In this document: piece after piece, positions 1 through 64,000 of the stretch
How the letters are laid out: every line of letters starts with the position of its first letter
How positions within the stretch are numbered: position 1 is the first letter of the stretch
DNA from: Heyndrickxia ginsengihumi
Lineage (GTDB): Bacteria; Bacillota; Bacilli; Bacillales; Bacillaceae_C
Reading direction: 5' to 3'
Length of the DNA stretch: 64,000 nt
NCBI RefSeq assembly: GCF_011008565.1
Contig: NZ_JAAIWK010000019.1
Coordinates: 1-64,000, forward strand
The notes under the pieces: model-generated
Database searches by the model: none
The model's input: the letters and a program-made list of their open reading frames with translations, nothing else
What the model was told of the DNA's origin: nothing
Position numbers and translations under genes: made by a program

Positions 1-79
1 GATCATATGTTGAATAATGCTCATCTAATTCCTTTAATATCTCGTATTTCTCTTCTGCAGAGTAAGATCTTTTGGACAT
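1..79 (-). mobile_element. 5' end of an IS3-like transposase OrfA (partial)
   Basis: The minus strand opens with an ATG at 79 preceded by a GGGGGAG ribosome binding site and reads MSKRSYSAEEKYEILKELDE and a few more residues before the window ends. A start of the type MSKR-(S/T)-(Y/F)-(S/T)-AEEK-(Y/F)-EI is typical of the helix-turn-helix OrfA of IS3-family (IS150 group) elements. Only 26 codons are visible, so whether the element is intact cannot be judged. In B. subtilis ponA follows ypoC; here this insertion and repeats follow instead, so ponA must lie beyond the window or elsewhere. Confidence 0.6.
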
Positions 80-148
80 AACAAATACTCCCCCATAAGT
101 AGCCAGATTTTTATTTTTTAATCTGTCTACCTAAAGGGGAGCATATCA
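80..148 (-). repeat. Probable terminal region of the IS3-like element
   Basis: Non-coding sequence upstream of the transposase start. Read on the minus strand it begins near 148 with TGATATGCTCCCCTTTAGG, then a GTAGACAGATTAAAA stretch. Position and TG start fit an IS3-type left inverted repeat. The opposite end is outside the window, so the boundary is an estimate. Confidence 0.4.
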
Positions 149-504
149 ATCTTTTATTCAATGGGGTTTTTCTCTTTCTTACTTAAGTTTCAAGATTAAT
201 AAGGAAAAACGATGTCCAGTTGCTAATTTCTTTCATTACATGGCCTTGTATCGTCTGCATGGGAAACTTTTTTAATTCACTGCATACAACGCTTGTCTTT
301 CGCGTTTTTCACATACGTTGCAATAACACGATAGATCAGGAGACTCCCCCCTTCCCGGAGAAAAAAAGCTGGCATGGCGGTGATCTTGGTAAAATGGCCC
401 GGAGCTTGCCAGCGGAAAGCCTTGGGGAACTTCTATCTAAAAAACTCTTTTCAAAAAAATGATTGTTTTTTAATGGATGTTTTTTCCCTTTAATTGTACA
501 TAAA

Positions 505-600
505 GGAGTGGATTAAGCGGAAACAGCACGACTCCTGCGGGATTGACTGAGAGCCAAGGATACTCATTTCGCTTGCCGAAGCGAGCCTCCTAAAGCGAAC
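505..600. repeat. G+C-rich dispersed intergenic repeat, copy 1 (partial)
   Basis: Contains AGCGGAAACAGCACGACTCC, then TGCGGGA and, 3' of that, GAAGCGAGCCTCC. The order of the blocks GCGGAA, GACTCCTGCGGG and GAGCCTCC matches the copies at 715-815 and, in reverse orientation, at 17309-17430. Similar palindrome-rich elements with CTCCTGCGGG and CCCGCGGAAAGC blocks are scattered in intergenic DNA of many Bacillaceae, as I recall them; I know no firm name. Confidence 0.55.
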
Positions 601-714
601 AGCATTCTCTTTTTGATAAAACATCTTACGAAAATAGCCAAAATTAAAAGATGATGAAAGAAAACTCAAAAGTGGCTTGCTAAAGAAGAACATTGCACAA
701 ATCAGCTCCGAAAA

Positions 715-815
715 TATATGTAGACTCCTGCGGGTGAACCCCCGCAGTTCATTAGTAAAGGAGACTCACCCGCCCGCCCGCGGAAAGTGAAGTATATTTT
801 CGGGGCGGATCTTTC
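715..815. repeat. G+C-rich dispersed intergenic repeat, copy 2
   Basis: Runs from GTAGACTCCTGCGGG through a CCCCGCAG block and GGAGACTCA to CCCGCCCGCCCGCGGAAAGT and ends near GGGGCGGATC. The palindromic pair CTGCGGG/CCCGCAG can fold. It is far richer in G+C than the flanking DNA and carries the same ordered blocks as the copy at 17309-17430. Confidence 0.6.
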
Positions 816-861
816 TTTCGTTAATATCCTTTTGTTCCAGTTTCTTTTTATCTATAATCTT

Positions 862-1374
862 TTATTGATCTTTTATTTTTTCTATCGTTAACTTTCGGGC
901 TCTATGCTTTTGTTGTTCCTGAATTAATTCTGTCAACTGCATAAATGATGAAAACGATGTTGGCCTCTGCAAAATATAGTGCAGTCTTTCTTCGATATTA
1001 ACTGGTACTGTTTCTAGTGCTGCAATTTCAGTAGATAAGTCTTGTAAAACGACTCTTTTGTGATTACTCCAAAACAATAATGAAAGAAAAATAGCAATTC
1101 CCTCAATAAGCTCATGTTGCACATTCTTTTCCCGTTTTTGAAAGCGTTGATAAAGTACATGATAGAGTTGTTGCCAATATGTAATATACTGACTCAAATA
1201 AGCTTCCTCATGTTCCTTAACCCATGGCGTTTCTTTACTAAGATGATGTTCATATTGAATTTCATAAGGAAAGTAGCCCCTCGCTGATAACGATTTGCTT
1301 TCGAAGTTTACTGCAATTGTTGAAGATGAAAAAAATAAAGGGTGCTGTAACGATTGTGGAATCATTACCTCCAT
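862..1374 (-). CDS. ypoC: YpoC-like protein of unknown function
   Basis: A 170-residue protein with no recognised domain; it has an HHLSKETPWVKEHEE segment and a basic C-terminal tail (HRARKLTIEKIKDQ). Its ATG follows the nth stop codon directly (TAAATG), with a GGAGG site inside the end of nth, so translation is probably coupled. Identification as YpoC rests on position right after dnaD-nth and on size. A second Met at residue 4 could also serve as start. It is followed by repeats and an insertion sequence rather than ponA. Confidence 0.7.
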   Translation of the reverse strand: MEVMIPQSLQHPLFFSSSTIAVNFESKSLSARGYFPYEIQYEHHLSKETPWVKEHEEAYLSQYITYWQQLYHVLYQRFQKREKNVQHELIEGIAIFLSLLFWSNHKRVVLQDLSTEIAALETVPVNIEERLHYILQRPTSFSSFMQLTELIQEQQKHRARKLTIEKIKDQ

Positions 1375-2031
1375 TTAACTAATCCTCCGTTTTTTCATTC
1401 TTTTCTTCCCTTCACGACAAATATCCAGAAGCGGGCAAATGTCACATTGAGGATTTTGGGCTTTACAATGATACCTTCCAAAAAAGATCATTCTATGATG
1501 TGTAATCGACCATTCATCTTTTGGGATTTTTTTCATTAATGTTTTTTCTACTTCTAATACACTATCTTTATATCGGCAGAAACCTAAACGTTTGCTGACT
1601 CTTTCAACATGGGTATCAACGGCAATAGCTGGTGTTCCAAAAGCTACAGATACGACGACATTTGCTGTCTTTCTGCCTACACCAGGAAGCTTAATTAACT
1701 CATCACGATCATTGGGTACTTTCCGATCATATTGATCAATTAACATTTGGCATAGCTTTTGGATATTTTTTGCTTTATTACGATATAGTCCAATCGAACG
1801 AATATCTTCTTGTAGCTCTTCTAATGGGACTGCAACATAATCATCAGGGGTTTTATATTTTTGAAATAAATCTTTCGTCACTTTATTTACTAAAGCATCT
1901 GTACATTGCGCTGAAAGAGCTACGGCAATAACTAATTCAAATGGATTGGAATGATTTAATTCACAATGCGCATCAGGAAACATTTTTCCCATTTCATCAA
2001 GGCAATATCTAATCTGCTGTTTGTTTAACAT
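1375..2031 (-). CDS. nth: Endonuclease III (DNA glycosylase/AP lyase)
   Basis: Base-excision repair enzyme that removes oxidised pyrimidines and cleaves abasic sites. The 218-residue protein has the helix-hairpin-helix LPGVGRKTANVV with catalytic Lys at about residue 121, the general acid/base Asp in AVDTHV (about 139), and a C-terminal [4Fe-4S] loop with four Cys spaced C-x6-C-x2-C-x5-C. The length is normal. GAGGAG precedes the ATG. It lies 28 bp downstream of dnaD and abuts ypoC, the usual Bacillus arrangement. Confidence 0.97.
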   Translation of the reverse strand: MLNKQQIRYCLDEMGKMFPDAHCELNHSNPFELVIAVALSAQCTDALVNKVTKDLFQKYKTPDDYVAVPLEELQEDIRSIGLYRNKAKNIQKLCQMLIDQYDRKVPNDRDELIKLPGVGRKTANVVVSVAFGTPAIAVDTHVERVSKRLGFCRYKDSVLEVEKTLMKKIPKDEWSITHHRMIFFGRYHCKAQNPQCDICPLLDICREGKKRMKKRRIS

Positions 2032-2059
2032 CTATATATACTCCTCTTAACCAAACAAT

Positions 2060-2761
2060 TTACTTCTCTAACCAATTATAAAAAGGAACTGCATTAGGAC
2101 TTTTTCCATTACCATTTCCACTTACTTGTTTTCGCTGCTGATGGAACTTCTTACCATATTCCCTTGCCGCTTCTACCGTTCGAATATTGTTCTTCTTCCA
2201 ATCAAATAAAATTCGATCAATGTAACGAAAGCTTAATTTTCCTGAGATGACTGCTTCTCTTAAAGCAGCCCTTATGATTTCCGGCGTTTGCTGATCCTGA
2301 TCAATCCACATCGCCAATGTTTCACATTCTAACGGGGAAAGCGGCCGCCCAAATTCCTGTTCAAAGATCGTATATAAATCAGTTTCTTCAAGCAAATTTT
2401 TTTCGAGTTCATCTTGTTTTTTGTCATAAATAAATTCATCAATTAACTTTAAAAATAATGGTTTAATCGAATATCTTTCAAATAAAATCGTCTCATCTTT
2501 TGAGCCTTCCTCAATTGCTAAAAACTGCTGCTGAATTAATCTCCGTAACATCATTACACATTGGTTTTCAGAGATCACCATTCTATCTGCTAAATCTTTC
2601 GGCGTTGGAAAGTAAATACCATCCTCTAAAAAAGAATAAACTTGCAATAAAAGTACAAGTTCAGTTTCATTCAAGCCTAATTGTTTATATTTTTTCAGTA
2701 ATAACTGTGGGATTGAAAGAACACCTTGTTCAAGCCATGACATCATTAATTCTTTATCCAT
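2060..2761 (-). CDS. dnaD: DNA replication initiation protein DnaD
   Basis: Primosomal protein acting with DnaB and DnaI to load the replicative helicase at oriC and stalled forks. The start chosen (MDKELMMSWLEQG) gives 233 residues, close to the B. subtilis length, and has GAGGTG eight bases upstream; an in-frame ATG 42 bases further up is less well placed. The N-terminal winged helix contains QLGLNETELVLLL. The C-terminal DnaB_2 domain contains PLSPLECETLAMW and LSFRYIDRILFDWKKNN, and the protein ends in PFYNWLEK. It heads dnaD-nth-ypoC. Confidence 0.96.
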   Translation of the reverse strand: MDKELMMSWLEQGVLSIPQLLLKKYKQLGLNETELVLLLQVYSFLEDGIYFPTPKDLADRMVISENQCVMMLRRLIQQQFLAIEEGSKDETILFERYSIKPLFLKLIDEFIYDKKQDELEKNLLEETDLYTIFEQEFGRPLSPLECETLAMWIDQDQQTPEIIRAALREAVISGKLSFRYIDRILFDWKKNNIRTVEAAREYGKKFHQQRKQVSGNGNGKSPNAVPFYNWLEK

Positions 2762-2904
2762 TTTGCACACCTCATTCATTAGTATATCATGAGATTCTAT
2801 CATAATGGAATGAAAAGCAATTGTTATTAACTTCCTTAAAATTCACTCTCATAATCACGAAAATCGTGGTAAATCCATTGTTCTCATTCAAGCATGGCTG
2901 TAAT

Positions 2905-2934
2905 GAAAAATGATCACGCATATTATGCGTGATC
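2905..2934 (-). terminator. Terminator of asnS
   Basis: Minus strand: GATCACGCAT and ATGCGTGATC flank a 3-base loop and are followed by ATTTTT. It begins 13 bases past the asnS stop and separates asnS from dnaD. Confidence 0.8.
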
Positions 2935-2947
2935 GATTAAACATCTA

Positions 2948-4240
2948 TTATGGATAAATACGATTTAAAAGTCTTGGGAACGGAATCGTTTCACGCACAT
3001 GCTCAACACCAGAAATCCAAGCAACTGTACGTTCCAAGCCTAATCCAAATCCCGAATGTGGCACAGAGCCGTATTTGCGAAGTTCTAAATACCATTTATA
3101 TGCATCTTCAGATAAATGAAAGTCTTTCAATCGTTTTACTAGAAGATCATAATCATGTATCCGTTCACTGCCACCAATAATTTCACCATAACCTTCAGGA
3201 GCAATTAAATCCGCACATAGTACCACTTCAGGACGTTCAGGATGCGGCTGCATATAAAAAGGTTTTATCGCTGTTGGATAATTCGTGATAAACACAGGCA
3301 TATCGAAACTTTCAGCAATTGCCGTTTCATGAGGAGCCCCAAAATCTTCACCCCATTGAATATCATCGAAACCTTTTTCATGTAATAATTTGATTGCATC
3401 ATCATAAGTAATTCGTGGGAATGGTGCTTTAATTTTTTCTAATTTTGAAGTATCGCGTCCAAGTCTTTGTAAATCTAATTTACAGTTTGCAAGCACAGAT
3501 TGCACAACATATGCAACATATTCTTCTTGGACTTTTAAACTATCTTCATGTTGATAAAAAGCCATTTCAGGTTCTATCATCCAAAATTCGATTAAATGAC
3601 GGCGTGTTTTAGATTTTTCAGCGCGGAAGGTCGGTCCAAATGAAAATACTTTTCCAAATGCCATTGCAGCAGCTTCCATATAAAGCTGACCACTTTGTGA
3701 AAGATAAGCATCTTCCTCAAAATATTTTGTATGGAATAGTTCTGTTGTTCCTTCCGGTGCACTTCCCGTTAAAATTGGCGGATCAATTTTTGTAAATCCA
3801 TTTTGGTTAAAAAACTCATACGTTGAACGAATAATTTCATTTCTGATTTTCATTACTGCATGCTGGCGTCGTGAACGCAACCATAAGTGACGATGATCCA
3901 TTAAAAACTCAGTTCCGTGCTCTTTCGGAGTAATAGGATAGTCAGTTGCTTCATGAATTACTTCAACATTTTTCACTTGAAGTTCATAACCAAACGGAGA
4001 ACGCTCATCCTCCGTCACCGTTCCTGTCACATATAAAGAAGTTTCTTGTGTCAGTGATTTCGCTGTTTTAAATACTTCTTCATCAACTTCACTTTTTACG
4101 ACAACACCTTGGATGAATCCAGTACCGTCACGAAGCTGAAGGAAGGCGATTTTTCCGCTTGAACGCTTATTATTCAGCCAAACGCCAATCGTTACTTCTT
4201 CTCCAATATGTTGGCCTACTTCTGATATTGTAATTTTCAC
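2948..4240 (-). CDS. asnS: Asparaginyl-tRNA synthetase
   Basis: Class IIb synthetase charging tRNA-Asn. The start is GTG at 4240 ([10 protein letters not shown]), eight bases after TGGAGG, giving 430 residues as in B. subtilis; the in-frame ATG seven codons upstream overlaps the binding site. The N-terminal OB-fold holds [17 protein letters not shown]. Class II motif 2 is [21 protein letters not shown] and motif 3 is [12 protein letters not shown] near the C-terminus. In B. subtilis aspB lies between asnS and ypmB; here it is missing. Confidence 0.97.
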
Positions 4241-4381
4241 GTTTATTCCCTCCAAAAACATCTAACAGAGCTCTCAAATATAAACATACATTATGTAGCA
4301 GTTCTTATTATACTAAATGCGAACAAAAAAAGGAAATAGGTAGAAAAAAGTCTAAATTTATTTAATTCGACCAGTTTTGAT

Positions 4382-4831
4382 TCATTCATGTTTCGCAAAT
4401 GGCACTTCATAATAATTTAGATTATTGCCTTTTTCATATGCAACTTCCCAAATAGCCGTTTGATCATCCATCCCTAAGCGGACGGATAAAATTTTATCTG
4501 GATTTTTACTGCGCTTAACAGTATTCATTGCCTCTGTTTTAGAAATTCCATCCTTCCATTTCATTGTTTTAAATTGATGTGGATGTTTCTTTGGAATCCA
4601 AACGACCATTTCCTGCTTCTTATTATTTTTTCCAACTACAACATAATACGTTGTAGAGCCGCTATATAAATAAAATTGATCAACCGATTGTATATGGGCT
4701 TCTTTGCCCGCGATTTTTTGAGCATATTGATAAGCATCATTATAAGGTTTGCGGGCTTGACTATACACTGTAACTGTAAAGACGATTATGACCGCAACAA
4801 TTATCCCTACTGCTAACAAAACTTTTTTCAT
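4382..4831 (-). CDS. ypmB: TseB/YpmB-like membrane-anchored protein
   Basis: A 149-residue protein with one N-terminal membrane helix (about residues 4-24) and a small extracytoplasmic domain of the DUF5590/PepSY-like type. In B. subtilis the homologue YpmB (TseB) has been linked to the cell-elongation transpeptidase PBP2A; a similar role here is inference. A Tyr-rich stretch (DQFYLYSGSTTYYVVVG) and the segment SVRLGMDDQTAIWEVAYEK are visible. It is 50 bp downstream of ypmA, as in B. subtilis apart from the missing aspB. Confidence 0.85.
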   Translation of the reverse strand: MKKVLLAVGIIVAVIIVFTVTVYSQARKPYNDAYQYAQKIAGKEAHIQSVDQFYLYSGSTTYYVVVGKNNKKQEMVVWIPKKHPHQFKTMKWKDGISKTEAMNTVKRSKNPDKILSVRLGMDDQTAIWEVAYEKGNNLNYYEVPFAKHE

Positions 4832-4881
4832 TTACGACCCTCATTTTTCTAATTAGTATCAAATTTGGTTATGTTCGTTGC

Positions 4882-5052
4882 TTAAGTTCGATAAATCGTA
4901 AATTTAGCAAGTCCCTCTTCATCTTGATCCAACGCTAGACCAAACATTAAATCTTGTTTTTTTAACGTCCTATTCAACGTATCCACAAGTTTATATAAAT
5001 CAGGTTGATATTTAACTTTAACCGTTGAAAGAACTTCGATTTTATTCTCCAT
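4882..5052 (-). CDS. ypmA: YpmA family small protein
   Basis: A 56-residue protein beginning MENKIEVLSTVKVKYQPDLY and ending KFTIYRT. It is colinear with my recollection of B. subtilis YpmA, including LYKLVD, LNRTLK, LMFGLA and the terminal FTIYRT. Its function is unknown. An AAGGGTGATC site precedes the ATG. It lies between dinG and ypmB, its conserved place. No membrane segment is present. Confidence 0.88.
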   Translation of the reverse strand: MENKIEVLSTVKVKYQPDLYKLVDTLNRTLKKQDLMFGLALDQDEEGLAKFTIYRT

Positions 5053-5118
5053 TATGATCACCCTTTATAAACAAATATTGTTATTAATATTCAACCACTT
5101 TACGGTTACAATAAAATA

Positions 5119-5230
5119 CGAATCATTTCATCACAATGTTGCGTCAATATACGAAATGATGAATTGGTTAACCATAAAAATTCTCTAGTTCACACCTTTT
5201 TTATACGCTGCAATGAAGGCAGCGTTTTTT
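5119..5230 (+). ncRNA. Candidate plus-strand small RNA opposite the dinG 3' end
   Basis: A promoter-like TTAATA (5084-5089), 17 bases, then TACAAT (5107-5112) precedes a segment with stem ATCATTTC/GAAATGAT. It ends in a clean intrinsic terminator on the plus strand at 5205-5230. No plus-strand gene is nearby to own that terminator. The promoter match is modest, so the RNA is hypothetical. Confidence 0.3.
5205..5230 (+). terminator. Plus-strand intrinsic terminator
   Basis: ACGCTGC (5205-5211), a 7-base loop, GCAGCGT (5219-5225), then a run of T to 5230. The T tract lies on the plus strand only; read from dinG on the minus strand the hairpin is followed by TATAAAAAAG, so it is oriented against dinG. 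Confidence 0.65.
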
Positions 5231-8036
5231 ATAGCCATTTTTCTATCAGTTCAATTGTTTCATTCAATGATTGGTGTTCGATTTTCATATTTGGAATCGA
5301 TTGTATGAATGCTTGTCCATACTTTGTCGTTTCTATTCTTCGATCTAAAATAAGAAAAATACCTCTATCCGTCTTTTGCCTAATTAATCTGCCAAATCCT
5401 TGTTTAAACCGGATAACTGCTTCCGGCAAGGAATAGGCGGAAAATGGATTTTTTCCTAACGAGCGAAGATATTCGCTTTTTGCCTCGATCACCGGTTCAT
5501 CAGGCGGTAAGAAAGGTAAGCGCACCATGACTAGACATGAGAGATTTTCTCCCGGAATGTCGACACCTTCCCAAAAACTATTTGTACCGAATAATATGGC
5601 CTTTTCAAATTTTTGAAAGTTTTTTGTTAACCTTGAACGGCTCCCAGCTGTTACACCTTGAGCAATTAATAGAAAATCATCTAATGTGCCACTATCCTTC
5701 ATTAACTGATAAATATTTTTCAATAATTCGTATGATGTAAATAATACGAGCATTCTCCCTTTTGTTGCTTGTGCAATGGCAATTAAATGACTAGCCACTT
5801 GTTCAGAAAATTCCATGCTATCTACTTGGGAAATATCAGGCAGATCATTTGGAATAATGAATTTTGTATTTTTTTCATACGGAAAAGGAGATGCGATCTG
5901 CTCTGTCCGAATCGCTGATGCTGAATATCCAATCTCATTTAAGAAAAATTGAAAAGATGAATTAATCGTTAATGTTGCTGACGTAAGAATGACACTTTTC
6001 TTATTCGAAAACAATTCCCGTTGCAGCGAATCTGCTACATAAATGGGCTGACGCTGAATTGAAATACTCGTTGGCAAAGCACGCAGATCGCCTTCAAGCC
6101 AAAGAACTTCTGGAAGATGATCATCTTCATAGTATAACGCCCTGATTTCTTGCTTAACCTGTTTCCAATCATTTAAAAAACTGTACAGCTCTTCAATAAA
6201 CGCTTGTTCTTTATCATTTAGTTGAACTTTCTTTTCCTCTAAATCCTTAAGTCGACTTCTCAGCGCTTTATCAACATCTGTCAATGATGTGCTAATTCTT
6301 TCAGCACACCATTTAATCGAATTCCAATTTTTCGAATCCAGTATATCTTTTTTAATGCGAATTTTAACTTTTTGATATCCTTTTGAATGATGTTTTTGCT
6401 TTTGTAAATACTGCGCCAGCATTAGAAACAAATCGTCGATATCTGCATCTAAAGATTTTAAATATGATTCAAATTCAAATGCATGAGGAGAGCCATGAAT
6501 TCCATGGGTTTCAAGAATATTCTCCAGCTGATAAAACATTTGCTTTTGATCGTATATCCCCAACTTGCTAATTAAAAATTTTATTCGATTGTAAATAATT
6601 TTGTCACCAAAATATTCACGCGCTGTTCGTTCAAGATGATGCGCCTCGTCGATCACTAAATATTGAAATTCAGCATAGACATCTGATTGATTCGCCATTT
6701 CACTAAATAACATCGCATGGTTTGTAACGACAATATCCGCATTAAGTGCTTGCTGTTTTGCATATTGATAAAAATCTCTTGTTTTCCAAGGATCTTGCTT
6801 ATTGGCAAGATGCCATCCGTCTTGTTTAATTCTTTGCCAATATGTACGTCCTCCTGTTGATAAATTTAATTCATCAACATCGCCCGTTATTGTGAGCGTT
6901 AACCATATAAGAATTTGCATTTTTGCTAGTACAGAATCATAATTTTGGTCATGTTCTGTCAGTGATTGCTCAAATTTAAATAAATTTAAATAATGGCTTC
7001 TCCCCTTTAATAAAACGGCATTAATTGGAGATTCAAGGATATGCTGCAAAGCCTTAATTTCTTTTCTCATTAATTGATGTTGTAATTGTACTGTATATGT
7101 ACTGATTAAAACAGGCTTCTGTTCTTTAATCGCGAAAAACACGCTTGGCAATAAGTAACCTAGAGATTTTCCTACTCCTGTACCCGCTTCGATCACTGCT
7201 ACTTTACTATGTTGAAAAGAATCGTATACAACGTCCATCATACGGCATTGCCCGTCGCGGGATTCATAATGAGAAAACATACTCATTAGAAGCTCGTCTT
7301 TTTCTTTATGGCTTTTAGGATAGTCACTTAATAACCGTGTAGAAGATGTATTAGAACGATAGATTTTTTTTCGAAGAGCGATTCCACGATAAACCTCTAA
7401 TTGCTCTGGTAATTTTTCTATATGTTGACGATTTTGTTCAAGTGCTTCTTGAAATAGAAGTGATACATCGCTTTTTAAATGTTGAGATAGCATTGTCAGC
7501 TTTTCCAATGTTACAAGCGGCAATGCCTCAATTCTCTTTTTAAATAATAATAGCAGTTCCGCTGTTACATATGCATCGCTATCAGCTTGATGGGGCTTTA
7601 TATGTGATAACGATAAACGTTCTGCTAAATCCCCTAATTTAAAGCTGTCCGAAGTTGGAAGCATAATTTTTGCCAATTCGACAGTATCAATACTTTTGCC
7701 ATAAAATCTTTCCACACCAGCATTCGTAAATTCCTCTTGTAAAAACGGTAAATCGAATAAGACATTATGAGCGACAAATATGCTATTTTCAAGTAACTGA
7801 GCAATTTTGGGAGCAATTTCGGTAAAAGTCGGGGCATTTTTAACCATGTCATCATTAATCCCCGTTAATTCTTCTATGAAAATAGGCACAGATACACCTG
7901 GATTTACGAAGCTTGAGTATTGATTCATAATTTGATTATTTTCAATGACAACAGCGGAAAATTGGATAATACGATCACCTTTTTTTGCTGCATTTCCGGT
8001 TGTCTCAATATCTACTACTACATAACGCTGTGTCAT
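5229..8036 (-). CDS. dinG: DinG-family 3'-5' exonuclease/helicase-like ATPase
   Basis: A 935-residue protein fusing an N-terminal DEDDh exonuclease (DIETTG at residues 9-14, HNVLFDLPF, His in PHQADSDA) to an XPD/DinG superfamily 2 ATPase with Walker A EAGTGVGKS, Walker B VIDEAHH and motif VI QGFGRLIRQ. No four-Cys iron-sulfur cluster is evident, in keeping with Firmicute DinG-type nucleases. The start at 8036 (MTQRYVVVDIETTG) has AGGTGA just upstream; the ATG 15 codons earlier would add an atypical leader. It lies downstream of panBCD. Confidence 0.94.
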   Translation of the reverse strand: MTQRYVVVDIETTGNAAKKGDRIIQFSAVVIENNQIMNQYSSFVNPGVSVPIFIEELTGINDDMVKNAPTFTEIAPKIAQLLENSIFVAHNVLFDLPFLQEEFTNAGVERFYGKSIDTVELAKIMLPTSDSFKLGDLAERLSLSHIKPHQADSDAYVTAELLLLFKKRIEALPLVTLEKLTMLSQHLKSDVSLLFQEALEQNRQHIEKLPEQLEVYRGIALRKKIYRSNTSSTRLLSDYPKSHKEKDELLMSMFSHYESRDGQCRMMDVVYDSFQHSKVAVIEAGTGVGKSLGYLLPSVFFAIKEQKPVLISTYTVQLQHQLMRKEIKALQHILESPINAVLLKGRSHYLNLFKFEQSLTEHDQNYDSVLAKMQILIWLTLTITGDVDELNLSTGGRTYWQRIKQDGWHLANKQDPWKTRDFYQYAKQQALNADIVVTNHAMLFSEMANQSDVYAEFQYLVIDEAHHLERTAREYFGDKIIYNRIKFLISKLGIYDQKQMFYQLENILETHGIHGSPHAFEFESYLKSLDADIDDLFLMLAQYLQKQKHHSKGYQKVKIRIKKDILDSKNWNSIKWCAERISTSLTDVDKALRSRLKDLEEKKVQLNDKEQAFIEELYSFLNDWKQVKQEIRALYYEDDHLPEVLWLEGDLRALPTSISIQRQPIYVADSLQRELFSNKKSVILTSATLTINSSFQFFLNEIGYSASAIRTEQIASPFPYEKNTKFIIPNDLPDISQVDSMEFSEQVASHLIAIAQATKGRMLVLFTSYELLKNIYQLMKDSGTLDDFLLIAQGVTAGSRSRLTKNFQKFEKAILFGTNSFWEGVDIPGENLSCLVMVRLPFLPPDEPVIEAKSEYLRSLGKNPFSAYSLPEAVIRFKQGFGRLIRQKTDRGIFLILDRRIETTKYGQAFIQSIPNMKIEHQSLNETIELIEKWL

Positions 8037-8108
8037 GATATCACCTAATTTAATGAAATCCTTTTTACATATCCTAAACATTTTAACATAATTTCAATCT
8101 AGAAAATA

Positions 8109-8164
8109 GAGGGCCTGCCCCCACTAAAAGCAAATTCATGACCTTTAGTGAAGACAGGCACCTC
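8109..8164 (-). terminator. Terminator after panD
   Basis: On the minus strand a long imperfect hairpin starts right after the panD stop: GAGGTGCCTGTCTTCACTAA pairs, with G-T pairs and one bulge, with TTTAGTGGGGGCAGGCCCTC, then TATTTTCT. It separates panBCD from dinG. Confidence 0.65.
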
Positions 8165-8548
8165 TTAAAGTATAGTAGAAGCTGGTTCTGCTGAAAGCAT
8201 CTCTTTAATTCGGTTATGTTCATCCATCAAAGCAATTTTAGGCTGGTGATGCAACATTTCTTCCTCTGTAAGCATTGCATAAGAAATGATGATGACGATA
8301 TCTCCTATTTGAGCAAGCCTTGCAGCAGCACCATTTAAGCAAATAACGCCGCTCCCTCTTTCGCCAGCAATGATATATGTTTCAAAGCGGGCCCCATTAT
8401 GATTATTCACAATTTGTACTTTTTCATTTTCTACCATTCCAACTGCATCTAAAATGTCAGCGTCAATTGTAATGCTCCCAACATAGTTTAGATTTGCCTC
8501 TGTCACAGTAGCTCTGTGAATTTTTCCGTTCATTAATGTACGCAACAT
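8165..8548 (-). CDS. panD: Aspartate 1-decarboxylase precursor
   Basis: Makes beta-alanine from aspartate for pantothenate synthesis. The 127-residue proenzyme has the self-cleavage site at Gly24-Ser25 in NYVGSITID, which would generate the pyruvoyl group, plus [13 protein letters not shown] and IIISYA. The start at 8548 follows GGAGGAGATGAC; an in-frame ATG 20 codons upstream lies in the panC-panD gap and would add an unlikely hydrophobic leader. Last gene of panBCD. Confidence 0.96.
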
Positions 8549-8582
8549 GTCATCTCCTCCAAAAAATGCACCGATTAAACAA

Positions 8583-9428
8583 TTATTTTTCAATAATAAT
8601 ATTATCAATTAGCCTTGCCTTAGAGAATTGTACGGCAATTGCAATGATACATGTGCCATTGATAGTGGCAATTGGTTCTAATTGAGGGTATGAATAAATT
8701 TCGACATAATCAATTTTTCCGTTTGTATGTTCTTGCAATTCATTAGAAATAAACTTAATAATTGTTTCCGTATGAAGTTCGCCTTCTTCAATTAATGCTT
8801 CAGCCTTCTTCAAGCTTCTATATAATGCTGGTGCTTCTTTTCTCTCCTCTGGAGTTAAGTAAACATTTCTCGAACTTTTAGCTAAACCGTCTTCTTCACG
8901 AACAATTCCAACTGGAACAATCTCAAGTGGAAAATTAAGATCATCAACAATGCTTTTTACAACTGCAACTTGTTGGGCATCTTTTAAACCAAAATAAGCA
9001 CGATCTGGACTAACGATATGAAAAAGTTTTGTAAGCACTGTTGCAACTCCATCAAAATGACCAGGACGTTTTCTTCCGCATAGCACATTTACTCGCTTTG
9101 TTACAATGATGTTTAGTGAAGCTTCACTTGGATACATTTCACTTACAGTAGGAACAAACAAATAATCGACTCCTGCTGTTTCTGCCTTTTTCTCATCCCC
9201 TTCAATATCTCGAGGATAACGATCAAAATCTTCATTTGGACCGAATTGAAGCGGATTTACAAAAATACTCATGACAACAACATCATTTTGTTTTTTTGCT
9301 TCTTCAACTAAATGTAAATGTCCTTCATGTAAATATCCCATCGTAGGAACAAAACCTATCGTTTTCCCAGCATTTCTAATGGATTTCATTTGTTCTTGCA
9401 TTTCTCGCACAGTTGTAATTATATTCAT
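8583..9428 (-). CDS. panC: Pantothenate synthetase (pantoate-beta-alanine ligase)
   Basis: ATP-dependent ligase joining pantoate and beta-alanine. It has 281 residues, with the HIGH-like nucleotidyl motif [10 protein letters not shown] near residue 30, the substrate loop [13 protein letters not shown], and [13 protein letters not shown]. Its ATG overlaps the panB stop by four bases (ATGA), indicating translational coupling. Second gene of panBCD. Confidence 0.97.
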
Positions 9429-10264
9429 TTGTTATTTCCCCCATACAAAGCTGCTAATTCTTCTTCCTTCATCGTATACGTATGTTTTTCTTCTGGAAAG
9501 ACTCCATTCTTTACTTCATGAACATACTGTTCTATACCGCTTATCATGAGATGATTTACATTTACAAACTGTTTAACAAATTTTGCAACTTTTTCATTTC
9601 CAAACGTCACCATATCGTGAAAGACAAGTACTTGCCCATCAACTTGGTTTCCAGCGCCAATTCCGATTGTTGGAATGGTTAACCTTTTTGAAACCTCTTC
9701 TGCTAGCTGCCAAGGTACACATTCTAATACAACGGCAAATGCTCCTGCTTGTTCACACATCAACGCATCTTCCATTAGCTTTTGTGCATCCTCTGATGAT
9801 TTTCCTTGGACTTTATAGCCACCAAGAACTCCTACTTTTTGTGGTGTCAAACCTAGATGAGAAACAACAGGGATACCTGCGGATGTTAAAGCTTGAATCA
9901 TATCAATGATCTCTGCTCCTCCTTCAAGCTTCACTGCATTCGCGCCGCCTTCTTGAATAATTTTGCTTGCTTGTCTTAACGTATCTTCTCTCGTTAAATG
10001 GTAAGACATAAAAGGCATGTCTGTAACAATGAATGTATTCGTTGCCCCTCTTTTGACTGCTTTCGTATGGTGGACCATGTCTGCTACAGTTACAGGAATT
10101 GTAGAATCATACCCAAGAACAACCATTCCTAATGAATCTCCAACTAAAATCATATCCACTCCAGCTTGCTCCGCTAATTTTGCCGTTGGAAAATCATAAG
10201 CTGTAATCATTGCAATTTTCTCTTTTTCTACTTTCATTTTTAAAAAATCTGTCGTTTGCTTCAT
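9425..10264 (-). CDS. panB: 3-methyl-2-oxobutanoate hydroxymethyltransferase
   Basis: First enzyme of pantoate synthesis, adding a hydroxymethyl group from methylenetetrahydrofolate to 2-ketoisovalerate. It has 279 residues forming a TIM barrel, with [18 protein letters not shown] and the IGIGAG loop before a Gln/Asp segment. A GAGGAG site precedes the ATG. First gene of panBCD, 310 bp downstream of birA, with a structured leader in between. Confidence 0.97.
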
Positions 10265-10300
10265 TTCAACAACTCCTCACCTGTCATAGTTGACTGGTTC

Positions 10301-10482
10301 AGAGGAAACCGAAACTATAAATAAAAGCCCTTCCATTGACAGAAGGGCTTATAATACATAGCTATTTCGTTTCGACCCTCTGTCCCCGTCCTTTTCGGAT
10401 CAAGGCAGAACCTATTCCATTTTATGCTTATGATCTACTGGTATAGTTCTGATAATAGATACTACCCAGGGACATTATAACA
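10301..10482 (-). promoter_or_regulatory. panB leader: candidate pan RNA motif with downstream terminator
   Basis: Minus-strand reading: an extended -10 promoter TGTTATAAT (10482-10474) is followed by two consecutive hairpins. Hairpin 1 (10469-10438) has arms CTGGGTAGT and ACTATACCAG with a bulged A. Hairpin 2 (10411-10382) has arms GTTCTGCCTT and AAGGACGGGGAC and can be drawn with two bulged A residues. Tandem hairpins with bulged A residues upstream of panB are the hallmark of the Firmicute pan motif (established family; its ligand is not known to me). Next comes an outer stem AGAGG..CGAAAC/GTTTCG..CCTCT that encloses a terminator hairpin, suggesting attenuation. Confidence 0.7.
10325..10350 (-). 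terminator. Attenuator-type terminator in the panB leader
   Basis: Minus strand: AAGCCCTTC (10350-10342), an 8-base loop, GAAGGGCTT (10333-10325), then TTATTTATAG. It lies before the panB start at 10264, so full-length transcription must read through it. Confidence 0.8.
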
Positions 10483-10574
10483 GGTTCGAACGAAGAAAAC
10501 TATGATCTTTTATTTTTTCTTAATTATCATACTGCTAGCACATGTGAATTTTAAATACCATTCATGGATACTTA

Positions 10575-11552
10575 TCAAGATTGAATCTCAATATCAGCGG
10601 AATAAATTAGATGGACTTTTTCATCCTGGTCTTCCAGTTTTAATACTCCTTCATCTGTTATTCCGATTGCTTTGCCAATAATATCGCCATTCAGTGTATG
10701 TGCAATAATATCTTTGCCAATACTTACAGCATAGCTCTCCCAAAGTAGTTTTAACGGAGCAAAGCCTTTTTCCATATAGATTTGATAATAGGTTTCAATT
10801 TTTTCCAATATTGCCTGGATTAAATGCGAACGTTTCGTCTCTTTACCACTCTCAATAAAAAGCGATGTTGCAATTTGCTTTAACTCATCAGGAAATTGCT
10901 TTTGATTGACATTAATGCCAATTCCAATAATAATTGCATGTACTTTATCTGAATCAGCCTGTAACTCCGTCAAAATACCTGAAACTTTTTTTCCGTTTAT
11001 TAAAATATCATTTGGCCACTTGATTTCAGGATGTAGTGTTGTATTTTCTGCAATTGCCTGAACAACCGCGATTGCTGCAATTAAAGTAAATTGTGGTGAC
11101 ATTTTTGGAGGCAATGTTGGACGTAAGATTACACTCATCCAAATGCCGGAATATTTAGGAGAAAACCATGTTCTCGCTAATCTTCCCCGACCATTTAATT
11201 GTTCTTCAGCTACTACTATTGTTCCTTCTGGGCAGCCGTCTTGAACAAGTGAATGAGCTAGCTTCTGTGTAGAATCAATACTCTCAACATAATATATAGT
11301 ACACCCAAGCTTTTTTGTCTTTAATCCGAGCTGAATTTCATTTTCAGATACTCGATCTTTCGTGTCGATAATCCGATATCCCTTTTTGCGAAGCGCTTCC
11401 AGTTGAAAACCTTCCTTACGCAATTCTTCAATATGCTTCCAAACAGCGGTTCTTGAACACCCTAATAGCTTGGCTAGCTCTTCACCTGAAACAAATTCAT
11501 TTTGTTTGTTTGTAAAAATTTCTAATATTTTTTTCCTTGTTGGAGATTGCAT
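10575..11552 (-). CDS. birA: Biotin-[acetyl-CoA-carboxylase] ligase / biotin operon repressor
   Basis: Bifunctional biotin protein ligase and DNA-binding repressor. The start is ATG at 11552 ([10 protein letters not shown]), with AAAGGAG 11 bases upstream, giving 325 residues; the earlier GTG overlaps the binding site. The N-terminal winged helix holds LLGCSRTAVWKHIEELRKEG. The catalytic core holds the biotinoyl-AMP loop GRGRLARTWFSP and IKWPNDILINGKKVSGIL. It overlaps the 3' end of cca by 31 bases, an unusually long overlap that implies tight coupling. Confidence 0.95.
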   Translation of the reverse strand: MQSPTRKKILEIFTNKQNEFVSGEELAKLLGCSRTAVWKHIEELRKEGFQLEALRKKGYRIIDTKDRVSENEIQLGLKTKKLGCTIYYVESIDSTQKLAHSLVQDGCPEGTIVVAEEQLNGRGRLARTWFSPKYSGIWMSVILRPTLPPKMSPQFTLIAAIAVVQAIAENTTLHPEIKWPNDILINGKKVSGILTELQADSDKVHAIIIGIGINVNQKQFPDELKQIATSLFIESGKETKRSHLIQAILEKIETYYQIYMEKGFAPLKLLWESYAVSIGKDIIAHTLNGDIIGKAIGITDEGVLKLEDQDEKVHLIYSADIEIQS

Positions 11553-12730
11553 CGTTGCAGCCACTCCTTTATTTCTTGTTTATTGGGACCGACTTCTTTA
11601 TGTAAAATTGCAACCTCGATCGTTCTTAAAGTTTCTTTAATCCACGGTCCGCCTTTTACTTCAAACCATTCCATAAGATCTTTACCCGTAACATTTATTT
11701 GTTCACGACTTGTAATCGCTAATTGCTGATAATCAATAGAAACTTCCTGCTCAACTCGTTCAATAGATTGACCTTTAAGCGTTCGAAATACCTTTTCAAC
11801 ATCAATTGCCGTTTCTTTTCCTGCATCGTACAGCATAATTTTATTCCATGGTTGTGTCTTACGCAGCATTAAGCATTCATAGTTTCTCGTTAAATATTTC
11901 ACTTTCTTAGATGGGAGTCGCCACTCCTTTAAAAAGGATCCCGGATCATCAATGTTTAAAACAGCTAATAGGTACAACCAAACTTGATTTTCAGTTAAAT
12001 CATTCACCGCTTGAATGACATTTGTTTGAAATTGTTTTTCTTTTCCTTTTATACCGGGCATATATGTGATTAAACCAGTCTCACTTAATAAAGCTAAAGC
12101 CTGATATTTATTAGAACCATTTAATAGCTTCGTAAATTCCAGGGTAATACGTTCTACTGAAATATGTTGCAATAAATGTGCATCTTGATAGATCGCCTGT
12201 TTCGTTTCTTCGTTAAGAGTAAAAACGAGCTGGCTGACAAAACGGATCGCTCTCATCATCCGCAATGCATCTTCACGAAATCTCTCGTTCGCATTTCCTA
12301 CTGTTACAATGACTTTTTGAGAAATAGCCTCATATCCAGCAAAAGGATCTATAAACTTTCCTTTTTTGTCCATAGCGATCGCATTCATGGTGAAATCACG
12401 GCGTTGTAAATCTAACTCTAATGAACGGACATATTCTACATGATCAGGACGGCGAAAATCTTTATAACCTGATTCGGTCCGAAAAGTAGTAATTTCATAT
12501 TGATTCCCATTATATATGACGAGTACTGTACCATGCTCAATGCCGATATCAATCGTATGCCTAAATAAGGATTTTACTTCCTGAGGTGTGGCAGACGTAG
12601 CAATGTCAATATCATGAATCGGTCGATCTAATATGTAATCTCGAATGGATCCGCCAACAAAATATGCCTCAAACCCAGCTCGCTCTATCGTTTCAATAAC
12701 CGGAATTGCATTTTGAAATACTTGAAGCAT
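11522..12730 (-). CDS. cca: CCA-adding tRNA nucleotidyltransferase
   Basis: Adds or repairs the 3' CCA of tRNAs (class II nucleotidyltransferase). About 402 residues from ATG at 12730 ([11 protein letters not shown]), nine bases after GGGG; a TTG three codons upstream is weaker. Motif A is [12 protein letters not shown] with DIDIATSA carrying the catalytic Asp pair. Further head-domain motifs are [10 protein letters not shown] and [13 protein letters not shown]. It starts inside the end of bshA (38 bases) and overlaps birA at its own end. Confidence 0.94.
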
Positions 12731-13874
12731 CTTTATCAACCCCGTCTACTAATTGATCATATATGTGTTCATATTGTTTCACAATATGTGAGGAATGAAA
12801 ACGTTCACGAACTGTTTTCTCTGCATGAAGTGAAAAAGATGTGTATAAATCTTCATTCGTTAAAAGATGGATTGCTTTAGAGGCAATTGTCTCAATGTCA
12901 CCAAGTTGACAAATATAGCCATTATAAGAATCATTAATTACTTCAGGAATACCGCCAATTTCAGTACCAATGCAAGGAACACCGCATGCCATTGCTTCAA
13001 GGGCAACAAGTCCAAAACTCTCTTTTTCAGATAAAAGCAGCATTAAATCACTCATAGAGTATAATTCTTCTACTTTATTTTGTTTTCCTAAAAATAGTAC
13101 ATCATCCGTCAGTTTCAGCTGCTTGACAAGACGAGAAACAACGCTGATTTCTGGACCATCGCCAACGAGTAACAATTTACTTGGTATCCTTTCACGTATT
13201 TTTGCGAAAGCTTTTACAACATCAGATACCCGTTTAACTGCCCGAAAATTAGATACATGAATGATTACTTTTTCATTTGCTGCAATCCCATATTCTTCTT
13301 TTAAATGTGAAGCGTCTACCTTATGATAAACTCTTTCATCGACAAAATTATAAACAGTAAATATATCTTTTTGCGGCTGAATTAAGTCATAAGTTTGTTT
13401 CACTAAAGCTTCAGAAACGGCTGTAACGGCATCGGAATGTTCAATACCAAAACGAATGGCATCGGTTAATGATGGATCATAACCTAATACAGTAATATCC
13501 GTTCCATGTAACGTTGTAACAATTTTTAAATTAGTATTTGCCATCTGTTTTCCTAAGATTGCACATACCGCATGTGGGATTGCATAATGAACATGCAATA
13601 CATCAAGTTTCTCTCTTTTGGCAACTTCAGCTATTTTACTTGCGAGTGCAATGTCATAAGGAGGATATTGAAAAACTGCATATTGATTCACTTCGACTTG
13701 ATGAAAATAAATATTATGATACATTTTGTTTAAGCGAAAAGGGACGCTAGAAGTGATAAAATGTATTTCATGTCCTCGCTCTGCAAGCATTTGCCCGAGC
13801 TCAGTCGCGATTACTCCGGAACCACCTACTGTTGGATAGCAAGTGATCCCAATCTTTAATTTCCTGCTGCTCAT
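12693..13874 (-). CDS. bshA: N-acetyl-alpha-D-glucosaminyl L-malate synthase BshA
   Basis: First step of bacillithiol synthesis: transfers GlcNAc from UDP-GlcNAc to L-malate. It has 393 residues, a GT4/GT-B glycosyltransferase with [31 protein letters not shown] and the C-terminal donor-binding block [20 protein letters not shown] followed by EIGGIPEV. Its ATG overlaps the bshB1 stop (ATGA). The C-terminus is about 15 residues longer than the B. subtilis protein and overlaps cca. Confidence 0.95.
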
Positions 13875-14575
13875 AATAACACATCCGTCTGTACTAATAA
13901 TGGTCTTTTACTTAAAAAGCCCTCTGCATACTTAACGCCTACTTCTTTACCAAATAATCGTTCCCGCGCTTGAACAACTTCAATATAGCCGTCTGTTAAC
14001 GGGGTTTGTACACCTGTGTCTGAAACAACAAATTGACTCTTATAAGCGTGCAAACTCTCGATTTTTTGCTCCATAAACTCTGTTACATCGACAACAAAAT
14101 CCGGTTTATGGAAACCATTTATCATAAAATAGTACATATGCTTTGGCTTATGGAAGTCGACATTTGGTTTTGATTCAAATTTTCGAATTCCTGCCGAAAA
14201 AAATGCTTCTTCTACTAGTTTTCCACAATTACCATGATCAGGATGACGATCTTCATGGTATGGAGCAAAAACAGTATCGGGTTTGTATGTTCTAATGATC
14301 GCTGTAATTGAGCGAATAAAGTCATCTTTTAAGAGCAAACCTCGATCCGGCATATTTAAAGTGATTCGCTTGTATACACCTAATATATTAGCTGCTTTTT
14401 GAGCTTCCTCTTTACGATTTTCAACCGTTCCATTTGAGGAGAGCTCTGCTTCTGTTAAATCGCATATCACTACTTTCTTCCCTTGTGATACCCATTTAGC
14501 AATAGAAGCCCCCATGCCGATTTCAACATCATCAGCATGGGCACCAAATGCTAAAATATCCACTTTTTCAATCAT
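13871..14575 (-). CDS. bshB1: N-acetylglucosaminyl-malate deacetylase BshB1
   Basis: Second step of bacillithiol synthesis: a zinc-dependent deacetylase of the PIG-L/LmbE family. It has 234 residues with the metal motif AHADD (His13, Asp15-Asp16) and the later HPDHGNCG segment carrying the third metal ligand. AGGAG precedes the ATG, which lies within the 3' end of mgsA (8-base overlap). A bshC ligase gene is not in this window. Confidence 0.95.
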
Positions 14576-14981
14576 TCTTTACGTCTCCTTTAACATAATT
14601 GCGCCAATTCAAGTTTCCCTCAGCTAATCCACGTACTAAAATTTCGGCTGTACCCATGTTGGTTGCTAATGGAACTTGATGAACATCACACAATCTAATT
14701 AACGCAGACACATCTGGTTCGTGAGGTTGTGCAGTAAGCGGATCCCGTAAAAAGATCACAAGATCCATTTCATTCGTTGCAATTTTGGCGCCGATTTGTT
14801 GATCACCACCATATGGCCCCGATTGAAACCGTTGAACTTTTAAGGAGGTCGCTTCCATAATTTTTTTACCTGTTGTTCCAGTTGCATACAATTGATGATG
14901 CTCAAGCAATGGTTCATATGCAGTCACAAAGCGTACCATATCCTCTTTTTTTTGATCATGTGCAATTAATGCAATGTTCAT
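14568..14981 (-). CDS. mgsA: Methylglyoxal synthase
   Basis: Converts dihydroxyacetone phosphate to methylglyoxal and phosphate. It has 137 residues with the phosphate-binding [21 protein letters not shown] and the catalytic Asp region [15 protein letters not shown], all diagnostic. GGGGAGTGGGG precedes the ATG. It sits in a dapB-mgsA-bshB1-bshA run; proximity to bacillithiol genes is notable because bacillithiol takes part in methylglyoxal detoxification (known in B. subtilis). Confidence 0.96.
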
Positions 14982-15014
14982 ATTAACCCCACTCCCCTTA
15001 TTATATGATCATTG

Positions 15015-15815
15015 TTAGTCTAGTATATTTTCTAAACCATATACTAATGTTTCTAAATTTAACACTGTTTCAATTGATACCTTAACACCAGACATAAAAG
15101 AAGCGCGATTGTATGAATCGTGACGGATCGTCAATGTTTGGCCATCTGCTCCAAGCAACACTTCTTGGTGGGCGATAAGACCTGGTAATCTGACACTGTG
15201 TATCCGCATGCCTTCAAAGTTAGCACCTCTAGCACCATCGATCGTTTCTTTTTCTTCAGGATGCCCTTGTATTTTTTCTTCCCGTGCTTGAGAAATCATT
15301 TCCGCTGTTTTGACAGCTGTTCCAGAAGGTGCATCTAATTTTTGATCGTGATGCATTTCAATTATTTCAATGTCTTTAAAATACTTTGCTGCCATTTGCG
15401 AAAATTTCATCATCAAAACTGCGCCAATTGCAAAATTCGGAGCAATAATGCATCCAATTCCTTTTCGTTCAGCCAATTGTGTTAATTCTTCAAGCTGTTC
15501 CTTAGTAAAACCAGTTGTCCCCACAACAGGACGAACACCATATTCTAAAGCTGTTTTTGTATGTATGTAACCAAATTCTGGAGTAGTCAAATCAACAAGA
15601 ACATCGGCTTTGGTGTTTTGTAAACATTCTTCAATATTTGTGTAAATTTGCACTTCTGCATTTGAAAACTCTACTACTTCTGATAAAAGTTTTCCATCAT
15701 AGCGATGGTCTAATACAGCTACCAATTCCATATGTTCTTGCCCGGCAATTAATTGTACTGCTTCTTTTCCCATTCGCCCACGAGGACCTGCTATAATCAC
15801 TTTTATTGTTTCCAT
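15015..15815 (-). CDS. dapB: 4-hydroxy-tetrahydrodipicolinate reductase
   Basis: NAD(P)H-dependent reductase of the lysine/diaminopimelate pathway, also needed for spore dipicolinate. It has 266 residues: Rossmann motif [11 protein letters not shown] at residues 9-19, GTTGFT, and the catalytic [19 protein letters not shown] lies nine bases before the ATG. It lies 17 bp after ypjD and 33 bp before mgsA. Confidence 0.97.
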
Positions 15816-15832
15816 CTCATAAATCTCCTTTT

Positions 15833-16177
15833 TTACTCAACTTTATCTATTTCTTTACGCGTCCATCTATCTTTGTCTCTTGTCGCAAATTTATGCATCA
15901 CTTGATCATGTGCATCCTGCAAGTTTATATTGAGTGAATTAGCTAGACAAATCATAACGAATTGCAGATCACCTAGTTCTTCCTGAACTGTTTTTTCTAC
16001 TTCATTATTTTTTTTTGGTTTTTCACCATAATAATGGTTAATTTCACGCGCTAACTCCCCAAGTTCTTCTGTTAAACGCGCCATCATTGCAAGTGGACTA
16101 AAATAGCCTTCTTTAAATTGACCAATATAATCATCCACTTCTTGTTGCATTTTCTGAATCGTTTTTTGTTCCTTCAT
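15833..16177 (-). CDS. ypjD: MazG-like nucleotide pyrophosphohydrolase YpjD
   Basis: A 114-residue single MazG-type domain protein, probably a house-cleaning NTP pyrophosphatase. The metal-binding signature is visible as [10 protein letters not shown] followed by [15 protein letters not shown] (the ExxE...ExxD pattern). The exact substrate is not predictable. It is the first gene of the dapB-mgsA-bsh-cca-birA run and has GAGGTG before the ATG. It is divergent from ypjC. Confidence 0.9.
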
Positions 16178-16373
16178 ACTTGCACCTCGTTTTTATTTCT
16201 ACTCTTTCATGTTAGCCAAAACAGTAATAATTTACAAATAATATTTCTTCATCTTTTTCATAAAAAATTCCATTCTAACCTGTTTCTTTTTGGATAACAT
16301 TGCTAGTTTATCTGCCATTATATATAATAAGGTCGCTAGTATATGAAAAATGATATAAAAAGGAGATTGCGGA

Positions 16374-17237
16374 ATGTTAAAAATTAAAAACATCATATTT
16401 ATATTGTTAGGCTCAGCTATTTTTTCATTTGGGATTGTTCATTTCAATATTCAAAACCATTTAGCTGAAGGCGGATTTACAGGGATTACGCTTCTCCTAT
16501 ACTATTTATTTCATATTAATCCCTCTTATTCGAACTTAATATTAAATATCCCAATTTTCATTATTGGCTGGAAGTTGTTAGGAAAAAGGTCGTTTTATTA
16601 TACGATTGTTGGAACAGTAGGAACTTCTTTATTTTTATGGCTATTTCAGCGGAAACATTTTCATATCCCACTACAAAACGATATGTTTCTTGCCTCTTTA
16701 TTCGCGGGGGTATTTATCGGTGTAGGACTTGGTATTATTTTTCGTTATGGCGGTACCTCTGGAGGGGTCGATATCATTGCGAGACTTGTGTTTAAATATA
16801 AAGGGATTGCAATGGGCCGTACGATGTTTATTTTTGACGCGTGTGTCATTACTTTATCTCTTATTACATATTTAGGGTACCGTCAAGCAATGTATACACT
16901 CGTAGCTGTTTTTGTTGGCTCTCGTGTTATTGATTTTCTTCAAGAAGGGGCATATACGGCAAGAGGAGCGTTTATTATTTCTGATCAACATGCGACAATA
17001 TGCGAACAAGTAATGAAACAAATGGACCGCGGTGTAACAGTTTTACGCGGACATGGAGCGTTTTCTAAACAAGACCGTGACGTATTATACTGTGTCGTAG
17101 GAAAAAATGAAATTTCTCGATTAAAAGGAATTATTCATACTATTGATCCTCATGCATTTGTCTCTGTTGTCATTGTCCATGACGTCTTGGGCGAAGGTTT
17201 TACACTTGATGAGAACAAACAACCTTTGCATGACTGA
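16374..17237 (+). CDS. ypjC: YitT/YpjC family membrane protein (DUF2179 C-terminus)
   Basis: A 287-residue protein: an N-terminal YitT membrane domain of about five helices (residues 8-190) with GGFTGITLL and RYGGTSGGVDIIARL, then a soluble DUF2179 domain (about 215-275) with RGVTVLRGHGAFS and DPHAFVSVV. Its function is unknown; transporter-like roles are speculation. AAAAGGAG precedes the ATG. It is one of few plus-strand genes here, divergent from ypjD, with its own terminator. Confidence 0.9.
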   Translation: MLKIKNIIFILLGSAIFSFGIVHFNIQNHLAEGGFTGITLLLYYLFHINPSYSNLILNIPIFIIGWKLLGKRSFYYTIVGTVGTSLFLWLFQRKHFHIPLQNDMFLASLFAGVFIGVGLGIIFRYGGTSGGVDIIARLVFKYKGIAMGRTMFIFDACVITLSLITYLGYRQAMYTLVAVFVGSRVIDFLQEGAYTARGAFIISDQHATICEQVMKQMDRGVTVLRGHGAFSKQDRDVLYCVVGKNEISRLKGIIHTIDPHAFVSVVIVHDVLGEGFTLDENKQPLHD

Positions 17238-17240
17238 TCT

Positions 17241-17275
17241 AAAAAAGAGTTACCTTTAATGGATAACTCTTTTTT
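17241..17275 (+). terminator. Terminator of ypjC
   Basis: AAAAAAGAGTTA, an 11-base loop, TAACTCTTTTTT, four bases past the ypjC stop. Confidence 0.85.
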
Positions 17276-17308
17276 AGCATAATAGATTTTTTCGTCTACA
17301 ATCAGTAA

Positions 17309-17430
17309 TTGCTTTCCGCTGCAGATACTCGCTTTCCACGGGCGGATGCTGAGTCCTCCTTGGCGTTTGCGACTGTGGGGTCTCACTTGCTCCGTTCTTC
17401 CCGAAGGCGTCTCAACCCTTCCGCTCCAAT
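17309..17430. repeat. G+C-rich dispersed intergenic repeat, copy 3
   Basis: The most complete copy. On the minus strand it reads GGAGCGGAAGGG, then GAGAC, CCTTCGGGAA, AGTGAGACCCC, AAGGAGGACTCAGC, CCGCCCGTGGAAAGCGAG and CTGCAGCGGAAAGC. The two ends (GGAGCGGAA and CAGCGGAA) and inner blocks match the copies near 505-815. It lies between the convergent ypjC and queT genes. Confidence 0.65.
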
Positions 17431-17486
17431 TAAGTGAAGGAAGAACGTATAGAAAAAGTCCGCTGTTTCCATAACAGCGCAGACCG

Positions 17487-17972
17487 TCACACGAATGTCT
17501 CAAACTTTATACGTTTATTTATGATATAAATGATTGGTGCCCCTATTATCATAACAGCAAATTCACCAATAGCAGTTGACATCCATGTGAGCATAAGCGG
17601 CAAATGAAAGGCAAGATTAAGTTCCAATGCAATAATAAACATAGTTACCGTGAAAGCAATCGTATTGGCAACCATTCTTATCCAAATATCTTTAATAATA
17701 CGAGACAGCACGATTGTAATACTTAACGCAATTGCAGATTGTGCAACACCGAAGATAATATCAAATTCTCGCATCGGTGAGAAAAAAAGATTCGCTAAAA
17801 AAACACCTAAAATAATTCCATAAAAATATTTTTTATTAAAAACAATTAAATGATTAAACATTTCTGGAATCCGAAATTGAATGTTAGAATAGGCAATCGG
17901 CTGAATAATAAAAGAAACAGCGATATATAATGCTGCTACGATCGCATTGATCGTGAGCGTTCTCATTCTCAT
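17487..17972 (-). CDS. queT: QueT family transporter (queuosine precursor uptake, predicted)
   Basis: An integral membrane protein of about 161 residues with five or six helices and the QueT-type motif IQFRIPEMFNHL followed by GVFLANLF. The family supplies queuosine precursors as an ECF-type substrate component; that role is inferred from family. The start at 17972 (MRMRTLTINAI) has AAGGAG nine bases upstream; the longer frame starts without a site. No preQ1 riboswitch is apparent in the 90 bp upstream, although such genes often have one. Confidence 0.75.
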   Translation of the reverse strand: MRMRTLTINAIVAALYIAVSFIIQPIAYSNIQFRIPEMFNHLIVFNKKYFYGIILGVFLANLFFSPMREFDIIFGVAQSAIALSITIVLSRIIKDIWIRMVANTIAFTVTMFIIALELNLAFHLPLMLTWMSTAIGEFAVMIIGAPIIYIINKRIKFETFV

Positions 17973-18021
17973 GAATATATTCTCCTTATGTCGATAAGTT
18001 GAAACTAACAAATTTGGTTAT

Positions 18022-18057
18022 AAGAAAAACACACATGTTAGACTGTGTGTTTTTCTT
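18022..18057 (-). terminator. Terminator of the zinc peptidase gene
   Basis: Perfect 13-bp stem AAGAAAAACACAC/GTGTGTTTTTCTT with a 10-base loop, just past the stop of the gene at 18063. On the minus strand the 3' arm provides the U-rich tract. Confidence 0.75.
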
Positions 18058-18062
18058 TAAGG

Positions 18063-18749
18063 TTATTCGTCTCGATTGTTCCCAAAAATATTTGTATACA
18101 TTAGCAGCAATCTTAACAGCTCAATAACTGCGACTGCAGCAGCAGCTACATAAGTCAATGCAGCAGCAGACAACACCTTTCGAGCTTCTCTTTCTTCGTC
18201 ATATTGAATAATCCCTAAATGCTTCACTTGTTTTAATGCACGTGAAGAAGCATCAAATTCTACTGGCAAAGTAATAAGCTGGAATAGTACAGCAAGCGCC
18301 ATGAAAATAATTCCTAATAAGAACAATCCTGAAGCATGCGCAAACATACCGATTAAAATAAATATCCATGAAGCGTTACTACCAAAGTTTGCAACCGGTA
18401 CGAGACGGTGGCGAAATCTTAAAGGACCGTAATTTACTTTATCCTGAATGGCGTGTCCTACCTCATGAGCAGCAACGGATGCGCCGGAAATCGAACGTCC
18501 GTGGTAGTTGGAAGGAGATAGATTGACAGTTTTATTAATTGGATTATAATGATCACTTAAAAATCCTTCATGTTCTAATACTTTAACATGATATAATCCA
18601 TTTTCATCTAAAATTTTGCGGGCAACCTCCGCGCCAGTCAAACCGGATGCTGTACCAATATTTTCATATTTGCTATATGTCCTTTTCACCTTCATTTGTG
18701 CCCAAATAGGAATAAGAGCAATAATGATATAATATATCAGAAATGACAT
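18063..18749 (-). CDS. YugP-like zinc metallopeptidase (membrane)
   Basis: A 228-residue neutral zinc metallopeptidase of the YugP family. The HExxH motif is in SVAAHEVGHAIQD (about residues 93-104). There is an N-terminal membrane helix, two central hydrophobic segments (about 120-160), and a C-terminal hydrophobic stretch. The segment NGLYHVKVLEHEG and the SDHYNPINKTVNLS block are family-typical. GGAGGTAG precedes the ATG. It is 55 bp downstream of ypjB; the substrate is unknown. Confidence 0.88.
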   Translation of the reverse strand: MSFLIYYIIIALIPIWAQMKVKRTYSKYENIGTASGLTGAEVARKILDENGLYHVKVLEHEGFLSDHYNPINKTVNLSPSNYHGRSISGASVAAHEVGHAIQDKVNYGPLRFRHRLVPVANFGSNASWIFILIGMFAHASGLFLLGIIFMALAVLFQLITLPVEFDASSRALKQVKHLGIIQYDEEREARKVLSAAALTYVAAAAVAVIELLRLLLMYTNIFGNNRDE

Positions 18750-18804
18750 ATGCTACCTCCATGATGTTGTTTTGTCATTATTTTATTGAAAATATTGTAA
18801 AACG

Positions 18805-19599
18805 TCAATCATTATGACCTATTTGCTGCTTATCTTCTTTTTGCCCTTTATATTTTCTCCATCCTACGTAAGATAATGTAAGAATAATAATACTTCCTGT
18901 TGAGATAATTACCCACCATAAAGATGGATCTGTTTCATCTTCCGACATTTGATCAAATACATGTTGTAAATTGTCTTGAAGAGCATTTAGTTCCTTGTTC
19001 TTATGTGTTTTATCATTCAATATATTTGAACGGTATTGGTCGATAAAAGCAACTTCTGCATCTAATTTTTGTATTTGCTCAGTAGGGATGTCCACTTTTA
19101 AACTAGGTTGGATCATTGAATACTCTTTCAAAAAGTCATTTAATTTTAAATTATATGTTTGTGAATCCCCCTTTTTCGCCGCTTTCTTAACCTCTGCAAA
19201 TGAAGTCATCACTGGTTCTCTCATTTCCGTCCACATCGGCTGATATTTTGAATTTAAGGCATCAATAACTAATCGGAATGTTGTTACCGCATCAATTTTG
19301 TCTTCAGCTTGAACGCTTGCCTTCGTTAAAGATTGCAATGCTTCATCATGGGTAACTGTAAGAATTCTCAACTCGTCCATCGTCAATAAGTTTTTACTTA
19401 AGGTGATCTCTGTAAATTCCTTTGAAAATTTTTCTAACAATTGTTTTGCTTCAGCATATCGGCCATTTTTTGTTAACTGCAATGCTTCATCACTTAAATT
19501 ATTTAAGTTAGATAAAGACGACGTATTAGTTTGCGCCACTGTTTTTCCGGCAAAAAGAAATAAAAACGAACATAGAAGGATGATTAATTTGGTCTTCAT
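18805..19599 (-). CDS. ypjB: Sporulation protein YpjB
   Basis: A 264-residue exported protein. Signal peptide at residues 1-22 (LFLFAGKTVAQ), a helical extracellular domain, one C-terminal membrane helix (about 228-248, WWVIISTGSIIILTLSYVGW) and a short basic tail. Assigned as YpjB by position next to ypjA and by layout. GGGGGG precedes the ATG. Biochemical role unknown; B. subtilis ypjB is listed as a sporulation gene. Confidence 0.8.
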   Translation of the reverse strand: MKTKLIILLCSFLFLFAGKTVAQTNTSSLSNLNNLSDEALQLTKNGRYAEAKQLLEKFSKEFTEITLSKNLLTMDELRILTVTHDEALQSLTKASVQAEDKIDAVTTFRLVIDALNSKYQPMWTEMREPVMTSFAEVKKAAKKGDSQTYNLKLNDFLKEYSMIQPSLKVDIPTEQIQKLDAEVAFIDQYRSNILNDKTHKNKELNALQDNLQHVFDQMSEDETDPSLWWVIISTGSIIILTLSYVGWRKYKGQKEDKQQIGHND

Positions 19600-19685
19600 T
19601 CTTGTCCCCCCTCAAATTACTACTAATGTATGTGCAGTTGGACAAGAGTAGACCATAAAACTGTATATTTCTTATTTTTGCATAG

Positions 19686-20288
19686 CTATTTCATGATCGT
19701 CCATTCCTTTCTGTTAGGCCGAAGTACTAAAACGTAGGCAATAAAAATAGAAAGCATACTTAACCAAAATGTAAAATAACCAATTTCCCGAACATAAATG
19801 ATTAAATCTTCATACCTCGGGAACTGCATAAAAACATAATCAATTACATCGTTATGCAGCGTCCAAACTGAAGCAATGATTAAATGCTTCCATTTAAAAC
19901 GATAAAACGGCGCATAAAGCAAGCCCTCAACCGCCATGGCAAAATGCGAAATCATCAGCATATAGCCTTGCCATGGCAAATGCCCATTTACTTTCAACAC
20001 CAATAAATTCATGACAACTGCCCATATACCGTATTTAAACATTGTTACAATGGCAAGTGCTTCAAATAATCGCCAATTTTTCCCTAGAAAAAAAGCAAGG
20101 AGTACAATGATAAAAAACAAAGATGCTGTCGGACTATCTGGCACAAAAATTAAAAACTTTTTTGGCGTCATCTTTAATTGCCATCCATACCAATAATAGC
20201 CATAAATTGTTCCAAGTAAATTCACCAAAAACAAAAAGCATATTATCCGTTTTTCCGCTAATAAAACGTATAAATATTTAAAAATCAT
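19686..20288 (-). CDS. ypjA: YpjA family membrane protein (DUF1405)
   Basis: A 200-residue polytopic membrane protein with about six helices and the DUF1405 features FVPDSPTASLFF and LPWQGYMLMISHFAMAVEGL. Function unknown. GAGGGTG precedes the ATG. In B. subtilis it directly follows the qcrABC menaquinol:cytochrome c reductase genes; here ypiB is 209 bp upstream and no qcr gene is between them. Confidence 0.86.
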   Translation of the reverse strand: MIFKYLYVLLAEKRIICFLFLVNLLGTIYGYYWYGWQLKMTPKKFLIFVPDSPTASLFFIIVLLAFFLGKNWRLFEALAIVTMFKYGIWAVVMNLLVLKVNGHLPWQGYMLMISHFAMAVEGLLYAPFYRFKWKHLIIASVWTLHNDVIDYVFMQFPRYEDLIIYVREIGYFTFWLSMLSIFIAYVLVLRPNRKEWTIMK

Positions 20289-20462
20289 TTTACACCCTCA
20301 TTTATCGACGTAATGAAACTGGTTATATTGTACCATTGCTTTCTATCCGATAAAAGTTGACGGCCGGATTCCCTTATTCATATTATGTTCTTGTTCACTT
20401 CCTTCGATGCCTCCCATTCATACGTTCATGATGACGACAGATTGTTTCCCATCATCCCAAAT

Positions 20463-20495
20463 AAAAAAAAGAATTGGCACTTTAAATGCCAATTC
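20463..20495 (-). terminator. Terminator of ypiB
   Basis: Stem GAATTGGCA/TGCCAATTC with an 8 A run on the plus strand, which is the U tract for minus-strand transcription. It starts right after the ypiB stop. Confidence 0.9.
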
Positions 20496-20497
20496 CT

Positions 20498-21043
20498 TTA
20501 TTCAGTGAGACGATTCAATTTTTCCGTTAATTCAAGAAATAGTTCATAATTACGTTCGTCTAAAGCTTTATCAATTTCTTTTAGTATTTTTTTACGATGA
20601 AAATTACTAATACTATATCTCATAAATTGATCAACGACCAGTCTATCTGCATCATTAATGTGTAGCTCTGTCGGCATATAAGGATTTTCTTCCAATACTG
20701 CCGCATAATGGTGGGACAATTGAGAGGATTTAAAATTTAGTTGTATATAGATATCTTCATCACGATTCAAACGTAAATCATGGAAAGACTTTTCTGCATC
20801 CGTCGTCATAATATGTTCTCTATAAAACTGAAACGGCGCACTTTCCACACAATGAGTCGACATCACAATTCCACGAGGACAATGATGAGCTTCATCAACA
20901 AAATGTACTTTTTCCATAAGTTGATCGTTACTCATCAAATAATTAAGGATCCATACAGATTCTCTTCGTTTTAATTGATAATGATTTAAAAACCAGCGGA
21001 TAAATTCTTTCTTCTCGTTGACGGTAACAGGGGTGAGAGCCAT
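20498..21043 (-). CDS. ypiB: YpiB family protein (UPF0302)
   Basis: A 181-residue soluble protein with the conserved segments [39 protein letters not shown] and EDIYIQLNF. It is colinear with my recollection of B. subtilis YpiB. Function unknown. It is 174 bp downstream of ypiA and has GAGGAGGG before its ATG. A terminator follows at once, so ypjA is likely transcribed separately; ypiF and qcrABC, which follow in B. subtilis, are absent. Confidence 0.88.
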
Positions 21044-21217
21044 TTATAATCCCTCCTCTGTAAGTTAGTTTAATTTCACTTTTTATTATAAACTTCGTAA
21101 TCCAAAGAATAAGCAACATGTATACAAATATATTATACATGTTATCTACTGCTTTTACTAAACATCTGTTTGTGAATGATCGTCAAACGAGATTACTATA
21201 AAATAATCTGATCATCC

Positions 21218-22483
21218 TTATTCAATAAACTCAAGACGTTCTAATAATGAAATCCATTCTTCATTTGTTGGCTCTTTTGCCAACAGGTCTTTAAATATTG
21301 CGATAGCTTGGTCTCTTTTTCCTTCTTCAATTAAAAAGTAGCCATATTCAGATAGGAATTGCTGATTGTGTTTTAAATCATTATATGCTAGTTCATAATA
21401 CTTTAATGCCTCTGAAAATTCTTCAATATGTTGATATGCAATTGCCATATCCCAATATAATTGCGGATCAACATCCCCCTCGTTTTCCATATTCGCTGTT
21501 AGTTCAACGACTTCTTCGTATCTTTCTTGATGTAGTAATAATTTATTATATGTTAGCGCAGCCTCAATATATCCCTGGTCAAGATCCAATGCTTTCTTGA
21601 AAAATTCCTCTGCTACATCTTCTTGACCAAGCTTCAAGGCAATTTTCGCTCCAAAGTGAAATAGTTCTTTATTGTATTCATCGAATGCAATTCCCTGTTT
21701 CACTGTTTCAAGTGCTTTTTCAATTTCTTCTTCATGTTCATATGATCTTCCTAGATAAAGATAGAGCGAGTGGTACTCTGGATCCATCTCTTTCAATTGA
21801 TTAAAAAGTACAATGGCTTTTTTATAAAATCCCGCTTGATAAGCAGTAAATCCATAGCCGAATAATGTATTAATGTCAATATGATCATCCATTGCCTTTT
21901 CATAATATTGAAGGGCATCCTCAAATTTTCCAGCAGAGCTTAATACTTCAGCTAAACGGCTATATATATTTGCATCTCCAATATTGTTGATGCCTTTCTT
22001 AAGAAGCTCCTCATAATAATTTACTGCATCTGAGTATCGTGCTTCTGATGCATAAAATTCAGCTAAAGCAAAATCAATGACAGGTTCCTCAGGTAATATA
22101 CTTTTAGCAGATAATAATTTTCGTTCGCTCACCTCCAGCAAGCCTTGCATTTGATACAAGTCAGCTAATAACAGTAATGCACGTGGATAGTTTGCGTCTT
22201 CTTCTGAGACTGAATCAAGATAAAAAATCGCTTCTTCTTCCTGATCCATATCTATAAACGTTTCCGCTAATAAAATGTGCAATTCTCCATCATCTGGATA
22301 TTGCTCTAATAGATGCTTATATAATTGCTGGGCCTCTTGTAAAAAACCTAATGAAAATAATTGCTGCGCAAGATTATATTTTTCTTCATCATTATTAGAT
22401 GAAAGGAGTTCCCGAATACCGGTTGTTACTTGTTCCATATTTCCATTTTCAATGTGCTGTAAGATGTGATCACTAATACTCAT
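21218..22483 (-). CDS. ypiA: Tetratricopeptide-repeat protein YpiA
   Basis: A 421-residue protein built almost wholly of TPR units from about residue 15 to the end, e.g. LQEAQQLYKHLLEQYPDDGE, FEDALQYYEKAMDDHIDI and FSEALKYYELAYNDLKHN. No signal peptide or membrane segment, so probably cytoplasmic. A protein-interaction scaffold of unknown function. It lies between ypiB and the aromatic genes as in B. subtilis. Confidence 0.92.
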   Translation of the reverse strand: MSISDHILQHIENGNMEQVTTGIRELLSSNNDEEKYNLAQQLFSLGFLQEAQQLYKHLLEQYPDDGELHILLAETFIDMDQEEEAIFYLDSVSEEDANYPRALLLLADLYQMQGLLEVSERKLLSAKSILPEEPVIDFALAEFYASEARYSDAVNYYEELLKKGINNIGDANIYSRLAEVLSSAGKFEDALQYYEKAMDDHIDINTLFGYGFTAYQAGFYKKAIVLFNQLKEMDPEYHSLYLYLGRSYEHEEEIEKALETVKQGIAFDEYNKELFHFGAKIALKLGQEDVAEEFFKKALDLDQGYIEAALTYNKLLLHQERYEEVVELTANMENEGDVDPQLYWDMAIAYQHIEEFSEALKYYELAYNDLKHNQQFLSEYGYFLIEEGKRDQAIAIFKDLLAKEPTNEEWISLLERLEFIE

Positions 22484-22980
22484 GAAAAAATCATTCCTAA
22501 CTCTATTTTATAAGTAAAAAGTAAAATTGTTGTATGACATACGTCTATTTCAGATGATATCTTTATATTAATGAATCTAATGATTTTGGGCAAATATGTA
22601 GATTGTAAGTATAAAATAGAGTGTACTATTTAATTCGCTAATAAAATAATTTTCCCTCTTTTTATCATACTATTTTCCATTGTTTTTAATTATGAAAATA
22701 TTTTCATATAATTTTTATCATATTATTATGTATAAAGAATAAACAGTCTGCACATTCATTCCTATTCAGTCCTACTACATAAACATTTTAACATAGTGTC
22801 ATTTGCAAAAAAAGAATATCTAAACACGGAATCGTTTTATCATTTTTATATAACATATGATGCCAATGCCTTCTCTTACTGCATTTAAAAAACATTACCA
22901 ATTTTTGGTTATTTTATTCCGGAATTTTGTACATATTCCAGCTTATTAATAGTCATCCTATTTTAAAAAGGAGGTAGCTC
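22484..22980. other. A+T-rich intergenic region, promoter region of two divergent genes
   Basis: About 500 very A+T-rich bases between ypiA (minus) and the small plus-strand gene at 22981. It should hold promoters for both. One short inverted repeat, GGAAT...ATTCC (about 22921-22939), lies about 50 bases before the small gene. I see no further gene, riboswitch or terminator. Confidence 0.5.
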
Positions 22981-23115
22981 ATGTTTCCAAACAATAACAG
23001 AAAGCTGACCGCACTCATTTGGATGGGAATAGGCAGTACATTTCTTACTTGTATTTTTAGTGCCATCCTCATTACATATGTGTTTAAAATTAATGATAAA
23101 CTCCCCTCATATTAG
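22981..23115 (+). CDS. Small single-pass membrane peptide (44 residues)
   Basis: An ATG six bases after a strong AAAAGGAGGTAG site opens a 44-codon frame ending in TAG. The peptide has a short polar N-terminus (MFPNNNRK), one membrane helix (about residues 11-33, WMGIGSTFLTCIFSAILITY) and a short charged tail (KINDKLPSY). I do not recognise the family. The site quality and clean membrane profile argue for a real gene. Candidates include a regulatory small membrane protein or a toxin-like peptide, but nothing nearby supports either. It is convergent with aroA. Confidence 0.6.
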   Translation: MFPNNNRKLTALIWMGIGSTFLTCIFSAILITYVFKINDKLPSY

Positions 23116-23142
23116 GAGATGGTACTTGTTATCAAAAATAAA

Positions 23143-23180
23143 CACCCCAAAAATCAGATTTTACTCTAACTTTTGGGGTG
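23143..23180 (-). terminator. Terminator of aroA
   Basis: Stem CACCCCAAAA/TTTTGGGGTG; on the minus strand it is followed by TTTATTTTTG. It may also stop plus-strand transcripts of the small gene ending at 23115. Confidence 0.8.
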
Positions 23181-23240
23181 CAGTACATCCTTAGAACTAA
23201 GGTTCTTCCCTTTTTAACCATGAACAACAATGTTTACTTT

Positions 23241-24527
23241 TTATTTTACTAGCTTGTCAAGGTCTTGGAAAAAACTTGGATATGAAACATCAATTGCCTC
23301 TGCATCCTCTAGGAAGATTGGATTTTCACAAATAAGAGAAGCAATTGAAAGCATCATTCCGATCCGGTGATCACCATGGCTGCTAACATTGCCGCCGCTT
23401 AATGGTGTTGGTCCGCAAATAATCATTCCATCAGGAGTTGCCTCAATGTTCGCTCCTAAAGTTGTTAATTCTTGAACAACGGTATCGATTCTATTTGTTT
23501 CTTTCACTTTAAGCTCTTCTGCATCTTTTATAACCGTTTTTCCTTCTGCTTGCGTTGCAAGAAGAGCAATTATCGGAATTTCATCAATTAAACGCGGAAT
23601 CAGATCTCCGCCAATTTCAACCCCTTGTAATGAAGAATAGCTAACTTTTATTGTTCCAGTTGGTTCTAGCAGTGAAGAAGCTTCGTCTTGAATCAACTCA
23701 ATAGATGCGCCCATTCGCTCCATAACTTCTATAATTCCAGCACGGGTTTTATTCAAGCCGACATTAGGTAAAATCAATTCGCTGTTTGGAACAATCGCTG
23801 CAGCCACCATGAAAAATGCTGCTGATGAAATATCACTTGGAACACGGACTTCTGTAGCTTGTAACGTTTGTCCACCTTGAACTTTAATCACTTTCCCTAA
23901 TTGTTCAATTTCTCCCCCAAAATGACGAATCATCCTTTCCGTATGATCCCGAGTCGTTCTCATTTCCTCTACTGTCGTAACTCCATCTGCTTGTAATCCT
24001 GCTAATAAAATGGCAGATTTAACTTGTGCGCTGGCAACTGGCATTTGATAGCTTATAGCCTTTAAATTTCCACCTCTTATCGAGATAGGAGTATAATTGC
24101 CGAACTCTCTTCCATCAATTTGCGCTCCCATTTGTTGCAAAGGATTCGAAACGCGATTCATTGGTCTTTTGGCAATAGAATGATCACCAATGATGACCGA
24201 ATGGAACGGCCTTCCCGCCAGTATTCCCATTAGAAGTCGCGTTGTTGTCCCAGAATTCCCAACATCGAGAATATCTGTAGGCTCTGACAAGCTGTCCCAA
24301 CCTTTTCCTTGAATGATAATCTCATCACCATGTTGGTCAATCATTACACCCATTTTTTGAAAACAGCTGATTGTACTTAAGCAATCAGCCCCTAATAAAA
24401 AATTACTAACACGCGTTGTCCCTTTTGCTACGGCAGCAAACATAATGGAACGATGAGAAATCGATTTATCACCTGGTACTTGAATCGTACCTGAAAGATT
24501 TGATTGGATTGAGGTTAATTTTTTCAT
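23241..24527 (-). CDS. aroA: 3-phosphoshikimate 1-carboxyvinyltransferase (EPSP synthase)
   Basis: Sixth step of the shikimate pathway, joining PEP and shikimate 3-phosphate. 428 residues from ATG at 24527, nine bases after AGGTGA; the GTG two codons upstream overlaps the site. Substrate motifs: [15 protein letters not shown] near residue 20, [17 protein letters not shown] near 90, and the late [10 protein letters not shown] and [11 protein letters not shown]. This gene is called aroE in B. subtilis. It is the last gene of the aromatic cluster, 37 bp after tyrA. Confidence 0.97.
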
Positions 24528-24564
24528 TGTCACGTTTCACCTGCTTTCTAGCAATAATGTGATG

Positions 24565-25668
24565 TTAATGAATATAGATTTCATGCTGAGTTTCCTTTTT
24601 CAGTACTTCATAAGCTTTATTACGATCCAATTCAGTTTGAAAGCTAATTCTTAACACACCATAAACATCTTCTCGAGTTTCCAATATTCTAATGTTTGTA
24701 ATACTAATTTCTGCGTTAGCAAGGTATTTCATAATTGTTGACACGACACCAGGATAATCAGGAATATCAACAAATAAATCATAGAAAGATGGGATAGCTC
24801 CAGAACCGTGAATCGGCAATTGATCACGATATACTTTCGCATCTTCATAAAATGTATACAATTCAGCGTACTGTCGCTGTTGCAACGATTGTTTAACGTG
24901 CAGCAAATTCTCCATCCATGCGTCTAAAATTTTAATTAAGTTCGATCGATTGCCTATACTAATATCCGCCCACATTTGCGGACTAGAAGAAGCGATCCTT
25001 GTAATATCGCGAAATCCACCAGCTGCCAGCCTTTTAAGTAACGGGAATTCATCATTCGCATTTTTAACAAGATGAACTAAAGAGGCTGCGACTACATGTG
25101 GAAAATGACTAACGAAGGCAATCATTTCATCATGTTCCTCAGGTGTCACTTCAAAAAATGTAGCATGAGTACCTGTTAGCCATTGCTTTAACTCACCTAT
25201 TTTCTCTTTTGAACGTTCATTTGAAGGTGTTAATAGATAAAAAGCATTCTCAAATAAAGTAACTTTTGCCGCTGCTACTCCACTTTTATGAGATCCTGCC
25301 ATAGGATGACCACCAATGAATGAGATATCCTTATTTTTAAGCAATTCAGCTTTATTCATAATACTTTGTTTAGTACTTCCGGTATCTGTAATTAAGACAT
25401 TTTCTTTTAATGATAATGTTACTAATTGTTGGATAATGGATTCAGTAATTAAAACTGGCGTAGCTAATACGATGAAATCTGCTTGGACTGCACCTTCTTC
25501 AAAGGCAGTTACATAGTCATCCACGACGTTTAAAGCTTTTGCCATTTTCATCTCTTCCAATTTTGTGTCAAAGCCAATTAGACGTGCATTTGGATGTGCA
25601 CTTTTTATTGATAATGCAATTGATCCACCGATTAATCCTAATCCAACAATGAAGACATTCCCTTTCAA
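24565..25668 (-). CDS. tyrA: Prephenate dehydrogenase
   Basis: Oxidative decarboxylation of prephenate to 4-hydroxyphenylpyruvate for tyrosine. About 367 residues: NAD motif GLGLIGGSIA near the N-terminus, TDTGSTKQSIM, GGHPMAGSHKSG, ISFVSHFPHV-like helix region, and a C-terminal ACT domain from about residue 290 (DYPGVVSTIMKYL, ISITNIRILETRE). I prefer TTG at 25668, seven bases after GAGGTG; the ATG two codons upstream (25674) sits almost on that site. A perfect palindrome lies 30 bases before that ATG. Confidence 0.94.
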   Translation of the reverse strand: MKGNVFIVGLGLIGGSIALSIKSAHPNARLIGFDTKLEEMKMAKALNVVDDYVTAFEEGAVQADFIVLATPVLITESIIQQLVTLSLKENVLITDTGSTKQSIMNKAELLKNKDISFIGGHPMAGSHKSGVAAAKVTLFENAFYLLTPSNERSKEKIGELKQWLTGTHATFFEVTPEEHDEMIAFVSHFPHVVAASLVHLVKNANDEFPLLKRLAAGGFRDITRIASSSPQMWADISIGNRSNLIKILDAWMENLLHVKQSLQQRQYAELYTFYEDAKVYRDQLPIHGSGAIPSFYDLFVDIPDYPGVVSTIMKYLANAEISITNIRILETREDVYGVLRISFQTELDRNKAYEVLKKETQHEIYIH

Positions 25669-25703
25669 AGGCATTCACCTCACAGTCTATCATTGTATAT
25701 GTT

Positions 25704-25721
25704 TAACTGTGTACACAGTTA
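25704..25721. promoter_or_regulatory. 18-bp perfect palindrome, candidate operator before tyrA
   Basis: TAACTGTGTACACAGTTA, a perfect dyad, lies in the 165-bp hisC-tyrA gap, 30 bases upstream of the tyrA ATG. It has no T tract, so it is not a terminator. A dimeric repressor or activator site is the likely reading; the factor is unknown. I did not notice a second copy in the window. Confidence 0.45.
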
Positions 25722-25737
25722 TTGTTATTTTCATGCC

Positions 25738-25793
25738 GCCGATTTTCTCTCCAGGATACTCGTTTTTTGTGAGCGGGCGTCGGGCCTCCACAG
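25738..25793. repeat. Possible decayed copy of the dispersed repeat
   Basis: CTCTCCAGGATACTCG, then GTGAGCGGGCGTCGGGCCTCC resembles the reverse orientation of the repeat at 17309-17430 (CTGCAGATACTCG ... CACGGGCGGATGCTGAGTCCTCC). Shorter and diverged, so only suggestive. Confidence 0.35.
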
Positions 25794-25839
25794 TATATGA
25801 GGTGCATTTAACAAGCGCTCTTAAAAAAATAACACGCTT

Positions 25840-26937
25840 TTAGGAACGAGCCTTGTTTTGCAAAAAGTCTTCCATCGCTGCTATAACACCGATATTTTGA
25901 TCATGCGTGCCAACAGTGATACGAACACTTGTTGGAAATCCTAATGCTTTTCCTGAGCGGATAATATATCCTCGACTCATCACATATTCAAACACTTCAT
26001 CACTATCACATTGGAAATCAATTAAAATAAAATTAGTCTGTGAAGGATAGTAATGCAGCCCATTTTTCTCACAAAAAGCATAAAACTGTTTTAAACCTTC
26101 ACGATTTTTTTCTCTGCATTCTTTAATAAACGCCTGGTCTTTTATCGCTTCTTTCGCAACAAATTGCCCTAAAACATTTGTATTAAATGGTGGCCGAACA
26201 GGTTCAAGCGCTTGAATGATTGCTTCATTGGCAATACCGTAGCCAACACGGAAACTGGCAAGTCCATAAATTTTTGAAAATGTTCTTGTCACAATCAAAT
26301 TACTATATTGACGGATTAACGCCGTTGAATCATAGTAATCAGAGGCAACAACATATTCAGCATAGGCTTCATCTAATACGACAAGAACATCTTTAGGTAC
26401 TTTGTTCAAGAAAGCTTCTAACGGTTCTTTCGGAATATATGTACCTGTTGGATTGTTTGGACTGCATACCCACACAACAGCTGTATGTTCATCAATAGCA
26501 GCAAGCATTGCCTCTAAATCATGATCACCATTATTAAGAGGGATTTCACGAACTTCAGCTCCATCTACAACAGCATTATGGCGATATTGTGAAAAAGTTG
26601 GTGTAGCCATTACCGTATTTTTTCCTTCTTCTAGAAGAGCTCTTGAGATGATTTGAATCAATTCATCTGTCCCATTTGTGAAAATTAATTGTTTCTCATC
26701 TACATTTAAAAATGCAGCGACCTCTTCACGTAGATATGTCGCATATCCATCAGGATATAATGTATATGAACCATCAAATTGTTCTAACAATGCATCAACT
26801 TTTGGTGAATAGCCAAATGGGTTTTCATTCGAAGCTAATTTCACGATGGAATCAAGACCGAATCTTTTTTTGACTTCATCAATTGTTTTCCCCGGCTTAT
26901 AAGCTTCTAAATCAGTAATTTGATTTTTCCATTTCAT
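25840..26937 (-). CDS. hisC: Histidinol-phosphate/aromatic aminotransferase
   Basis: PLP-dependent class I/II aminotransferase, 365 residues. Visible motifs: LASNENPFGYSP, VWVCSPNNPTGTYIP, VLDEAYAEYV, the PLP-lysine region TRTFSKIYGLASFRVGYG, and VRITVGTHDQN. In B. subtilis HisC serves both histidine synthesis and tyrosine/phenylalanine transamination, which fits its place before tyrA. It follows aroH by 13 bp, with no trp genes in between, unlike B. subtilis. Confidence 0.96.
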   Translation of the reverse strand: MKWKNQITDLEAYKPGKTIDEVKKRFGLDSIVKLASNENPFGYSPKVDALLEQFDGSYTLYPDGYATYLREEVAAFLNVDEKQLIFTNGTDELIQIISRALLEEGKNTVMATPTFSQYRHNAVVDGAEVREIPLNNGDHDLEAMLAAIDEHTAVVWVCSPNNPTGTYIPKEPLEAFLNKVPKDVLVVLDEAYAEYVVASDYYDSTALIRQYSNLIVTRTFSKIYGLASFRVGYGIANEAIIQALEPVRPPFNTNVLGQFVAKEAIKDQAFIKECREKNREGLKQFYAFCEKNGLHYYPSQTNFILIDFQCDSDEVFEYVMSRGYIIRSGKALGFPTSVRITVGTHDQNIGVIAAMEDFLQNKARS

Positions 26938-26950
26938 ATTCCGTCCGCTC

Positions 26951-27319
26951 CTATTCTTTCTCAGTTAAATCAGGTCTTAAAACCGTTGCCCGATTTAAAT
27001 ACACATGGTGAATTTCTTGTTGTGCTGAATCGGTATTCAAATGAATCATAACCCGAATACATTTTTGCAAACTGTTTTCAACTGGAATTTCTTGCATATT
27101 CATGATCGGTACATATTTCCAATCTTTAAAATTCCGTAATGCCTTTGATGGGAAAACTGATCTTATGTCAGGTGTAACAGAGATAAACAATGATGCGACC
27201 TGACTTGGATCAATTGAGTTTTCTTTTATTAATGTATGAAATAGCTCCTCAGTCGCTGAGAGGATCATACTTTCCTCATCTTTTTCTACTGTTGTTGCAC
27301 CACGAACTCCTCGGATCAT
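26951..27319 (-). CDS. aroH: Chorismate mutase, AroH type
   Basis: Converts chorismate to prephenate. 122 residues, a trimeric AroH-class enzyme with MIRGVRGATTVEKDEE (Arg7), LFISVTPDIRSVFPSKALR and a late catalytic-Arg region CIRVMIHLN. The ATG overlaps the aroB stop (ATGA). GGGGGGATC precedes the start. In B. subtilis trpE would follow; here hisC does. Confidence 0.96.
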   Translation of the reverse strand: MIRGVRGATTVEKDEESMILSATEELFHTLIKENSIDPSQVASLFISVTPDIRSVFPSKALRNFKDWKYVPIMNMQEIPVENSLQKCIRVMIHLNTDSAQQEIHHVYLNRATVLRPDLTEKE

Positions 27320-28407
27320 ATGATCCCCCCTGACTTTAATTGTTGAAATGTTTCACGCAACAAACGTTCGTCTACCTCACTCAACAGAGGTTTCCCTACT
27401 TCTTCCAATAAAACAAATTGTGGGTGCTGGGCAACTGATTTTTTATCATGCTGCATGATAGGATAAATCTCATCAAATGATAATGTACTTGGAATGTTCC
27501 ATTGATATCCTAATGCTTCAATCCAAGCAATAAAGCTGTTTAAATCAAAACGTAAATCAAGTTTCTTTTTACTTAGGATGAGTGCATACACCATTCCGAT
27601 CATAACAGCTTCACCATGTGTTAATTTATGAAAGCCGCCATTCGCTTCTAAAGCATGGCCAAGTGTATGGCCAAAGTTTAAATAGGCTCTTATGCCAGAC
27701 TCTTTTTCATCTTGTCGAACAACTGAAGCTTTTACTTCAATTCCACGCATTAACATATTCGGTAATTTATCTGATAATATGCTTTTCCCATCTGGCACTT
27801 CTCTCATAATTTCCTTTAGAAAATTCTCATCAGAAATGAGCGCATGTTTAATTAATTCAGCAAAACCGCTACGTAATTGCAACGGAGATAAAGAGGTTAA
27901 TAGATTTGTGTCATAGATGACGAGCTCCGGTTGATAAAAATTCCCCACTAAATTTTTACCTAACGGATGATTAATAGCGACTTTCCCACCAACCGCACTA
28001 TCATGGGCCAAAATAGTTGTAGGAATTTGAATAAAATCAATTCCGCGCATAAAAGTTGCTGCGACAAAACCAGCCAAATCTCCGACTGCACCGCCGCCGA
28101 ATGCGAGTATACAAGACCTCCTATCCAAATGATGTTCGAGCGCAAAACTGATGCAGTCTTCAAATACTTTAAACGATTTCGCTTCTTCACCATTTGGAGT
28201 TGTATAAACGACAGTATCCATTTCATTTGGTAAATGACTTAATAATGTCTTCAAATGCAAATCATGCACATGCTGATCTGTTACAACCATTAATTTTGTA
28301 TAAAGTGGTTTTTTATTTACCAGAAAAGTCCGTAATTCAGGTAAAATAGCGTCTCCAATGTAAACAGGATATGTTTTTGATTCAGTCTTAATTATTATTT
28401 TTTCCAT
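27316..28407 (-). CDS. aroB: 3-dehydroquinate synthase
   Basis: Second shikimate-pathway step, NAD- and zinc-dependent cyclisation of DAHP. 363 residues with TPNGEEAKSF, the GGGAVGDLAGFVAATFMRG nucleotide motif, PTTILAHDSAVGGK, NFYQPE, and metal-ligand His region LNFGHTLGHALE and KLTHGEAV. Its ATG directly follows the aroC stop (TAAATG). Second gene of the aroC-aroB-aroH-hisC cluster. Confidence 0.97.
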   Translation of the reverse strand: MEKIIIKTESKTYPVYIGDAILPELRTFLVNKKPLYTKLMVVTDQHVHDLHLKTLLSHLPNEMDTVVYTTPNGEEAKSFKVFEDCISFALEHHLDRRSCILAFGGGAVGDLAGFVAATFMRGIDFIQIPTTILAHDSAVGGKVAINHPLGKNLVGNFYQPELVIYDTNLLTSLSPLQLRSGFAELIKHALISDENFLKEIMREVPDGKSILSDKLPNMLMRGIEVKASVVRQDEKESGIRAYLNFGHTLGHALEANGGFHKLTHGEAVMIGMVYALILSKKKLDLRFDLNSFIAWIEALGYQWNIPSTLSFDEIYPIMQHDKKSVAQHPQFVLLEEVGKPLLSEVDERLLRETFQQLKSGGII

Positions 28408-29577
28408 TTAAAACAACCTTCCATATTCACGATGGTCAGCAATTGTTTTCTTTAATACGTCCATACGATCACTATAGAATTGCTCAACGATTGCACTTGC
28501 CAATTCCCATGCAACTGCCGCTTCCGCTACGACACTTGCCGCTGGTACTGCACAACTATCAGAACGTTCGATACTTGCAGAAAACGGCTCTTTCGTATCA
28601 ATGTCGACACTTTGTAACGGCTTATATAAAGTTGGGATTGGCTTCATAACGCCCCGAACAACGATAGGCATACCTGTCGACATTCCCCCTTCGAATCCCC
28701 CTAAGCGATTTGTTCGGCGAGTATAACCTGCTTCCTCGGACCAAATAATTTCATCATGAACTTGACTTCCTTGTTTTCTAGCCATTTCAAAGCCTAAACC
28801 AAATTCCACACCTTTAAAGGCATTAATACTGACAATTGCTCTCGCCAGCTTAGCATCTAATTTGCGATCATAATGGACGTAGCTACCTACGCCAGCAGGC
28901 ATTCCTTCAACAATTACCTCTACAATTCCACCGATAGAATCGCCATTTTTCTTAGCTGTGTCGATTGCCTCCATCATTTTTTGTGCAGCAGCAGCATCAA
29001 AGCAACGTACAGGTGAGTTTTCGACTTTTTCCTTCAATTCTTCGATGGAATCATAACTCACTTCACTTGCTTTAACACCACCAATTTCTAACACATGTGA
29101 AGCAATATCGATCCCTAATTCTTTTAATAATTTCTTTGCAACAGCACCAGCTGCCACTCTTACAGTTGTTTCACGGGCAGAAGATCTTTCAAGAACATTT
29201 CTCATATCACGATGTCCATATTTCATTCCGCCAACAAGATCAGCATGTCCAGGTCTCGGGCGCGTTACCGTGCGCTTTACTTCTTCATCATTTTGGTCCC
29301 GTGGTTCTATCCCCATTACTTTCGTCCAATGCGTCCAATCCCTATTTTCAACCGTTAAAGCAACAGGTGATCCTAGTGTAAGACCATGGCGAATTCCCGC
29401 CGAGATACGAACTTGATCTTTCTCAATTTGCATTCTTCGGCCACGTCCATAACCTTTTTGTCTTCTTGCTAAATCTTCATTTATGTCTTCAGCAGTCAAT
29501 GGCAACCCTGCTGGTAACCCTTCAATAATTGTTGTAAGTGCAGGTCCATGTGACTCTCCAGCTGTTAAATATCTCAT
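28408..29577 (-). CDS. aroC: Chorismate synthase
   Basis: Final common step of aromatic synthesis, converting EPSP to chorismate with reduced FMN. 389 residues with the signatures [55 protein letters not shown] and [19 protein letters not shown] precedes the ATG. First gene of the aromatic run. Named aroF in B. subtilis. The 147-bp gap to cheR holds the cheR terminator and presumably the aro promoter. Confidence 0.97.
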
Positions 29578-29670
29578 TAATCTGCTCCTCTCTTCATCGC
29601 TTTAAAGCGTGTATGTAGATACTATAACATATATTTTATATTTATCCTATAATTATTCACTGTTTATATG

Positions 29671-29696
29671 AAAAAACGGCTTCTAACTGAAGCCTT
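29671..29696 (-). terminator. Terminator of cheR
   Basis: Minus strand: GGCTTC, loop AGTTA, GAAGCC, then GTTTTTT. It lies 29 bases past the cheR stop and separates cheR from the aromatic genes. Confidence 0.8.
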
Positions 29697-29724
29697 ATAG
29701 AAATATTAAAATGTTTTTAAAAAT

Positions 29725-30561
<837 letters not shown>

Positions 30562-30634
30562 TTATAGTGATATTTTCATGATTAGAAAGTAGCGTTCATA
30601 GTTGTAACAAACGATGATTCTTATATTTTAACAT

Positions 30635-30673
30635 AAAAAAAGATTGACGATTATGAAAAATCGTCAATCTTTT
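30635..30673 (-). terminator. Terminator of ndk
   Basis: Stem AGATTGACGA/TCGTCAATCT with a 10-base loop; on the minus strand followed by TTTTTTT. Just past the ndk stop. Confidence 0.9.
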
Positions 30674-30683
30674 CAAATCTAGC

Positions 30684-31130
30684 TTAATATATTGATCCAT
30701 CTACAGGACGGTCATACTGAAGAAGTTCTTCCTCATTAAAAAATAATGAAATTTCCCGTGCTGCACTTTCTTCTGAATCTGAACCGTGGATAATATTTTT
30801 ACGCACTACTACCCCATAATCACCGCGAATTGTACCCGGCGCCGCATCACTTGGATTTGTGCTTCCCATCATTTGGCGTGCTGTTTTAATAACATTTTCG
30901 CCTTCCCATACCATTGCGAATACAGGTCCAGAAGTAATGAATTCAACAAGTTCACCAAAAAATGGACGATCTTTATGCTCTGCATAATGTTTTTCTGCTA
31001 ACTCATTTGAAATTTTCATTAATTTCGCACCAACAAGACGAAATCCTTTTGCTTCAAACCGTGAAACAATGTTTCCAATTAAATGTCGTTGTACAGCATC
31101 TGGTTTTACCATTAAAAATGTTTTTTCCAA
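30684..31130 (-). CDS. ndk: Nucleoside diphosphate kinase
   Basis: Equilibrates nucleoside di- and triphosphates. 148 residues with [20 protein letters not shown], the active-site His in [13 protein letters not shown], and [20 protein letters not shown]. The start codon is TTG at 31130, following GGAGTGAATAGCG; no better ATG exists. It lies in the conserved hepT-ndk-cheR neighbourhood but has a 292-bp gap to hepT. Confidence 0.97.
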
Positions 31131-31422
31131 CGCTATTCACTCCAATCCTAAATGTAAGATTCTGTTATATAATCATTAGCGATATTTTTCTGCCTTATCA
31201 CGAGCAATCCCTAGATGAAACAGGGCTACTCTATAAAGTTATAAATAGGCATAGAAAGGCAATGATTTAACAGAACCTATATAAAAAACTGATATATGTA
31301 CCATAAAAATAGTATCATTCATTCTAGCTTTTCGCAACAATTTTTGGAAGCGCTTCACAATTTATTCAAGTAATGATTAATGAAGTATTATTTACTTCAC
31401 TAATCGCCACTTCATATCTCTA

Positions 31423-32385
31423 TTAAAATTTTCTCTTTCCGATATACTTCGCTAATTGTGCTAACGTTTTTTTAATTCTCTGATTTGGAAGCATGTCTAA
31501 TGTTTCAAGCGCCTTTTTCAAATACTTTTGACTTACTTCGTATGATCTTTCAATTGCACCGCAATCAATAATTGATTGAATAATGATTGACATTTCTTCC
31601 TTTGTAGTATGTTCGTGTACTCTCTCAATTTTCTTCTTTATCCGCTCATCTTCCATTGCAAATAAAGCTGGTAATGTTATATTCCCTTGTCTTAAGTCCT
31701 CACCAGCCGGTTTGCCTAGTTGCTCTTCGGTTCCTGTAAAATCAAGTATATCATCAATAATTTGATAGCTCATCCCAACATAGTAGCCAAAACGAAATAG
31801 CGTACGATGCACTTTTTCTTCTGCATTTGTTGAAATTGCTCCTAGTTGACAACTAATTGCAATTAAAAGAGCAGTTTTTCTTTTTATACGGCGCAAATAA
31901 TCTTTCAAATGCTGATCAAATCGATATTTATCTTTAATTTGTTCAATTTCCCCAATACAAACTTCAACAAGTGAATTTGACAGCACTTGATGTGCCAAAA
32001 TATTATCTATTTTTGTCATATATTGAAGTGCAGTTGCTAAAATATAGTCTCCCGTATACATAGCAATCCGATTATCCCATTCAGCTTTAACTGTTGGTTT
32101 TCCTCTTCGCAATTCGGAATCATCGATCACATCATCATGCACAAGTGTTGCCATATGAATTAATTCTAGGGCGACAGCAACATTTTTTACTTGTTGAATA
32201 TGATAATCTCCGAATTTTGCACCAAGCAGTACAAAAACAGGGCGAATACGCTTGCCACCTGCTTTTAGTAAATTTAACGAGGCTTTCTGTATGACAGCGG
32301 AGTCCGATTTGATGGCAGCCTCAAGTTCTTTTTCAATTAGGTCAATATCCGTTTTTAAAAACGAATACGTCAGTTGTAATTTCAT
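31423..32385 (-). CDS. hepT: Heptaprenyl diphosphate synthase component II
   Basis: Catalytic subunit making the C35 side chain of menaquinone-7, working with HepS. 320 residues from ATG at 32385 (MKLQLTYSF) after GGTGGAG; the longer frame lacks a site. Both Asp-rich motifs are present: LVHDDVIDDSELRRGKPT and IDDILDFTGTEEQLGKPAG, plus GGKRIRPVFVLL. It lies 19 bp after menG. Confidence 0.96.
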   Translation of the reverse strand: MKLQLTYSFLKTDIDLIEKELEAAIKSDSAVIQKASLNLLKAGGKRIRPVFVLLGAKFGDYHIQQVKNVAVALELIHMATLVHDDVIDDSELRRGKPTVKAEWDNRIAMYTGDYILATALQYMTKIDNILAHQVLSNSLVEVCIGEIEQIKDKYRFDQHLKDYLRRIKRKTALLIAISCQLGAISTNAEEKVHRTLFRFGYYVGMSYQIIDDILDFTGTEEQLGKPAGEDLRQGNITLPALFAMEDERIKKKIERVHEHTTKEEMSIIIQSIIDCGAIERSYEVSQKYLKKALETLDMLPNQRIKKTLAQLAKYIGKRKF

Positions 32386-32404
32386 ATTTTCTCCACCCAG
32401 CTTG

Positions 32405-33109
32405 TCATTTCTGTTTGTAACCGATATGTGAGGCAGCCACTCCACCGTTATATGGCTTATAAATAATGCGTTCAAATCCTACTTTTTGAAACATTAAAGC
32501 TAATTCTTTCATACCAGGAAAATTTTTAGCTGATTCTTGAAGCCATGAATATTCTTTATAACTTTTTGCAAAAAGCTTTCCAAGCATTGGCATAATATGG
32601 CTGAAATATAAATAATATAGCTCACGATACCCAATTAGCGTTGGCTGTGAGGTCTCAAGACATACAGCCATTCCACCTGGTTTTAATACACGATACATTT
32701 CTTTTAACACTTGAATATAGTCTGGAACATTTCTTAAACCGAAGCCGATCGTAACATAATCAAATGAGTTATCCTCAAAAGGCAACTCCATTGCATTTCC
32801 ATGAATTAAATCAACGTGGCTAAGACCTAATTGAGTTATTTTTTTCCTTCCAACTTCAAGCATGTTTTCGCTAAAATCAAGGCCATAGACTTTGCCATTT
32901 GTTCCAACTGCCTCCGCTAAAGCAATTGTCCAATCTGCTGTTCCGCAGCAAATATCTAGTGCCGTCGCACCCTTCTTAACAGCCATTTTTTTCATTGTAT
33001 CTTTACGCCATCTTTTATGCTGTTTAAAGCTAATGACTGAATTCATTTGATCATAGTTATCCGAAATCTTTTCAAAAACTCGATGAACACGTTCTTCCTT
33101 CGTCGGCAT
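32405..33109 (-). CDS. menG: Demethylmenaquinone methyltransferase
   Basis: SAM-dependent last step of menaquinone synthesis (also called menH or ubiE). 234 residues with [20 protein letters not shown] at the N-terminus, SAM motif [25 protein letters not shown] and [15 protein letters not shown]. It starts three bases after the hepS stop and lies between the two subunits of heptaprenyl synthase, the B. subtilis gerC arrangement. Confidence 0.96.
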
Positions 33110-33112
33110 TGC

Positions 33113-33931
33113 TTACCCTTCTTCCAAAATTATACTTGTAGTATTTGTACGCTGAATTAATGATTTAATCCGTTGGTTTAGTAATGAATTAATTGTAGGA
33201 AGGTTTGCTATTTCCTTCTCAATACATTGCATGCTTTGTTCTATGTAACGATTGGCAATTTTAAACAGCTCTATTTTTAAGTCCCTTTTTAATTTTTGGA
33301 AAGATAATTCGATATTTGGCAGACAGAAGTTGATTAATGCTTCAAATAAAATAGAATGCTTCCCCGATATAGCTTTTTCTTTCTCTCTTATAAGTCTATT
33401 TAGTAAAAGCATTTCTTCACTTAAAGATACAAACGAAGAGTTGCCATCAAAAAATTGTATAAATTCTGTTGCAATGATCGATTCTGTCTTCTTTAAATTA
33501 TCAATAAATCCATCTATATCCGTAGCTTCCATTTTATAGACCAGTACTTTATATTCATTAACTGTTTGAATGGCTTTTGCCAAAATATTGATCAATTGTA
33601 CATTGCTCATATTAGAAAGCAATTTATAATATAAACTGCTAAAATAGTCTCCTGCTAGTACTGTTAATTGGCGATTTTTAAGTGCTTCGTCTAAATTAGT
33701 TATTTTCTCATGGGTATCAAGGGCAATTTGTATTAACATAGTTGCTACAATAGATTGTTCCTTTTCATGCTCCGTAATCGTTTGATTCGCGATGCTGCTA
33801 ATTAAAAGCAATATACGGTCTTCATCTATGTATGGTGTTTCAATGTATTTTTTTAAATAATCTTGTGTGACCTCTTTACGAATGCTTTCCTTTATTGCTG
33901 CAACTTGTTGTTGACTTACTTGCACTGACAT
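33113..33931 (-). CDS. hepS: Heptaprenyl diphosphate synthase component I
   Basis: Regulatory/chain-length subunit of the C35 prenyl synthase. 272 residues, mostly helical, without DDxxD motifs, as expected for this subunit. Visible segments are LLISSIANQTITEHEKEQSI and AGDYFSSLYYKLLSNM. Sequence divergence is high in this family; identity rests on layout hepS-menG-hepT. It follows mtrB by 109 bp. Confidence 0.93.
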   Translation of the reverse strand: MSVQVSQQQVAAIKESIRKEVTQDYLKKYIETPYIDEDRILLLISSIANQTITEHEKEQSIVATMLIQIALDTHEKITNLDEALKNRQLTVLAGDYFSSLYYKLLSNMSNVQLINILAKAIQTVNEYKVLVYKMEATDIDGFIDNLKKTESIIATEFIQFFDGNSSFVSLSEEMLLLNRLIREKEKAISGKHSILFEALINFCLPNIELSFQKLKRDLKIELFKIANRYIEQSMQCIEKEIANLPTINSLLNQRIKSLIQRTNTTSIILEEG

Positions 33932-34040
33932 AACCCTTAATCCCCATTTCTTTCTTTGTTTAGATAGTCGTAAAATATTATAGCATAAATGTAAAATAGG
34001 AGTTAAGATGTTCTCAAATTCTACATTTCAGCATGAAAGA

Positions 34041-34271
34041 TTATTTTTCATCTTTACTTTCAACATCACCAATGCTTGTCATAATTTGGGCGTTGCCGCG
34101 AATTTTAATTGCTGACGTATGCTCAGTAAATTGGGCAATTAATACTTCACCACGGTCTAATTTCTCAGTATGATTCAATTTTGTATCAGAACCTCTTGAA
34201 AGACCAATAACACTAACTCCGTTCTCCAAAGCTTTAATTACCACAAAATCTGTATTTGAAGCATTTTTCAT
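34041..34271 (-). CDS. mtrB: Tryptophan RNA-binding attenuation protein (TRAP)
   Basis: An 11-mer ring that binds (G/U)AG repeats in trp leader RNAs when loaded with tryptophan. 76 residues, with the tryptophan pocket and RNA-binding residues conserved: [30 protein letters not shown] (Lys and Arg of the KxR motif) and GLSRGSD. It looks fully functional. In B. subtilis it follows folE (mtrA); here folE is missing from the 292-bp gap between hbs and mtrB, and the trp operon is missing from the aromatic cluster. Confidence 0.96.
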
Positions 34272-34505
34272 TTATATCCCTCTTTCATTTTTAAGCAAAT
34301 TAAAACGAACGATGTACTGATACTGACACTACACTTAATCATATCATAGTAGTGAAACAGGGGCAAAATTCAGTATCTGTCTTTGAGAAAAGCTCACGAA
34401 CATAACACGTTATCATTTTTATACGAAGGTCGTTAACAAAATGATAGATTATCCAGTCTCTAATTTAGTTGCCTTTACGGCGATATTTACTAACTTACAT
34501 TTAAA

Positions 34506-34537
34506 AAAGGACTGCTAACACACATTAGCAGTCCTTT
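34506..34537 (-). terminator. Terminator of hbs
   Basis: Perfect 13-bp stem AAAGGACTGCTAA/TTAGCAGTCCTTT with loop CACACA; A run on the plus-strand left side supplies the U tract for minus-strand reading. Confidence 0.92.
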
Positions 34538-34563
34538 AAATCACTCAAAGTGAACATATGTAA

Positions 34564-34836
34564 TTATTTTACTGCATCCTTGAGTGCCTTACCTGGTTTA
34601 AACGCAGGAACTTTACTTGCTGCAATTTCGATTTCTTCACCAGTTTGTGGATTTCTACCTTTACGGGCAGCACGTTCACGAACTTCGAAGTTACCAAAAC
34701 CAATTAGTTGTACTTTATCGCCACTTGCTAATGCATTTTGAATTGCTTCGAAAATAGCATCAACAGCTTTAGTAGTATCTTTTTTAGAAAGTTCAGTAGC
34801 CTCAGCTACAGCATTGATTAATTCAGTTTTATTCAT
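34564..34836 (-). CDS. hbs: DNA-binding protein HU
   Basis: Histone-like nucleoid protein, 90 residues, from ATG at 34836 after AGGAGGTGAAAGTA. Conserved features: [33 protein letters not shown] (the DNA-binding arm) and a C-terminal [14 protein letters not shown]. Its own perfect terminator and a 600-bp upstream region argue for independent strong transcription. Confidence 0.97.
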
Positions 34837-35361
34837 TACTTTCACCTCCTCTAAAGAGAACTTGTTGACCAATTTCAAATCTTATTTTCATTTTATACGG
34901 TTTTACTTAATTATAAACGTTTAAACCGAATAGAATCGGTAGTTTTCGGTCAACACCAATTCTGTTAAAAGATTATCATAATCGTTTTCGCTTAGCAAGA
35001 ATAATTAGCGAATAGAGGTAAACTTTTCTTTATTTGCCATATGTTTTTCTAGTCAAGGAGCAAATTTAGTAGTTTTCAGTATAAAATATGCTGTAAACAA
35101 TGGTTAAGTTAAGATTATTCAAAATGGAGAAAATCATTTAAATGTACAATTATTTCAATCAAACTACAGATTCACGATATGACATTGATAACTTTTTCAC
35201 GATGATGGAGTAGTTAGTTTCCACTCCTCTCCCCAATCAACTTCTTTCTGAACAAAAAAAGTGAACAACATTACTTAATCAACCATCTTTTAAAGACACA
35301 AGTATCCTGGAGTGAAATCAATTACTCTTTAAGTTTAAAAACAACGTTCTTTAGAAAAAAA
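34837..35361. other. Intergenic region upstream of hbs
   Basis: Over 500 A+T-rich bases between hbs and the spoIVA terminator. On the minus strand, a TATAAT hexamer (in CGTTTATAATTAAG, near 34909) lies about 70 bases before hbs and a TTGACC lies about 40 bases further up; either could be part of the hbs promoter region. A small inverted repeat ACCGA/TCGGT lies near 34926-34941. No gene is supported. Confidence 0.45.
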
Positions 35362-35397
35362 CAAAAAAAGACATCCTGCATGATGTTGCAGAATGTT
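35362..35397 (-). terminator. Terminator of spoIVA
   Basis: Minus strand: ACATTCTGCA, 6-base loop, TGCAGGATGT (one G-T pair), then CTTTTTTTG. It lies 38 bases past the spoIVA stop. Confidence 0.85.
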
Positions 35398-35433
35398 CAT
35401 TTTGCGTTATGAACTTAACAAACTGAAGAAGTT

Positions 35434-36912
35434 TTAAAGAATAATCGCAATGAGTCCGCCGGAGCCTTCATTGATAATTCTTTCTAACGTTTCTTTTAGC
35501 TTATAACGCGCGTTTTCAGGCATAAGCGATAGTTTTGCTTGAATCCCTTCACGAACGATTGAACTTAAGTTCCGGCCAAAAATATCTGAATTCCAAATTG
35601 AAAGCGGATCATCTTCAAAGTCTTGCATCAAATAGCGGACCAGCTCTTCACTTTGCTTCTCTGTACCGATTATTGGCGCAAACTCAGATTCTACATCGAC
35701 TTTGATCATATGAATGGATGGTGCAACTGCCTTAAGTCGAACACCAAATCTAGATCCTTGACGAATAATTTCCGGTTCATCTAAACTCATATCTTGTAAA
35801 CTCGGAGAAGCAATACCGTAGCCTGTCTGTTTTACCATTTTTAAAGCATCAGAGATTTGATCGTATTCTGTTTTTGCGTGCGCAAAATCTTGCATTAACT
35901 CTAATAAATGGTCTTTTCCGCGAATCTCAACCCCGACAATTTCTTTTAATACTTGATCATATAGTTCATCAGGGGCATACAAATCAATTTCCGCAACACC
36001 CTGACCCATTTCAATTCCAGCAAGACTAGCATTATCAATAAAATCGTATTCATTAAATGATTGGACAACACGATCAACATCACGAAGTCTTTTTATATCT
36101 TTAACAGACTCTTTCACAGCCTCTTGATAGTTTTCTCGTAACCAATGATTTTCTTTTAGCACCATAACCCAGCTAGGAAGATTTACATTTACTTCTAATA
36201 CTGGGAATTCATACAATGCTTCACGCAAAACAGTTAATACATCTGCTTCACGCATACTTTCAACTGACATCGCAATGACTGGTAAATCATATTTCTCTTG
36301 TAGTTCTTTTCGCAGTGCGTCTGTTTCTGGATGAAATGGTTTTGCAGAGTTAATAACGATAATAAATGGTTTACCGACTTCTTTAAGTTCTTGAATGACA
36401 CGTTCTTCAGCCTCAATATAATCACTTCTTGGAATCTCTCCAATAGAGCCATCTGTTGTAATAACAACCCCAATGCTCGAATGCTCTTGTATTACTTTTC
36501 TTGTACCAATTTCAGCTGCTTCGTGAAAAGAAATTGGCTCTTCATACCATGGTGTATGAATCATACGTGGCCCATTTTCATCTTCATACCCTTTTGCACC
36601 TGGGACTGTATAGCCCACACAATCAACGAGTCGAATATTCACATCAAGTCCCTCATCAACATGTACGGTTACCGCTTGGTTTGGCACAAATTTGGGCTCT
36701 GTTGTCATGATTGTTCTTCCAGCAGCACTTTGTGGCAATTCATCTTGTGCTCGATTTCTATCAGCTTCGTTTGTAATATTCGGCAGTACTACTAATTCCA
36801 TGAATTTTTTAATAAATGTTGATTTTCCTGTTCTTACTGCACCAACTACTCCTAAATAGATATCACCACCTGTGCGTTCGGCGATATCTTTAAAAATATC
36901 TACCTTTTCCAA
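35434..36912 (-). CDS. spoIVA: Stage IV sporulation protein A (spore coat ATPase)
   Basis: Polymerising ATPase that forms the basement layer of the spore coat on the outer forespore membrane. 492 residues, same length as B. subtilis, with Walker A GAVRTGKSTFIKK, Walker B-like RLVDCVGYTVPGAKG, sensor VVITTDGSIGEI and the highly conserved C-terminus EGSGGLIAIIL. The start is TTG at 36912, as in B. subtilis, after GGGAGGG. A sigma-E-like promoter lies 64 bases upstream. Confidence 0.98.
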   Translation of the reverse strand: MEKVDIFKDIAERTGGDIYLGVVGAVRTGKSTFIKKFMELVVLPNITNEADRNRAQDELPQSAAGRTIMTTEPKFVPNQAVTVHVDEGLDVNIRLVDCVGYTVPGAKGYEDENGPRMIHTPWYEEPISFHEAAEIGTRKVIQEHSSIGVVITTDGSIGEIPRSDYIEAEERVIQELKEVGKPFIIVINSAKPFHPETDALRKELQEKYDLPVIAMSVESMREADVLTVLREALYEFPVLEVNVNLPSWVMVLKENHWLRENYQEAVKESVKDIKRLRDVDRVVQSFNEYDFIDNASLAGIEMGQGVAEIDLYAPDELYDQVLKEIVGVEIRGKDHLLELMQDFAHAKTEYDQISDALKMVKQTGYGIASPSLQDMSLDEPEIIRQGSRFGVRLKAVAPSIHMIKVDVESEFAPIIGTEKQSEELVRYLMQDFEDDPLSIWNSDIFGRNLSSIVREGIQAKLSLMPENARYKLKETLERIINEGSGGLIAIIL

Positions 36913-36975
36913 GAGATTCCCTCCCTACATTAGTTCCCGGGACATTACATCCTTCAATTATGGTTGGACACTATA

Positions 36976-37005
36976 TGTGTATGATGTTGTCCTATATAAT
37001 TATGA
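36976..37005 (-). promoter_or_regulatory. Candidate sigma-E promoter of spoIVA
   Basis: Minus strand: -35 TCATAAT (37005-36999), 15-base spacer, -10 CATACACA (36983-36976). Close to the recalled sigma-E consensus KMATATT / CATACAMT, with one mismatch in each. Mother-cell expression of spoIVA is established in B. subtilis. Confidence 0.55.
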
Positions 37006-37030
37006 CTATAAAAATATTTTTTTATAAAAA

Positions 37031-37165
37031 GGCTCTGTTAAATCACGTTGCTGATGTTTTAGTCCATTGATCCCATTAGCGAAATAATGAGGGGTATGTA
37101 ATACACCTGTTTCACACGAATGGACCCAAAAATGACGTTTACCAACAATATTGTTTAACTAAGCC
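37031..37165. mobile_element. MITE-like element with imperfect terminal inverted repeats
   Basis: Left end GGCTCTGTTAAAT and right end (reverse complement) GGCTTAGTTAAAC; about 17 of the first 25 bases match. It is flanked by ATAAAAA on both sides (37024-37030 and 37166-37172), a possible target duplication, although the flank is low-complexity. No coding frame of note inside. GGCTCTGT-type ends are found in several IS families; the parent family is not identifiable from this copy. Confidence 0.45.
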
Positions 37166-37178
37166 ATAAAAAAAATAA

Positions 37179-37216
37179 ATCCTTTCTTCTACAATATATT
37201 GACAAGAAGAAAGGAT
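37179..37216 (-). terminator. Minus-strand terminator between gpsA and spoIVA
   Basis: Perfect 12-bp stem ATCCTTTCTTCT/AGAAGAAAGGAT with 14-base loop; on the minus strand followed by TTATTTTTTTT. gpsA already has its own terminator at 37396-37437, so this second one has no clear upstream gene; the intervening 180 bases hold no convincing frame. Confidence 0.6.
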
Positions 37217-37395
37217 ATGACAACTTTGTTTATGATACTGTTATATTTTTTTGCCCCTAATGAACATAGGGGAGGATTCATGAACTGTTCTCGTCTACAG
37301 TGCTACAAGCGAAAAACATTTAATAAATAATTTTTGTTATATATTTATCACATTCATAAGCACTTTAAAATAACGGTAAAAATAACATCTGTTAA
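37217..37395. other. Intergenic stretch between two terminators
   Basis: Lies where B. subtilis carries yphE/yphF. Very A+T-rich. It contains a GGGGAGG followed by a plus-strand ATG with only 16 codons, which I do not call. A second hairpin without T run, ATGCAAACT/AGTTTGCAT, lies nearer gpsA at 37496-37519. Confidence 0.4.
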
Positions 37396-37437
37396 ACAAA
37401 AAACTGAAGTAAAGGAGCGTCAGCTTTACTTCAGTTT
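37396..37437 (-). terminator. Terminator of gpsA
   Basis: Perfect 14-bp stem AAACTGAAGTAAAG/CTTTACTTCAGTTT with loop of 9; on the minus strand followed by TTTGTTTAAC. About 160 bases past the gpsA stop. Confidence 0.85.
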
Positions 37438-37598
37438 AAAAAGGGACATCAACCCACACCGCATGTTTAAAGCATTTTAACTTTCACTGCAGTTTATGCA
37501 AACTTTTTCTAGTTTGCATCCTAAGAAAGCCTAGTTGCAATAAGAATCCCTTAAGTATTATAGAATAACGATAATCATTTATATAAACGCCACATTAT

Positions 37599-38651
37599 TT
37601 ACTTTTGTACTTGTGTATCAATCATGACCTCCAGGTCTTCCATTTCATGTTTTTTCATACGGCCCATGAGGTTATCAACTGCCGCTTTTGGATCAAGTTG
37701 ACTAAATAACACATGATAGAGAGCATCTACGATCGGCATTTTAACATCGTATTTTTCTGCTAGCTGGTAAGCTGCTTTCGTTGTTCGCACGCCCTCAACA
37801 ACCATACCCATACTTTCTAAAACTTCATCAAGATTTTTACCTTTTCCAAGTAAATTTCCTGCACGCCAATTGCGGGAATGCACACTTGTACAAGTTACAA
37901 TTAAATCCCCAATTCCTGCAAGTCCTAAAAACGTCAATGGATTAGCTCCCATTTTAATGCCAAGACGAGTAATTTCAGCAAGCCCCCTTGTAATTAAGGC
38001 TGCTTTTGCATTATCTCCATACCCTAATCCGTCAGAAATGCCGGCAGCTAATGCAATAATGTTTTTTAGAGACCCGCCAATTTCAACTCCAATAATATCT
38101 GTATTTGTATAGACGCGAAAATGCGAGTTCATAAATAAATCTTGCGCTCTTTTCGCTGCTTCTAAATTTTCAGAAGAAACAGCGACCGTTGTAGGATGGC
38201 GTAAACAGACTTCTTCTGCATGGCTTGGACCAGAAAGAACAACAACATCTTTTAATAATGATGCAGGCATTTCATCTTCTATGATTTCAGAAATACGCAT
38301 TAGAGTATCTGGTTCAATTCCTTTGCTTACATGTATAATCGTAATTGGCGTTTTTAAAATTTCAATCAGTTGCTTTAACACATCTCTAATAGCCTTTGTC
38401 GGTACGGCTAATACAATTTCGTCAATCCCTGCTAAAGCATCAGAAAGCGAAGTATAGCCAACAATTTCTTTCTGCAACTTAATATTCGGCAAATATTTTT
38501 CATTTGTATGCTTTTCGTTAATTTCATCGATTTGTTCTTGTTTATATCCCCATAAACGAACACTATACCCATTGTCTGCCAATACCATTGAAAGGGCTGT
38601 TCCCCAGCTTCCAGCGCCTAATACCGCTATGTTGCCTTTTAGATTACCCAA
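37599..38651 (-). CDS. gpsA: Glycerol-3-phosphate dehydrogenase [NAD(P)+]
   Basis: Makes sn-glycerol 3-phosphate for phospholipids. About 350 residues: Rossmann motif [38 protein letters not shown], catalytic Lys in [14 protein letters not shown] and [16 protein letters not shown]. The start is probably TTG at 38651, six bases after AGAGGTG; the upstream GTG is part of that site. It lies 18 bp downstream of der. Confidence 0.96.
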
Positions 38652-38669
38652 AACAAACACCTCTTTTAT

Positions 38670-39980
38670 TTATTTTCTTGCCCGTGCAATAATTCGAATT
38701 GGTGTACCCGTAAATTCAAATGCATCTCGAATTCGATTTTCCAAAAAGCGCTCATATGAAAAATGAAGAAGCTCAGGATCATTAACGAAAATGACAAAAG
38801 TAGGCGGCTTTACAGCAACTTGTGTTGTATAGTAAATCTTTAATCTTCGGCCTTTATCTGTTGGTGTCGGATTCATTGCTACAGCATCCGTAACCACTTC
38901 ATTCAAAATGCTTGATTGAACACGCATTGCATGACTTTCGCTAACAGTTTGAATTAATGGGAATAAGTTTGAAAGACGTTTTTTTGTCTTAGCTGATACG
39001 AAAATAATAGGTGCATAACTTAAAAATTGAAAATGATCTCGAATTTTCTCGGTAAATTCCTTCATCGTTTTTTCATTCTTTTCGACAGCATCCCATTTAT
39101 TTACAACGATAATAACTGCTCTCCCAGCTTCATGCGCATACCCAGCTATTCGTTTATCTTGTTCTCTAATCCCTTCTTCACCGTTTAATACAACACAAAC
39201 TACATCTGATCGTTCAATTGCACGTAACGCACGAAGGACACTATATTTCTCCGTCGATTCGTATACTTTCCCTTTTTTTCTCATACCTGCTGTATCAATC
39301 ATAACATATGTTTGACCGTCATACGTATAGATCGTGTCAATTGCATCCCGAGTAGTCCCTTCAACATCGCTGACGATCACACGATCTTCTCCTAAAATTG
39401 CATTAAAAAGCGAAGATTTTCCGACATTCGGACGCCCGATGAAACAAAACTTAATGACATCGTCATCATATTCCTCATCATCTTTATTAGGAAAATGTTT
39501 CGCAACTTCATCTAACAAATCTCCTAGACCAATCCCATGTGCTCCAGATATTGGGAATGGCTCCCCAAAACCGAGTGCATAAAAGTCATAAATTTGGTCT
39601 CTCATTTCAGGATTATCAATTTTATTTACCGCAAGCACAACTGGTTTTTTTGATTTATATAAAATTTTTGCAACCATCTCATCAGCAGATGTAACGCCTT
39701 CTCTTCCGCTAACAATGAAAATAATGACATCAGCCTCATCAATGGCAATTTCGGCCTGCTGTCTAATTTGTTCCAAAAACGGCTCATCACCAATGTCAAT
39801 TCCACCAGTATCTATAATGTTAAATTCATGTGTTAACCATTCCGCAGAACTATATATTCGATCCCGGGTAACTCCTGGGATATCTTCAACGATTGAGACT
39901 CTTTCTCCGACAATGCGATTAAAGATTGTCGACTTACCAACATTTGGGCGTCCAACAATTGCAACAACTGGTTTTGTCAC
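38670..39980 (-). CDS. der: Ribosome-associated GTPase Der (EngA)
   Basis: Double-GTPase needed for 50S ribosome assembly. 436 residues, as in B. subtilis, from a GTG at 39980 ([18 protein letters not shown]) nine bases after AGAGAGG; an earlier GTG overlaps the site. G domain 1: [23 protein letters not shown] domain 2: [24 protein letters not shown]-terminal KH-like domain ends in RIIARARK. Upstream of gpsA. Confidence 0.97.
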
Positions 39981-40071
39981 ATGATTCACCCTCTCTTTTT
40001 AATTTATTAGTATAACTTCTTCAACTTTAGTAGTTTAACAATAATATCCTTTCTTAGCAATAGAGGGAAAG

Positions 40072-40674
40072 CTATCCTTGCTTATCTTTTTCAACAATAT
40101 CTTTCATAGACAATGAAGAAAACACACGGCTTACTAATACCCAACTGCATTCGATTAATACAAATGCTGCACAGCAATCTAAATAAGCATATGACCCAGC
40201 TGTTTGCTGTAAATCCCATTTATGCAATATATGTGCGTATAAAAATTCGCCATGAATCGTCCCCATTAATACGATTGTAATTCCGATGAACATAGATTCT
40301 GAAGCAAGTAGCTGGGCAAACATGAAAAACAAAATACTATACATAATTGTTCGGTTGATCACAATCCAGACTGGATCATACAACTCGATTAATAATAATC
40401 CTGCATATCCAATCATGATAATAAATATAGAGATAAGCATATAGAGTATTTTTCGATATTTAAAGTGTGCAATATAATAATAGCCTATTATTAGCAGTAT
40501 AACCGCTGGTAGCTGAACTTCCACATGAAATAATTGAATTTTGTATGAAAATGAGATCATTAATATTAATGAACAAAAGGCAATTGGAAATCTTTCCTTA
40601 CGATCCTTATCCATCCAAAAAGTAGCAGTTATCCATATTGCCCACAGTACACCTAAACATAATATTCCACTCAC
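40072..40674 (-). CDS. yphA: YphA-like membrane protein
   Basis: About 200 residues, six or seven membrane helices and a short cytosolic tail (SLSMKDIVEKDKQG). The AGGAGGGG site lies inside the longer frame, eight bases before a GTG at 40674, so that GTG is the likely start and the upstream ATG is not. Assigned to YphA by position between der and the rpsA homologue, length and topology. Function unknown. Confidence 0.75.
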   Translation of the reverse strand: MSGILCLGVLWAIWITATFWMDKDRKERFPIAFCSLILMISFSYKIQLFHVEVQLPAVILLIIGYYYIAHFKYRKILYMLISIFIIMIGYAGLLLIELYDPVWIVINRTIMYSILFFMFAQLLASESMFIGITIVLMGTIHGEFLYAHILHKWDLQQTAGSYAYLDCCAAFVLIECSWVLVSRVFSSLSMKDIVEKDKQG

Positions 40675-40774
40675 AATATAACCCCTCCTATTGATCATTA
40701 TAGGAAAGATTACAAAAGTCTAATCGTGATAAAGAAACTTAATTTAAGACATACTAAAATAGGAGGTGATTTAC

Positions 40775-40906
40775 TTGGGAAAAGATCGTCAAGAGAAAAA
40801 ATTAAGAGAGAGCGGCAAAGTTGAAAGTGATCGTGATCAAGCTTTGCACTACGGCGGTGCTACACGATTAGAGGGACCTGATGAAGCAAGAAAAAGACAA
40901 AAATAA
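40775..40906 (+). CDS. ypzI: YpzI family small protein
   Basis: A 43-residue hydrophilic protein starting at TTG, six bases after AGGAGGTG: MGKDRQEKKLRESGKVESDR at the N-terminus, then GGATRLEGPDEARKRQK. It matches my recollection of B. subtilis YpzI, a short charged peptide of unknown function in the same place. On the plus strand, opposite to its neighbours. Confidence 0.85.
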   Translation: MGKDRQEKKLRESGKVESDRDQALHYGGATRLEGPDEARKRQK

Positions 40907-40911
40907 AATAA

Positions 40912-40971
40912 AACACCACATTCATCAATATATAAGTTTGATTTGCCTATATATTAATGGAATGTGGTGTT
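40912..40971 (-). terminator. Shared hairpin between ypzI and the rpsA-like gene
   Basis: Arms AACACCACATTC and GAATGTGGTGTT, with TATATA pairing inside. The minus strand has TTTTATTTTATTTTT after it, so it mainly ends the rpsA-like transcript; it may also stop ypzI. Confidence 0.7.
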
Positions 40972-40986
40972 AGAAAACTGTTATTA

Positions 40987-42126
40987 TTATGATTGATCTC
41001 TTAATTTTCTCAGCTGGTCACCTATTACATCCCCAAGCTGAAAGCCAGTCGTTTCTTCTGGTAGTTCATAATCTATTTGCGTATCATTTTCCTCGAGTTC
41101 TTTCATACTTAAAGAAAGACGATGTTCACTTTCACTCACTTCTAAAACTTTTACTTTCACTTCTTGTCCTTCTTTTAACACTTCGTGCGGAGTAGAAATA
41201 TGTTTATGAGATATTTGCGAAATATGCACTAAACCTTCAACACCTGGAAGAACTTCAACAAACGCTCCGAATGAAACTAATCGTTTTACAGTTCCTGTAT
41301 GAACAGAGCCTTTTTTCATTTTCTCTTCAACATCTTTCCATGGACCAGGCAAAGTTTCTTTGATTGATAATGAAATTCTGCCATTATCACGATCAACGGA
41401 TAACACTTTTACTTGTACTTTTTCACCTTCTTTTAATACATCAGAAGGAGATTCAACTCTTTCATAAGAGAGCTGTGAAATATGTACGAGTCCATCGACC
41501 CCGCCTATATCTACAAAAGCTCCAAAATTAGTTAATCTTTGAACAGTTCCTTCAAGGACCTGACCTGCTTCAATACGGTCTAGAATCGCATGTTTTTGTT
41601 CTTCTTTTTGAGACTCAACAACTGCACGATGTGAAAGAATTAAACGATTTTGATCCTGATCTAGCTCAACAATTTTGAACAGTAATGTTTTACCTTTATA
41701 ATCAGAAAAATCTTCAACAAAATGATCTTCAACGAGAGATGCAGGAACAAAACCACGAACACCTAAATCAACGACTAAACCGCCTTTTACTACTTCATTA
41801 ACGGTTGCTTCAATCACTTCATCGTCTTCAAATGTTTGTTTTAAATCTTCCCATGCTTTTTCGGCATCCAATTTTCTTTTTGAAAGGATAACGGCGTCCT
41901 CTTCAACTTTTGTTATGACTAAATCAAGCGTTTCACCTTCCTGAACAACATCTGCTGCCTGCTCAATATGAAGATTGGAAAGCTCACTTATTGGAATAAT
42001 TCCATCCACTTTGCTTCCTTCAATTGATACAATTACTTGCTTTTCTTCAATTTTCGTTACGATCCCTTTAACTTTATCCCCTACATTAAAAGACTTCACT
42101 TCAATATTATTTAATTCATCAGACAT
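40987..42126 (-). CDS. rpsA: S1 RNA-binding domain protein (RpsA/YpfD-like)
   Basis: Firmicute homologue of ribosomal protein S1, 379 residues with four S1 domains: about 15-85, 100-170, 185-255 and 270-342. Domain signatures include GVRGFVPASLVEDHF, TNFGAFVDIGGVDGLVHIS and VSFGAFVEVLPGVEGLVHIS. The start is ATG at 42126, eight bases after GGAGG; the longer frame begins within the site region. In B. subtilis this gene (ypfD) is dispensable, so a true S1 role is uncertain. 130 bp downstream of cmk. Confidence 0.93.
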   Translation of the reverse strand: MSDELNNIEVKSFNVGDKVKGIVTKIEEKQVIVSIEGSKVDGIIPISELSNLHIEQAADVVQEGETLDLVITKVEEDAVILSKRKLDAEKAWEDLKQTFEDDEVIEATVNEVVKGGLVVDLGVRGFVPASLVEDHFVEDFSDYKGKTLLFKIVELDQDQNRLILSHRAVVESQKEEQKHAILDRIEAGQVLEGTVQRLTNFGAFVDIGGVDGLVHISQLSYERVESPSDVLKEGEKVQVKVLSVDRDNGRISLSIKETLPGPWKDVEEKMKKGSVHTGTVKRLVSFGAFVEVLPGVEGLVHISQISHKHISTPHEVLKEGQEVKVKVLEVSESEHRLSLSMKELEENDTQIDYELPEETTGFQLGDVIGDQLRKLRDQS

Positions 42127-42256
42127 ATGTACTTCCTCCTTATCCAACGGCTAAAATTTAACCCATTTCTTTCACAAGGAAAAATCTCTTATTATAAACT
42201 TCTAATAAATATGATAATTTGTCAAGAAAAGAACCTGAATAAGATGAATTAATACT

Positions 42257-42931
42257 TTATTCTGTTATTTTTGCTTTAGCCAACGAAAGCATTTTATCAA
42301 CAACTTCTTCAATCGTCATACTAGTTGTATCAAGCTCAATTGCGTCGTCAGCTTTTCGCAATGGGGAAATAGCACGTTCAGAATCTAATTTATCACGTTT
42401 AGCAATTTCAGCTTTTAATTGCTCCAAATCCGATTCATAGCCTTTCGCCAAGTTTTCTGCATGTCTTCTTAAAGCACGTTCTTCTACACTTGCAAGTAAG
42501 AAAATTTTTAACTCTGCATTCGGCAAAACATGCGTTCCTATATCACGACCATCCATGACAACTCCGCCATCTTCTGCAAATTCTTTTTGGCGTCGAACCA
42601 TTTCTTCACGGACAGTTTGATGCTTGGCAACGAATGATACTGAATTCGTCACATCACGTTCGCGAATTTTAAGCGTTACATCTTCGCCATCAACTAAAAC
42701 GACTTGACCTTCGTCACTTGGCAATAGTGTAATGGTAGTGGCAACTAGTAAGTTTGTTAATGCCTTCTCATCTTCCACATCAATTTGATGCTGTAGCGCT
42801 TTATATGTTAACGAACGATACATTGCACCTGTATCAATGTATATGTAATTTAATTTTTCCGCTACTTTTTTTGCAGCAGTACTTTTTCCAGCAGCTGCTG
42901 GACCATCAATAGCGATATTTATTTTTTTCAT
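42257..42931 (-). CDS. cmk: Cytidylate kinase
   Basis: Phosphorylates CMP and dCMP. 224 residues with P-loop [47 protein letters not shown] and [20 protein letters not shown] site precedes the ATG. Adjacent to the rpsA homologue, as in most Bacilli. Confidence 0.97.
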
Positions 42932-43256
42932 TTACCTTCACCCAATCTTAAGTTGTTACAACAAATCTATCGAACTTGAAATGACATTATCATTATCCAT
43001 TCTAACATAAAACGTATGCACATTTATACGAGCAGTGAAAAAACTCACCGATCGTTATTTACATTTCTTCCATTCAAGTGCTTACAACAATTACTCTTTT
43101 ATATCCATTCATGCCTTCGTCTTGTGATGGACAATAGCTATTTAAACCATTCATCTCTCACTTATTTATATATATTTCCTTACTTAGCATTACTATTCAG
43201 TATTAGTGAGTATAAAATTTTTATACAGATAAAAATAGATGTGATATGTGCAGTAG
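42932..43256. other. Intergenic region between the PilZ gene and cmk
   Basis: About 325 A+T-rich bases where B. subtilis carries ypfB. I found no frame resembling it; a 99-codon plus-strand frame (43016-43315) has no ribosome binding site and overlaps the PilZ gene end. It probably holds the cmk promoter. Confidence 0.45.
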
Positions 43257-43898
43257 CTACATGTCGATGCCTTTTTGCCGCATTTTTACTTGTTGCTGAA
43301 AACAGTAGCGGATAATAATCTGCCTATCAATGCCTGTCGTATCATGAAATTTTAAAGAAGCAATATGTTGTTCTTCAAATTCTTTTGTTCTCACCACAGA
43401 AAATGGCAGCCAAAGATAATGATAATTTGATTTAAATGGTAATACGGCAAGCGCTTTTCCTTCCTCATTTACATGCGGGGTATAAGTATCGGGAAGTAAA
43501 ACAGCACAACCTCCTGCGCTAATATCTTTTGTAACAGTAATAATTTTTGTATCTGATTCAAAAAAATGAAGTGATACATCAACCGTCGCATTTACACGGA
43601 CATATTGGCGCCGTTGTATTTTATGTATTTGCTCTTCCTCTGGATATGATAGTACTAGAACCGGGACATTCCTTTTTTCTCTTCCAATTACCTTACTGTT
43701 AAAGCGATATGCACCATTGTCTAAAACAAATTCTACTGTTAGGGATTGTTCATTTAATAGGAATACCGTTTTATTTGTGTCAACATCTATTGGATAATCA
43801 ATAAACAGTCTATCTCCTTTGATATCCGCAACTCTGCATTTATATAGATGTTCTTGATCTAACGGCTGTAGAGTGAGCTGTGTACCAATTTTCAACAT
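43257..43898 (-). CDS. motI: Flagellar brake protein MotI/YpfA (PilZ, c-di-GMP binding)
   Basis: Binds cyclic di-GMP and, in B. subtilis, acts on the flagellar stator MotA. 213 residues from ATG at 43898 (MLKIGTQLTLQPL) after AGAGGT. N-terminal YcgR_2-type domain (to about residue 90); C-terminal PilZ domain with QRRQYVRVNA (RxxxR) and DISAGGCAVLLPD (D-x-S-x-x-G). The motifs for c-di-GMP contact are complete. It lies after sleB-ypeB, separated by a terminator. Confidence 0.9.
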   Translation of the reverse strand: MLKIGTQLTLQPLDQEHLYKCRVADIKGDRLFIDYPIDVDTNKTVFLLNEQSLTVEFVLDNGAYRFNSKVIGREKRNVPVLVLSYPEEEQIHKIQRRQYVRVNATVDVSLHFFESDTKIITVTKDISAGGCAVLLPDTYTPHVNEEGKALAVLPFKSNYHYLWLPFSVVRTKEFEEQHIASLKFHDTTGIDRQIIIRYCFQQQVKMRQKGIDM

Positions 43899-43970
43899 AA
43901 ATCCATACCTCTTAAAAATATAGTCACCTACATTATTACATAAATAACCGATTTGTTCTACATAACGAGC

Positions 43971-44002
43971 AAAACAGCCTGACACGGTGGTCAGACTGTT
44001 TT
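43971..44002 (-). terminator. Terminator of ypeB
   Basis: Minus strand: AAAACAGTCTGA, 8-base loop, TCAGGCTGTTTT (one G-T pair). It lies just past the ypeB stop. Confidence 0.75.
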
Positions 44003-44017
44003 GTCTCGTAAAAATGT

Positions 44018-45367
44018 CTAAATGGAGCTTCCATATATTTGTTCTGTATCTTTTAGCTTTTCTACTTTCTCTTCATTTCCTGTTTGTGCATTCACAAAAA
44101 TTCGATACGTATCATTATCTAACGTTCCTAAAAATTCGTAGCAAAGTACTTCTTTTCCTAGATCACCTACAATGATAGCAAGGTGACTCTCTTTAATTTG
44201 TAATTTTGGATTCACTTTACTTCTTGCTTCTTTTTCACTTATTGAAGGTTTTGGTAAAGAACGTTTATAGTGGCTTTTTACAAAATCATCTGCAGCAAAT
44301 CCAATAATTTGACCATTATCTAATGCGATCTTCATCTTGATCGCCTCTGGATAAATGCGTACTCCATTTTGAACAGTAACAAATGAAAAAACGCCGACTG
44401 TGTCATATTGACTGCTTTCAAATATTTCCATATGTTCAAACTGATGTGCATTAAGAAAATGTTGTGCTTGGGTAGCTGCTTTATTTAAGCTTATTTTTTG
44501 TTTACCAATTGCTCTTTTATTTATCAACCAAATTGGATATCCACCTTTTCTCGTAATATCTGTCGAGATTTCATTTCCAGTTTGATCTAGTAATGTAACA
44601 CTATAAAAATCAAAGTTGGCACCTTTTCCGTTTTTGCTTACTGTCGCATGTTTGACTTTATTTATTCCAGCATATTTTTTAGCAATGTTGATCGCTTCAT
44701 TTTTTGAAATTTGTTTACCTTTTACATTTTTATATTGATCATCTCGTTTTTGAAAACTAACATTTGAAACATTATTTAAGTTAGTTTGATCATAGCCTTT
44801 TACAGTTTTTTCTACTGTCTTAAAACCATCAATAATTGTATTATCTGTTGCTTCTTTCCCGTTGGCGAGCGCCATTTCTACATCCATCCAGCGAAGATGA
44901 TTTTTTAAGACCATATGCTGAACGTTTCGTAGCTCATCCTGAATATTTTGACTTTGAGAATATAATTTTTTCAGAGTAGCATATTCTTGATCAGTCAAAG
45001 GCTGTTTATCTAAATCTCTAACAGAAGTTCGATAACTAAAATTCCCAACATTTGTCAGAAATTCCTCTGTTTTATTAAACGGAAGCAATGTTAATGGTAA
45101 TTGGCCAACATCAGTATGTGCTTCTGATGTTAATCTCCATACATCTGCTAATGCAGGTGAAAGCGATTTTCGTGAATTCATTGCGAGCGTATTCCCTATT
45201 TCATCATGCAATAGATCCATTTTATACGCTAAATCATGAAAGGATCTTTGATAATTATTTTCTGCATTAATTAAAATCGCATTCTTTTCACGATGCTCTT
45301 GATAACCCCAGACAGCAGTACCAACAATTGCCAAAGTTAAAATTGTAATTACAACTCCTCTAAACAT
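44018..45367 (-). CDS. ypeB: Germination protein YpeB
   Basis: Spore inner-membrane/cortex protein required to stabilise SleB. 449 residues: N-terminal membrane helix (about 5-22), a helical domain, then three PepSY-like domains (from about residue 210 to the end), e.g. SKNEAINIAKKYAGI, SLNKAATQAQHFLNA and ISEKEARSKVNPKL. It starts 14 bp after the sleB stop, the conserved bicistronic layout, presumably expressed in the forespore. Confidence 0.95.
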   Translation of the reverse strand: MFRGVVITILTLAIVGTAVWGYQEHREKNAILINAENNYQRSFHDLAYKMDLLHDEIGNTLAMNSRKSLSPALADVWRLTSEAHTDVGQLPLTLLPFNKTEEFLTNVGNFSYRTSVRDLDKQPLTDQEYATLKKLYSQSQNIQDELRNVQHMVLKNHLRWMDVEMALANGKEATDNTIIDGFKTVEKTVKGYDQTNLNNVSNVSFQKRDDQYKNVKGKQISKNEAINIAKKYAGINKVKHATVSKNGKGANFDFYSVTLLDQTGNEISTDITRKGGYPIWLINKRAIGKQKISLNKAATQAQHFLNAHQFEHMEIFESSQYDTVGVFSFVTVQNGVRIYPEAIKMKIALDNGQIIGFAADDFVKSHYKRSLPKPSISEKEARSKVNPKLQIKESHLAIIVGDLGKEVLCYEFLGTLDNDTYRIFVNAQTGNEEKVEKLKDTEQIYGSSI

Positions 45368-45381
45368 GTTCTTTCACCCCT

Positions 45382-46188
45382 TTATTTACAAAAAATATGT
45401 TTCCCAATCCGCTTAATTTGTGGCCGTGACCATATCCATTTACTTGTTGCTGTAGCTGGATTAAAATAGTAAAGAGCATTTCCTGATGGATCCCAGCCGT
45501 TAATTGCGTCTAATACTGCTTTTTTAGCCGTTTCATTAGGTGTCAACCATATTTGTCCATCAGAAACAGCAGTAAACGCTCCTGGTTCAAAAATAACTCC
45601 AGAAATGGTATTAGGGAACGAAGGGCTCTCAACTCTGTTTAAAATAACTGCTGCAACCGCCACCTGTCCCTCATATGGCTCTCCACGGGCTTCCCCGTAT
45701 ACTGCATTCGCTAGTAATTGAATATCATTTTGAGAATAACCATTTGGCACGTTTGCTGTAGTCGTTTTCGTTGTCGTATTAGATGTGCCTGAAGACGTCT
45801 GTTTCTTTTGACTAACCCCACCATAATAAGTAAAACTTTTGCCACTATTCACTTGGGCTTTCACATAACTAGCATCATATTTAGAGGCTTTAACTAATTT
45901 TGCTTTTGTAGTTGCACCTGCCAATCCGTCAATAGGTAAGCCAAATGCTTCTTGAAAATTTCGCAATGCCCAATAAGTACTCCAACCAAATACCCCATCA
46001 ATCTTTCCTTTGTAATATCCGATATATTGTAATCTTGCTTGCAATTCGATGACATCATCCCCAACGGCTCCTCGCTGTATTACTTGACTAGTAAATGCGT
46101 AGGTATGTTGTTTATTCGTTGTTAGCATGAATCCCGCACAACAAACGGTCAAGCAAAATATCATTTTAATAAAGGTACTGCCCTTCAT
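45382..46188 (-). CDS. sleB: Spore cortex-lytic enzyme SleB
   Basis: Lytic transglycosylase acting on muramic-delta-lactam cortex in germination. 268 residues from ATG at 46188 (MKGSTFIKM), nine bases after GGGG; the longer frame reads upstream sequence that includes a terminator. Signal peptide to about residue 31 (HTYA), PG_binding_1 domain (about 36-95; GAVGDDVIELQARLQYIGYY), low-complexity Ser/Thr linker, then the Hydrolase_2 domain with catalytic Glu in LLANAVYGEARGEP and AVILNRVESPSFP. Confidence 0.96.
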   Translation of the reverse strand: MKGSTFIKMIFCLTVCCAGFMLTTNKQHTYAFTSQVIQRGAVGDDVIELQARLQYIGYYKGKIDGVFGWSTYWALRNFQEAFGLPIDGLAGATTKAKLVKASKYDASYVKAQVNSGKSFTYYGGVSQKKQTSSGTSNTTTKTTTANVPNGYSQNDIQLLANAVYGEARGEPYEGQVAVAAVILNRVESPSFPNTISGVIFEPGAFTAVSDGQIWLTPNETAKKAVLDAINGWDPSGNALYYFNPATATSKWIWSRPQIKRIGKHIFCK

Positions 46189-46252
46189 TATGCATAACCC
46201 CCAAATGAAAATTGAATTAACTGTAGTTTTAGGTTTTAAGTAGTCTTTTATA

Positions 46253-46284
46253 CAAAAAAAACAGCCGATCTTCAGTCGGCTGTT
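46253..46284 (-). terminator. Terminator of prsW
   Basis: Stem AACAGCCGA/TCGGCTGTT; on the minus strand followed by eight T. It lies between prsW and sleB, so sleB-ypeB needs its own promoter in the 64 bases that follow. Confidence 0.88.
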
Positions 46285-46445
46285 TAATAACCTGTTTGTT
46301 ACACATAATGTTGTTTTTAAAGATTTTCTAGACTCATTCATGTGAAACGGCCGTTTTATAAGGCGGTCCTTTCATTGAAAACAGTAAAAAGAAACAAAGC
46401 TTACTCATAGAGATTTTGAAGGAAAATACATAAGCAAATAGATTT

Positions 46446-47135
46446 TTAAAAATATGTTTGATTTTGATGAACGGACTGTTGCTTAAAATGCTGCGCGGAA
46501 AGAAGATGCGCTTGCTTTACTTTTTTTAAGGCAAGCCACCATAAACCAAGCATAAAAGGAATCATATAATAAATCCACCGATGTTGTGTTAGCATAATAT
46601 AATCATACAAACCATGCAACATGTACGGAATGATAAATGATAATATGATCAAGCTTAATCGGTGTTTAGAGGAAAATCTTGCTTTACCTAAATAATATCC
46701 CATAATAACACCAAATAAGGCATGACTTGAGACAGGCATAAACGCTCTTCCAAAAGCTAGTCCAACACCGTTGGCAAACAAGTATAAAATATTTTCGACA
46801 GTTGCAAACCCTAATGAAACACTTACGCCATAAACAATCCCATCAAACGGTTCTGTAAATTCTTCATTCTGGAATGTAATAAAAAAGAGAATAAACCATT
46901 TAAAAAATTCTTCCAAAAGCGAAGACTGAATAAAAGCATTTTGAACATTTCCTGTTAATAAATGCTCGGTAGTTAAAACATATTGCATAAACATGATCGG
47001 AAAAGTAATCACTGCACCATAAATAAAAGCTTTTATAACAGCAAGTATTGGTTCCGGCTCAAATTGATCCCGTAAATAAAAATAGCAAAGTAGAGCAAAT
47101 CCCGGAGCAATGCCTGCTGACAAAATCATCAGCAT
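46446..47135 (-). CDS. prsW: Intramembrane protease PrsW
   Basis: Polytopic membrane protease (229 residues, seven to eight helices) that in B. subtilis makes the first cut of the anti-sigma-W factor RsiW. The signature EExxK is present as LLEEFFKW (Glu75, Glu76, Lys79). Further conserved groups are FATVENILY and SSHALFGVIMGYY. AGAGAGG lies seven bases before the ATG. sigW and rsiW are not in this window, so the substrate is inferred. Confidence 0.94.
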   Translation of the reverse strand: MLMILSAGIAPGFALLCYFYLRDQFEPEPILAVIKAFIYGAVITFPIMFMQYVLTTEHLLTGNVQNAFIQSSLLEEFFKWFILFFITFQNEEFTEPFDGIVYGVSVSLGFATVENILYLFANGVGLAFGRAFMPVSSHALFGVIMGYYLGKARFSSKHRLSLIILSFIIPYMLHGLYDYIMLTQHRWIYYMIPFMLGLWWLALKKVKQAHLLSAQHFKQQSVHQNQTYF

Positions 47136-47406
47136 AGTTATACCTCTCTTTTCTTTCAGGTAGCTTCCCAGTCAAAAAGACTAAGACTTCCTATTTATCG
47201 TAACACGAAAAGAAAAGATTGGAAATATTCGTCATAAAAAGCACACTACGATTTTATGAATAAATTCAATTTTATTAAAGTACATTCTTTCATGGAAAAA
47301 CGAAGAAGAAAGATTGCTTGTTTTTTTCGTTTTTCGATAAATAACTTAAATTCGCAGAATGATTAAATAAGCATAAGCCTAGTTTTTTCATTTAAGTGAT
47401 GATGTG

Positions 47407-48372
47407 TTAACCGAAATGCTGCTGTGATATATGATCATGAGAGGCTAACAAAACAGCAAGTCTTATTCGTGCTTTTTTACTGTCATAATCTCTTCCTAAA
47501 ATCACACCTCGTTTATATAAATCATATGCACTGCCTTCGTAATCATATGTTGTATATACTTCTCCTTCTTCAGCACTTGTCGTAACGACAACTTTTATCC
47601 CATTATCTAACGCTTTTTGAATAGCATTTACCATGTTTGGTGCAACTTGTCCTCTTCCTACACCTTCTAAAACGATTCCTTTGGCACCTGATTGAATGCT
47701 TGCATGTATAAATTTTCCGTCTGCATCAAGATAGCATTTGATGATATCAACAGCAGGAATTTCGCCTGTAAGCATATGGACATCATGGTGTATTGGTTTC
47801 TGATAAATATGGACATGATCATTATCAATAATTCCTAAATATCCAAAGCCAAACACATCGAATCCTTGAATATTTGAAGCATGGACTTTTTTTACATATC
47901 GCGCATTAAAAATCCGCTCATTAAAGACAACAACCGTCCCTGCGTCAATTAAGTCTTTACAACTGGCCGTATAAATTGCATGGCGAATATTTATATATGC
48001 ATCAGATCCTTGCTCACCCGGTGGTCTTTGAGACCCTGTGACAACAAGTGGTCTTCTATCAGCAATCGTTAAATCAAGAAAATATGCTGTTTCTTCAAGT
48101 GAATCTGTTCCATGAGTAATAACGAGACCATCATATTCTTCATTTTTAAAAATCATTTCTATTTTCTCTTTTAATTGTAAAAGATGACCCATCGTTATAT
48201 GCATGGATGGCAATTGGAAGGTTGAATAAATATCGACATGAATATCATTCGGCAAATGGCATAACTGGGAAAGCTCTTCACCTGTTAATTCTCCTGATGC
48301 AAGCCGTCCCGATTCAGTTTGTTTGCTTGCAATTGTACCGCCTGTTGTGACTAAAGCCACTTTTCTATTCAT
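47407..48372 (-). CDS. ansA: L-asparaginase
   Basis: Hydrolyses asparagine to aspartate and ammonia. 321 residues, type I/II fold, with TTGGTIASK near the N-terminus (first catalytic Thr), VITHGTDSLEETAYFLDLT (second Thr and Asp), VTGSQRPPGEQGSDAYIN and VLEGVGRGQVAPN. No signal peptide, so cytoplasmic. AGGAG precedes the ATG. It is 44 bp after ypdA and may be co-transcribed; with aspB absent from its usual locus, a local aspartate source is of interest. Confidence 0.93.
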   Translation of the reverse strand: MNRKVALVTTGGTIASKQTESGRLASGELTGEELSQLCHLPNDIHVDIYSTFQLPSMHITMGHLLQLKEKIEMIFKNEEYDGLVITHGTDSLEETAYFLDLTIADRRPLVVTGSQRPPGEQGSDAYINIRHAIYTASCKDLIDAGTVVVFNERIFNARYVKKVHASNIQGFDVFGFGYLGIIDNDHVHIYQKPIHHDVHMLTGEIPAVDIIKCYLDADGKFIHASIQSGAKGIVLEGVGRGQVAPNMVNAIQKALDNGIKVVVTTSAEEGEVYTTYDYEGSAYDLYKRGVILGRDYDSKKARIRLAVLLASHDHISQQHFG

Positions 48373-48416
48373 ATTTTAATCTCCTTCCACAAAATGCCAA
48401 TCATCAAAAATAACGA

Positions 48417-49391
48417 TTATTTATTTAACTCTCGATGTTGGATTGCTTGAGCAATAAGCCCTCCATGAAAGCGACCATTCTCAATAAATATTTCATTTGC
48501 ATTATTTCCCGCCGCAATGACGCCCGCAATAAAGATCCCTCGTATATTCGTTTCCATCGTCTCATCGTCATATTCAGGTCTTCCTGTAGCCTTATCAATT
48601 TCAATTCCCATCTTTGCTAAAAATGAATGATCAGGATGATAGCCGATCATTGCGAAAACAAAATCGTTCGCAATTTCTTTTTGTTCATCATTCACCGTAT
48701 AAATTACACTTTTCTCTTTAATTTCTTTAAGATGTGCATGGAATTCAAGCTTCACTTTGCCGTTGCGAACAAGAGAATCAAATTCAGGCAAAATCCATGG
48801 TTTAACACTTTCTGAATAACGAGATCCACGATATAGAACAGTCACACGGGCACCCGCTTTGTTTAGTTCAATGGCAGCGTCTACGGCTGAATTTTTGCCC
48901 CCCACAACAACGACGTCCGTATCAAAATATGGATGTGGCTCTTTAAAGTAGTGATGTACTTTATTTAAATTTTCACCAGGAATATGTAATAAGTTTGGAT
49001 TGTCATAGTATCCAGTAGCAATAATCACATACGAAGTTTCATATATATTCTTTGATGTTTTCACAAAAAACATACCATTTTCTTGTTTTTCAACGCTAAG
49101 AACTGCTTCAAACCGATTAATCCGCAACTGTTTTCTTTTTACTACTTCTCGATAATAAGTTAGTGCCTGATTTCTTTTTGGTTTTAAGTTTTCGGTAATA
49201 AAAGGCACTTCGCCAATTTCAAGACGATCACTTGAACTGAAAAATGTTTGATGAGTTGGATAATGATAAATGGCATTGACAATATTTCCTTTTTCAATAA
49301 CAAGTGGACTCTTCCCTATATTTTGTAATTCTATCGCTGCGGATAAGCCGCATGGACCGCCGCCAATAATAATACATTCTTCTTTTTGCAT
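48417..49391 (-). CDS. ypdA: Bacillithiol disulfide reductase YpdA (Bdr)
   Basis: FAD/NADPH-dependent reductase of the thioredoxin-reductase superfamily, shown in other Firmicutes to reduce bacillithiol disulfide. 324 residues from ATG at 49391 after GAGGTG. FAD motif IIGGGPCGLSAA with Cys14, the residue reported as important; NADPH motif VVVVGGKNSAVDAAIELN; C-terminal IFIAGVIAAGNNANEIFIENG. No CxxC pair, as expected. Fits with bshA and bshB1 elsewhere in the window. Confidence 0.94.
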   Translation of the reverse strand: MQKEECIIIGGGPCGLSAAIELQNIGKSPLVIEKGNIVNAIYHYPTHQTFFSSSDRLEIGEVPFITENLKPKRNQALTYYREVVKRKQLRINRFEAVLSVEKQENGMFFVKTSKNIYETSYVIIATGYYDNPNLLHIPGENLNKVHHYFKEPHPYFDTDVVVVGGKNSAVDAAIELNKAGARVTVLYRGSRYSESVKPWILPEFDSLVRNGKVKLEFHAHLKEIKEKSVIYTVNDEQKEIANDFVFAMIGYHPDHSFLAKMGIEIDKATGRPEYDDETMETNIRGIFIAGVIAAGNNANEIFIENGRFHGGLIAQAIQHRELNK

Positions 49392-49432
49392 GAAAATCAC
49401 CTCATATCATGAATACAACAAATTAAATACAC

Positions 49433-49467
49433 AAAAATCTCCTATCATAATATGATAGGAGATTTTT
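49433..49467 (-). terminator. Terminator of gudB
   Basis: Nearly perfect palindrome AAATCTCCTATCAT / ATGATAGGAGATTT with 3-base loop and long T run on both ends; it lies 30 bases past the gudB stop. Confidence 0.9.
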
Positions 49468-49497
49468 TCTTCCTCTGCAATGTTAAAGTATTGCGGA

Positions 49498-50775
49498 TTA
49501 GATCCAACCTCTGAAGCGTGATGCCTCTGCTACTCTTCTTACACCGATCATATAAGCAGCTAATCGCATATTCACTCTTCTTGATTGCGCAGTTTGGTAA
49601 ACTGTATTAAAAGAATTCACTAATACTTTTTCAAGTTTTTCTTCTACTTCTTCTTCGGTCCAATAATAACCTTGGTTATTTTGCACCCATTCAAAGTAAG
49701 AAACTGTCACTCCACCAGAGGAAGCAAGTACATCCGGTACTAATAAAATACCGCGATTTGTTAAAATTTCGGTTGCTTCTAATGTTGTAGGGCCATTGGC
49801 TGCCTCCACTACAATTTTTGCCTTAATATTATTTGCATTTTCTTCGGTAATTTGATTTTCAATCGCCGCAGGAACGAGAATATCACAATCAAGTTCTAAC
49901 AGTTCTTTATTAGAAATCGTATTTTTGAATAAAGTTGTTACTGTTCCGAAACTATCACGGCGATCAAGCAAGTAATCAATATCCAAACCTTCTTCATCAT
50001 AAAGACCACCGTATGCATCTGAAATGCCAATCACTTTCGCACCAGCATCGTGCATAAACTTCGCTAAAAAGCTGCCGGCATTCCCGAATCCTTGAATAAC
50101 TACACGGGCACCTTCCAACTTGATACCGCGTTTTTTCGCAGCTTCTCGAATACAAATCGTAACACCTTTGGCTGTTGCCGATTCCCGTCCGTGTGAACCA
50201 CCAAGTACAAGCGGTTTTCCAGTAATGAAACCAGGAGAATTAAATTCATCAATTCGGCTATATTCATCCATCATCCAAGCCATAATTTGTGAGTTCGTAA
50301 ATACATCGGGTGCTGGAATATCTTTAGTAGGCCCAACAATTTGACTAATTGCTCGAACATAGCCTCTACTTAAATTTTCTAATTCCCGGAATGACATTTT
50401 ACGAGGATCACAAATAATTCCTCCTTTACCGCCTCCATATGGTAAGTTCACGATACCACATTTAAGCGTCATCCAAATAGATAATGCCTTTACTTCATTT
50501 TCTGTTACATCCGGATGGAATCTAACGCCACCCTTTGTTGGCCCAACAGCATCATTATGCTGAGCACGATAACCGGTAAACACTTTAGTTGAACCGTCAT
50601 CCATTTTTACCGGTATCTTAACAGTTAACATGCGCAGAGGTTCTTTTAAAAGCTCATAAACTTCTTCGGGATACCCTAACCTTTCAAGAGCCTCGTGAAT
50701 GATTGTTTGCGTTGATTTTAATACATCATGATTTACGTCGGTTGTTTTATTATCTGCACCCTTTTCGGCTGCCAT
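49498..50775 (-). CDS. gudB: NAD-specific glutamate dehydrogenase
   Basis: Catabolic deamination of glutamate to 2-oxoglutarate. 425 residues; AGGAGG precedes the ATG. Motifs: GPTKGGVRFHPDV, catalytic Lys region LPYGGGKGGIICDP, Rossmann VVIQGFGNAGSFLAKF and EAANGPTT. The segment ENEVKALSIW shows a single VKA, so the nine-base duplication that inactivates gudB in B. subtilis 168 is absent and the enzyme should be active. Confidence 0.97.
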   Translation of the reverse strand: MAAEKGADNKTTDVNHDVLKSTQTIIHEALERLGYPEEVYELLKEPLRMLTVKIPVKMDDGSTKVFTGYRAQHNDAVGPTKGGVRFHPDVTENEVKALSIWMTLKCGIVNLPYGGGKGGIICDPRKMSFRELENLSRGYVRAISQIVGPTKDIPAPDVFTNSQIMAWMMDEYSRIDEFNSPGFITGKPLVLGGSHGRESATAKGVTICIREAAKKRGIKLEGARVVIQGFGNAGSFLAKFMHDAGAKVIGISDAYGGLYDEEGLDIDYLLDRRDSFGTVTTLFKNTISNKELLELDCDILVPAAIENQITEENANNIKAKIVVEAANGPTTLEATEILTNRGILLVPDVLASSGGVTVSYFEWVQNNQGYYWTEEEVEEKLEKVLVNSFNTVYQTAQSRRVNMRLAAYMIGVRRVAEASRFRGWI

Positions 50776-51095
50776 TATTGCAAACCTCCTAGATACTTTT
50801 AAATATCGCTTTCAAAAATAGTATACATCTTTCGTTCATATATGCAAAATAAAAAATGAAGTAAAAATTAATAATTTAAAAACGCTTTACCCCTTAGTCT
50901 TGTCGATTATTGTCTAATGATTTTTTTATCATAAAAGATCGACATGAATCAACAAAAAAGAAGCAAAAGAATGCTTAACACTATTATTTTTTCACTCTTC
51001 TTTAAATATACTGATATAAAACAATTAGAGATAGCAGTTGAAGCCAAAACACAAGCAGGAAAACCAAATATTGTTAGCCAATCTTGCTTACAAAA
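50776..51095. other. Intergenic region between mecB and gudB
   Basis: About 320 bases, A+T-rich. It should contain the gudB promoter. A sequence TTGAAAGCGATATTT on the minus strand (50815-50801) partly resembles a catabolite-responsive element but lacks the conserved right end. A 51-codon plus-strand frame (50944-51099) has no ribosome binding site. Confidence 0.4.
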
Positions 51096-51644
51096 CTAGT
51101 GGAAATATAACAAAATTTCATCAAATGCATGATCTTCAAAAATGGGAATACCATATTCTTCAATCATCGCTTCTGAAATCGTTGCTTTTTCACTAAATTC
51201 ATAAAATAAAGCTGAATATGGAGTATATTCAACAATCACATAATAATAATTTTCAAATTCATAAAGCTTGCTATTGCATATCTTATTTAAATTGTTAAGT
51301 TGAATAGCTAAAGAAATCACGTCTTCTATGTTTTCAAAACAATACACATCATTGGACATACGAATTGGCTCATATTGAAAATCATCATCCTCATTCAACG
51401 GTTCAGTTACGTCAAACAAAGTTAAAATTAGAACAATTTCTTTCACGTTAAATGAATAGATTTCTATTGAAAGGGTATCACTTGACTCAAGATGATACTC
51501 TTCATTGGCAAGATCTAACATTTCATCAAATAAATCATCCCAATTAATTGCATCAAAATCGTTTTCAAAAATGCCATGTTCAGATAATTCTTCAAATGAT
51601 ATTGAATATTTTATTTTATTTGATGAAAGACGTTCTAACTTCAT
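51096..51644 (-). CDS. mecB: Adapter protein MecB (MecA family)
   Basis: MecA paralogue (YpbH) that links substrates to the ClpC ATPase. 182 residues, very acidic. N-terminal domain begins MKLERLSSNKIKYSISFEEL and carries DDLFDEMLDLANEEY; the C-terminal domain contains EDVISLAIQLNN and LYEFENYYYVIVEY. Position before gudB, as in B. subtilis, favours MecB over MecA. Confidence 0.87.
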   Translation of the reverse strand: MKLERLSSNKIKYSISFEELSEHGIFENDFDAINWDDLFDEMLDLANEEYHLESSDTLSIEIYSFNVKEIVLILTLFDVTEPLNEDDDFQYEPIRMSNDVYCFENIEDVISLAIQLNNLNKICNSKLYEFENYYYVIVEYTPYSALFYEFSEKATISEAMIEEYGIPIFEDHAFDEILLYFH

Positions 51645-51711
51645 AGTATTCGCCCCCTAAGTATGGCTCTTGCTACCATACTATGTGAGCAAAAAAAGAA
51701 GGTGATTTCTA

Positions 51712-52488
51712 TTATGAATGATTTTTTATCGTAATAATATGCGTCTCCGGTTTTGCCCCTAAACGTAATGGGAGTCTCGTTGTTCCATACCCATTACTTA
51801 TTAGCAAGGTTGTCTGATCATATTGCTTTACTCCCCCTCTTTTATAAGGGCTAAAACCGAAAATATGAATCTGTCCACCATGCGTATGTCCGCTTAATAC
51901 TAATGATATTTGCATAACAGAAGAAAGTTGTTCGATAATTTTGGGATTATGGCTGACTAAAATGTTAAAATCTCTTTCTGTTACTCCTTCTAACGCTTTT
52001 TCAAGATCTTCTTTTTCTGTTGTTACATCGTCAACACCAACTAGCATAATACGCGAATTTCTAGTCCCGTCTAAAACAGTGGATGAATTTCTTAACATAT
52101 AAACATTATGTCTTTTAAACAAACTTTTTAGTATAGATTCCTGCAATTCATAATCGTTATTTCCCCAAACAAAATACATGGGGCCGATTTTACTTAACAG
52201 TGAAAGATTGTGCTCAATTCTTGCTAAAGGGACTCCTTTTTCAAGTAGATCTCCCCCAATAACAACAAATTGCGGTTTACTCGTTTGAATCATTTGGTCA
52301 ATCATGGACTTGTCAATTTTACGTCTATGTACATCGGAAATAAAATAAAAGGTCATTGAGCCAATTTCTTTAGGAAATGTGCTGAATGTAAACGTTTGGT
52401 ACAATACATGATTTTGAAATGCTTCCTGCAGCATGTAAATCAATAGAATGATTCCAATAATTACAATAAGCATATAAAAGTACGGCAT
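51712..52488 (-). CDS. ypbG: Metallophosphoesterase YpbG
   Basis: Calcineurin-like phosphoesterase, 258 residues from ATG at 52488 seven bases after TAGGAG. One N-terminal membrane helix (about 4-22), then the metal motifs in order: DVHRRKID, GGDLLEKG, WGNNDYE, SHNP and SGHTHGGQ. Catalytic set complete, except that the first motif is DVH as usual for this subgroup. Related membrane-anchored phosphoesterases act on lipid head groups or nucleotides; the substrate here is unknown. Confidence 0.9.
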   Translation of the reverse strand: MPYFYMLIVIIGIILLIYMLQEAFQNHVLYQTFTFSTFPKEIGSMTFYFISDVHRRKIDKSMIDQMIQTSKPQFVVIGGDLLEKGVPLARIEHNLSLLSKIGPMYFVWGNNDYELQESILKSLFKRHNVYMLRNSSTVLDGTRNSRIMLVGVDDVTTEKEDLEKALEGVTERDFNILVSHNPKIIEQLSSVMQISLVLSGHTHGGQIHIFGFSPYKRGGVKQYDQTTLLISNGYGTTRLPLRLGAKPETHIITIKNHS

Positions 52489-52816
52489 TTGTAAGCTCCT
52501 AAACAACAACATCATCTCTTACGATTATTTCCATTACAATATATTAAGAAACATACAACTGGTGATAATTGCCTACTTTTATCATTAGACGCTAGTCATG
52601 CAATTTGTTGTTATATCCATGATGATGGCAAAATGCATCTTATTCCTGGCGGTAGCAAGATAAGTCTCCATCATTGTCGGAATAACGTTAAACAAAGCCA
52701 AATCATAATAAACAATCAATGTTAATCATATGTTTTTTTAAAAAACTTCTTCACCTCCATTTTTAATATTAATTGTTAATTCAATAAAAACGAGTAAATT
52801 CCTTTTTTTAAATGCA
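52489..52816. other. Intergenic region between ypbG and cotJA
   Basis: Roughly 330 bases carrying the divergent promoters of ypbG (minus) and cotJABC (plus). Apart from the sigma-E-like site that follows I see no gene or structured RNA. Confidence 0.4.
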
Positions 52817-52845
52817 GAATGTTGGACAATATTCCCTCATAAAAT
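52817..52845 (+). promoter_or_regulatory. Candidate sigma-E promoter of cotJABC
   Basis: -35 GAATGTT (52817-52823), 14-base spacer, -10 CATAAAAT (52838-52845), 30 bases before cotJA. One mismatch each to the recalled sigma-E consensus. cotJ is a known sigma-E operon in B. subtilis. Confidence 0.6.
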
Positions 52846-52875
52846 TAAAAGAAAACATATGTTAGGAGGAAAAGT

Positions 52876-53094
52876 ATGAGCACGCCTTATAAAACATACA
52901 AACCGTTTATTGGTCCATTTGATCCTTGTCCGCCAATAAAAGAAAAGATTTATTCAACACCGCCAAATTTATATATGGGTTTTCAACCGCCAAATTTGCC
53001 ACAGTTTTCACCAAAAGATGCATTATATCGTGGTACATTATGGCAGCCGCTTTATGATTCATATTACAGTCCATACGAACGTGCAAAGGAGTGA
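52876..53094 (+). CDS. cotJA: Spore coat associated protein CotJA
   Basis: 72 residues, Pro- and Tyr-rich (FIGPFDPCPPIKEK, YMGFQPPNLPQF, YRGTLWQPLYDSYYSP), as typical for CotJA. TTAGGAGG precedes the ATG. First gene of cotJA-cotJB-cotJC. The proteins enter an inner coat layer; CotJA is needed for CotJC incorporation in B. subtilis. Confidence 0.93.
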   Translation: MSTPYKTYKPFIGPFDPCPPIKEKIYSTPPNLYMGFQPPNLPQFSPKDALYRGTLWQPLYDSYYSPYERAKE

Positions 53095-53100
53095 TCAGTG

Positions 53101-53361
53101 ATGAAAGAATTGCCACCTGAATATTATCAGTTATTAGAAGAACTGCAGGCCTTAGATTTCGTCATTGTAGAATTGAACTTATATTTAGACACGCATCCTG
53201 ATGATCAGAATGCCATTGAACAGTACAATGCAACAGTTAAAAGTCGTAAAAAAGTGAAGAGGGAATTTGAAAAACATTTTGGCCCACTTACGAGCTTTGG
53301 TTATAGCTATTCGCCTTATCCGTTTCAATGGAAGGAATCGCCTTGGCCCTGGGAAGTTTAA
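53101..53361 (+). CDS. cotJB: Spore coat protein CotJB
   Basis: 86 residues: MKELPPEYYQLLEELQALDF at the N-terminus, then LDTHPDD and an aromatic C-terminus (PYPFQWKESPWPWEV). The AAAGGAG site overlaps the cotJA stop and is nine bases before the ATG at 53101; the GTG one codon earlier is less likely. Middle gene of cotJ. Confidence 0.93.
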   Translation: MKELPPEYYQLLEELQALDFVIVELNLYLDTHPDDQNAIEQYNATVKSRKKVKREFEKHFGPLTSFGYSYSPYPFQWKESPWPWEV

Positions 53362-53395
53362 GATCATTACCAATTACTAAAGGAGTGGACTTTAA

Positions 53396-53965
53396 ATGTG
53401 GGTTTATGAGAAGAAACTTCAATATCCTGTAAGAGTAAGTACATGTAATCCGAAACTAGCAAAATTGCTGATTGAACAATATGGTGGCGCTGATGGTGAA
53501 CTTTCTGCAGCTCTTAGGTATTTAAATCAGCGTTACACAATTCCTGGCAAAGTAATAGGTTTATTAAACGATATTGGCACTGAAGAATTTGCCCATTTAG
53601 AAATGATCGCAACGATGGTCTATAAATTAACAAAAGATGCAACACCTGACCAACTTAAAGCGGCTGGTTTAGATGCGCATTATGTTGATCATGATAAAGC
53701 ATTACATTATCATAACGCTGCGGGAGTTCCTTGGACGGCATCATATATACAAGCAAAAGGAGATCCAATTGCAGACATTTACGAAGATATTGCAGCTGAA
53801 GAAAAGGCAAGGGCTACTTATCAATGGATTATTAATTTAAGCGACGATCCAGATTTAAACGATGGTTTACGCTTTTTGCGTGAACGAGAAATCGTACATT
53901 CACAAAGATTTAGAGAGGCTGCACAAATACTTATTGAAGAAAGAAATAAGAAAAAGTATTTTTGA
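53396..53965 (+). CDS. cotJC: Spore coat protein CotJC (manganese catalase-like)
   Basis: 189 residues, ferritin-like di-manganese fold. Metal-ligand motifs are visible: GGADGELSAALRY, GTEEFAHLEMI (ExxH), YEDIAAEEKARATYQW and REREIVHSQRF (ExxH). It resembles Mn catalases and may protect spores from peroxide. GGAGTG precedes the ATG. Last gene of the cotJ operon, followed by a terminator. Confidence 0.96.
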   Translation: MWVYEKKLQYPVRVSTCNPKLAKLLIEQYGGADGELSAALRYLNQRYTIPGKVIGLLNDIGTEEFAHLEMIATMVYKLTKDATPDQLKAAGLDAHYVDHDKALHYHNAAGVPWTASYIQAKGDPIADIYEDIAAEEKARATYQWIINLSDDPDLNDGLRFLREREIVHSQRFREAAQILIEERNKKKYF

Positions 53966-53998
53966 GAAGATGAAATATCTTCTCATTTTTATTTTTTG
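53963..53998 (+). terminator. Terminator of cotJABC
   Basis: TGAGAAGAT, short loop, ATCTTCTCA, then TTTTTATTTTTT. The stem begins at the cotJC stop codon. Confidence 0.9.
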
Positions 53999-54027
53999 GA
54001 AAAATCCTGCAGCTCATCTTGCACATG

Positions 54028-54483
54028 TCATTTACTCTCATGGTATAAGTTAATATCATACTGTGTTTTCATCATTTCAAAAATTTCATGACGCTTTTTC
54101 CATGCCTCACCTTTCCATAAATCTTTACTGCGATCAATAATTTCACAACGTAAATCTTGAAATTCCTTTTCTGCTTTTTCCTTTTTATCAAATAAAATTT
54201 TACTCATTCCCCATAAACAAACAATTAATAATAATGAAAAGATATATAATTGGTGATTAAAAACGACTTCAAAAAGTTCAAATAATGTATATGAATAAGG
54301 GCGGACAAAAAAATAAAACAAACAAAACGACCAAAGAAATGTATATAAAATACTTGTCCATAATATGAGCTGATGCTTCTTTTTTAAGCGTTCAAATTTA
54401 TACTTTCGATCAACGACATGCTGCAGCATTTGTTTTGTCGCTTCATCTGTTTGTTCATTCAAATTGACGATAGACGGCTCCAT
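54028..54483 (-). CDS. ypbF: YpbF family membrane protein (DUF2663)
   Basis: 151 residues with two membrane helices (about 42-62 and 78-97) and cytoplasmic ends. The C-terminus WKKRHEIFEMMKTQYDINLY with ESK at the end is the conserved family signature. AGAGGTGAG precedes the ATG. Function unknown. Convergent with cotJC. Confidence 0.85.
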   Translation of the reverse strand: MEPSIVNLNEQTDEATKQMLQHVVDRKYKFERLKKKHQLILWTSILYTFLWSFCLFYFFVRPYSYTLFELFEVVFNHQLYIFSLLLIVCLWGMSKILFDKKEKAEKEFQDLRCEIIDRSKDLWKGEAWKKRHEIFEMMKTQYDINLYHESK

Positions 54484-54543
54484 CCATTCTCACCTCTACC
54501 ATCAATATATGTACTTGTACAATAATATATGTTTAAAGTTTTC

Positions 54544-54771
54544 TTATTTAACGAAAGAAGAATAAATAATAAAAACCGCAATTGGTAATATGACAAAAAA
54601 GATCGACAATACTGTTAAAAGCGGAAATTGAATATTCGATTTACGTTTGCTTCCATACCTTTCAACCCGGGAAGACTTTATTTCATCTTTGCTTACTTTC
54701 CCATTTTGATTTATTTTTTCAAGCTTTTGGCGCTTTTTTTCAACTTGTTCCTGATAATATTCTAATTTCAT
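54544..54771 (-). CDS. Short YpbE-like membrane protein lacking a LysM domain
   Basis: 75 residues: a basic cytoplasmic part with SRVERYGSKRKSN, then one membrane helix (PLLTVLSIFFVILPIAVFII) and a stop four residues later. It occupies the place of ypbE, whose B. subtilis product has a comparable SRVER motif and helix followed by a long extracellular region with a LysM domain. No LysM-coding sequence follows in any frame of the 60-base gap to ypbF. It may be a truncated orthologue or a separate small protein. GAAGGGG precedes the ATG. Confidence 0.7.
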   Translation of the reverse strand: MKLEYYQEQVEKKRQKLEKINQNGKVSKDEIKSSRVERYGSKRKSNIQFPLLTVLSIFFVILPIAVFIIYSSFVK

Positions 54772-54798
54772 TTATAACCCCTTCTCCAAAACAATAAA

Positions 54799-55377
54799 TT
54801 AGTTTCCTTTTCTCTTTATTTGGATTCCTAATAAAAAATCAATGATAAAATGCATCACCATTGTGGTGATTAAGTTATGTTGTGAAATTTCGTAAACAAG
54901 TCCAAGCCAAAAACTTAAGATCAGCACATTTAATACTAAATACCAATGTTTCCAATAGCGAATATGCACAATAGCAAAAATAATGCTTGCCACTATTATA
55001 CCAGTATGTGTTTGAATCACTCCACGAAATAATAGTTCTTCACTGACAGCAATCAGTAACGTTAACATAAAAATTTGCAAAATAGAACGATGCTGAAATA
55101 TTTTTTTATTAACACCGCCATCATCATAATAAGCTTCAGGCAGCAGCCACATAAACAGGAAATCAAGCATCACAACTAAAATACCGCTTATTACACCATA
55201 TGTGAGTACTTGCATATCTATACGAAAGAGTGATAAAAAGGAAGACAAATCTTTAAATAACCATAATCCTAAAATAAGGGCAATAATTAATAAAAGTAGT
55301 TGAGTAAAGATTAAATGAAACGTCAATTCCTTATCTGATAAAGTTTGTATTATTTCTGCTTGTGATTTTTTCTTCAA
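54799..55377 (-). CDS. ypbD: CPBP-family intramembrane protease YpbD
   Basis: 192 residues, six to seven membrane helices, CAAX-protease/bacteriocin-processing (ABI/Rce1) family. Catalytic motifs: EExxxR as AVSEELLFRGVI, FxxxH as IIFAIVHIRYW, and a third histidine in TTMVMHFIIDF. The start is TTG at 55377, three bases past the recQ stop. Substrates unknown. Confidence 0.88.
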   Translation of the reverse strand: MKKKSQAEIIQTLSDKELTFHLIFTQLLLLIIALILGLWLFKDLSSFLSLFRIDMQVLTYGVISGILVVMLDFLFMWLLPEAYYDDGGVNKKIFQHRSILQIFMLTLLIAVSEELLFRGVIQTHTGIIVASIIFAIVHIRYWKHWYLVLNVLILSFWLGLVYEISQHNLITTMVMHFIIDFLLGIQIKRKGN

Positions 55378-55380
55378 TGG

Positions 55381-56817
55381 CTACTCACTTCTAATCAATA
55401 GTTTTTTCAACATGCTTTCCCACGTTTCTTCTTTTGATGGCTGTATGTTTTTGTGATTACGATTTTTATAACGATCTATATTTACTCCACATATGTCGCA
55501 ACAGTTGTCTTCTGTTTTTATTTCTGCTTCATTAAAATAGGATAATATCATATTTCTTCGACATCTCTCTACATTTTGAATCCAATTTCTCATTTCCCGC
55601 AACTTCTGTTTTTTAAACTCTAGCCGCTTATCACGGACAGTTTTTACTTGCTGAATTAATTGCTGATTGTTTCCATTTAGATGACGATAATGCTCTAAAA
55701 ATCTAATTTGATGATCCGCTAGTTGTACATCAATATTCTGTTTTTGATCACTTGTATATTGATAATACAACTCAATTTGTGTGTCTGTTGGTAATTCTGA
55801 TTCAATTAATTGCAAAGGCAATGATTCGTCACCATTGCTATATAAAAGTATTGCCACACTTGGTAGACCATCTCTCCCTGCTCTACCGATTTCTTGTAAA
55901 TACGATTCAATTTGTGACGGACAGTGATAATGAATAACAAAACGAATATCACCTTTATTAATGCCCATGCCAAACGCACTCGTTGCACATATGACTTCTA
56001 TTTGTCCGTATAAAAATTGTTGCTGAATGAGAATCCTTTGTTCACCATCCATGCCACCATGATAAGCGGATGTTTCCGCTATCCCAGCATTTTGTATGCG
56101 AGCGGCCATCTCCTCTGCCGCTTTCTTACTTGAAAAATAAATAATCCCTGGCTTTTGTAAATATTTTAAATAGTTAAACAGTGTGGTTTCTTTTTCCTGA
56201 TAATGTTCTACATACTCAACGATCATGGCAATATTTGATCGATTGACAGAGTAAATAAATTGTTTAGGTGCTTCTAATTGTAAAAATGAACAAATATCCT
56301 CTCGGACTGCTTTAGTTGCTGTTGCCGTTAAAGCTAATGTAAGTGGATCTTTCAATTTCTTTCTTATCGTTCCTAAATCTGAATAATCGGGTCTAAAATC
56401 ATGTCCCCACTGTGAAATACAATGTGCTTCATCTACAACGAATAGTGCAATCGTAAGTTTTTTAATTTTTTGTAAAACATAATCATTATGTAACATTTCT
56501 GGTGAAATAAAAATAAAGCGAAAACGATGTAATTGCTGCAAAATTCGATTACGTTCCTCCCCTTGTAAAAAAGAGTTAATCGCTACAACATGTTTTTCAC
56601 CTCTCAATTTTAACTGTTCAACTTGATCCTGCATCAAAGACAATAATGGCGATACAATTAGAATCGTTCCTGTTAATATATAGGCTGGTAGTTGGTAGCA
56701 CAATGATTTTCCTGTTCCAGTCGGAAGCATTGCAAGTGTATCATTCCCACTTAAAATGGACGTAATGATTTCTTCTTGTCCTTCACGAAAATGATCAAAA
56801 CCAAAATGTTGTTTCAA
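55381..56817 (-). CDS. recQ: RecQ-family ATP-dependent DNA helicase (RecS-like)
   Basis: 3'-5' helicase for recombination repair. At least 478 residues: motif I MLPTGTGKSLCYQLPA, motif II VVDEAHCISQWGHDFRP, motif VI QEIGRAGRDGLPS, and a C-terminal zinc-binding set Cys...CysCys-x2-Cys (VERCRRN ... CCDIC). No HRDC domain, as in B. subtilis RecS. The frame has only TTG at 56817 as a normal start, without a binding site; an ATC at 56835 lies six bases after AGGTGA and would add DLHDK-type residues (see findings). It follows ypbB. Confidence 0.93.
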   Translation of the reverse strand: MKQHFGFDHFREGQEEIITSILSGNDTLAMLPTGTGKSLCYQLPAYILTGTILIVSPLLSLMQDQVEQLKLRGEKHVVAINSFLQGEERNRILQQLHRFRFIFISPEMLHNDYVLQKIKKLTIALFVVDEAHCISQWGHDFRPDYSDLGTIRKKLKDPLTLALTATATKAVREDICSFLQLEAPKQFIYSVNRSNIAMIVEYVEHYQEKETTLFNYLKYLQKPGIIYFSSKKAAEEMAARIQNAGIAETSAYHGGMDGEQRILIQQQFLYGQIEVICATSAFGMGINKGDIRFVIHYHCPSQIESYLQEIGRAGRDGLPSVAILLYSNGDESLPLQLIESELPTDTQIELYYQYTSDQKQNIDVQLADHQIRFLEHYRHLNGNNQQLIQQVKTVRDKRLEFKKQKLREMRNWIQNVERCRRNMILSYFNEAEIKTEDNCCDICGVNIDRYKNRNHKNIQPSKEETWESMLKKLLIRSE

Positions 56818-56821
56818 TTTG

Positions 56822-57886
56822 TCATGTAAATCGATGTTGTTTCACCTGCCTTGCTAAAACTAAACGAATTTGAAAATAGGTGACTTCGCCTACTTTTTCT
56901 TTAATCGACTTTAGTCTCTTACTTCCAATTTCTTTTACAGTTTGTTTAATTTTCTCTTCTGTTGCTTCATCTACATATGGTCGAATTGATAATGTTTCAT
57001 CATTTAGTGCAATTTCAGTAATATGATCCTCAATTGTGCTCATTTTCAGCTGACGTATTCTTGCAATTTCATTGATAGTTTTACCTTCTTTCAATAATTG
57101 AAAAGTATGTAAGGCAGACTTCGTTAATGGCAGCATTTGACGTGCATCTTTTATAAGAGAATAAAGAAAAGGAAATTGCGAAGAATTTCGTCCAATCGCT
57201 TCGATCATGAAATGAAGGAGATGTAAATATCGATACCAATATTCAACAGTATCTAGGTGAACATATGACGCAGCTTGTTCGATCGTTTTCCCAATTTGTT
57301 TTGCTCCTGTTAACCGTAATACGAGCAATTCTGGTTTCTCAGGCGGATTAGCAGAAAAAAGCTTGTATAATTCAGCATAGAGCATTTCCCCTAACTGTTC
57401 CCGCTTCCTACCACTATTAACAATGTATTGTTTAACCCAACGATGCAGCTCGGGATCTCTTTGAACAGGATAGTAAGCACGCGTATGATTCATTAAATTT
57501 GAAATTACTTGAGTTAATAAATTGAGCCTCTTCCAAAATAAGATCGTGATATCTTGATTTTTTAAACCATTTAAAAATGGAAAGAGATGCTCATTGTTAA
57601 ACTCTTTCTGCCTTAAAAAAAGCATTCCTTTATCTGTCACAAGAAAATGTTGACCATCATCTGTTGCTAAATCCTCATTTTGCAATAATTGTTGAATCAC
57701 TTTGTTGTATGCATCTCTTGTAAAAAACGGGTATGTTTGAAACCACTTTTCTAGACGAAAAAAATGTGCATCTTGTATTGTTTGGGCTGATTTCTTACCA
57801 TGCAGCAAATGATATATAGAAAAATGTGTGCGTTCACCGTTTATTTTATGTAAACAGTCCAAAATGATTAAATATAATAGCTGCAT
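56822..57886 (-). CDS. ypbB: YpbB helicase-associated HTH protein
   Basis: About 354 residues from ATG at 57886, nine bases after GGAG; the ATG five codons earlier is one base from AGGAGA and so unlikely. C-terminal helix-turn-helix (HTH_40 type; about 260-330) with LLKEGKTINEIARIRQLKMS and TIEDHITEIAL, often found next to or fused with RecQ helicases. Probably a RecQ partner; role unproven. Confidence 0.87.
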   Translation of the reverse strand: MQLLYLIILDCLHKINGERTHFSIYHLLHGKKSAQTIQDAHFFRLEKWFQTYPFFTRDAYNKVIQQLLQNEDLATDDGQHFLVTDKGMLFLRQKEFNNEHLFPFLNGLKNQDITILFWKRLNLLTQVISNLMNHTRAYYPVQRDPELHRWVKQYIVNSGRKREQLGEMLYAELYKLFSANPPEKPELLVLRLTGAKQIGKTIEQAASYVHLDTVEYWYRYLHLLHFMIEAIGRNSSQFPFLYSLIKDARQMLPLTKSALHTFQLLKEGKTINEIARIRQLKMSTIEDHITEIALNDETLSIRPYVDEATEEKIKQTVKEIGSKRLKSIKEKVGEVTYFQIRLVLARQVKQHRFT

Positions 57887-58146
57887 TGCCAAAATCTCCA
57901 TTCTCCTAATAATTGCTACTTGTGTTTGCAGAATTATTTATTGTTATTTTACCATGAAGCGTTAATATTGTAGAATGTTAATTTCCATCTATGCATGTAA
58001 TTGTTGCAATTTTGTCAAATCACATCTATTGAATTGTCTATCATTTCGTTTTACAATAATGATGAAAACAAAGGTCAATTAGATCTATCATTTCATTTAT
58101 ATAAATATAAACGGTTGCCATTGATTAAGAGAGATTCAACCATTGA

Positions 58147-58407
<261 letters not shown>

Positions 58408-58436
58408 TTTTTTAGTACAATAATAGGAAGTGTTGA

Positions 58437-58473
58437 CACCCCCCATCGAATCAATTATTCGCTGGGGGGTGTT
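58437..58473. other. Strong hairpin downstream of fer
   Basis: ACACCCCCCA/TGGGGGGTGT (10 bp), one mismatch, then CGAAT/ATTCG around loop CAATT. It starts 30 bases after fer. No T tract follows on either strand, so it is not a standard terminator; it may end fer transcripts by pausing or protect the RNA 3' end. Confidence 0.5.
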
Positions 58474-58703
58474 CAGTTACGCTCATATAAGCATCGTCGT
58501 CAATAGACCTTTATAATGCTTAGAGGATCAGTCCCCCTCGCTATGCTTTTCCTTCCCATCTGTAAATGCTCTTTCTAACGTTTCGAAAACATCATCCTAC
58601 ACAGAAAAGAAAAAGAAGATCTTCGGTCCAAAAAAGCCTTATAAAACTGCTACTATGAAAGCCCTGCATGAACGTTTGCCTGCTGCAAGTGAACTTCAAT
58701 ATC
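58474..58703. other. Intergenic region with an open frame of uncertain meaning
   Basis: A plus-strand frame is open from about 58520 to a stop at 58759 without a usable start before ATG at 58655; it reads EKKKKIFGPKKPYKTATMKA and on. Its end overlaps the ribU terminator. Possibly a coding fossil. Not called as a gene. Confidence 0.35.
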
Positions 58704-58744
58704 TAAAAAAAGACTGCCAACACCTAAAGGTTAGTCGACAGTCT
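58704..58744 (-). terminator. Terminator of ribU
   Basis: Minus strand: AGACTG ... CAGTCT outer stem with inner ACC/GGT pairing, then TTTTTTT. It lies 54 bases past the ribU stop. Confidence 0.75.
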
Positions 58745-58798
58745 GCAACGTCTAGATGATAGACATTTGCCTTTTTGTTTATAGTATAATCTTTGCAA

Positions 58799-59374
58799 TT
58801 ATCGATTCTTTAGAACAGAATGCTTTTCAATCCAAGTTTGCATTCTGGAAAACATCAACATAAATAGAATAGTTACAATAATGCCTTTCACAATATTAAA
58901 CGGCAATACGCCAGAAACGATATAATCTTTTACATTTCCTACTGAGAAATTCATAAAATATAAATAGGCTGGTAAAATAACAAAATAGTTCAGTATGCTC
59001 ATAAATATAGCCATCGAGAAAGTGCCACCTAATAATGCAAACGTCATTCCTTTTTTTGTTCTTAAATTTCGATAAATATAGTAGGTTGGCAATACGAAAA
59101 GGATTCCTGCAAAAAAGTTTGCCAAGTTACCAATTGGTACACCCGCTTCACTGCCTATACTTAAATAATTTAAAATATTTTTAATTAATTCAGTAACAAT
59201 TGCACCTAAAGGACCATACAAAAGCGCAGCAATTAAAACTGGCACATCGCTAAAATCAACTGTTAAAAACGATGGGAATGATGGTATTGGGAACTTAATA
59301 AACATTAAAATAAATGACAAACTACTGAGTAAAGCAATTGCAACAAATGTTCTTACCGTCCATTTTTTCTTCAA
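58799..59374 (-). CDS. ribU: Riboflavin ECF transporter substrate-binding component RibU
   Basis: S-component of an energy-coupling factor transporter for riboflavin. 191 residues, six helices, with FIKFPIPSFPSFLTVDFSDV near residue 25-45 and GPLGAIVTELIKNIL. The start is TTG at 59374 after GAGAGG. It is preceded by a canonical FMN riboswitch and terminator, which strongly supports the substrate. The ECF ATPases are not in the window. Confidence 0.96.
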   Translation of the reverse strand: MKKKWTVRTFVAIALLSSLSFILMFIKFPIPSFPSFLTVDFSDVPVLIAALLYGPLGAIVTELIKNILNYLSIGSEAGVPIGNLANFFAGILFVLPTYYIYRNLRTKKGMTFALLGGTFSMAIFMSILNYFVILPAYLYFMNFSVGNVKDYIVSGVLPFNIVKGIIVTILFMLMFSRMQTWIEKHSVLKNR

Positions 59375-59437
59375 AATTCCTCTCTCCTCACTTGATTCAT
59401 CCGTCTAAGAAGAAAGGTATGCCTTTTTACGCCAACT

Positions 59438-59469
59438 AAAAAACCCCTTAAGAACAAGTCTTCAAGGGG
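59438..59469 (-). terminator. Riboswitch-controlled terminator before ribU
   Basis: Minus strand: CCCCTT, loop of about 14, AAGGGG, then TTTTTTAG. It lies between the FMN aptamer and ribU. Confidence 0.85.
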
Positions 59470-59535
59470 AGAAATCAGCGCACACTAATAAGCATTAAAA
59501 CATTATGAATTAAATGCTTAATACTGGCAACCTTT

Positions 59536-59666
59536 ATCTTCTCCCATCCAGACTTTACTGTCGGTTTTGGAATCTCACCAAATCCTGCCATTATATTAAC
59601 GGCTCGCGGACTAAAAGCATATTGCTTCATTACCGCCGGTCGGGAATTTCACCACGCCCCGAAGAT
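59536..59666 (-). promoter_or_regulatory. FMN riboswitch (RFN element)
   Basis: Minus-strand sequence carries all conserved blocks in order: ATCTTCGGGGCG, GGTGAAATTCCCGACCGGCG, GTCCGCGAGC, GGATTTGGTGAGATTCC, CCGACAGTAAAGTCTGGATG and GGAGAAGAT, with first and last blocks pairing. FMN binding should favour the terminator at 59438-59469 and shut off ribU. Confidence 0.97.
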
Positions 59667-59816
59667 AAATCGTATTCAATTTTTAATGATTTTTTCATTA
59701 CATTTTCATTATAACTTTTTATGGCTGAATTGTGAAGCGAAAAGCATTCGACTCAAATCAATTTATTTTTCTAATGAAAGAACACGATCAGTGACTGGCC
59801 TGACACTATGACATCA

Positions 59817-60395
59817 TTATTGGGCTTGTGATTTTCCTGACACTTCCATTAATTCATATGGATCATGATTTTTTGCTACTACCATTTCCCCCGTCGTTCC
59901 TTTTCCGAAGACCGTAAAAGGATTAATGGCATTTTTTTTATCAAATGTCCATTCTCCGTTATGAACTTCAAAGTGTAGATGATTGCCTGTAGAATCGCCT
60001 GTATTTCCCATATAACCAATTAACTGTCCTTTTTTCACAACTTGTCCGACACGTACAAGCCTTTTATTCAGATGAGCATATACGGTTTCCAATCCATTTG
60101 GATGTTTAATAAACACAACATTTCCATATGAAGTGGAACGATAAGATTTTTCTACTTGTCCATCATCAACGGAATATATATTCGAACGAAATTTCCCTGC
60201 TATATCCAATCCTTTATGTGTCCCACCCCGGGTATTATAGACATCTGAAATAATCCCATTCGCTGGGAATACCCAGTTTTTTGTAGCCGTATGTATATTG
60301 ATTTCCTGTGCTTGAGCCCTTCCTCCAATAATGATGAAGAAAACACAGATTGCCATAATAATTGCAACTAAAAATCTTTTCGTATAGTCTACCAT
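59817..60395 (-). CDS. M23 (LytM-type) peptidase, exported
   Basis: 192 residues with a signal peptide or N-terminal anchor (about 8-30, ending RAQA) and a LytM domain (about 45-150). Zinc motifs are complete: GGTHKGLDIAG (HxxxD), YAHL and NHLHFEVH (HxH). Probably a cell-wall or spore-cortex endopeptidase. GGAGG precedes the ATG by 13 bases. I cannot place it in a named B. subtilis orthologue group; in B. subtilis sigX-rsiX lie after resE. Confidence 0.88.
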   Translation of the reverse strand: MVDYTKRFLVAIIMAICVFFIIIGGRAQAQEINIHTATKNWVFPANGIISDVYNTRGGTHKGLDIAGKFRSNIYSVDDGQVEKSYRSTSYGNVVFIKHPNGLETVYAHLNKRLVRVGQVVKKGQLIGYMGNTGDSTGNHLHFEVHNGEWTFDKKNAINPFTVFGKGTTGEMVVAKNHDPYELMEVSGKSQAQ

Positions 60396-60570
60396 TTTAT
60401 TTATCTTTTCCTCCTCATAATCGCTTTCACTTCATACCATATGTACAAATGATCAAAGCTAGAACAAATTTCCAAATTTAAGTTTGGAAAAGCAAAAGAT
60501 AGTATGTGCAGTACTAATACAATTTATGCATTTTTGCCTATCATTCAATGTTTTACAAAAAATACTTAGT

Positions 60571-60612
60571 ATCAAAAAGGGGGCAATGTTAACGCAAATT
60601 AACATTGCCCCC
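60571..60612 (-). terminator. Terminator of resDE
   Basis: Perfect 14-bp stem GGGGGCAATGTTAA/TTAACATTGCCCCC with 6-base loop; on the minus strand followed by TTTTTGATAC. It lies 30 bases past the resE stop. Confidence 0.92.
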
Positions 60613-60641
60613 TGTTTCTCATGAAACAAGATTTCTCGCCA

Positions 60642-62429
60642 CTATTCTTCATCGAAATGTTGTTTTTTTGGTAAAAAGAATGAAAATGTCGTCCCTTGTC
60701 CTATTTCGCTTTTGACTGTTATTTTTCCTTTATGCGCTTTGACAATATTTTTAGCAATTGCCAGCCCTAAACCTGTACCTGATTTTCCTCTTGTTCTTGC
60801 CTTATCTGCTTTATAAAAACGTTCAAATACAAAAGGTAAATCTTCAGGAGGTATCCCTGATCCATTATCCTGAACATGAATCGCAACACCATCTTCTCTC
60901 TCTTCTTCAATGACTTTGACAAAGCCATTCGGAGACGTATGCCGAATCGCATTATCGATCAAGTTCGTTAATACTTGCTCAATTCGGTCAACGTCCATTT
61001 CAATTGCAAGCGATCTTTCTGTCGTAAAACATGATAACTGAATGCCCTTATCCTTTGCAATGCCGTTAAATTTATTTGTCACTCTTACAATAAACTGATT
61101 GATTTGTACAATATCCATATGAAAAGAAAAGTGACCAGCTTCCATTCTTGCTAAATCTAATAATTCATTTACAAGCCTTCCAATGCGCAATGTTTCATCA
61201 TAAATAATTTTTGCAAATTCCTGCTTTTCTGCCTCTGTAGCAGCAATATCGTCAATAATGGCTTCACTGTATCCTTGAAGCATCGCAATTGGTGTACGTA
61301 ATTCATGCGAAACATTGGCAATAAAATCATCTCTTAATTTATTTAATTTTCGTTCCTCTGTCATATCCCGGATGACTATGACAACCCCTCTAACAGTAGA
61401 TTGATCATATAATGGACTTCCGATCATAACATAGTAACGACCATTAATTTCAAATTGATCATTTTGTTCCTTTTCTGTATCTATTACTTTTTGCAAAAGA
61501 TCTGATAAATCTGTTGGAATGGATAGATTTTCATGTTTTCCTTGCCCATGATACCATTGCTGTAAAAATTGCTCTGCAGGCGGATTGGTAATAAGAATTG
61601 TGCCATCACGATTAAAGGTGACTACTCCATCTGCCATACTGCTTAAAATACTTCGCAGCTGCTCTTTTTCTTGTTTCAGTGCATTCATATTAAAAGTGAG
61701 CTGTCTCCCCATCGTATTAAAGGCCATAGCCAATTCCCCAATTTCATCTCTTGTTAAAATCGGCACTTTTTTATCGAAATGGCCATTTGCTACCTCAAAT
61801 GCAGCTTCTCTCATTTTATGGAGCGGACCGGCAATTCTTGTTGATAAGAAAAATGCAAAACCTGTTGTTAAAATAATCGCAATTCCCGCAGCTAGCAGTA
61901 TTAATTTGGTCGTTTGCTGTGTCATTTCTTTCAAAACTTCTAAAGATTGATAAACAAAAACGGCACCCATTTTTCCATTCCCCATCTTCACTGGTACAGC
62001 CGTCACAATAACATGCTGATACCTGCTTTGTGACAACGTCTTTCGAGGAATTAATTCTTTCTTAATCGCCTTTTTACTCGTAAACACTTTTTCTAAATCT
62101 TTATCATCTAAAATGGTACGGTATGAAATTCCTTCATGACTTTGTTTATCTGATAGATAAAAAATTTGTTTATTTTCATAAGCAATGATGACTTTTGCAT
62201 GTTCATCTAACAAAGTAAGAGCAATCTCTTTTCCTATATTATTAGATGGATGCTCTTTCACAATTGTTGATATTTTTTCTGCTGTATGTGACAAGTCTTG
62301 TTCGATCTGGTCTACATGGTATGTCTCAAAAAACTGTTGCAGTAAAAACGTAAGAATTGTCAATACGACAACTACGAGCAATATAATCGTCATCCATAGT
62401 TTTCCGACGACTGTTCTCCATAATCTCAT
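60642..62429 (-). CDS. resE: Sensor histidine kinase ResE
   Basis: Membrane kinase controlling aerobic/anaerobic respiration genes with ResD. 595 residues: TM1 (about 10-30), extracellular sensor (to about 170), TM2 (about 172-193), HAMP (about 195-247), PAS (about 260-360), HisKA with phospho-His in FIANVSHELRTP, and HATPase with NLIDNAIRHT, DNGSGIPPEDLP and GTGLGLAIAKN. The ATG overlaps the resD stop (ATGA). Last gene of the res operon. Confidence 0.96.
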   Translation of the reverse strand: MRLWRTVVGKLWMTIILLVVVVLTILTFLLQQFFETYHVDQIEQDLSHTAEKISTIVKEHPSNNIGKEIALTLLDEHAKVIIAYENKQIFYLSDKQSHEGISYRTILDDKDLEKVFTSKKAIKKELIPRKTLSQSRYQHVIVTAVPVKMGNGKMGAVFVYQSLEVLKEMTQQTTKLILLAAGIAIILTTGFAFFLSTRIAGPLHKMREAAFEVANGHFDKKVPILTRDEIGELAMAFNTMGRQLTFNMNALKQEKEQLRSILSSMADGVVTFNRDGTILITNPPAEQFLQQWYHGQGKHENLSIPTDLSDLLQKVIDTEKEQNDQFEINGRYYVMIGSPLYDQSTVRGVVIVIRDMTEERKLNKLRDDFIANVSHELRTPIAMLQGYSEAIIDDIAATEAEKQEFAKIIYDETLRIGRLVNELLDLARMEAGHFSFHMDIVQINQFIVRVTNKFNGIAKDKGIQLSCFTTERSLAIEMDVDRIEQVLTNLIDNAIRHTSPNGFVKVIEEEREDGVAIHVQDNGSGIPPEDLPFVFERFYKADKARTRGKSGTGLGLAIAKNIVKAHKGKITVKSEIGQGTTFSFFLPKKQHFDEE

Positions 62430-63142
62430 TCAACTGTAACCTCAAATTTATAGCCAATTCCCCAGACTGTCACGATCATTTTCGCTGCATCTTCAGAAAC
62501 TTTATTTAATTTTTCTCTGAGCCGTTTAACATGTGTATCAACTGTTCGCAAGTCTCCAAAAAATTCATAGTGCCAAACTTTTTTCAGTAAATGTTCACGG
62601 TCAAATACTTTATCAGGAGACTTAGCTAAAAAATATAGTAACTCATATTCTTTAGGAGTTAAGCCAACCTCAATGCCATCCGCAGTTACGCGATGGGCAT
62701 CATTATCAATCGTAATATGTGGATACACAATAATATCTTTCGGCGCTGTATTCGATTGAACAGCACTTGCCTGTGTGGACCTTCTTAATAATGCTTTTAC
62801 TCTCAAGACAACTTCTCTCGGACTAAAAGGTTTTACAATATAATCATCTGCACCTACTTCAAGACCTTCCACTCGATCTGCTTCTTCGCCTTTAGCAGTA
62901 AGCATAATGACAGGAGTCATCTTTTTCTCGTGAAGCTCCTTACATACTTCAATACCATCTTTGCCAGGCATCATAATATCTAAAAGAATGCATTGATAAT
63001 CATTTGTTAATGCTTTCTGTAAAGCTGTATCTCCATCAGCCGCTTCGTCTATTACATAGTTTTCCCTTTCTAAATACATTTTTAATAAGCGACGAATACG
63101 ATCCTCATCATCAACTACTAATATCTTTACTTGCTGATCCAT
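62426..63142 (-). CDS. resD: Response regulator ResD
   Basis: OmpR/PhoB-type regulator of respiratory and nitrate-respiration genes. 238 residues from ATG at 63142, seven bases after GGAGG; the ATG one codon earlier is closer than ideal. Receiver: Asp11-Asp12, phospho-acceptor Asp55 in CILLDIMMPG, Lys in YIVKPFSP. Winged helix: LTPKEYELLYFLAKSPDKVF, VDTHVKRLREKLN and VWGIGYKFE. Confidence 0.97.
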   Translation of the reverse strand: MDQQVKILVVDDEDRIRRLLKMYLERENYVIDEAADGDTALQKALTNDYQCILLDIMMPGKDGIEVCKELHEKKMTPVIMLTAKGEEADRVEGLEVGADDYIVKPFSPREVVLRVKALLRRSTQASAVQSNTAPKDIIVYPHITIDNDAHRVTADGIEVGLTPKEYELLYFLAKSPDKVFDREHLLKKVWHYEFFGDLRTVDTHVKRLREKLNKVSEDAAKMIVTVWGIGYKFEVTVE

Positions 63143-63251
63143 CATAATTCCTCCTGTCTAACAATCCCTCGTCTATATTATACTAATAGAGTACGTAAAA
63201 ATGTAATGGGACACCATATACCTATTTGTGTCAGTTTTTCGACAAATTCCC

Positions 63252-64000
63252 CTATGCGTATGAATGGAGTCCGACTATTACTAAATTTACGATCATTAAA
63301 TTGAACATTATAATAGCAAAACCTATTACTCCGAGCCAAGCAGATTTTTCTCCCTGCCATCCTCTAGATAAACGCAGATGAAGAAAGACAGCATAAAATA
63401 ACCAAGTAATCAGCGCCCAATCTTCTTTCGGATCCCAGCTCCAATATTTCGTCCAAGCAATTTGTGCCCAAATCATTGCAAATATTAAGGCACCAAGGGT
63501 GAAAATAGGAAACCCAATTAGGACAGATCTGTAACTAATTTCATCAATTAAATCTGCATGAATATGCTTTGTCAGCGGCTTTAACAACGCGCCAATTCTT
63601 TTCCTAGCAATGAGACGAATGAACCAATAAATAATCATACCTGATATGATAGAACATATTACAGTATTCAATTTATTGGCATTAATATATGGAGAAACTG
63701 CAATGACTGGTTTAAAGGGCGCTGCAGTTACCAACTCTCCTTGATGCGGAGCAATGACTGGAGGTAAATGATATACAAGTACATGATCACCTTTTTGCTC
63801 TATGCCGTGTTTATCAATCCACTTAAATGTTGATGTATAGCCTGTAAGCGCAAAAACAGTCGAGCATGCAATAAAGCCAACAATACAAATGAGGCAGAAC
63901 ATAACAAATTCCATCCACCATGTTTGTTTGTTTCGTTTCGTTTGATCAATCGTTTTTATCAGATAAATTAAACTTGCCGCAAAGCTTATAGAAAGTATTG
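63252..64000 (-). CDS. resC: Cytochrome c biogenesis protein ResC/CcsA (C-terminal part)
   Basis: Partial; the 5' end lies beyond the window. About 249 residues are visible, continuing in frame to the edge ([20 protein letters not shown]). Polytopic membrane protein with the heme-handling Trp-rich motif [20 protein letters not shown] and helices rich in His. Works with ResB in system II heme delivery to apocytochrome c. It precedes resD by 106 bp. Confidence 0.93.

What the first reader, a model, noticed from the sequence alone, without database searches (positions are those of the whole stretch)
10301..10482. panB leader with two tandem bulged hairpins and a nested terminator
Both hairpins fit the pan RNA motif, whose ligand and mechanism I do not know to be settled. 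Here the motif is followed by an outer stem (AGAGG..CGAAAC with GTTTCG..CCTCT) that wraps a terminator, and preceded by an extended -10 promoter placing the start of transcription at the first hairpin. This gives a concrete attenuation model for a candidate riboswitch.
Basis: partly seen in the sequence, partly recalled or inferred. Interest (0 to 1): 0.5.

Follow-up and report, generated by a model that had tools for sequence, protein, structure and literature searches.

The report
RNA switch for vitamin B5 genes
This is a known type of RNA control element in front of genes that make vitamin B5 (pantothenate); comparing it with its relatives suggests how it may switch those genes off and that it senses pantothenate or coenzyme A, which can now be tested directly.

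Summary
The minus strand at 10468..10376 is a pan RNA (RF01749, 69.4 bits, cut-off 36.2) starting next to an extended -10 and followed by a terminator, a wrapping outer stem and panB. The outer stem covaries across related leaders.

The exclusive pairing is another one. The 3' strand of hairpin 2 (GACAGAGGG) can pair with hairpin 2's 5' strand, with the terminator's 5' arm (CCUUCUGUC), or through AGAGG with CCUCU, which otherwise covers the ribosome-binding site. Leaders without a terminator fit 'hairpin 2 formed = OFF' by layout, but their folding is mixed.

Outside the window's order, pan RNAs also precede PanF, PanS, ECF S, BioY-family and OPT transporter genes. Six of 22 genomes tested, with pan at such genes, gave no hit to panB or panC, which argues for pantothenate or a later product (CoA) as the signal, not pantoate.

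It is a new member of a known orphan family. Whether RNA or a protein senses the signal is open.

The parts
10474..10482 (-). extended -10 promoter element TGtTATAAT; transcription start expected at about 10468
   Evidence: read; a -10-like hexamer within 20 nt of pan in 106 of 111 leaders, TG before it in 90 of the 109 leaders with such a hexamer
10376..10468 (-). pan motif RF01749, two tandem hairpins
   Evidence: cmscan 69.4 bits, cut-off 36.2
10439..10468 (-). hairpin P1: 3 bp, 5 bp and 2 bp with a bulged A at each end of the 5-bp helix
   Evidence: Rfam alignment; at least 8 of 10 such pairs in 111 of 111 leaders by script
10379..10409 (-). hairpin P2, same architecture as P1
   Evidence: Rfam alignment
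10376..10384 (-). shared strand GACAGAGGG: 3' side of P2, or antiterminator, or (AGAGG) outer stem
   Evidence: duplex -14.8 kcal/mol with 10346..10338
10338..10346 (-). CCUUCUGUC, terminator 5' arm and loop, antiterminator partner
   Evidence: best antiterminator-like duplex among 74 terminator-like hairpins of the window, next best -10.0
10317..10350 (-). intrinsic terminator hairpin 10350..10325 and T-rich tail
   Evidence: hairpin -14.9 kcal/mol
10369..10381 (-). outer stem, 5' half
   Evidence: the part after pan covaries with the 3' half across leaders (pair types)
10301..10315 (-). outer stem, 3' half, ending in CCUCU, which can instead pair with the ribosome-binding site
   Evidence: blocking CCUC opens the ribosome-binding site from 0.285 to 0.733 in this leader
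10273..10278 (-). ribosome-binding site GAGGAG of panB, 8 nt before the start codon
   Evidence: read
9425..10264 (-). panB, followed by panC (9428..8583) and panD (8608..8165)
   Evidence: ORFs; panC and panB used as queries found homologues; the names panB, panC, panD were given on sight

Best explanation
The leader is a pan RNA that works as an OFF switch for panB-panC-panD. When the signal (most likely CoA or pantothenate, bound directly or through a protein) is plentiful, it stabilises the two bulged-A hairpins. Hairpin 2 then keeps its 3' strand GACAGAGGG, the terminator's 5' arm is free, and transcription stops. When the signal is scarce, that strand pairs with CCUUCUGUC as soon as it is made, before the terminator's 3' arm, and polymerase reads on. 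In the read-through message AGAGGG and the following seven bases form the outer stem with the CCUCU region, which otherwise covers the ribosome-binding site. Shown here: the elements, their conservation and the covariation of the outer stem. Computed only: the competition between pairings. Inferred: the sign, the signal and the kinetics.
For: Antiterminator: in 104 leaders the P2 3' strand pairs with the downstream region at -12.1 kcal/mol, against -8.3 with shuffled downstream and -9.95 with the strand reversed (own better than reversed in 82 of 104); in 100 of 104 the best duplex lies on the terminator's 5' arm or loop. In transcripts ending at the terminator loop the pairing probability is 0.78 against 0.33 shuffled, above 0.5 in 84 against 18 of 104; 0.99 in this leader. 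Of 74 terminator-like hairpins of the window only the pan one carries CCTTCT. With P2 prevented, against P2 forced, terminator probability falls by more than 0.1 in 43 of 104 and rises in 0. Translation arm: with P2 prevented, against forced, the ribosome-binding site opens in 43 and closes in 4 of 104 leaders, while blocking P1 gives 5 and 5; blocking the outer stem's 5' half closes it in 19 and opens it in 1. Sign, by layout: in leaders without a terminator the ribosome-binding site lies in or directly after P2's 3' strand (L051, L080, L089 before panB; L178, L231, L232, L243 before ECF S genes) or only an outer stem or an equivalent is left (L087, L046, L062) (read). Signal: pan also precedes panF (L201, L262; TIGR02119 484 and 368 bits, cut-off 328), PanS-like, ECF S, BioY-family and OPT genes, and 6 of 22 genomes with pan at such genes have no hit to panB or panC.
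Against: In this very leader the terminator stays at 0.96 at equilibrium with P2 forced or prevented, so antitermination must be kinetic; polymerase footprint and speed were not modelled. 61 of 104 leaders show no fall of the terminator above 0.1. The antiterminator duplex beats all but 5% of shuffles in only 48 of 104 leaders one by one, and in none of L009, L012, L015, L020. P2's 3' strand hardly varies in the order, so the antiterminator has no covariation of its own. Among the six leaders read as terminator-less, preventing P2 opens the ribosome-binding site in one (L080, 0.06 to 0.51), closes it in two (L051, 0.50 to 0.19; L046, 0.41 to 0.29) and changes it by 0.05 or less in three (L062, L087, L089). 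The simple, separable hairpins (linker 10 to 75 nt) look more like a protein site than a usual metabolite pocket.
Confidence: 0.62

Rival explanations
1. The two hairpins bind a dimeric protein (as the discoverers suggested) that senses the CoA state; the RNA itself binds no metabolite. Control of terminator and ribosome-binding site downstream is as described, so this rival concerns the sensor and overlaps with the best explanation.
For: Two like hairpins joined by a linker of 22 to 48 nt in 111 leaders and 10 to 75 nt in 126 others; few conserved bases; tandem layout; suggestion in PMC2864571 (passage).
Against: No candidate protein was found; none was sought. One pan RNA (L145) seems by eye to hold hairpin 2 alone, though Rfam aligns it over the whole model. 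Small metabolite aptamers exist (recalled).
Confidence: 0.42
2. The outer stem alone is the switch: it forms or not and so decides termination.
For: The outer stem is real and covaries.
Against: It contains the terminator as a nested hairpin, so both can form together, and its 3' half lies after the terminator tail. It also occurs without a convincing terminator (L087).
Confidence: 0.04
3. The terminator is constitutive, the conserved CCUUCU merely reflects descent, and regulation is translational only.
For: Equilibrium folding gives 0.96 terminator in this leader with P2 forced or prevented; 56 of 104 leaders do not reach 5% against shuffles one by one.
Against: Loop bases UGUC or UGCC, not needed for the terminator stem, recur, and another group carries CCCCUGUC in a different, larger terminator (L009, L012, L015, L020; read by eye, single leaders not below 5%). 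Pairing in the truncated transcript exceeds shuffles.
Confidence: 0.22

Closest known systems
pan RNA motif, RF01749 (Weinberg et al. 2010, PMC2864571; passages seen)
   Different: The passages seen describe the stems only; here a terminator, an antiterminator, an outer stem and a helix over the ribosome-binding site are added, and the controlled genes widen to importers. The paper's supplements were not seen.
Transcription-terminating OFF riboswitches with a shared strand, for example FMN (recalled)
   Same: A receptor strand shared with an antiterminator; the bound state terminates; some act on transcription and on translation.
   Different: No ligand is shown, and the receptor is two small separate hairpins.
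Protein-bound attenuators such as the PyrR or the LicT and SacY sites (recalled)
   Same: Small bulged hairpins in a leader before a terminator.
   Different: No protein is known here, and the alternative pairings differ.

Membership tests
pan RNA motif RF01749 | Covariance-model score above the curated cut-off | tested here: met
   69.4 bits against 36.2, full length; one match in the own genome
pan RNA motif RF01749 | Tandem stems each with two conserved bulged A | tested here: met
   Rfam alignment; script parse of P1 and P2 in 111 of 111 leaders, this one included
pan RNA motif RF01749 | Upstream of panB, panC or panD genes | tested here: met
   panB-panC-panD follow
Riboswitch | Located in the 5' untranslated part of the regulated message | tested here: met
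   Promoter position by consensus in 106 of 111 leaders; no mapped start site
Riboswitch | Expression platform that excludes one receptor structure | tested here: inconclusive
   Computed competition; in this leader the terminator is not lowered at equilibrium
Riboswitch | Specific binding of a metabolite by the RNA alone | not testable with these tools
   Needs in-line probing
Protein-dependent attenuator | A protein that binds the leader and is present in all pan genomes | not tested
   No candidate was searched for

The most novel reading that the evidence does not exclude
pan RNAs are a natural riboswitch for coenzyme A (or for pantothenate or 4'-phosphopantetheine): a pair of bulged-A hairpins that bind the cofactor directly and shut off its precursor synthesis and several import routes, in prototrophs and auxotrophs alike. 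This would fill a gap that a 2022 review names.
Probability: 0.33. Interest if true: 0.86.

Novelty: new member of a known kind. Interest (0 to 1): 0.55.

Why it matters
A 2022 review names CoA as an enzyme cofactor surprisingly lacking a known riboswitch (PMC9971707, passages); a second lists CoA among cofactors that lacked one a decade earlier (PMC10043782, passages). The work here turns pan from a motif before panBCD into a candidate regulator of pantothenate and CoA supply, with a definite shared-strand platform, a predicted sign and a shortened list of signals. Auxotrophs that hold pan before importers argue against pantoate made de novo as the general signal. In-line probing with CoA, 4'-phosphopantetheine and pantothenate, and transcription assays, are immediately worth doing.

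Tried and rejected
Rejected: the outer stem as the deciding antiterminator (compatible with the terminator). Disfavoured: pantoate or beta-alanine as the general signal, because 6 of 22 genomes tested with pan at unusual genes have no hit to panB or panC (the queries were the window's own proteins, so a very diverged enzyme could be missed). The fold from 10482 pairs bases probably upstream of the transcription start and was set aside.

Led nowhere: ten literature searches. Their listings showed pan itself only in the discovery paper and two transcriptome papers (passages); listings are capped (one search shows 20 of 212, one search shows 20 of 21), and most listed papers were not opened, PMC8297930 (P. 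aeruginosa 3' ends, names panB) among them. Passages of PMC12570885 and PMC10393543 mention no pan RNA. NCBIfam gave no specific name for the one DUF2520 protein scanned; that this family may be a ketopantoate reductase is recalled. The named scan gave 43 stretches, mainly Domibacillus, Rossellomorea and other Bacillaceae, and leaves out the window's own genome; the species of the window was not found. The name Bacillales for the window's order is inferred from these names.

Limits of the sample: the 111 leaders are L001, the 30 best-scoring others, and 80 chosen for spread from the places listed (319 genomes had a match), so they lean to good scores. Seven of 111 (L051, L062, L080, L089 without a scripted terminator; L046, L087, L094 whose scripted terminator I judged doubtful) were dropped before the antiterminator and outer-stem tests, leaving 104. 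For the group with the large terminator (L009 and others) the script takes only part of it; in L009 that part has probability 0.00 in both states. The 140 unique places of the gene survey were picked for families and second copies, so their numbers are not frequencies, and 'first gene' there means the earliest tblastn hit to my own reference list within 1500 nt.

Scripts that failed or were replaced: searches (start finder, replaced in 27; wrong pattern, redone in 27), the second half; one search was redone with the listed strands.

Full report
What is there. On the minus strand the window reads, from 10482 downwards: extended -10 TGtTATAAT (10482..10474), two hairpins (10468..10439 and 10409..10379), a terminator (10350..10325 with a T-rich tail), the 3' half of an outer stem (10315..10301), the ribosome-binding site GAGGAG (10278..10273) and panB (start 10264), then panC and panD. 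Rfam calls 10468..10376 a pan motif, RF01749, at 69.4 bits against a cut-off of 36.2. One match was found in the own genome.

How common it is. Of 397 genomes of the order, 319 have a match at E <= 0.001 and 315 one over the cut-off. Of 398 genomes of the phylum 152 have one, 139 over the cut-off; of 150 genomes of another class 99, 90 over the cut-off. These searches use stricter filters and miss some (L328, below). I took 111 leaders of the order. In 111 of 111 a panB-like start follows at 8 to 353 nt (median 114). A -10-like hexamer lies within 20 nt of the pan start in 106 of 111, against 311 of 3470 control windows. So the RNA probably begins at or next to hairpin 1; no start site was mapped.

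The two hairpins. Both have the same plan: 3 bp, a bulged A on the 3' side, 5 bp, a bulged A on the 5' side, 2-3 bp, loop. A script found at least 8 of 10 pairs for P1 and for P2 in 111 of 111 leaders, and for P1 in 126 and P2 in 135 of 135 others, with several standard pair types at many positions, changes on both sides included. The script picks the best pairing and had no control; some positions are weak (P1 outermost pair 60% and 71% standard, the fourth pair of P2's 5-bp helix 60% in the order), and P2 in the order varies little (15 distinct pair sets). The linker varies from 22 to 48 nt in the first set and 10 to 75 nt in 126 of the second, so the hairpins look like independent modules.

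The outer stem. After leaving out 7 leaders, 104 were tested. The 18 nt after pan pair with the stretch between terminator and ribosome-binding site at a mean of -8.9 kcal/mol for own partners and -6.5 for partners from dissimilar leaders; own is better than the swapped mean in 86 of 104. Among 59 cluster representatives own is -8.54 against a permuted mean of -6.35 (sd 0.28); none of 5000 permutations was as low; own is better in 49 of 59 and in the best 5% in 12 of 59.

What the outer stem cannot do. It encloses the terminator, so both can form at once, and its 3' half is copied after the terminator tail. It cannot decide termination. The exclusive partner of the terminator is the 3' strand of hairpin 2.

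The antiterminator. GACAGAGGG (10384..10376) pairs over nine consecutive positions with CCUUCUGUC (10346..10338), -14.8 kcal/mol. Across 104 leaders the mean is -12.1, against -8.3 with shuffled downstream sequence and -9.95 with the strand reversed; the best duplex lies on the terminator's 5' arm or loop in 100 of 104, but only 48 of 104 are individually below 5% of shuffles. Among 74 terminator-like hairpins of the window only the pan terminator contains CCTTCT, and the next best duplex is -10.0 (median -4.65); CCTTCT is in the scripted terminator of 77 of 104 leaders. One group (L009, L012, L015, L020, L099) has a different, larger terminator with CCCCUGUC in it, which again pairs with GACAGAGGG (read; the four of these printed with a shuffle test, L009, L012, L015 and L020, are at 8 to 18% of shuffles).

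Timing. In transcripts cut at the terminator loop, unconstrained folding pairs the P2 3' strand downstream with a probability of 0.78, against 0.33 when the downstream part is shuffled; above 0.5 in 84 against 18 of 104; none of 8 shuffles reaches the real value in 59 of 104. In this leader the antiterminator measure is 0.99 and P2 0.27. At full terminator length, preventing P2 instead of forcing it lowers the terminator by more than 0.1 in 43 of 104 leaders and raises it in none (mean 0.85 to 0.58). Scrambling the P2 3' strand weakens this (0.58 real, 0.74 scrambled; real lower in 36, higher in 5). Against the model: in this leader the terminator stays at 0.96 either way. The switch here would have to be kinetic, and the polymerase footprint was not modelled.

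The ribosome-binding site. CCUC lies within 70 nt before it in 96 of 104 leaders, median 14 nt. Mean openness is 0.22 unconstrained (104 leaders) and 0.48 with CCUC blocked (96 leaders); here 0.285 and 0.733. Blocking the outer stem's 5' half closes the site in 19 leaders and opens it in 1 (0.285 to 0.137 here); blocking P1 as a control changes 5 up and 5 down; preventing P2 against forcing it opens the site in 43 and closes it in 4 of 104, and in this leader moves it from 0.21 to 0.47. So the CCUCU strand has two partners, AGAGG of pan or the ribosome-binding site.

Leaders without a terminator. In L051, L080 and L089 the pan 3' end GACAGAAGG or GACGGAGGG lies directly before the panB start and holds or adjoins the ribosome-binding site; in four ECF S leaders (L178, L231, L232, L243) the P2 3' strand with GGGAUGGGAGG does the same; L087 keeps an outer stem, L046 and L062 an equivalent (read). 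By layout these fit one sign, P2 formed means OFF. Folding is mixed: without P2 the site opens in L080 (0.06 to 0.51), closes in L051 (0.50 to 0.19) and L046 (0.41 to 0.29), and hardly changes in L062, L087 and L089.

Other bacteria. For 140 unique pan places (135 outside the order, chosen for spread, not random) the earliest tblastn hit to my reference proteins within 1500 nt was a DUF2520/Rossmann-like protein in 63, panB 22, panC 21, ECF S 10 (two of them, L125 and L225, after a gene that looks like birA by eye), PanS-like 8, BioY family 4, panD 3, OPT 2, none 7. The seven are yhdT(DUF997)-panF in L201 and L262 (TIGR02119, 484 and 368 bits, cut-off 328), birA-coaX in L254, an e(P4)-type acid phosphatase in L190, an amidohydrolase in L221 (scanned) and L246 (alike by eye), and a 78-residue unknown in L141. 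Family scans were made on single examples: DUF2520 two, BioY two, OPT two, PanS one, ECF S one. PanS (L156) scores 300.7 bits, below the NCBIfam cut-off of 400, and is SBF in Pfam at 165 bits. Rfam found pan over the cut-off in 20 of 20 such loci rescored. Literature fits: PanS carries pantoate and occurs as panD-panC-panS (PMC6593275, passages); a related transporter binds pantoate but not pantothenate (PMC10645422, passages); yeast Opt1 imports CoA precursors (PMC12406275, abstract).

Shared strand outside the order. Of 135 such leaders 129 have a terminator-like hairpin within 230 nt; pairing of the P2 3' strand with its 5' arm region in truncated transcripts is 0.54 against 0.28 shuffled, above 0.5 in 69 against 20 of 129, and no shuffle of 8 reaches the real value in 49 of 129. 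This is weaker than in the order.

The signal. Of 22 genomes tested with pan at an importer or other unusual gene, 10 have no panC hit and 12 no panB hit; six have neither (G621, G754, G718, G739, G430, G851; 95 to 100% complete). Such auxotrophs could not use pantoate made de novo as a signal. Control of panF, and of coaX behind birA in one genome, points to pantothenate or later, CoA being the product common to all routes. This is inference. Of the 20 pan-negative genomes of the order looked at (the first listed of 78), 18 have panB; in 15 panB directly follows the end of birA with no leader (read by eye); L328 does carry pan (49.2 bits), missed by the fast search, and L324 and in part L326 look like pan by eye.

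What is known. [quoted passage not shown] Two transcriptome papers list pan before panB (PMC4342826 and PMC5670726, passages). The listings showed no ligand, platform or importer link for pan; most listed papers were not opened. The discovery paper's supplements were not readable here. A review of 2022 names CoA as a cofactor without a known riboswitch (PMC9971707, passages).

Verdict. The window element is an ordinary member of a known orphan family. What is worth following is the platform and the regulon, which make the question of the pan signal testable.

Noticed in passing
window 59670..59532, minus strand: An FMN riboswitch (121 bits) before an ORF at 59374..58799 that looks like the riboflavin ECF S component RibU by eye; ordinary.
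   Followed up: partly
L201, L262: pan RNA before yhdT-panF, the sodium/pantothenate symporter operon.
   Followed up: yes
L145, L161, L224, L247: pan RNA before BioY-family ECF S components, which may therefore carry a B5 vitamer and not biotin; L145 seems by eye to hold hairpin 2 only.
   Followed up: partly
L153, L154: pan RNA before OPT-family transporters, candidates for bacterial import of pantetheine-type CoA precursors.
   Followed up: partly
L190; L221 and L246: pan RNA before an e(P4)-type acid phosphatase and before amidohydrolases with a secretion-like start (by eye), candidates for CoA-precursor scavenging outside the cell.
   Followed up: partly
L178, L231, L232, L243: ECF S genes with the ribosome-binding site at the end of pan hairpin 2 and no ATG, GTG or TTG at the expected place; AUU (L178) or AUA stands 8 nt after GGGAGG (read).
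   Followed up: no
L311-L323, L325, L327: In 15 pan-negative genomes panB directly follows the end of birA without a leader, so promoter, pan and terminator are absent together.
   Followed up: partly
L324: A pan-like leader with a very long hairpin 1 loop that Rfam does not report at E <= 1.
   Followed up: no
L141: pan and a terminator before an uncharacterised 78-residue protein with two CxxC pairs; no Pfam or NCBIfam match.
   Followed up: partly
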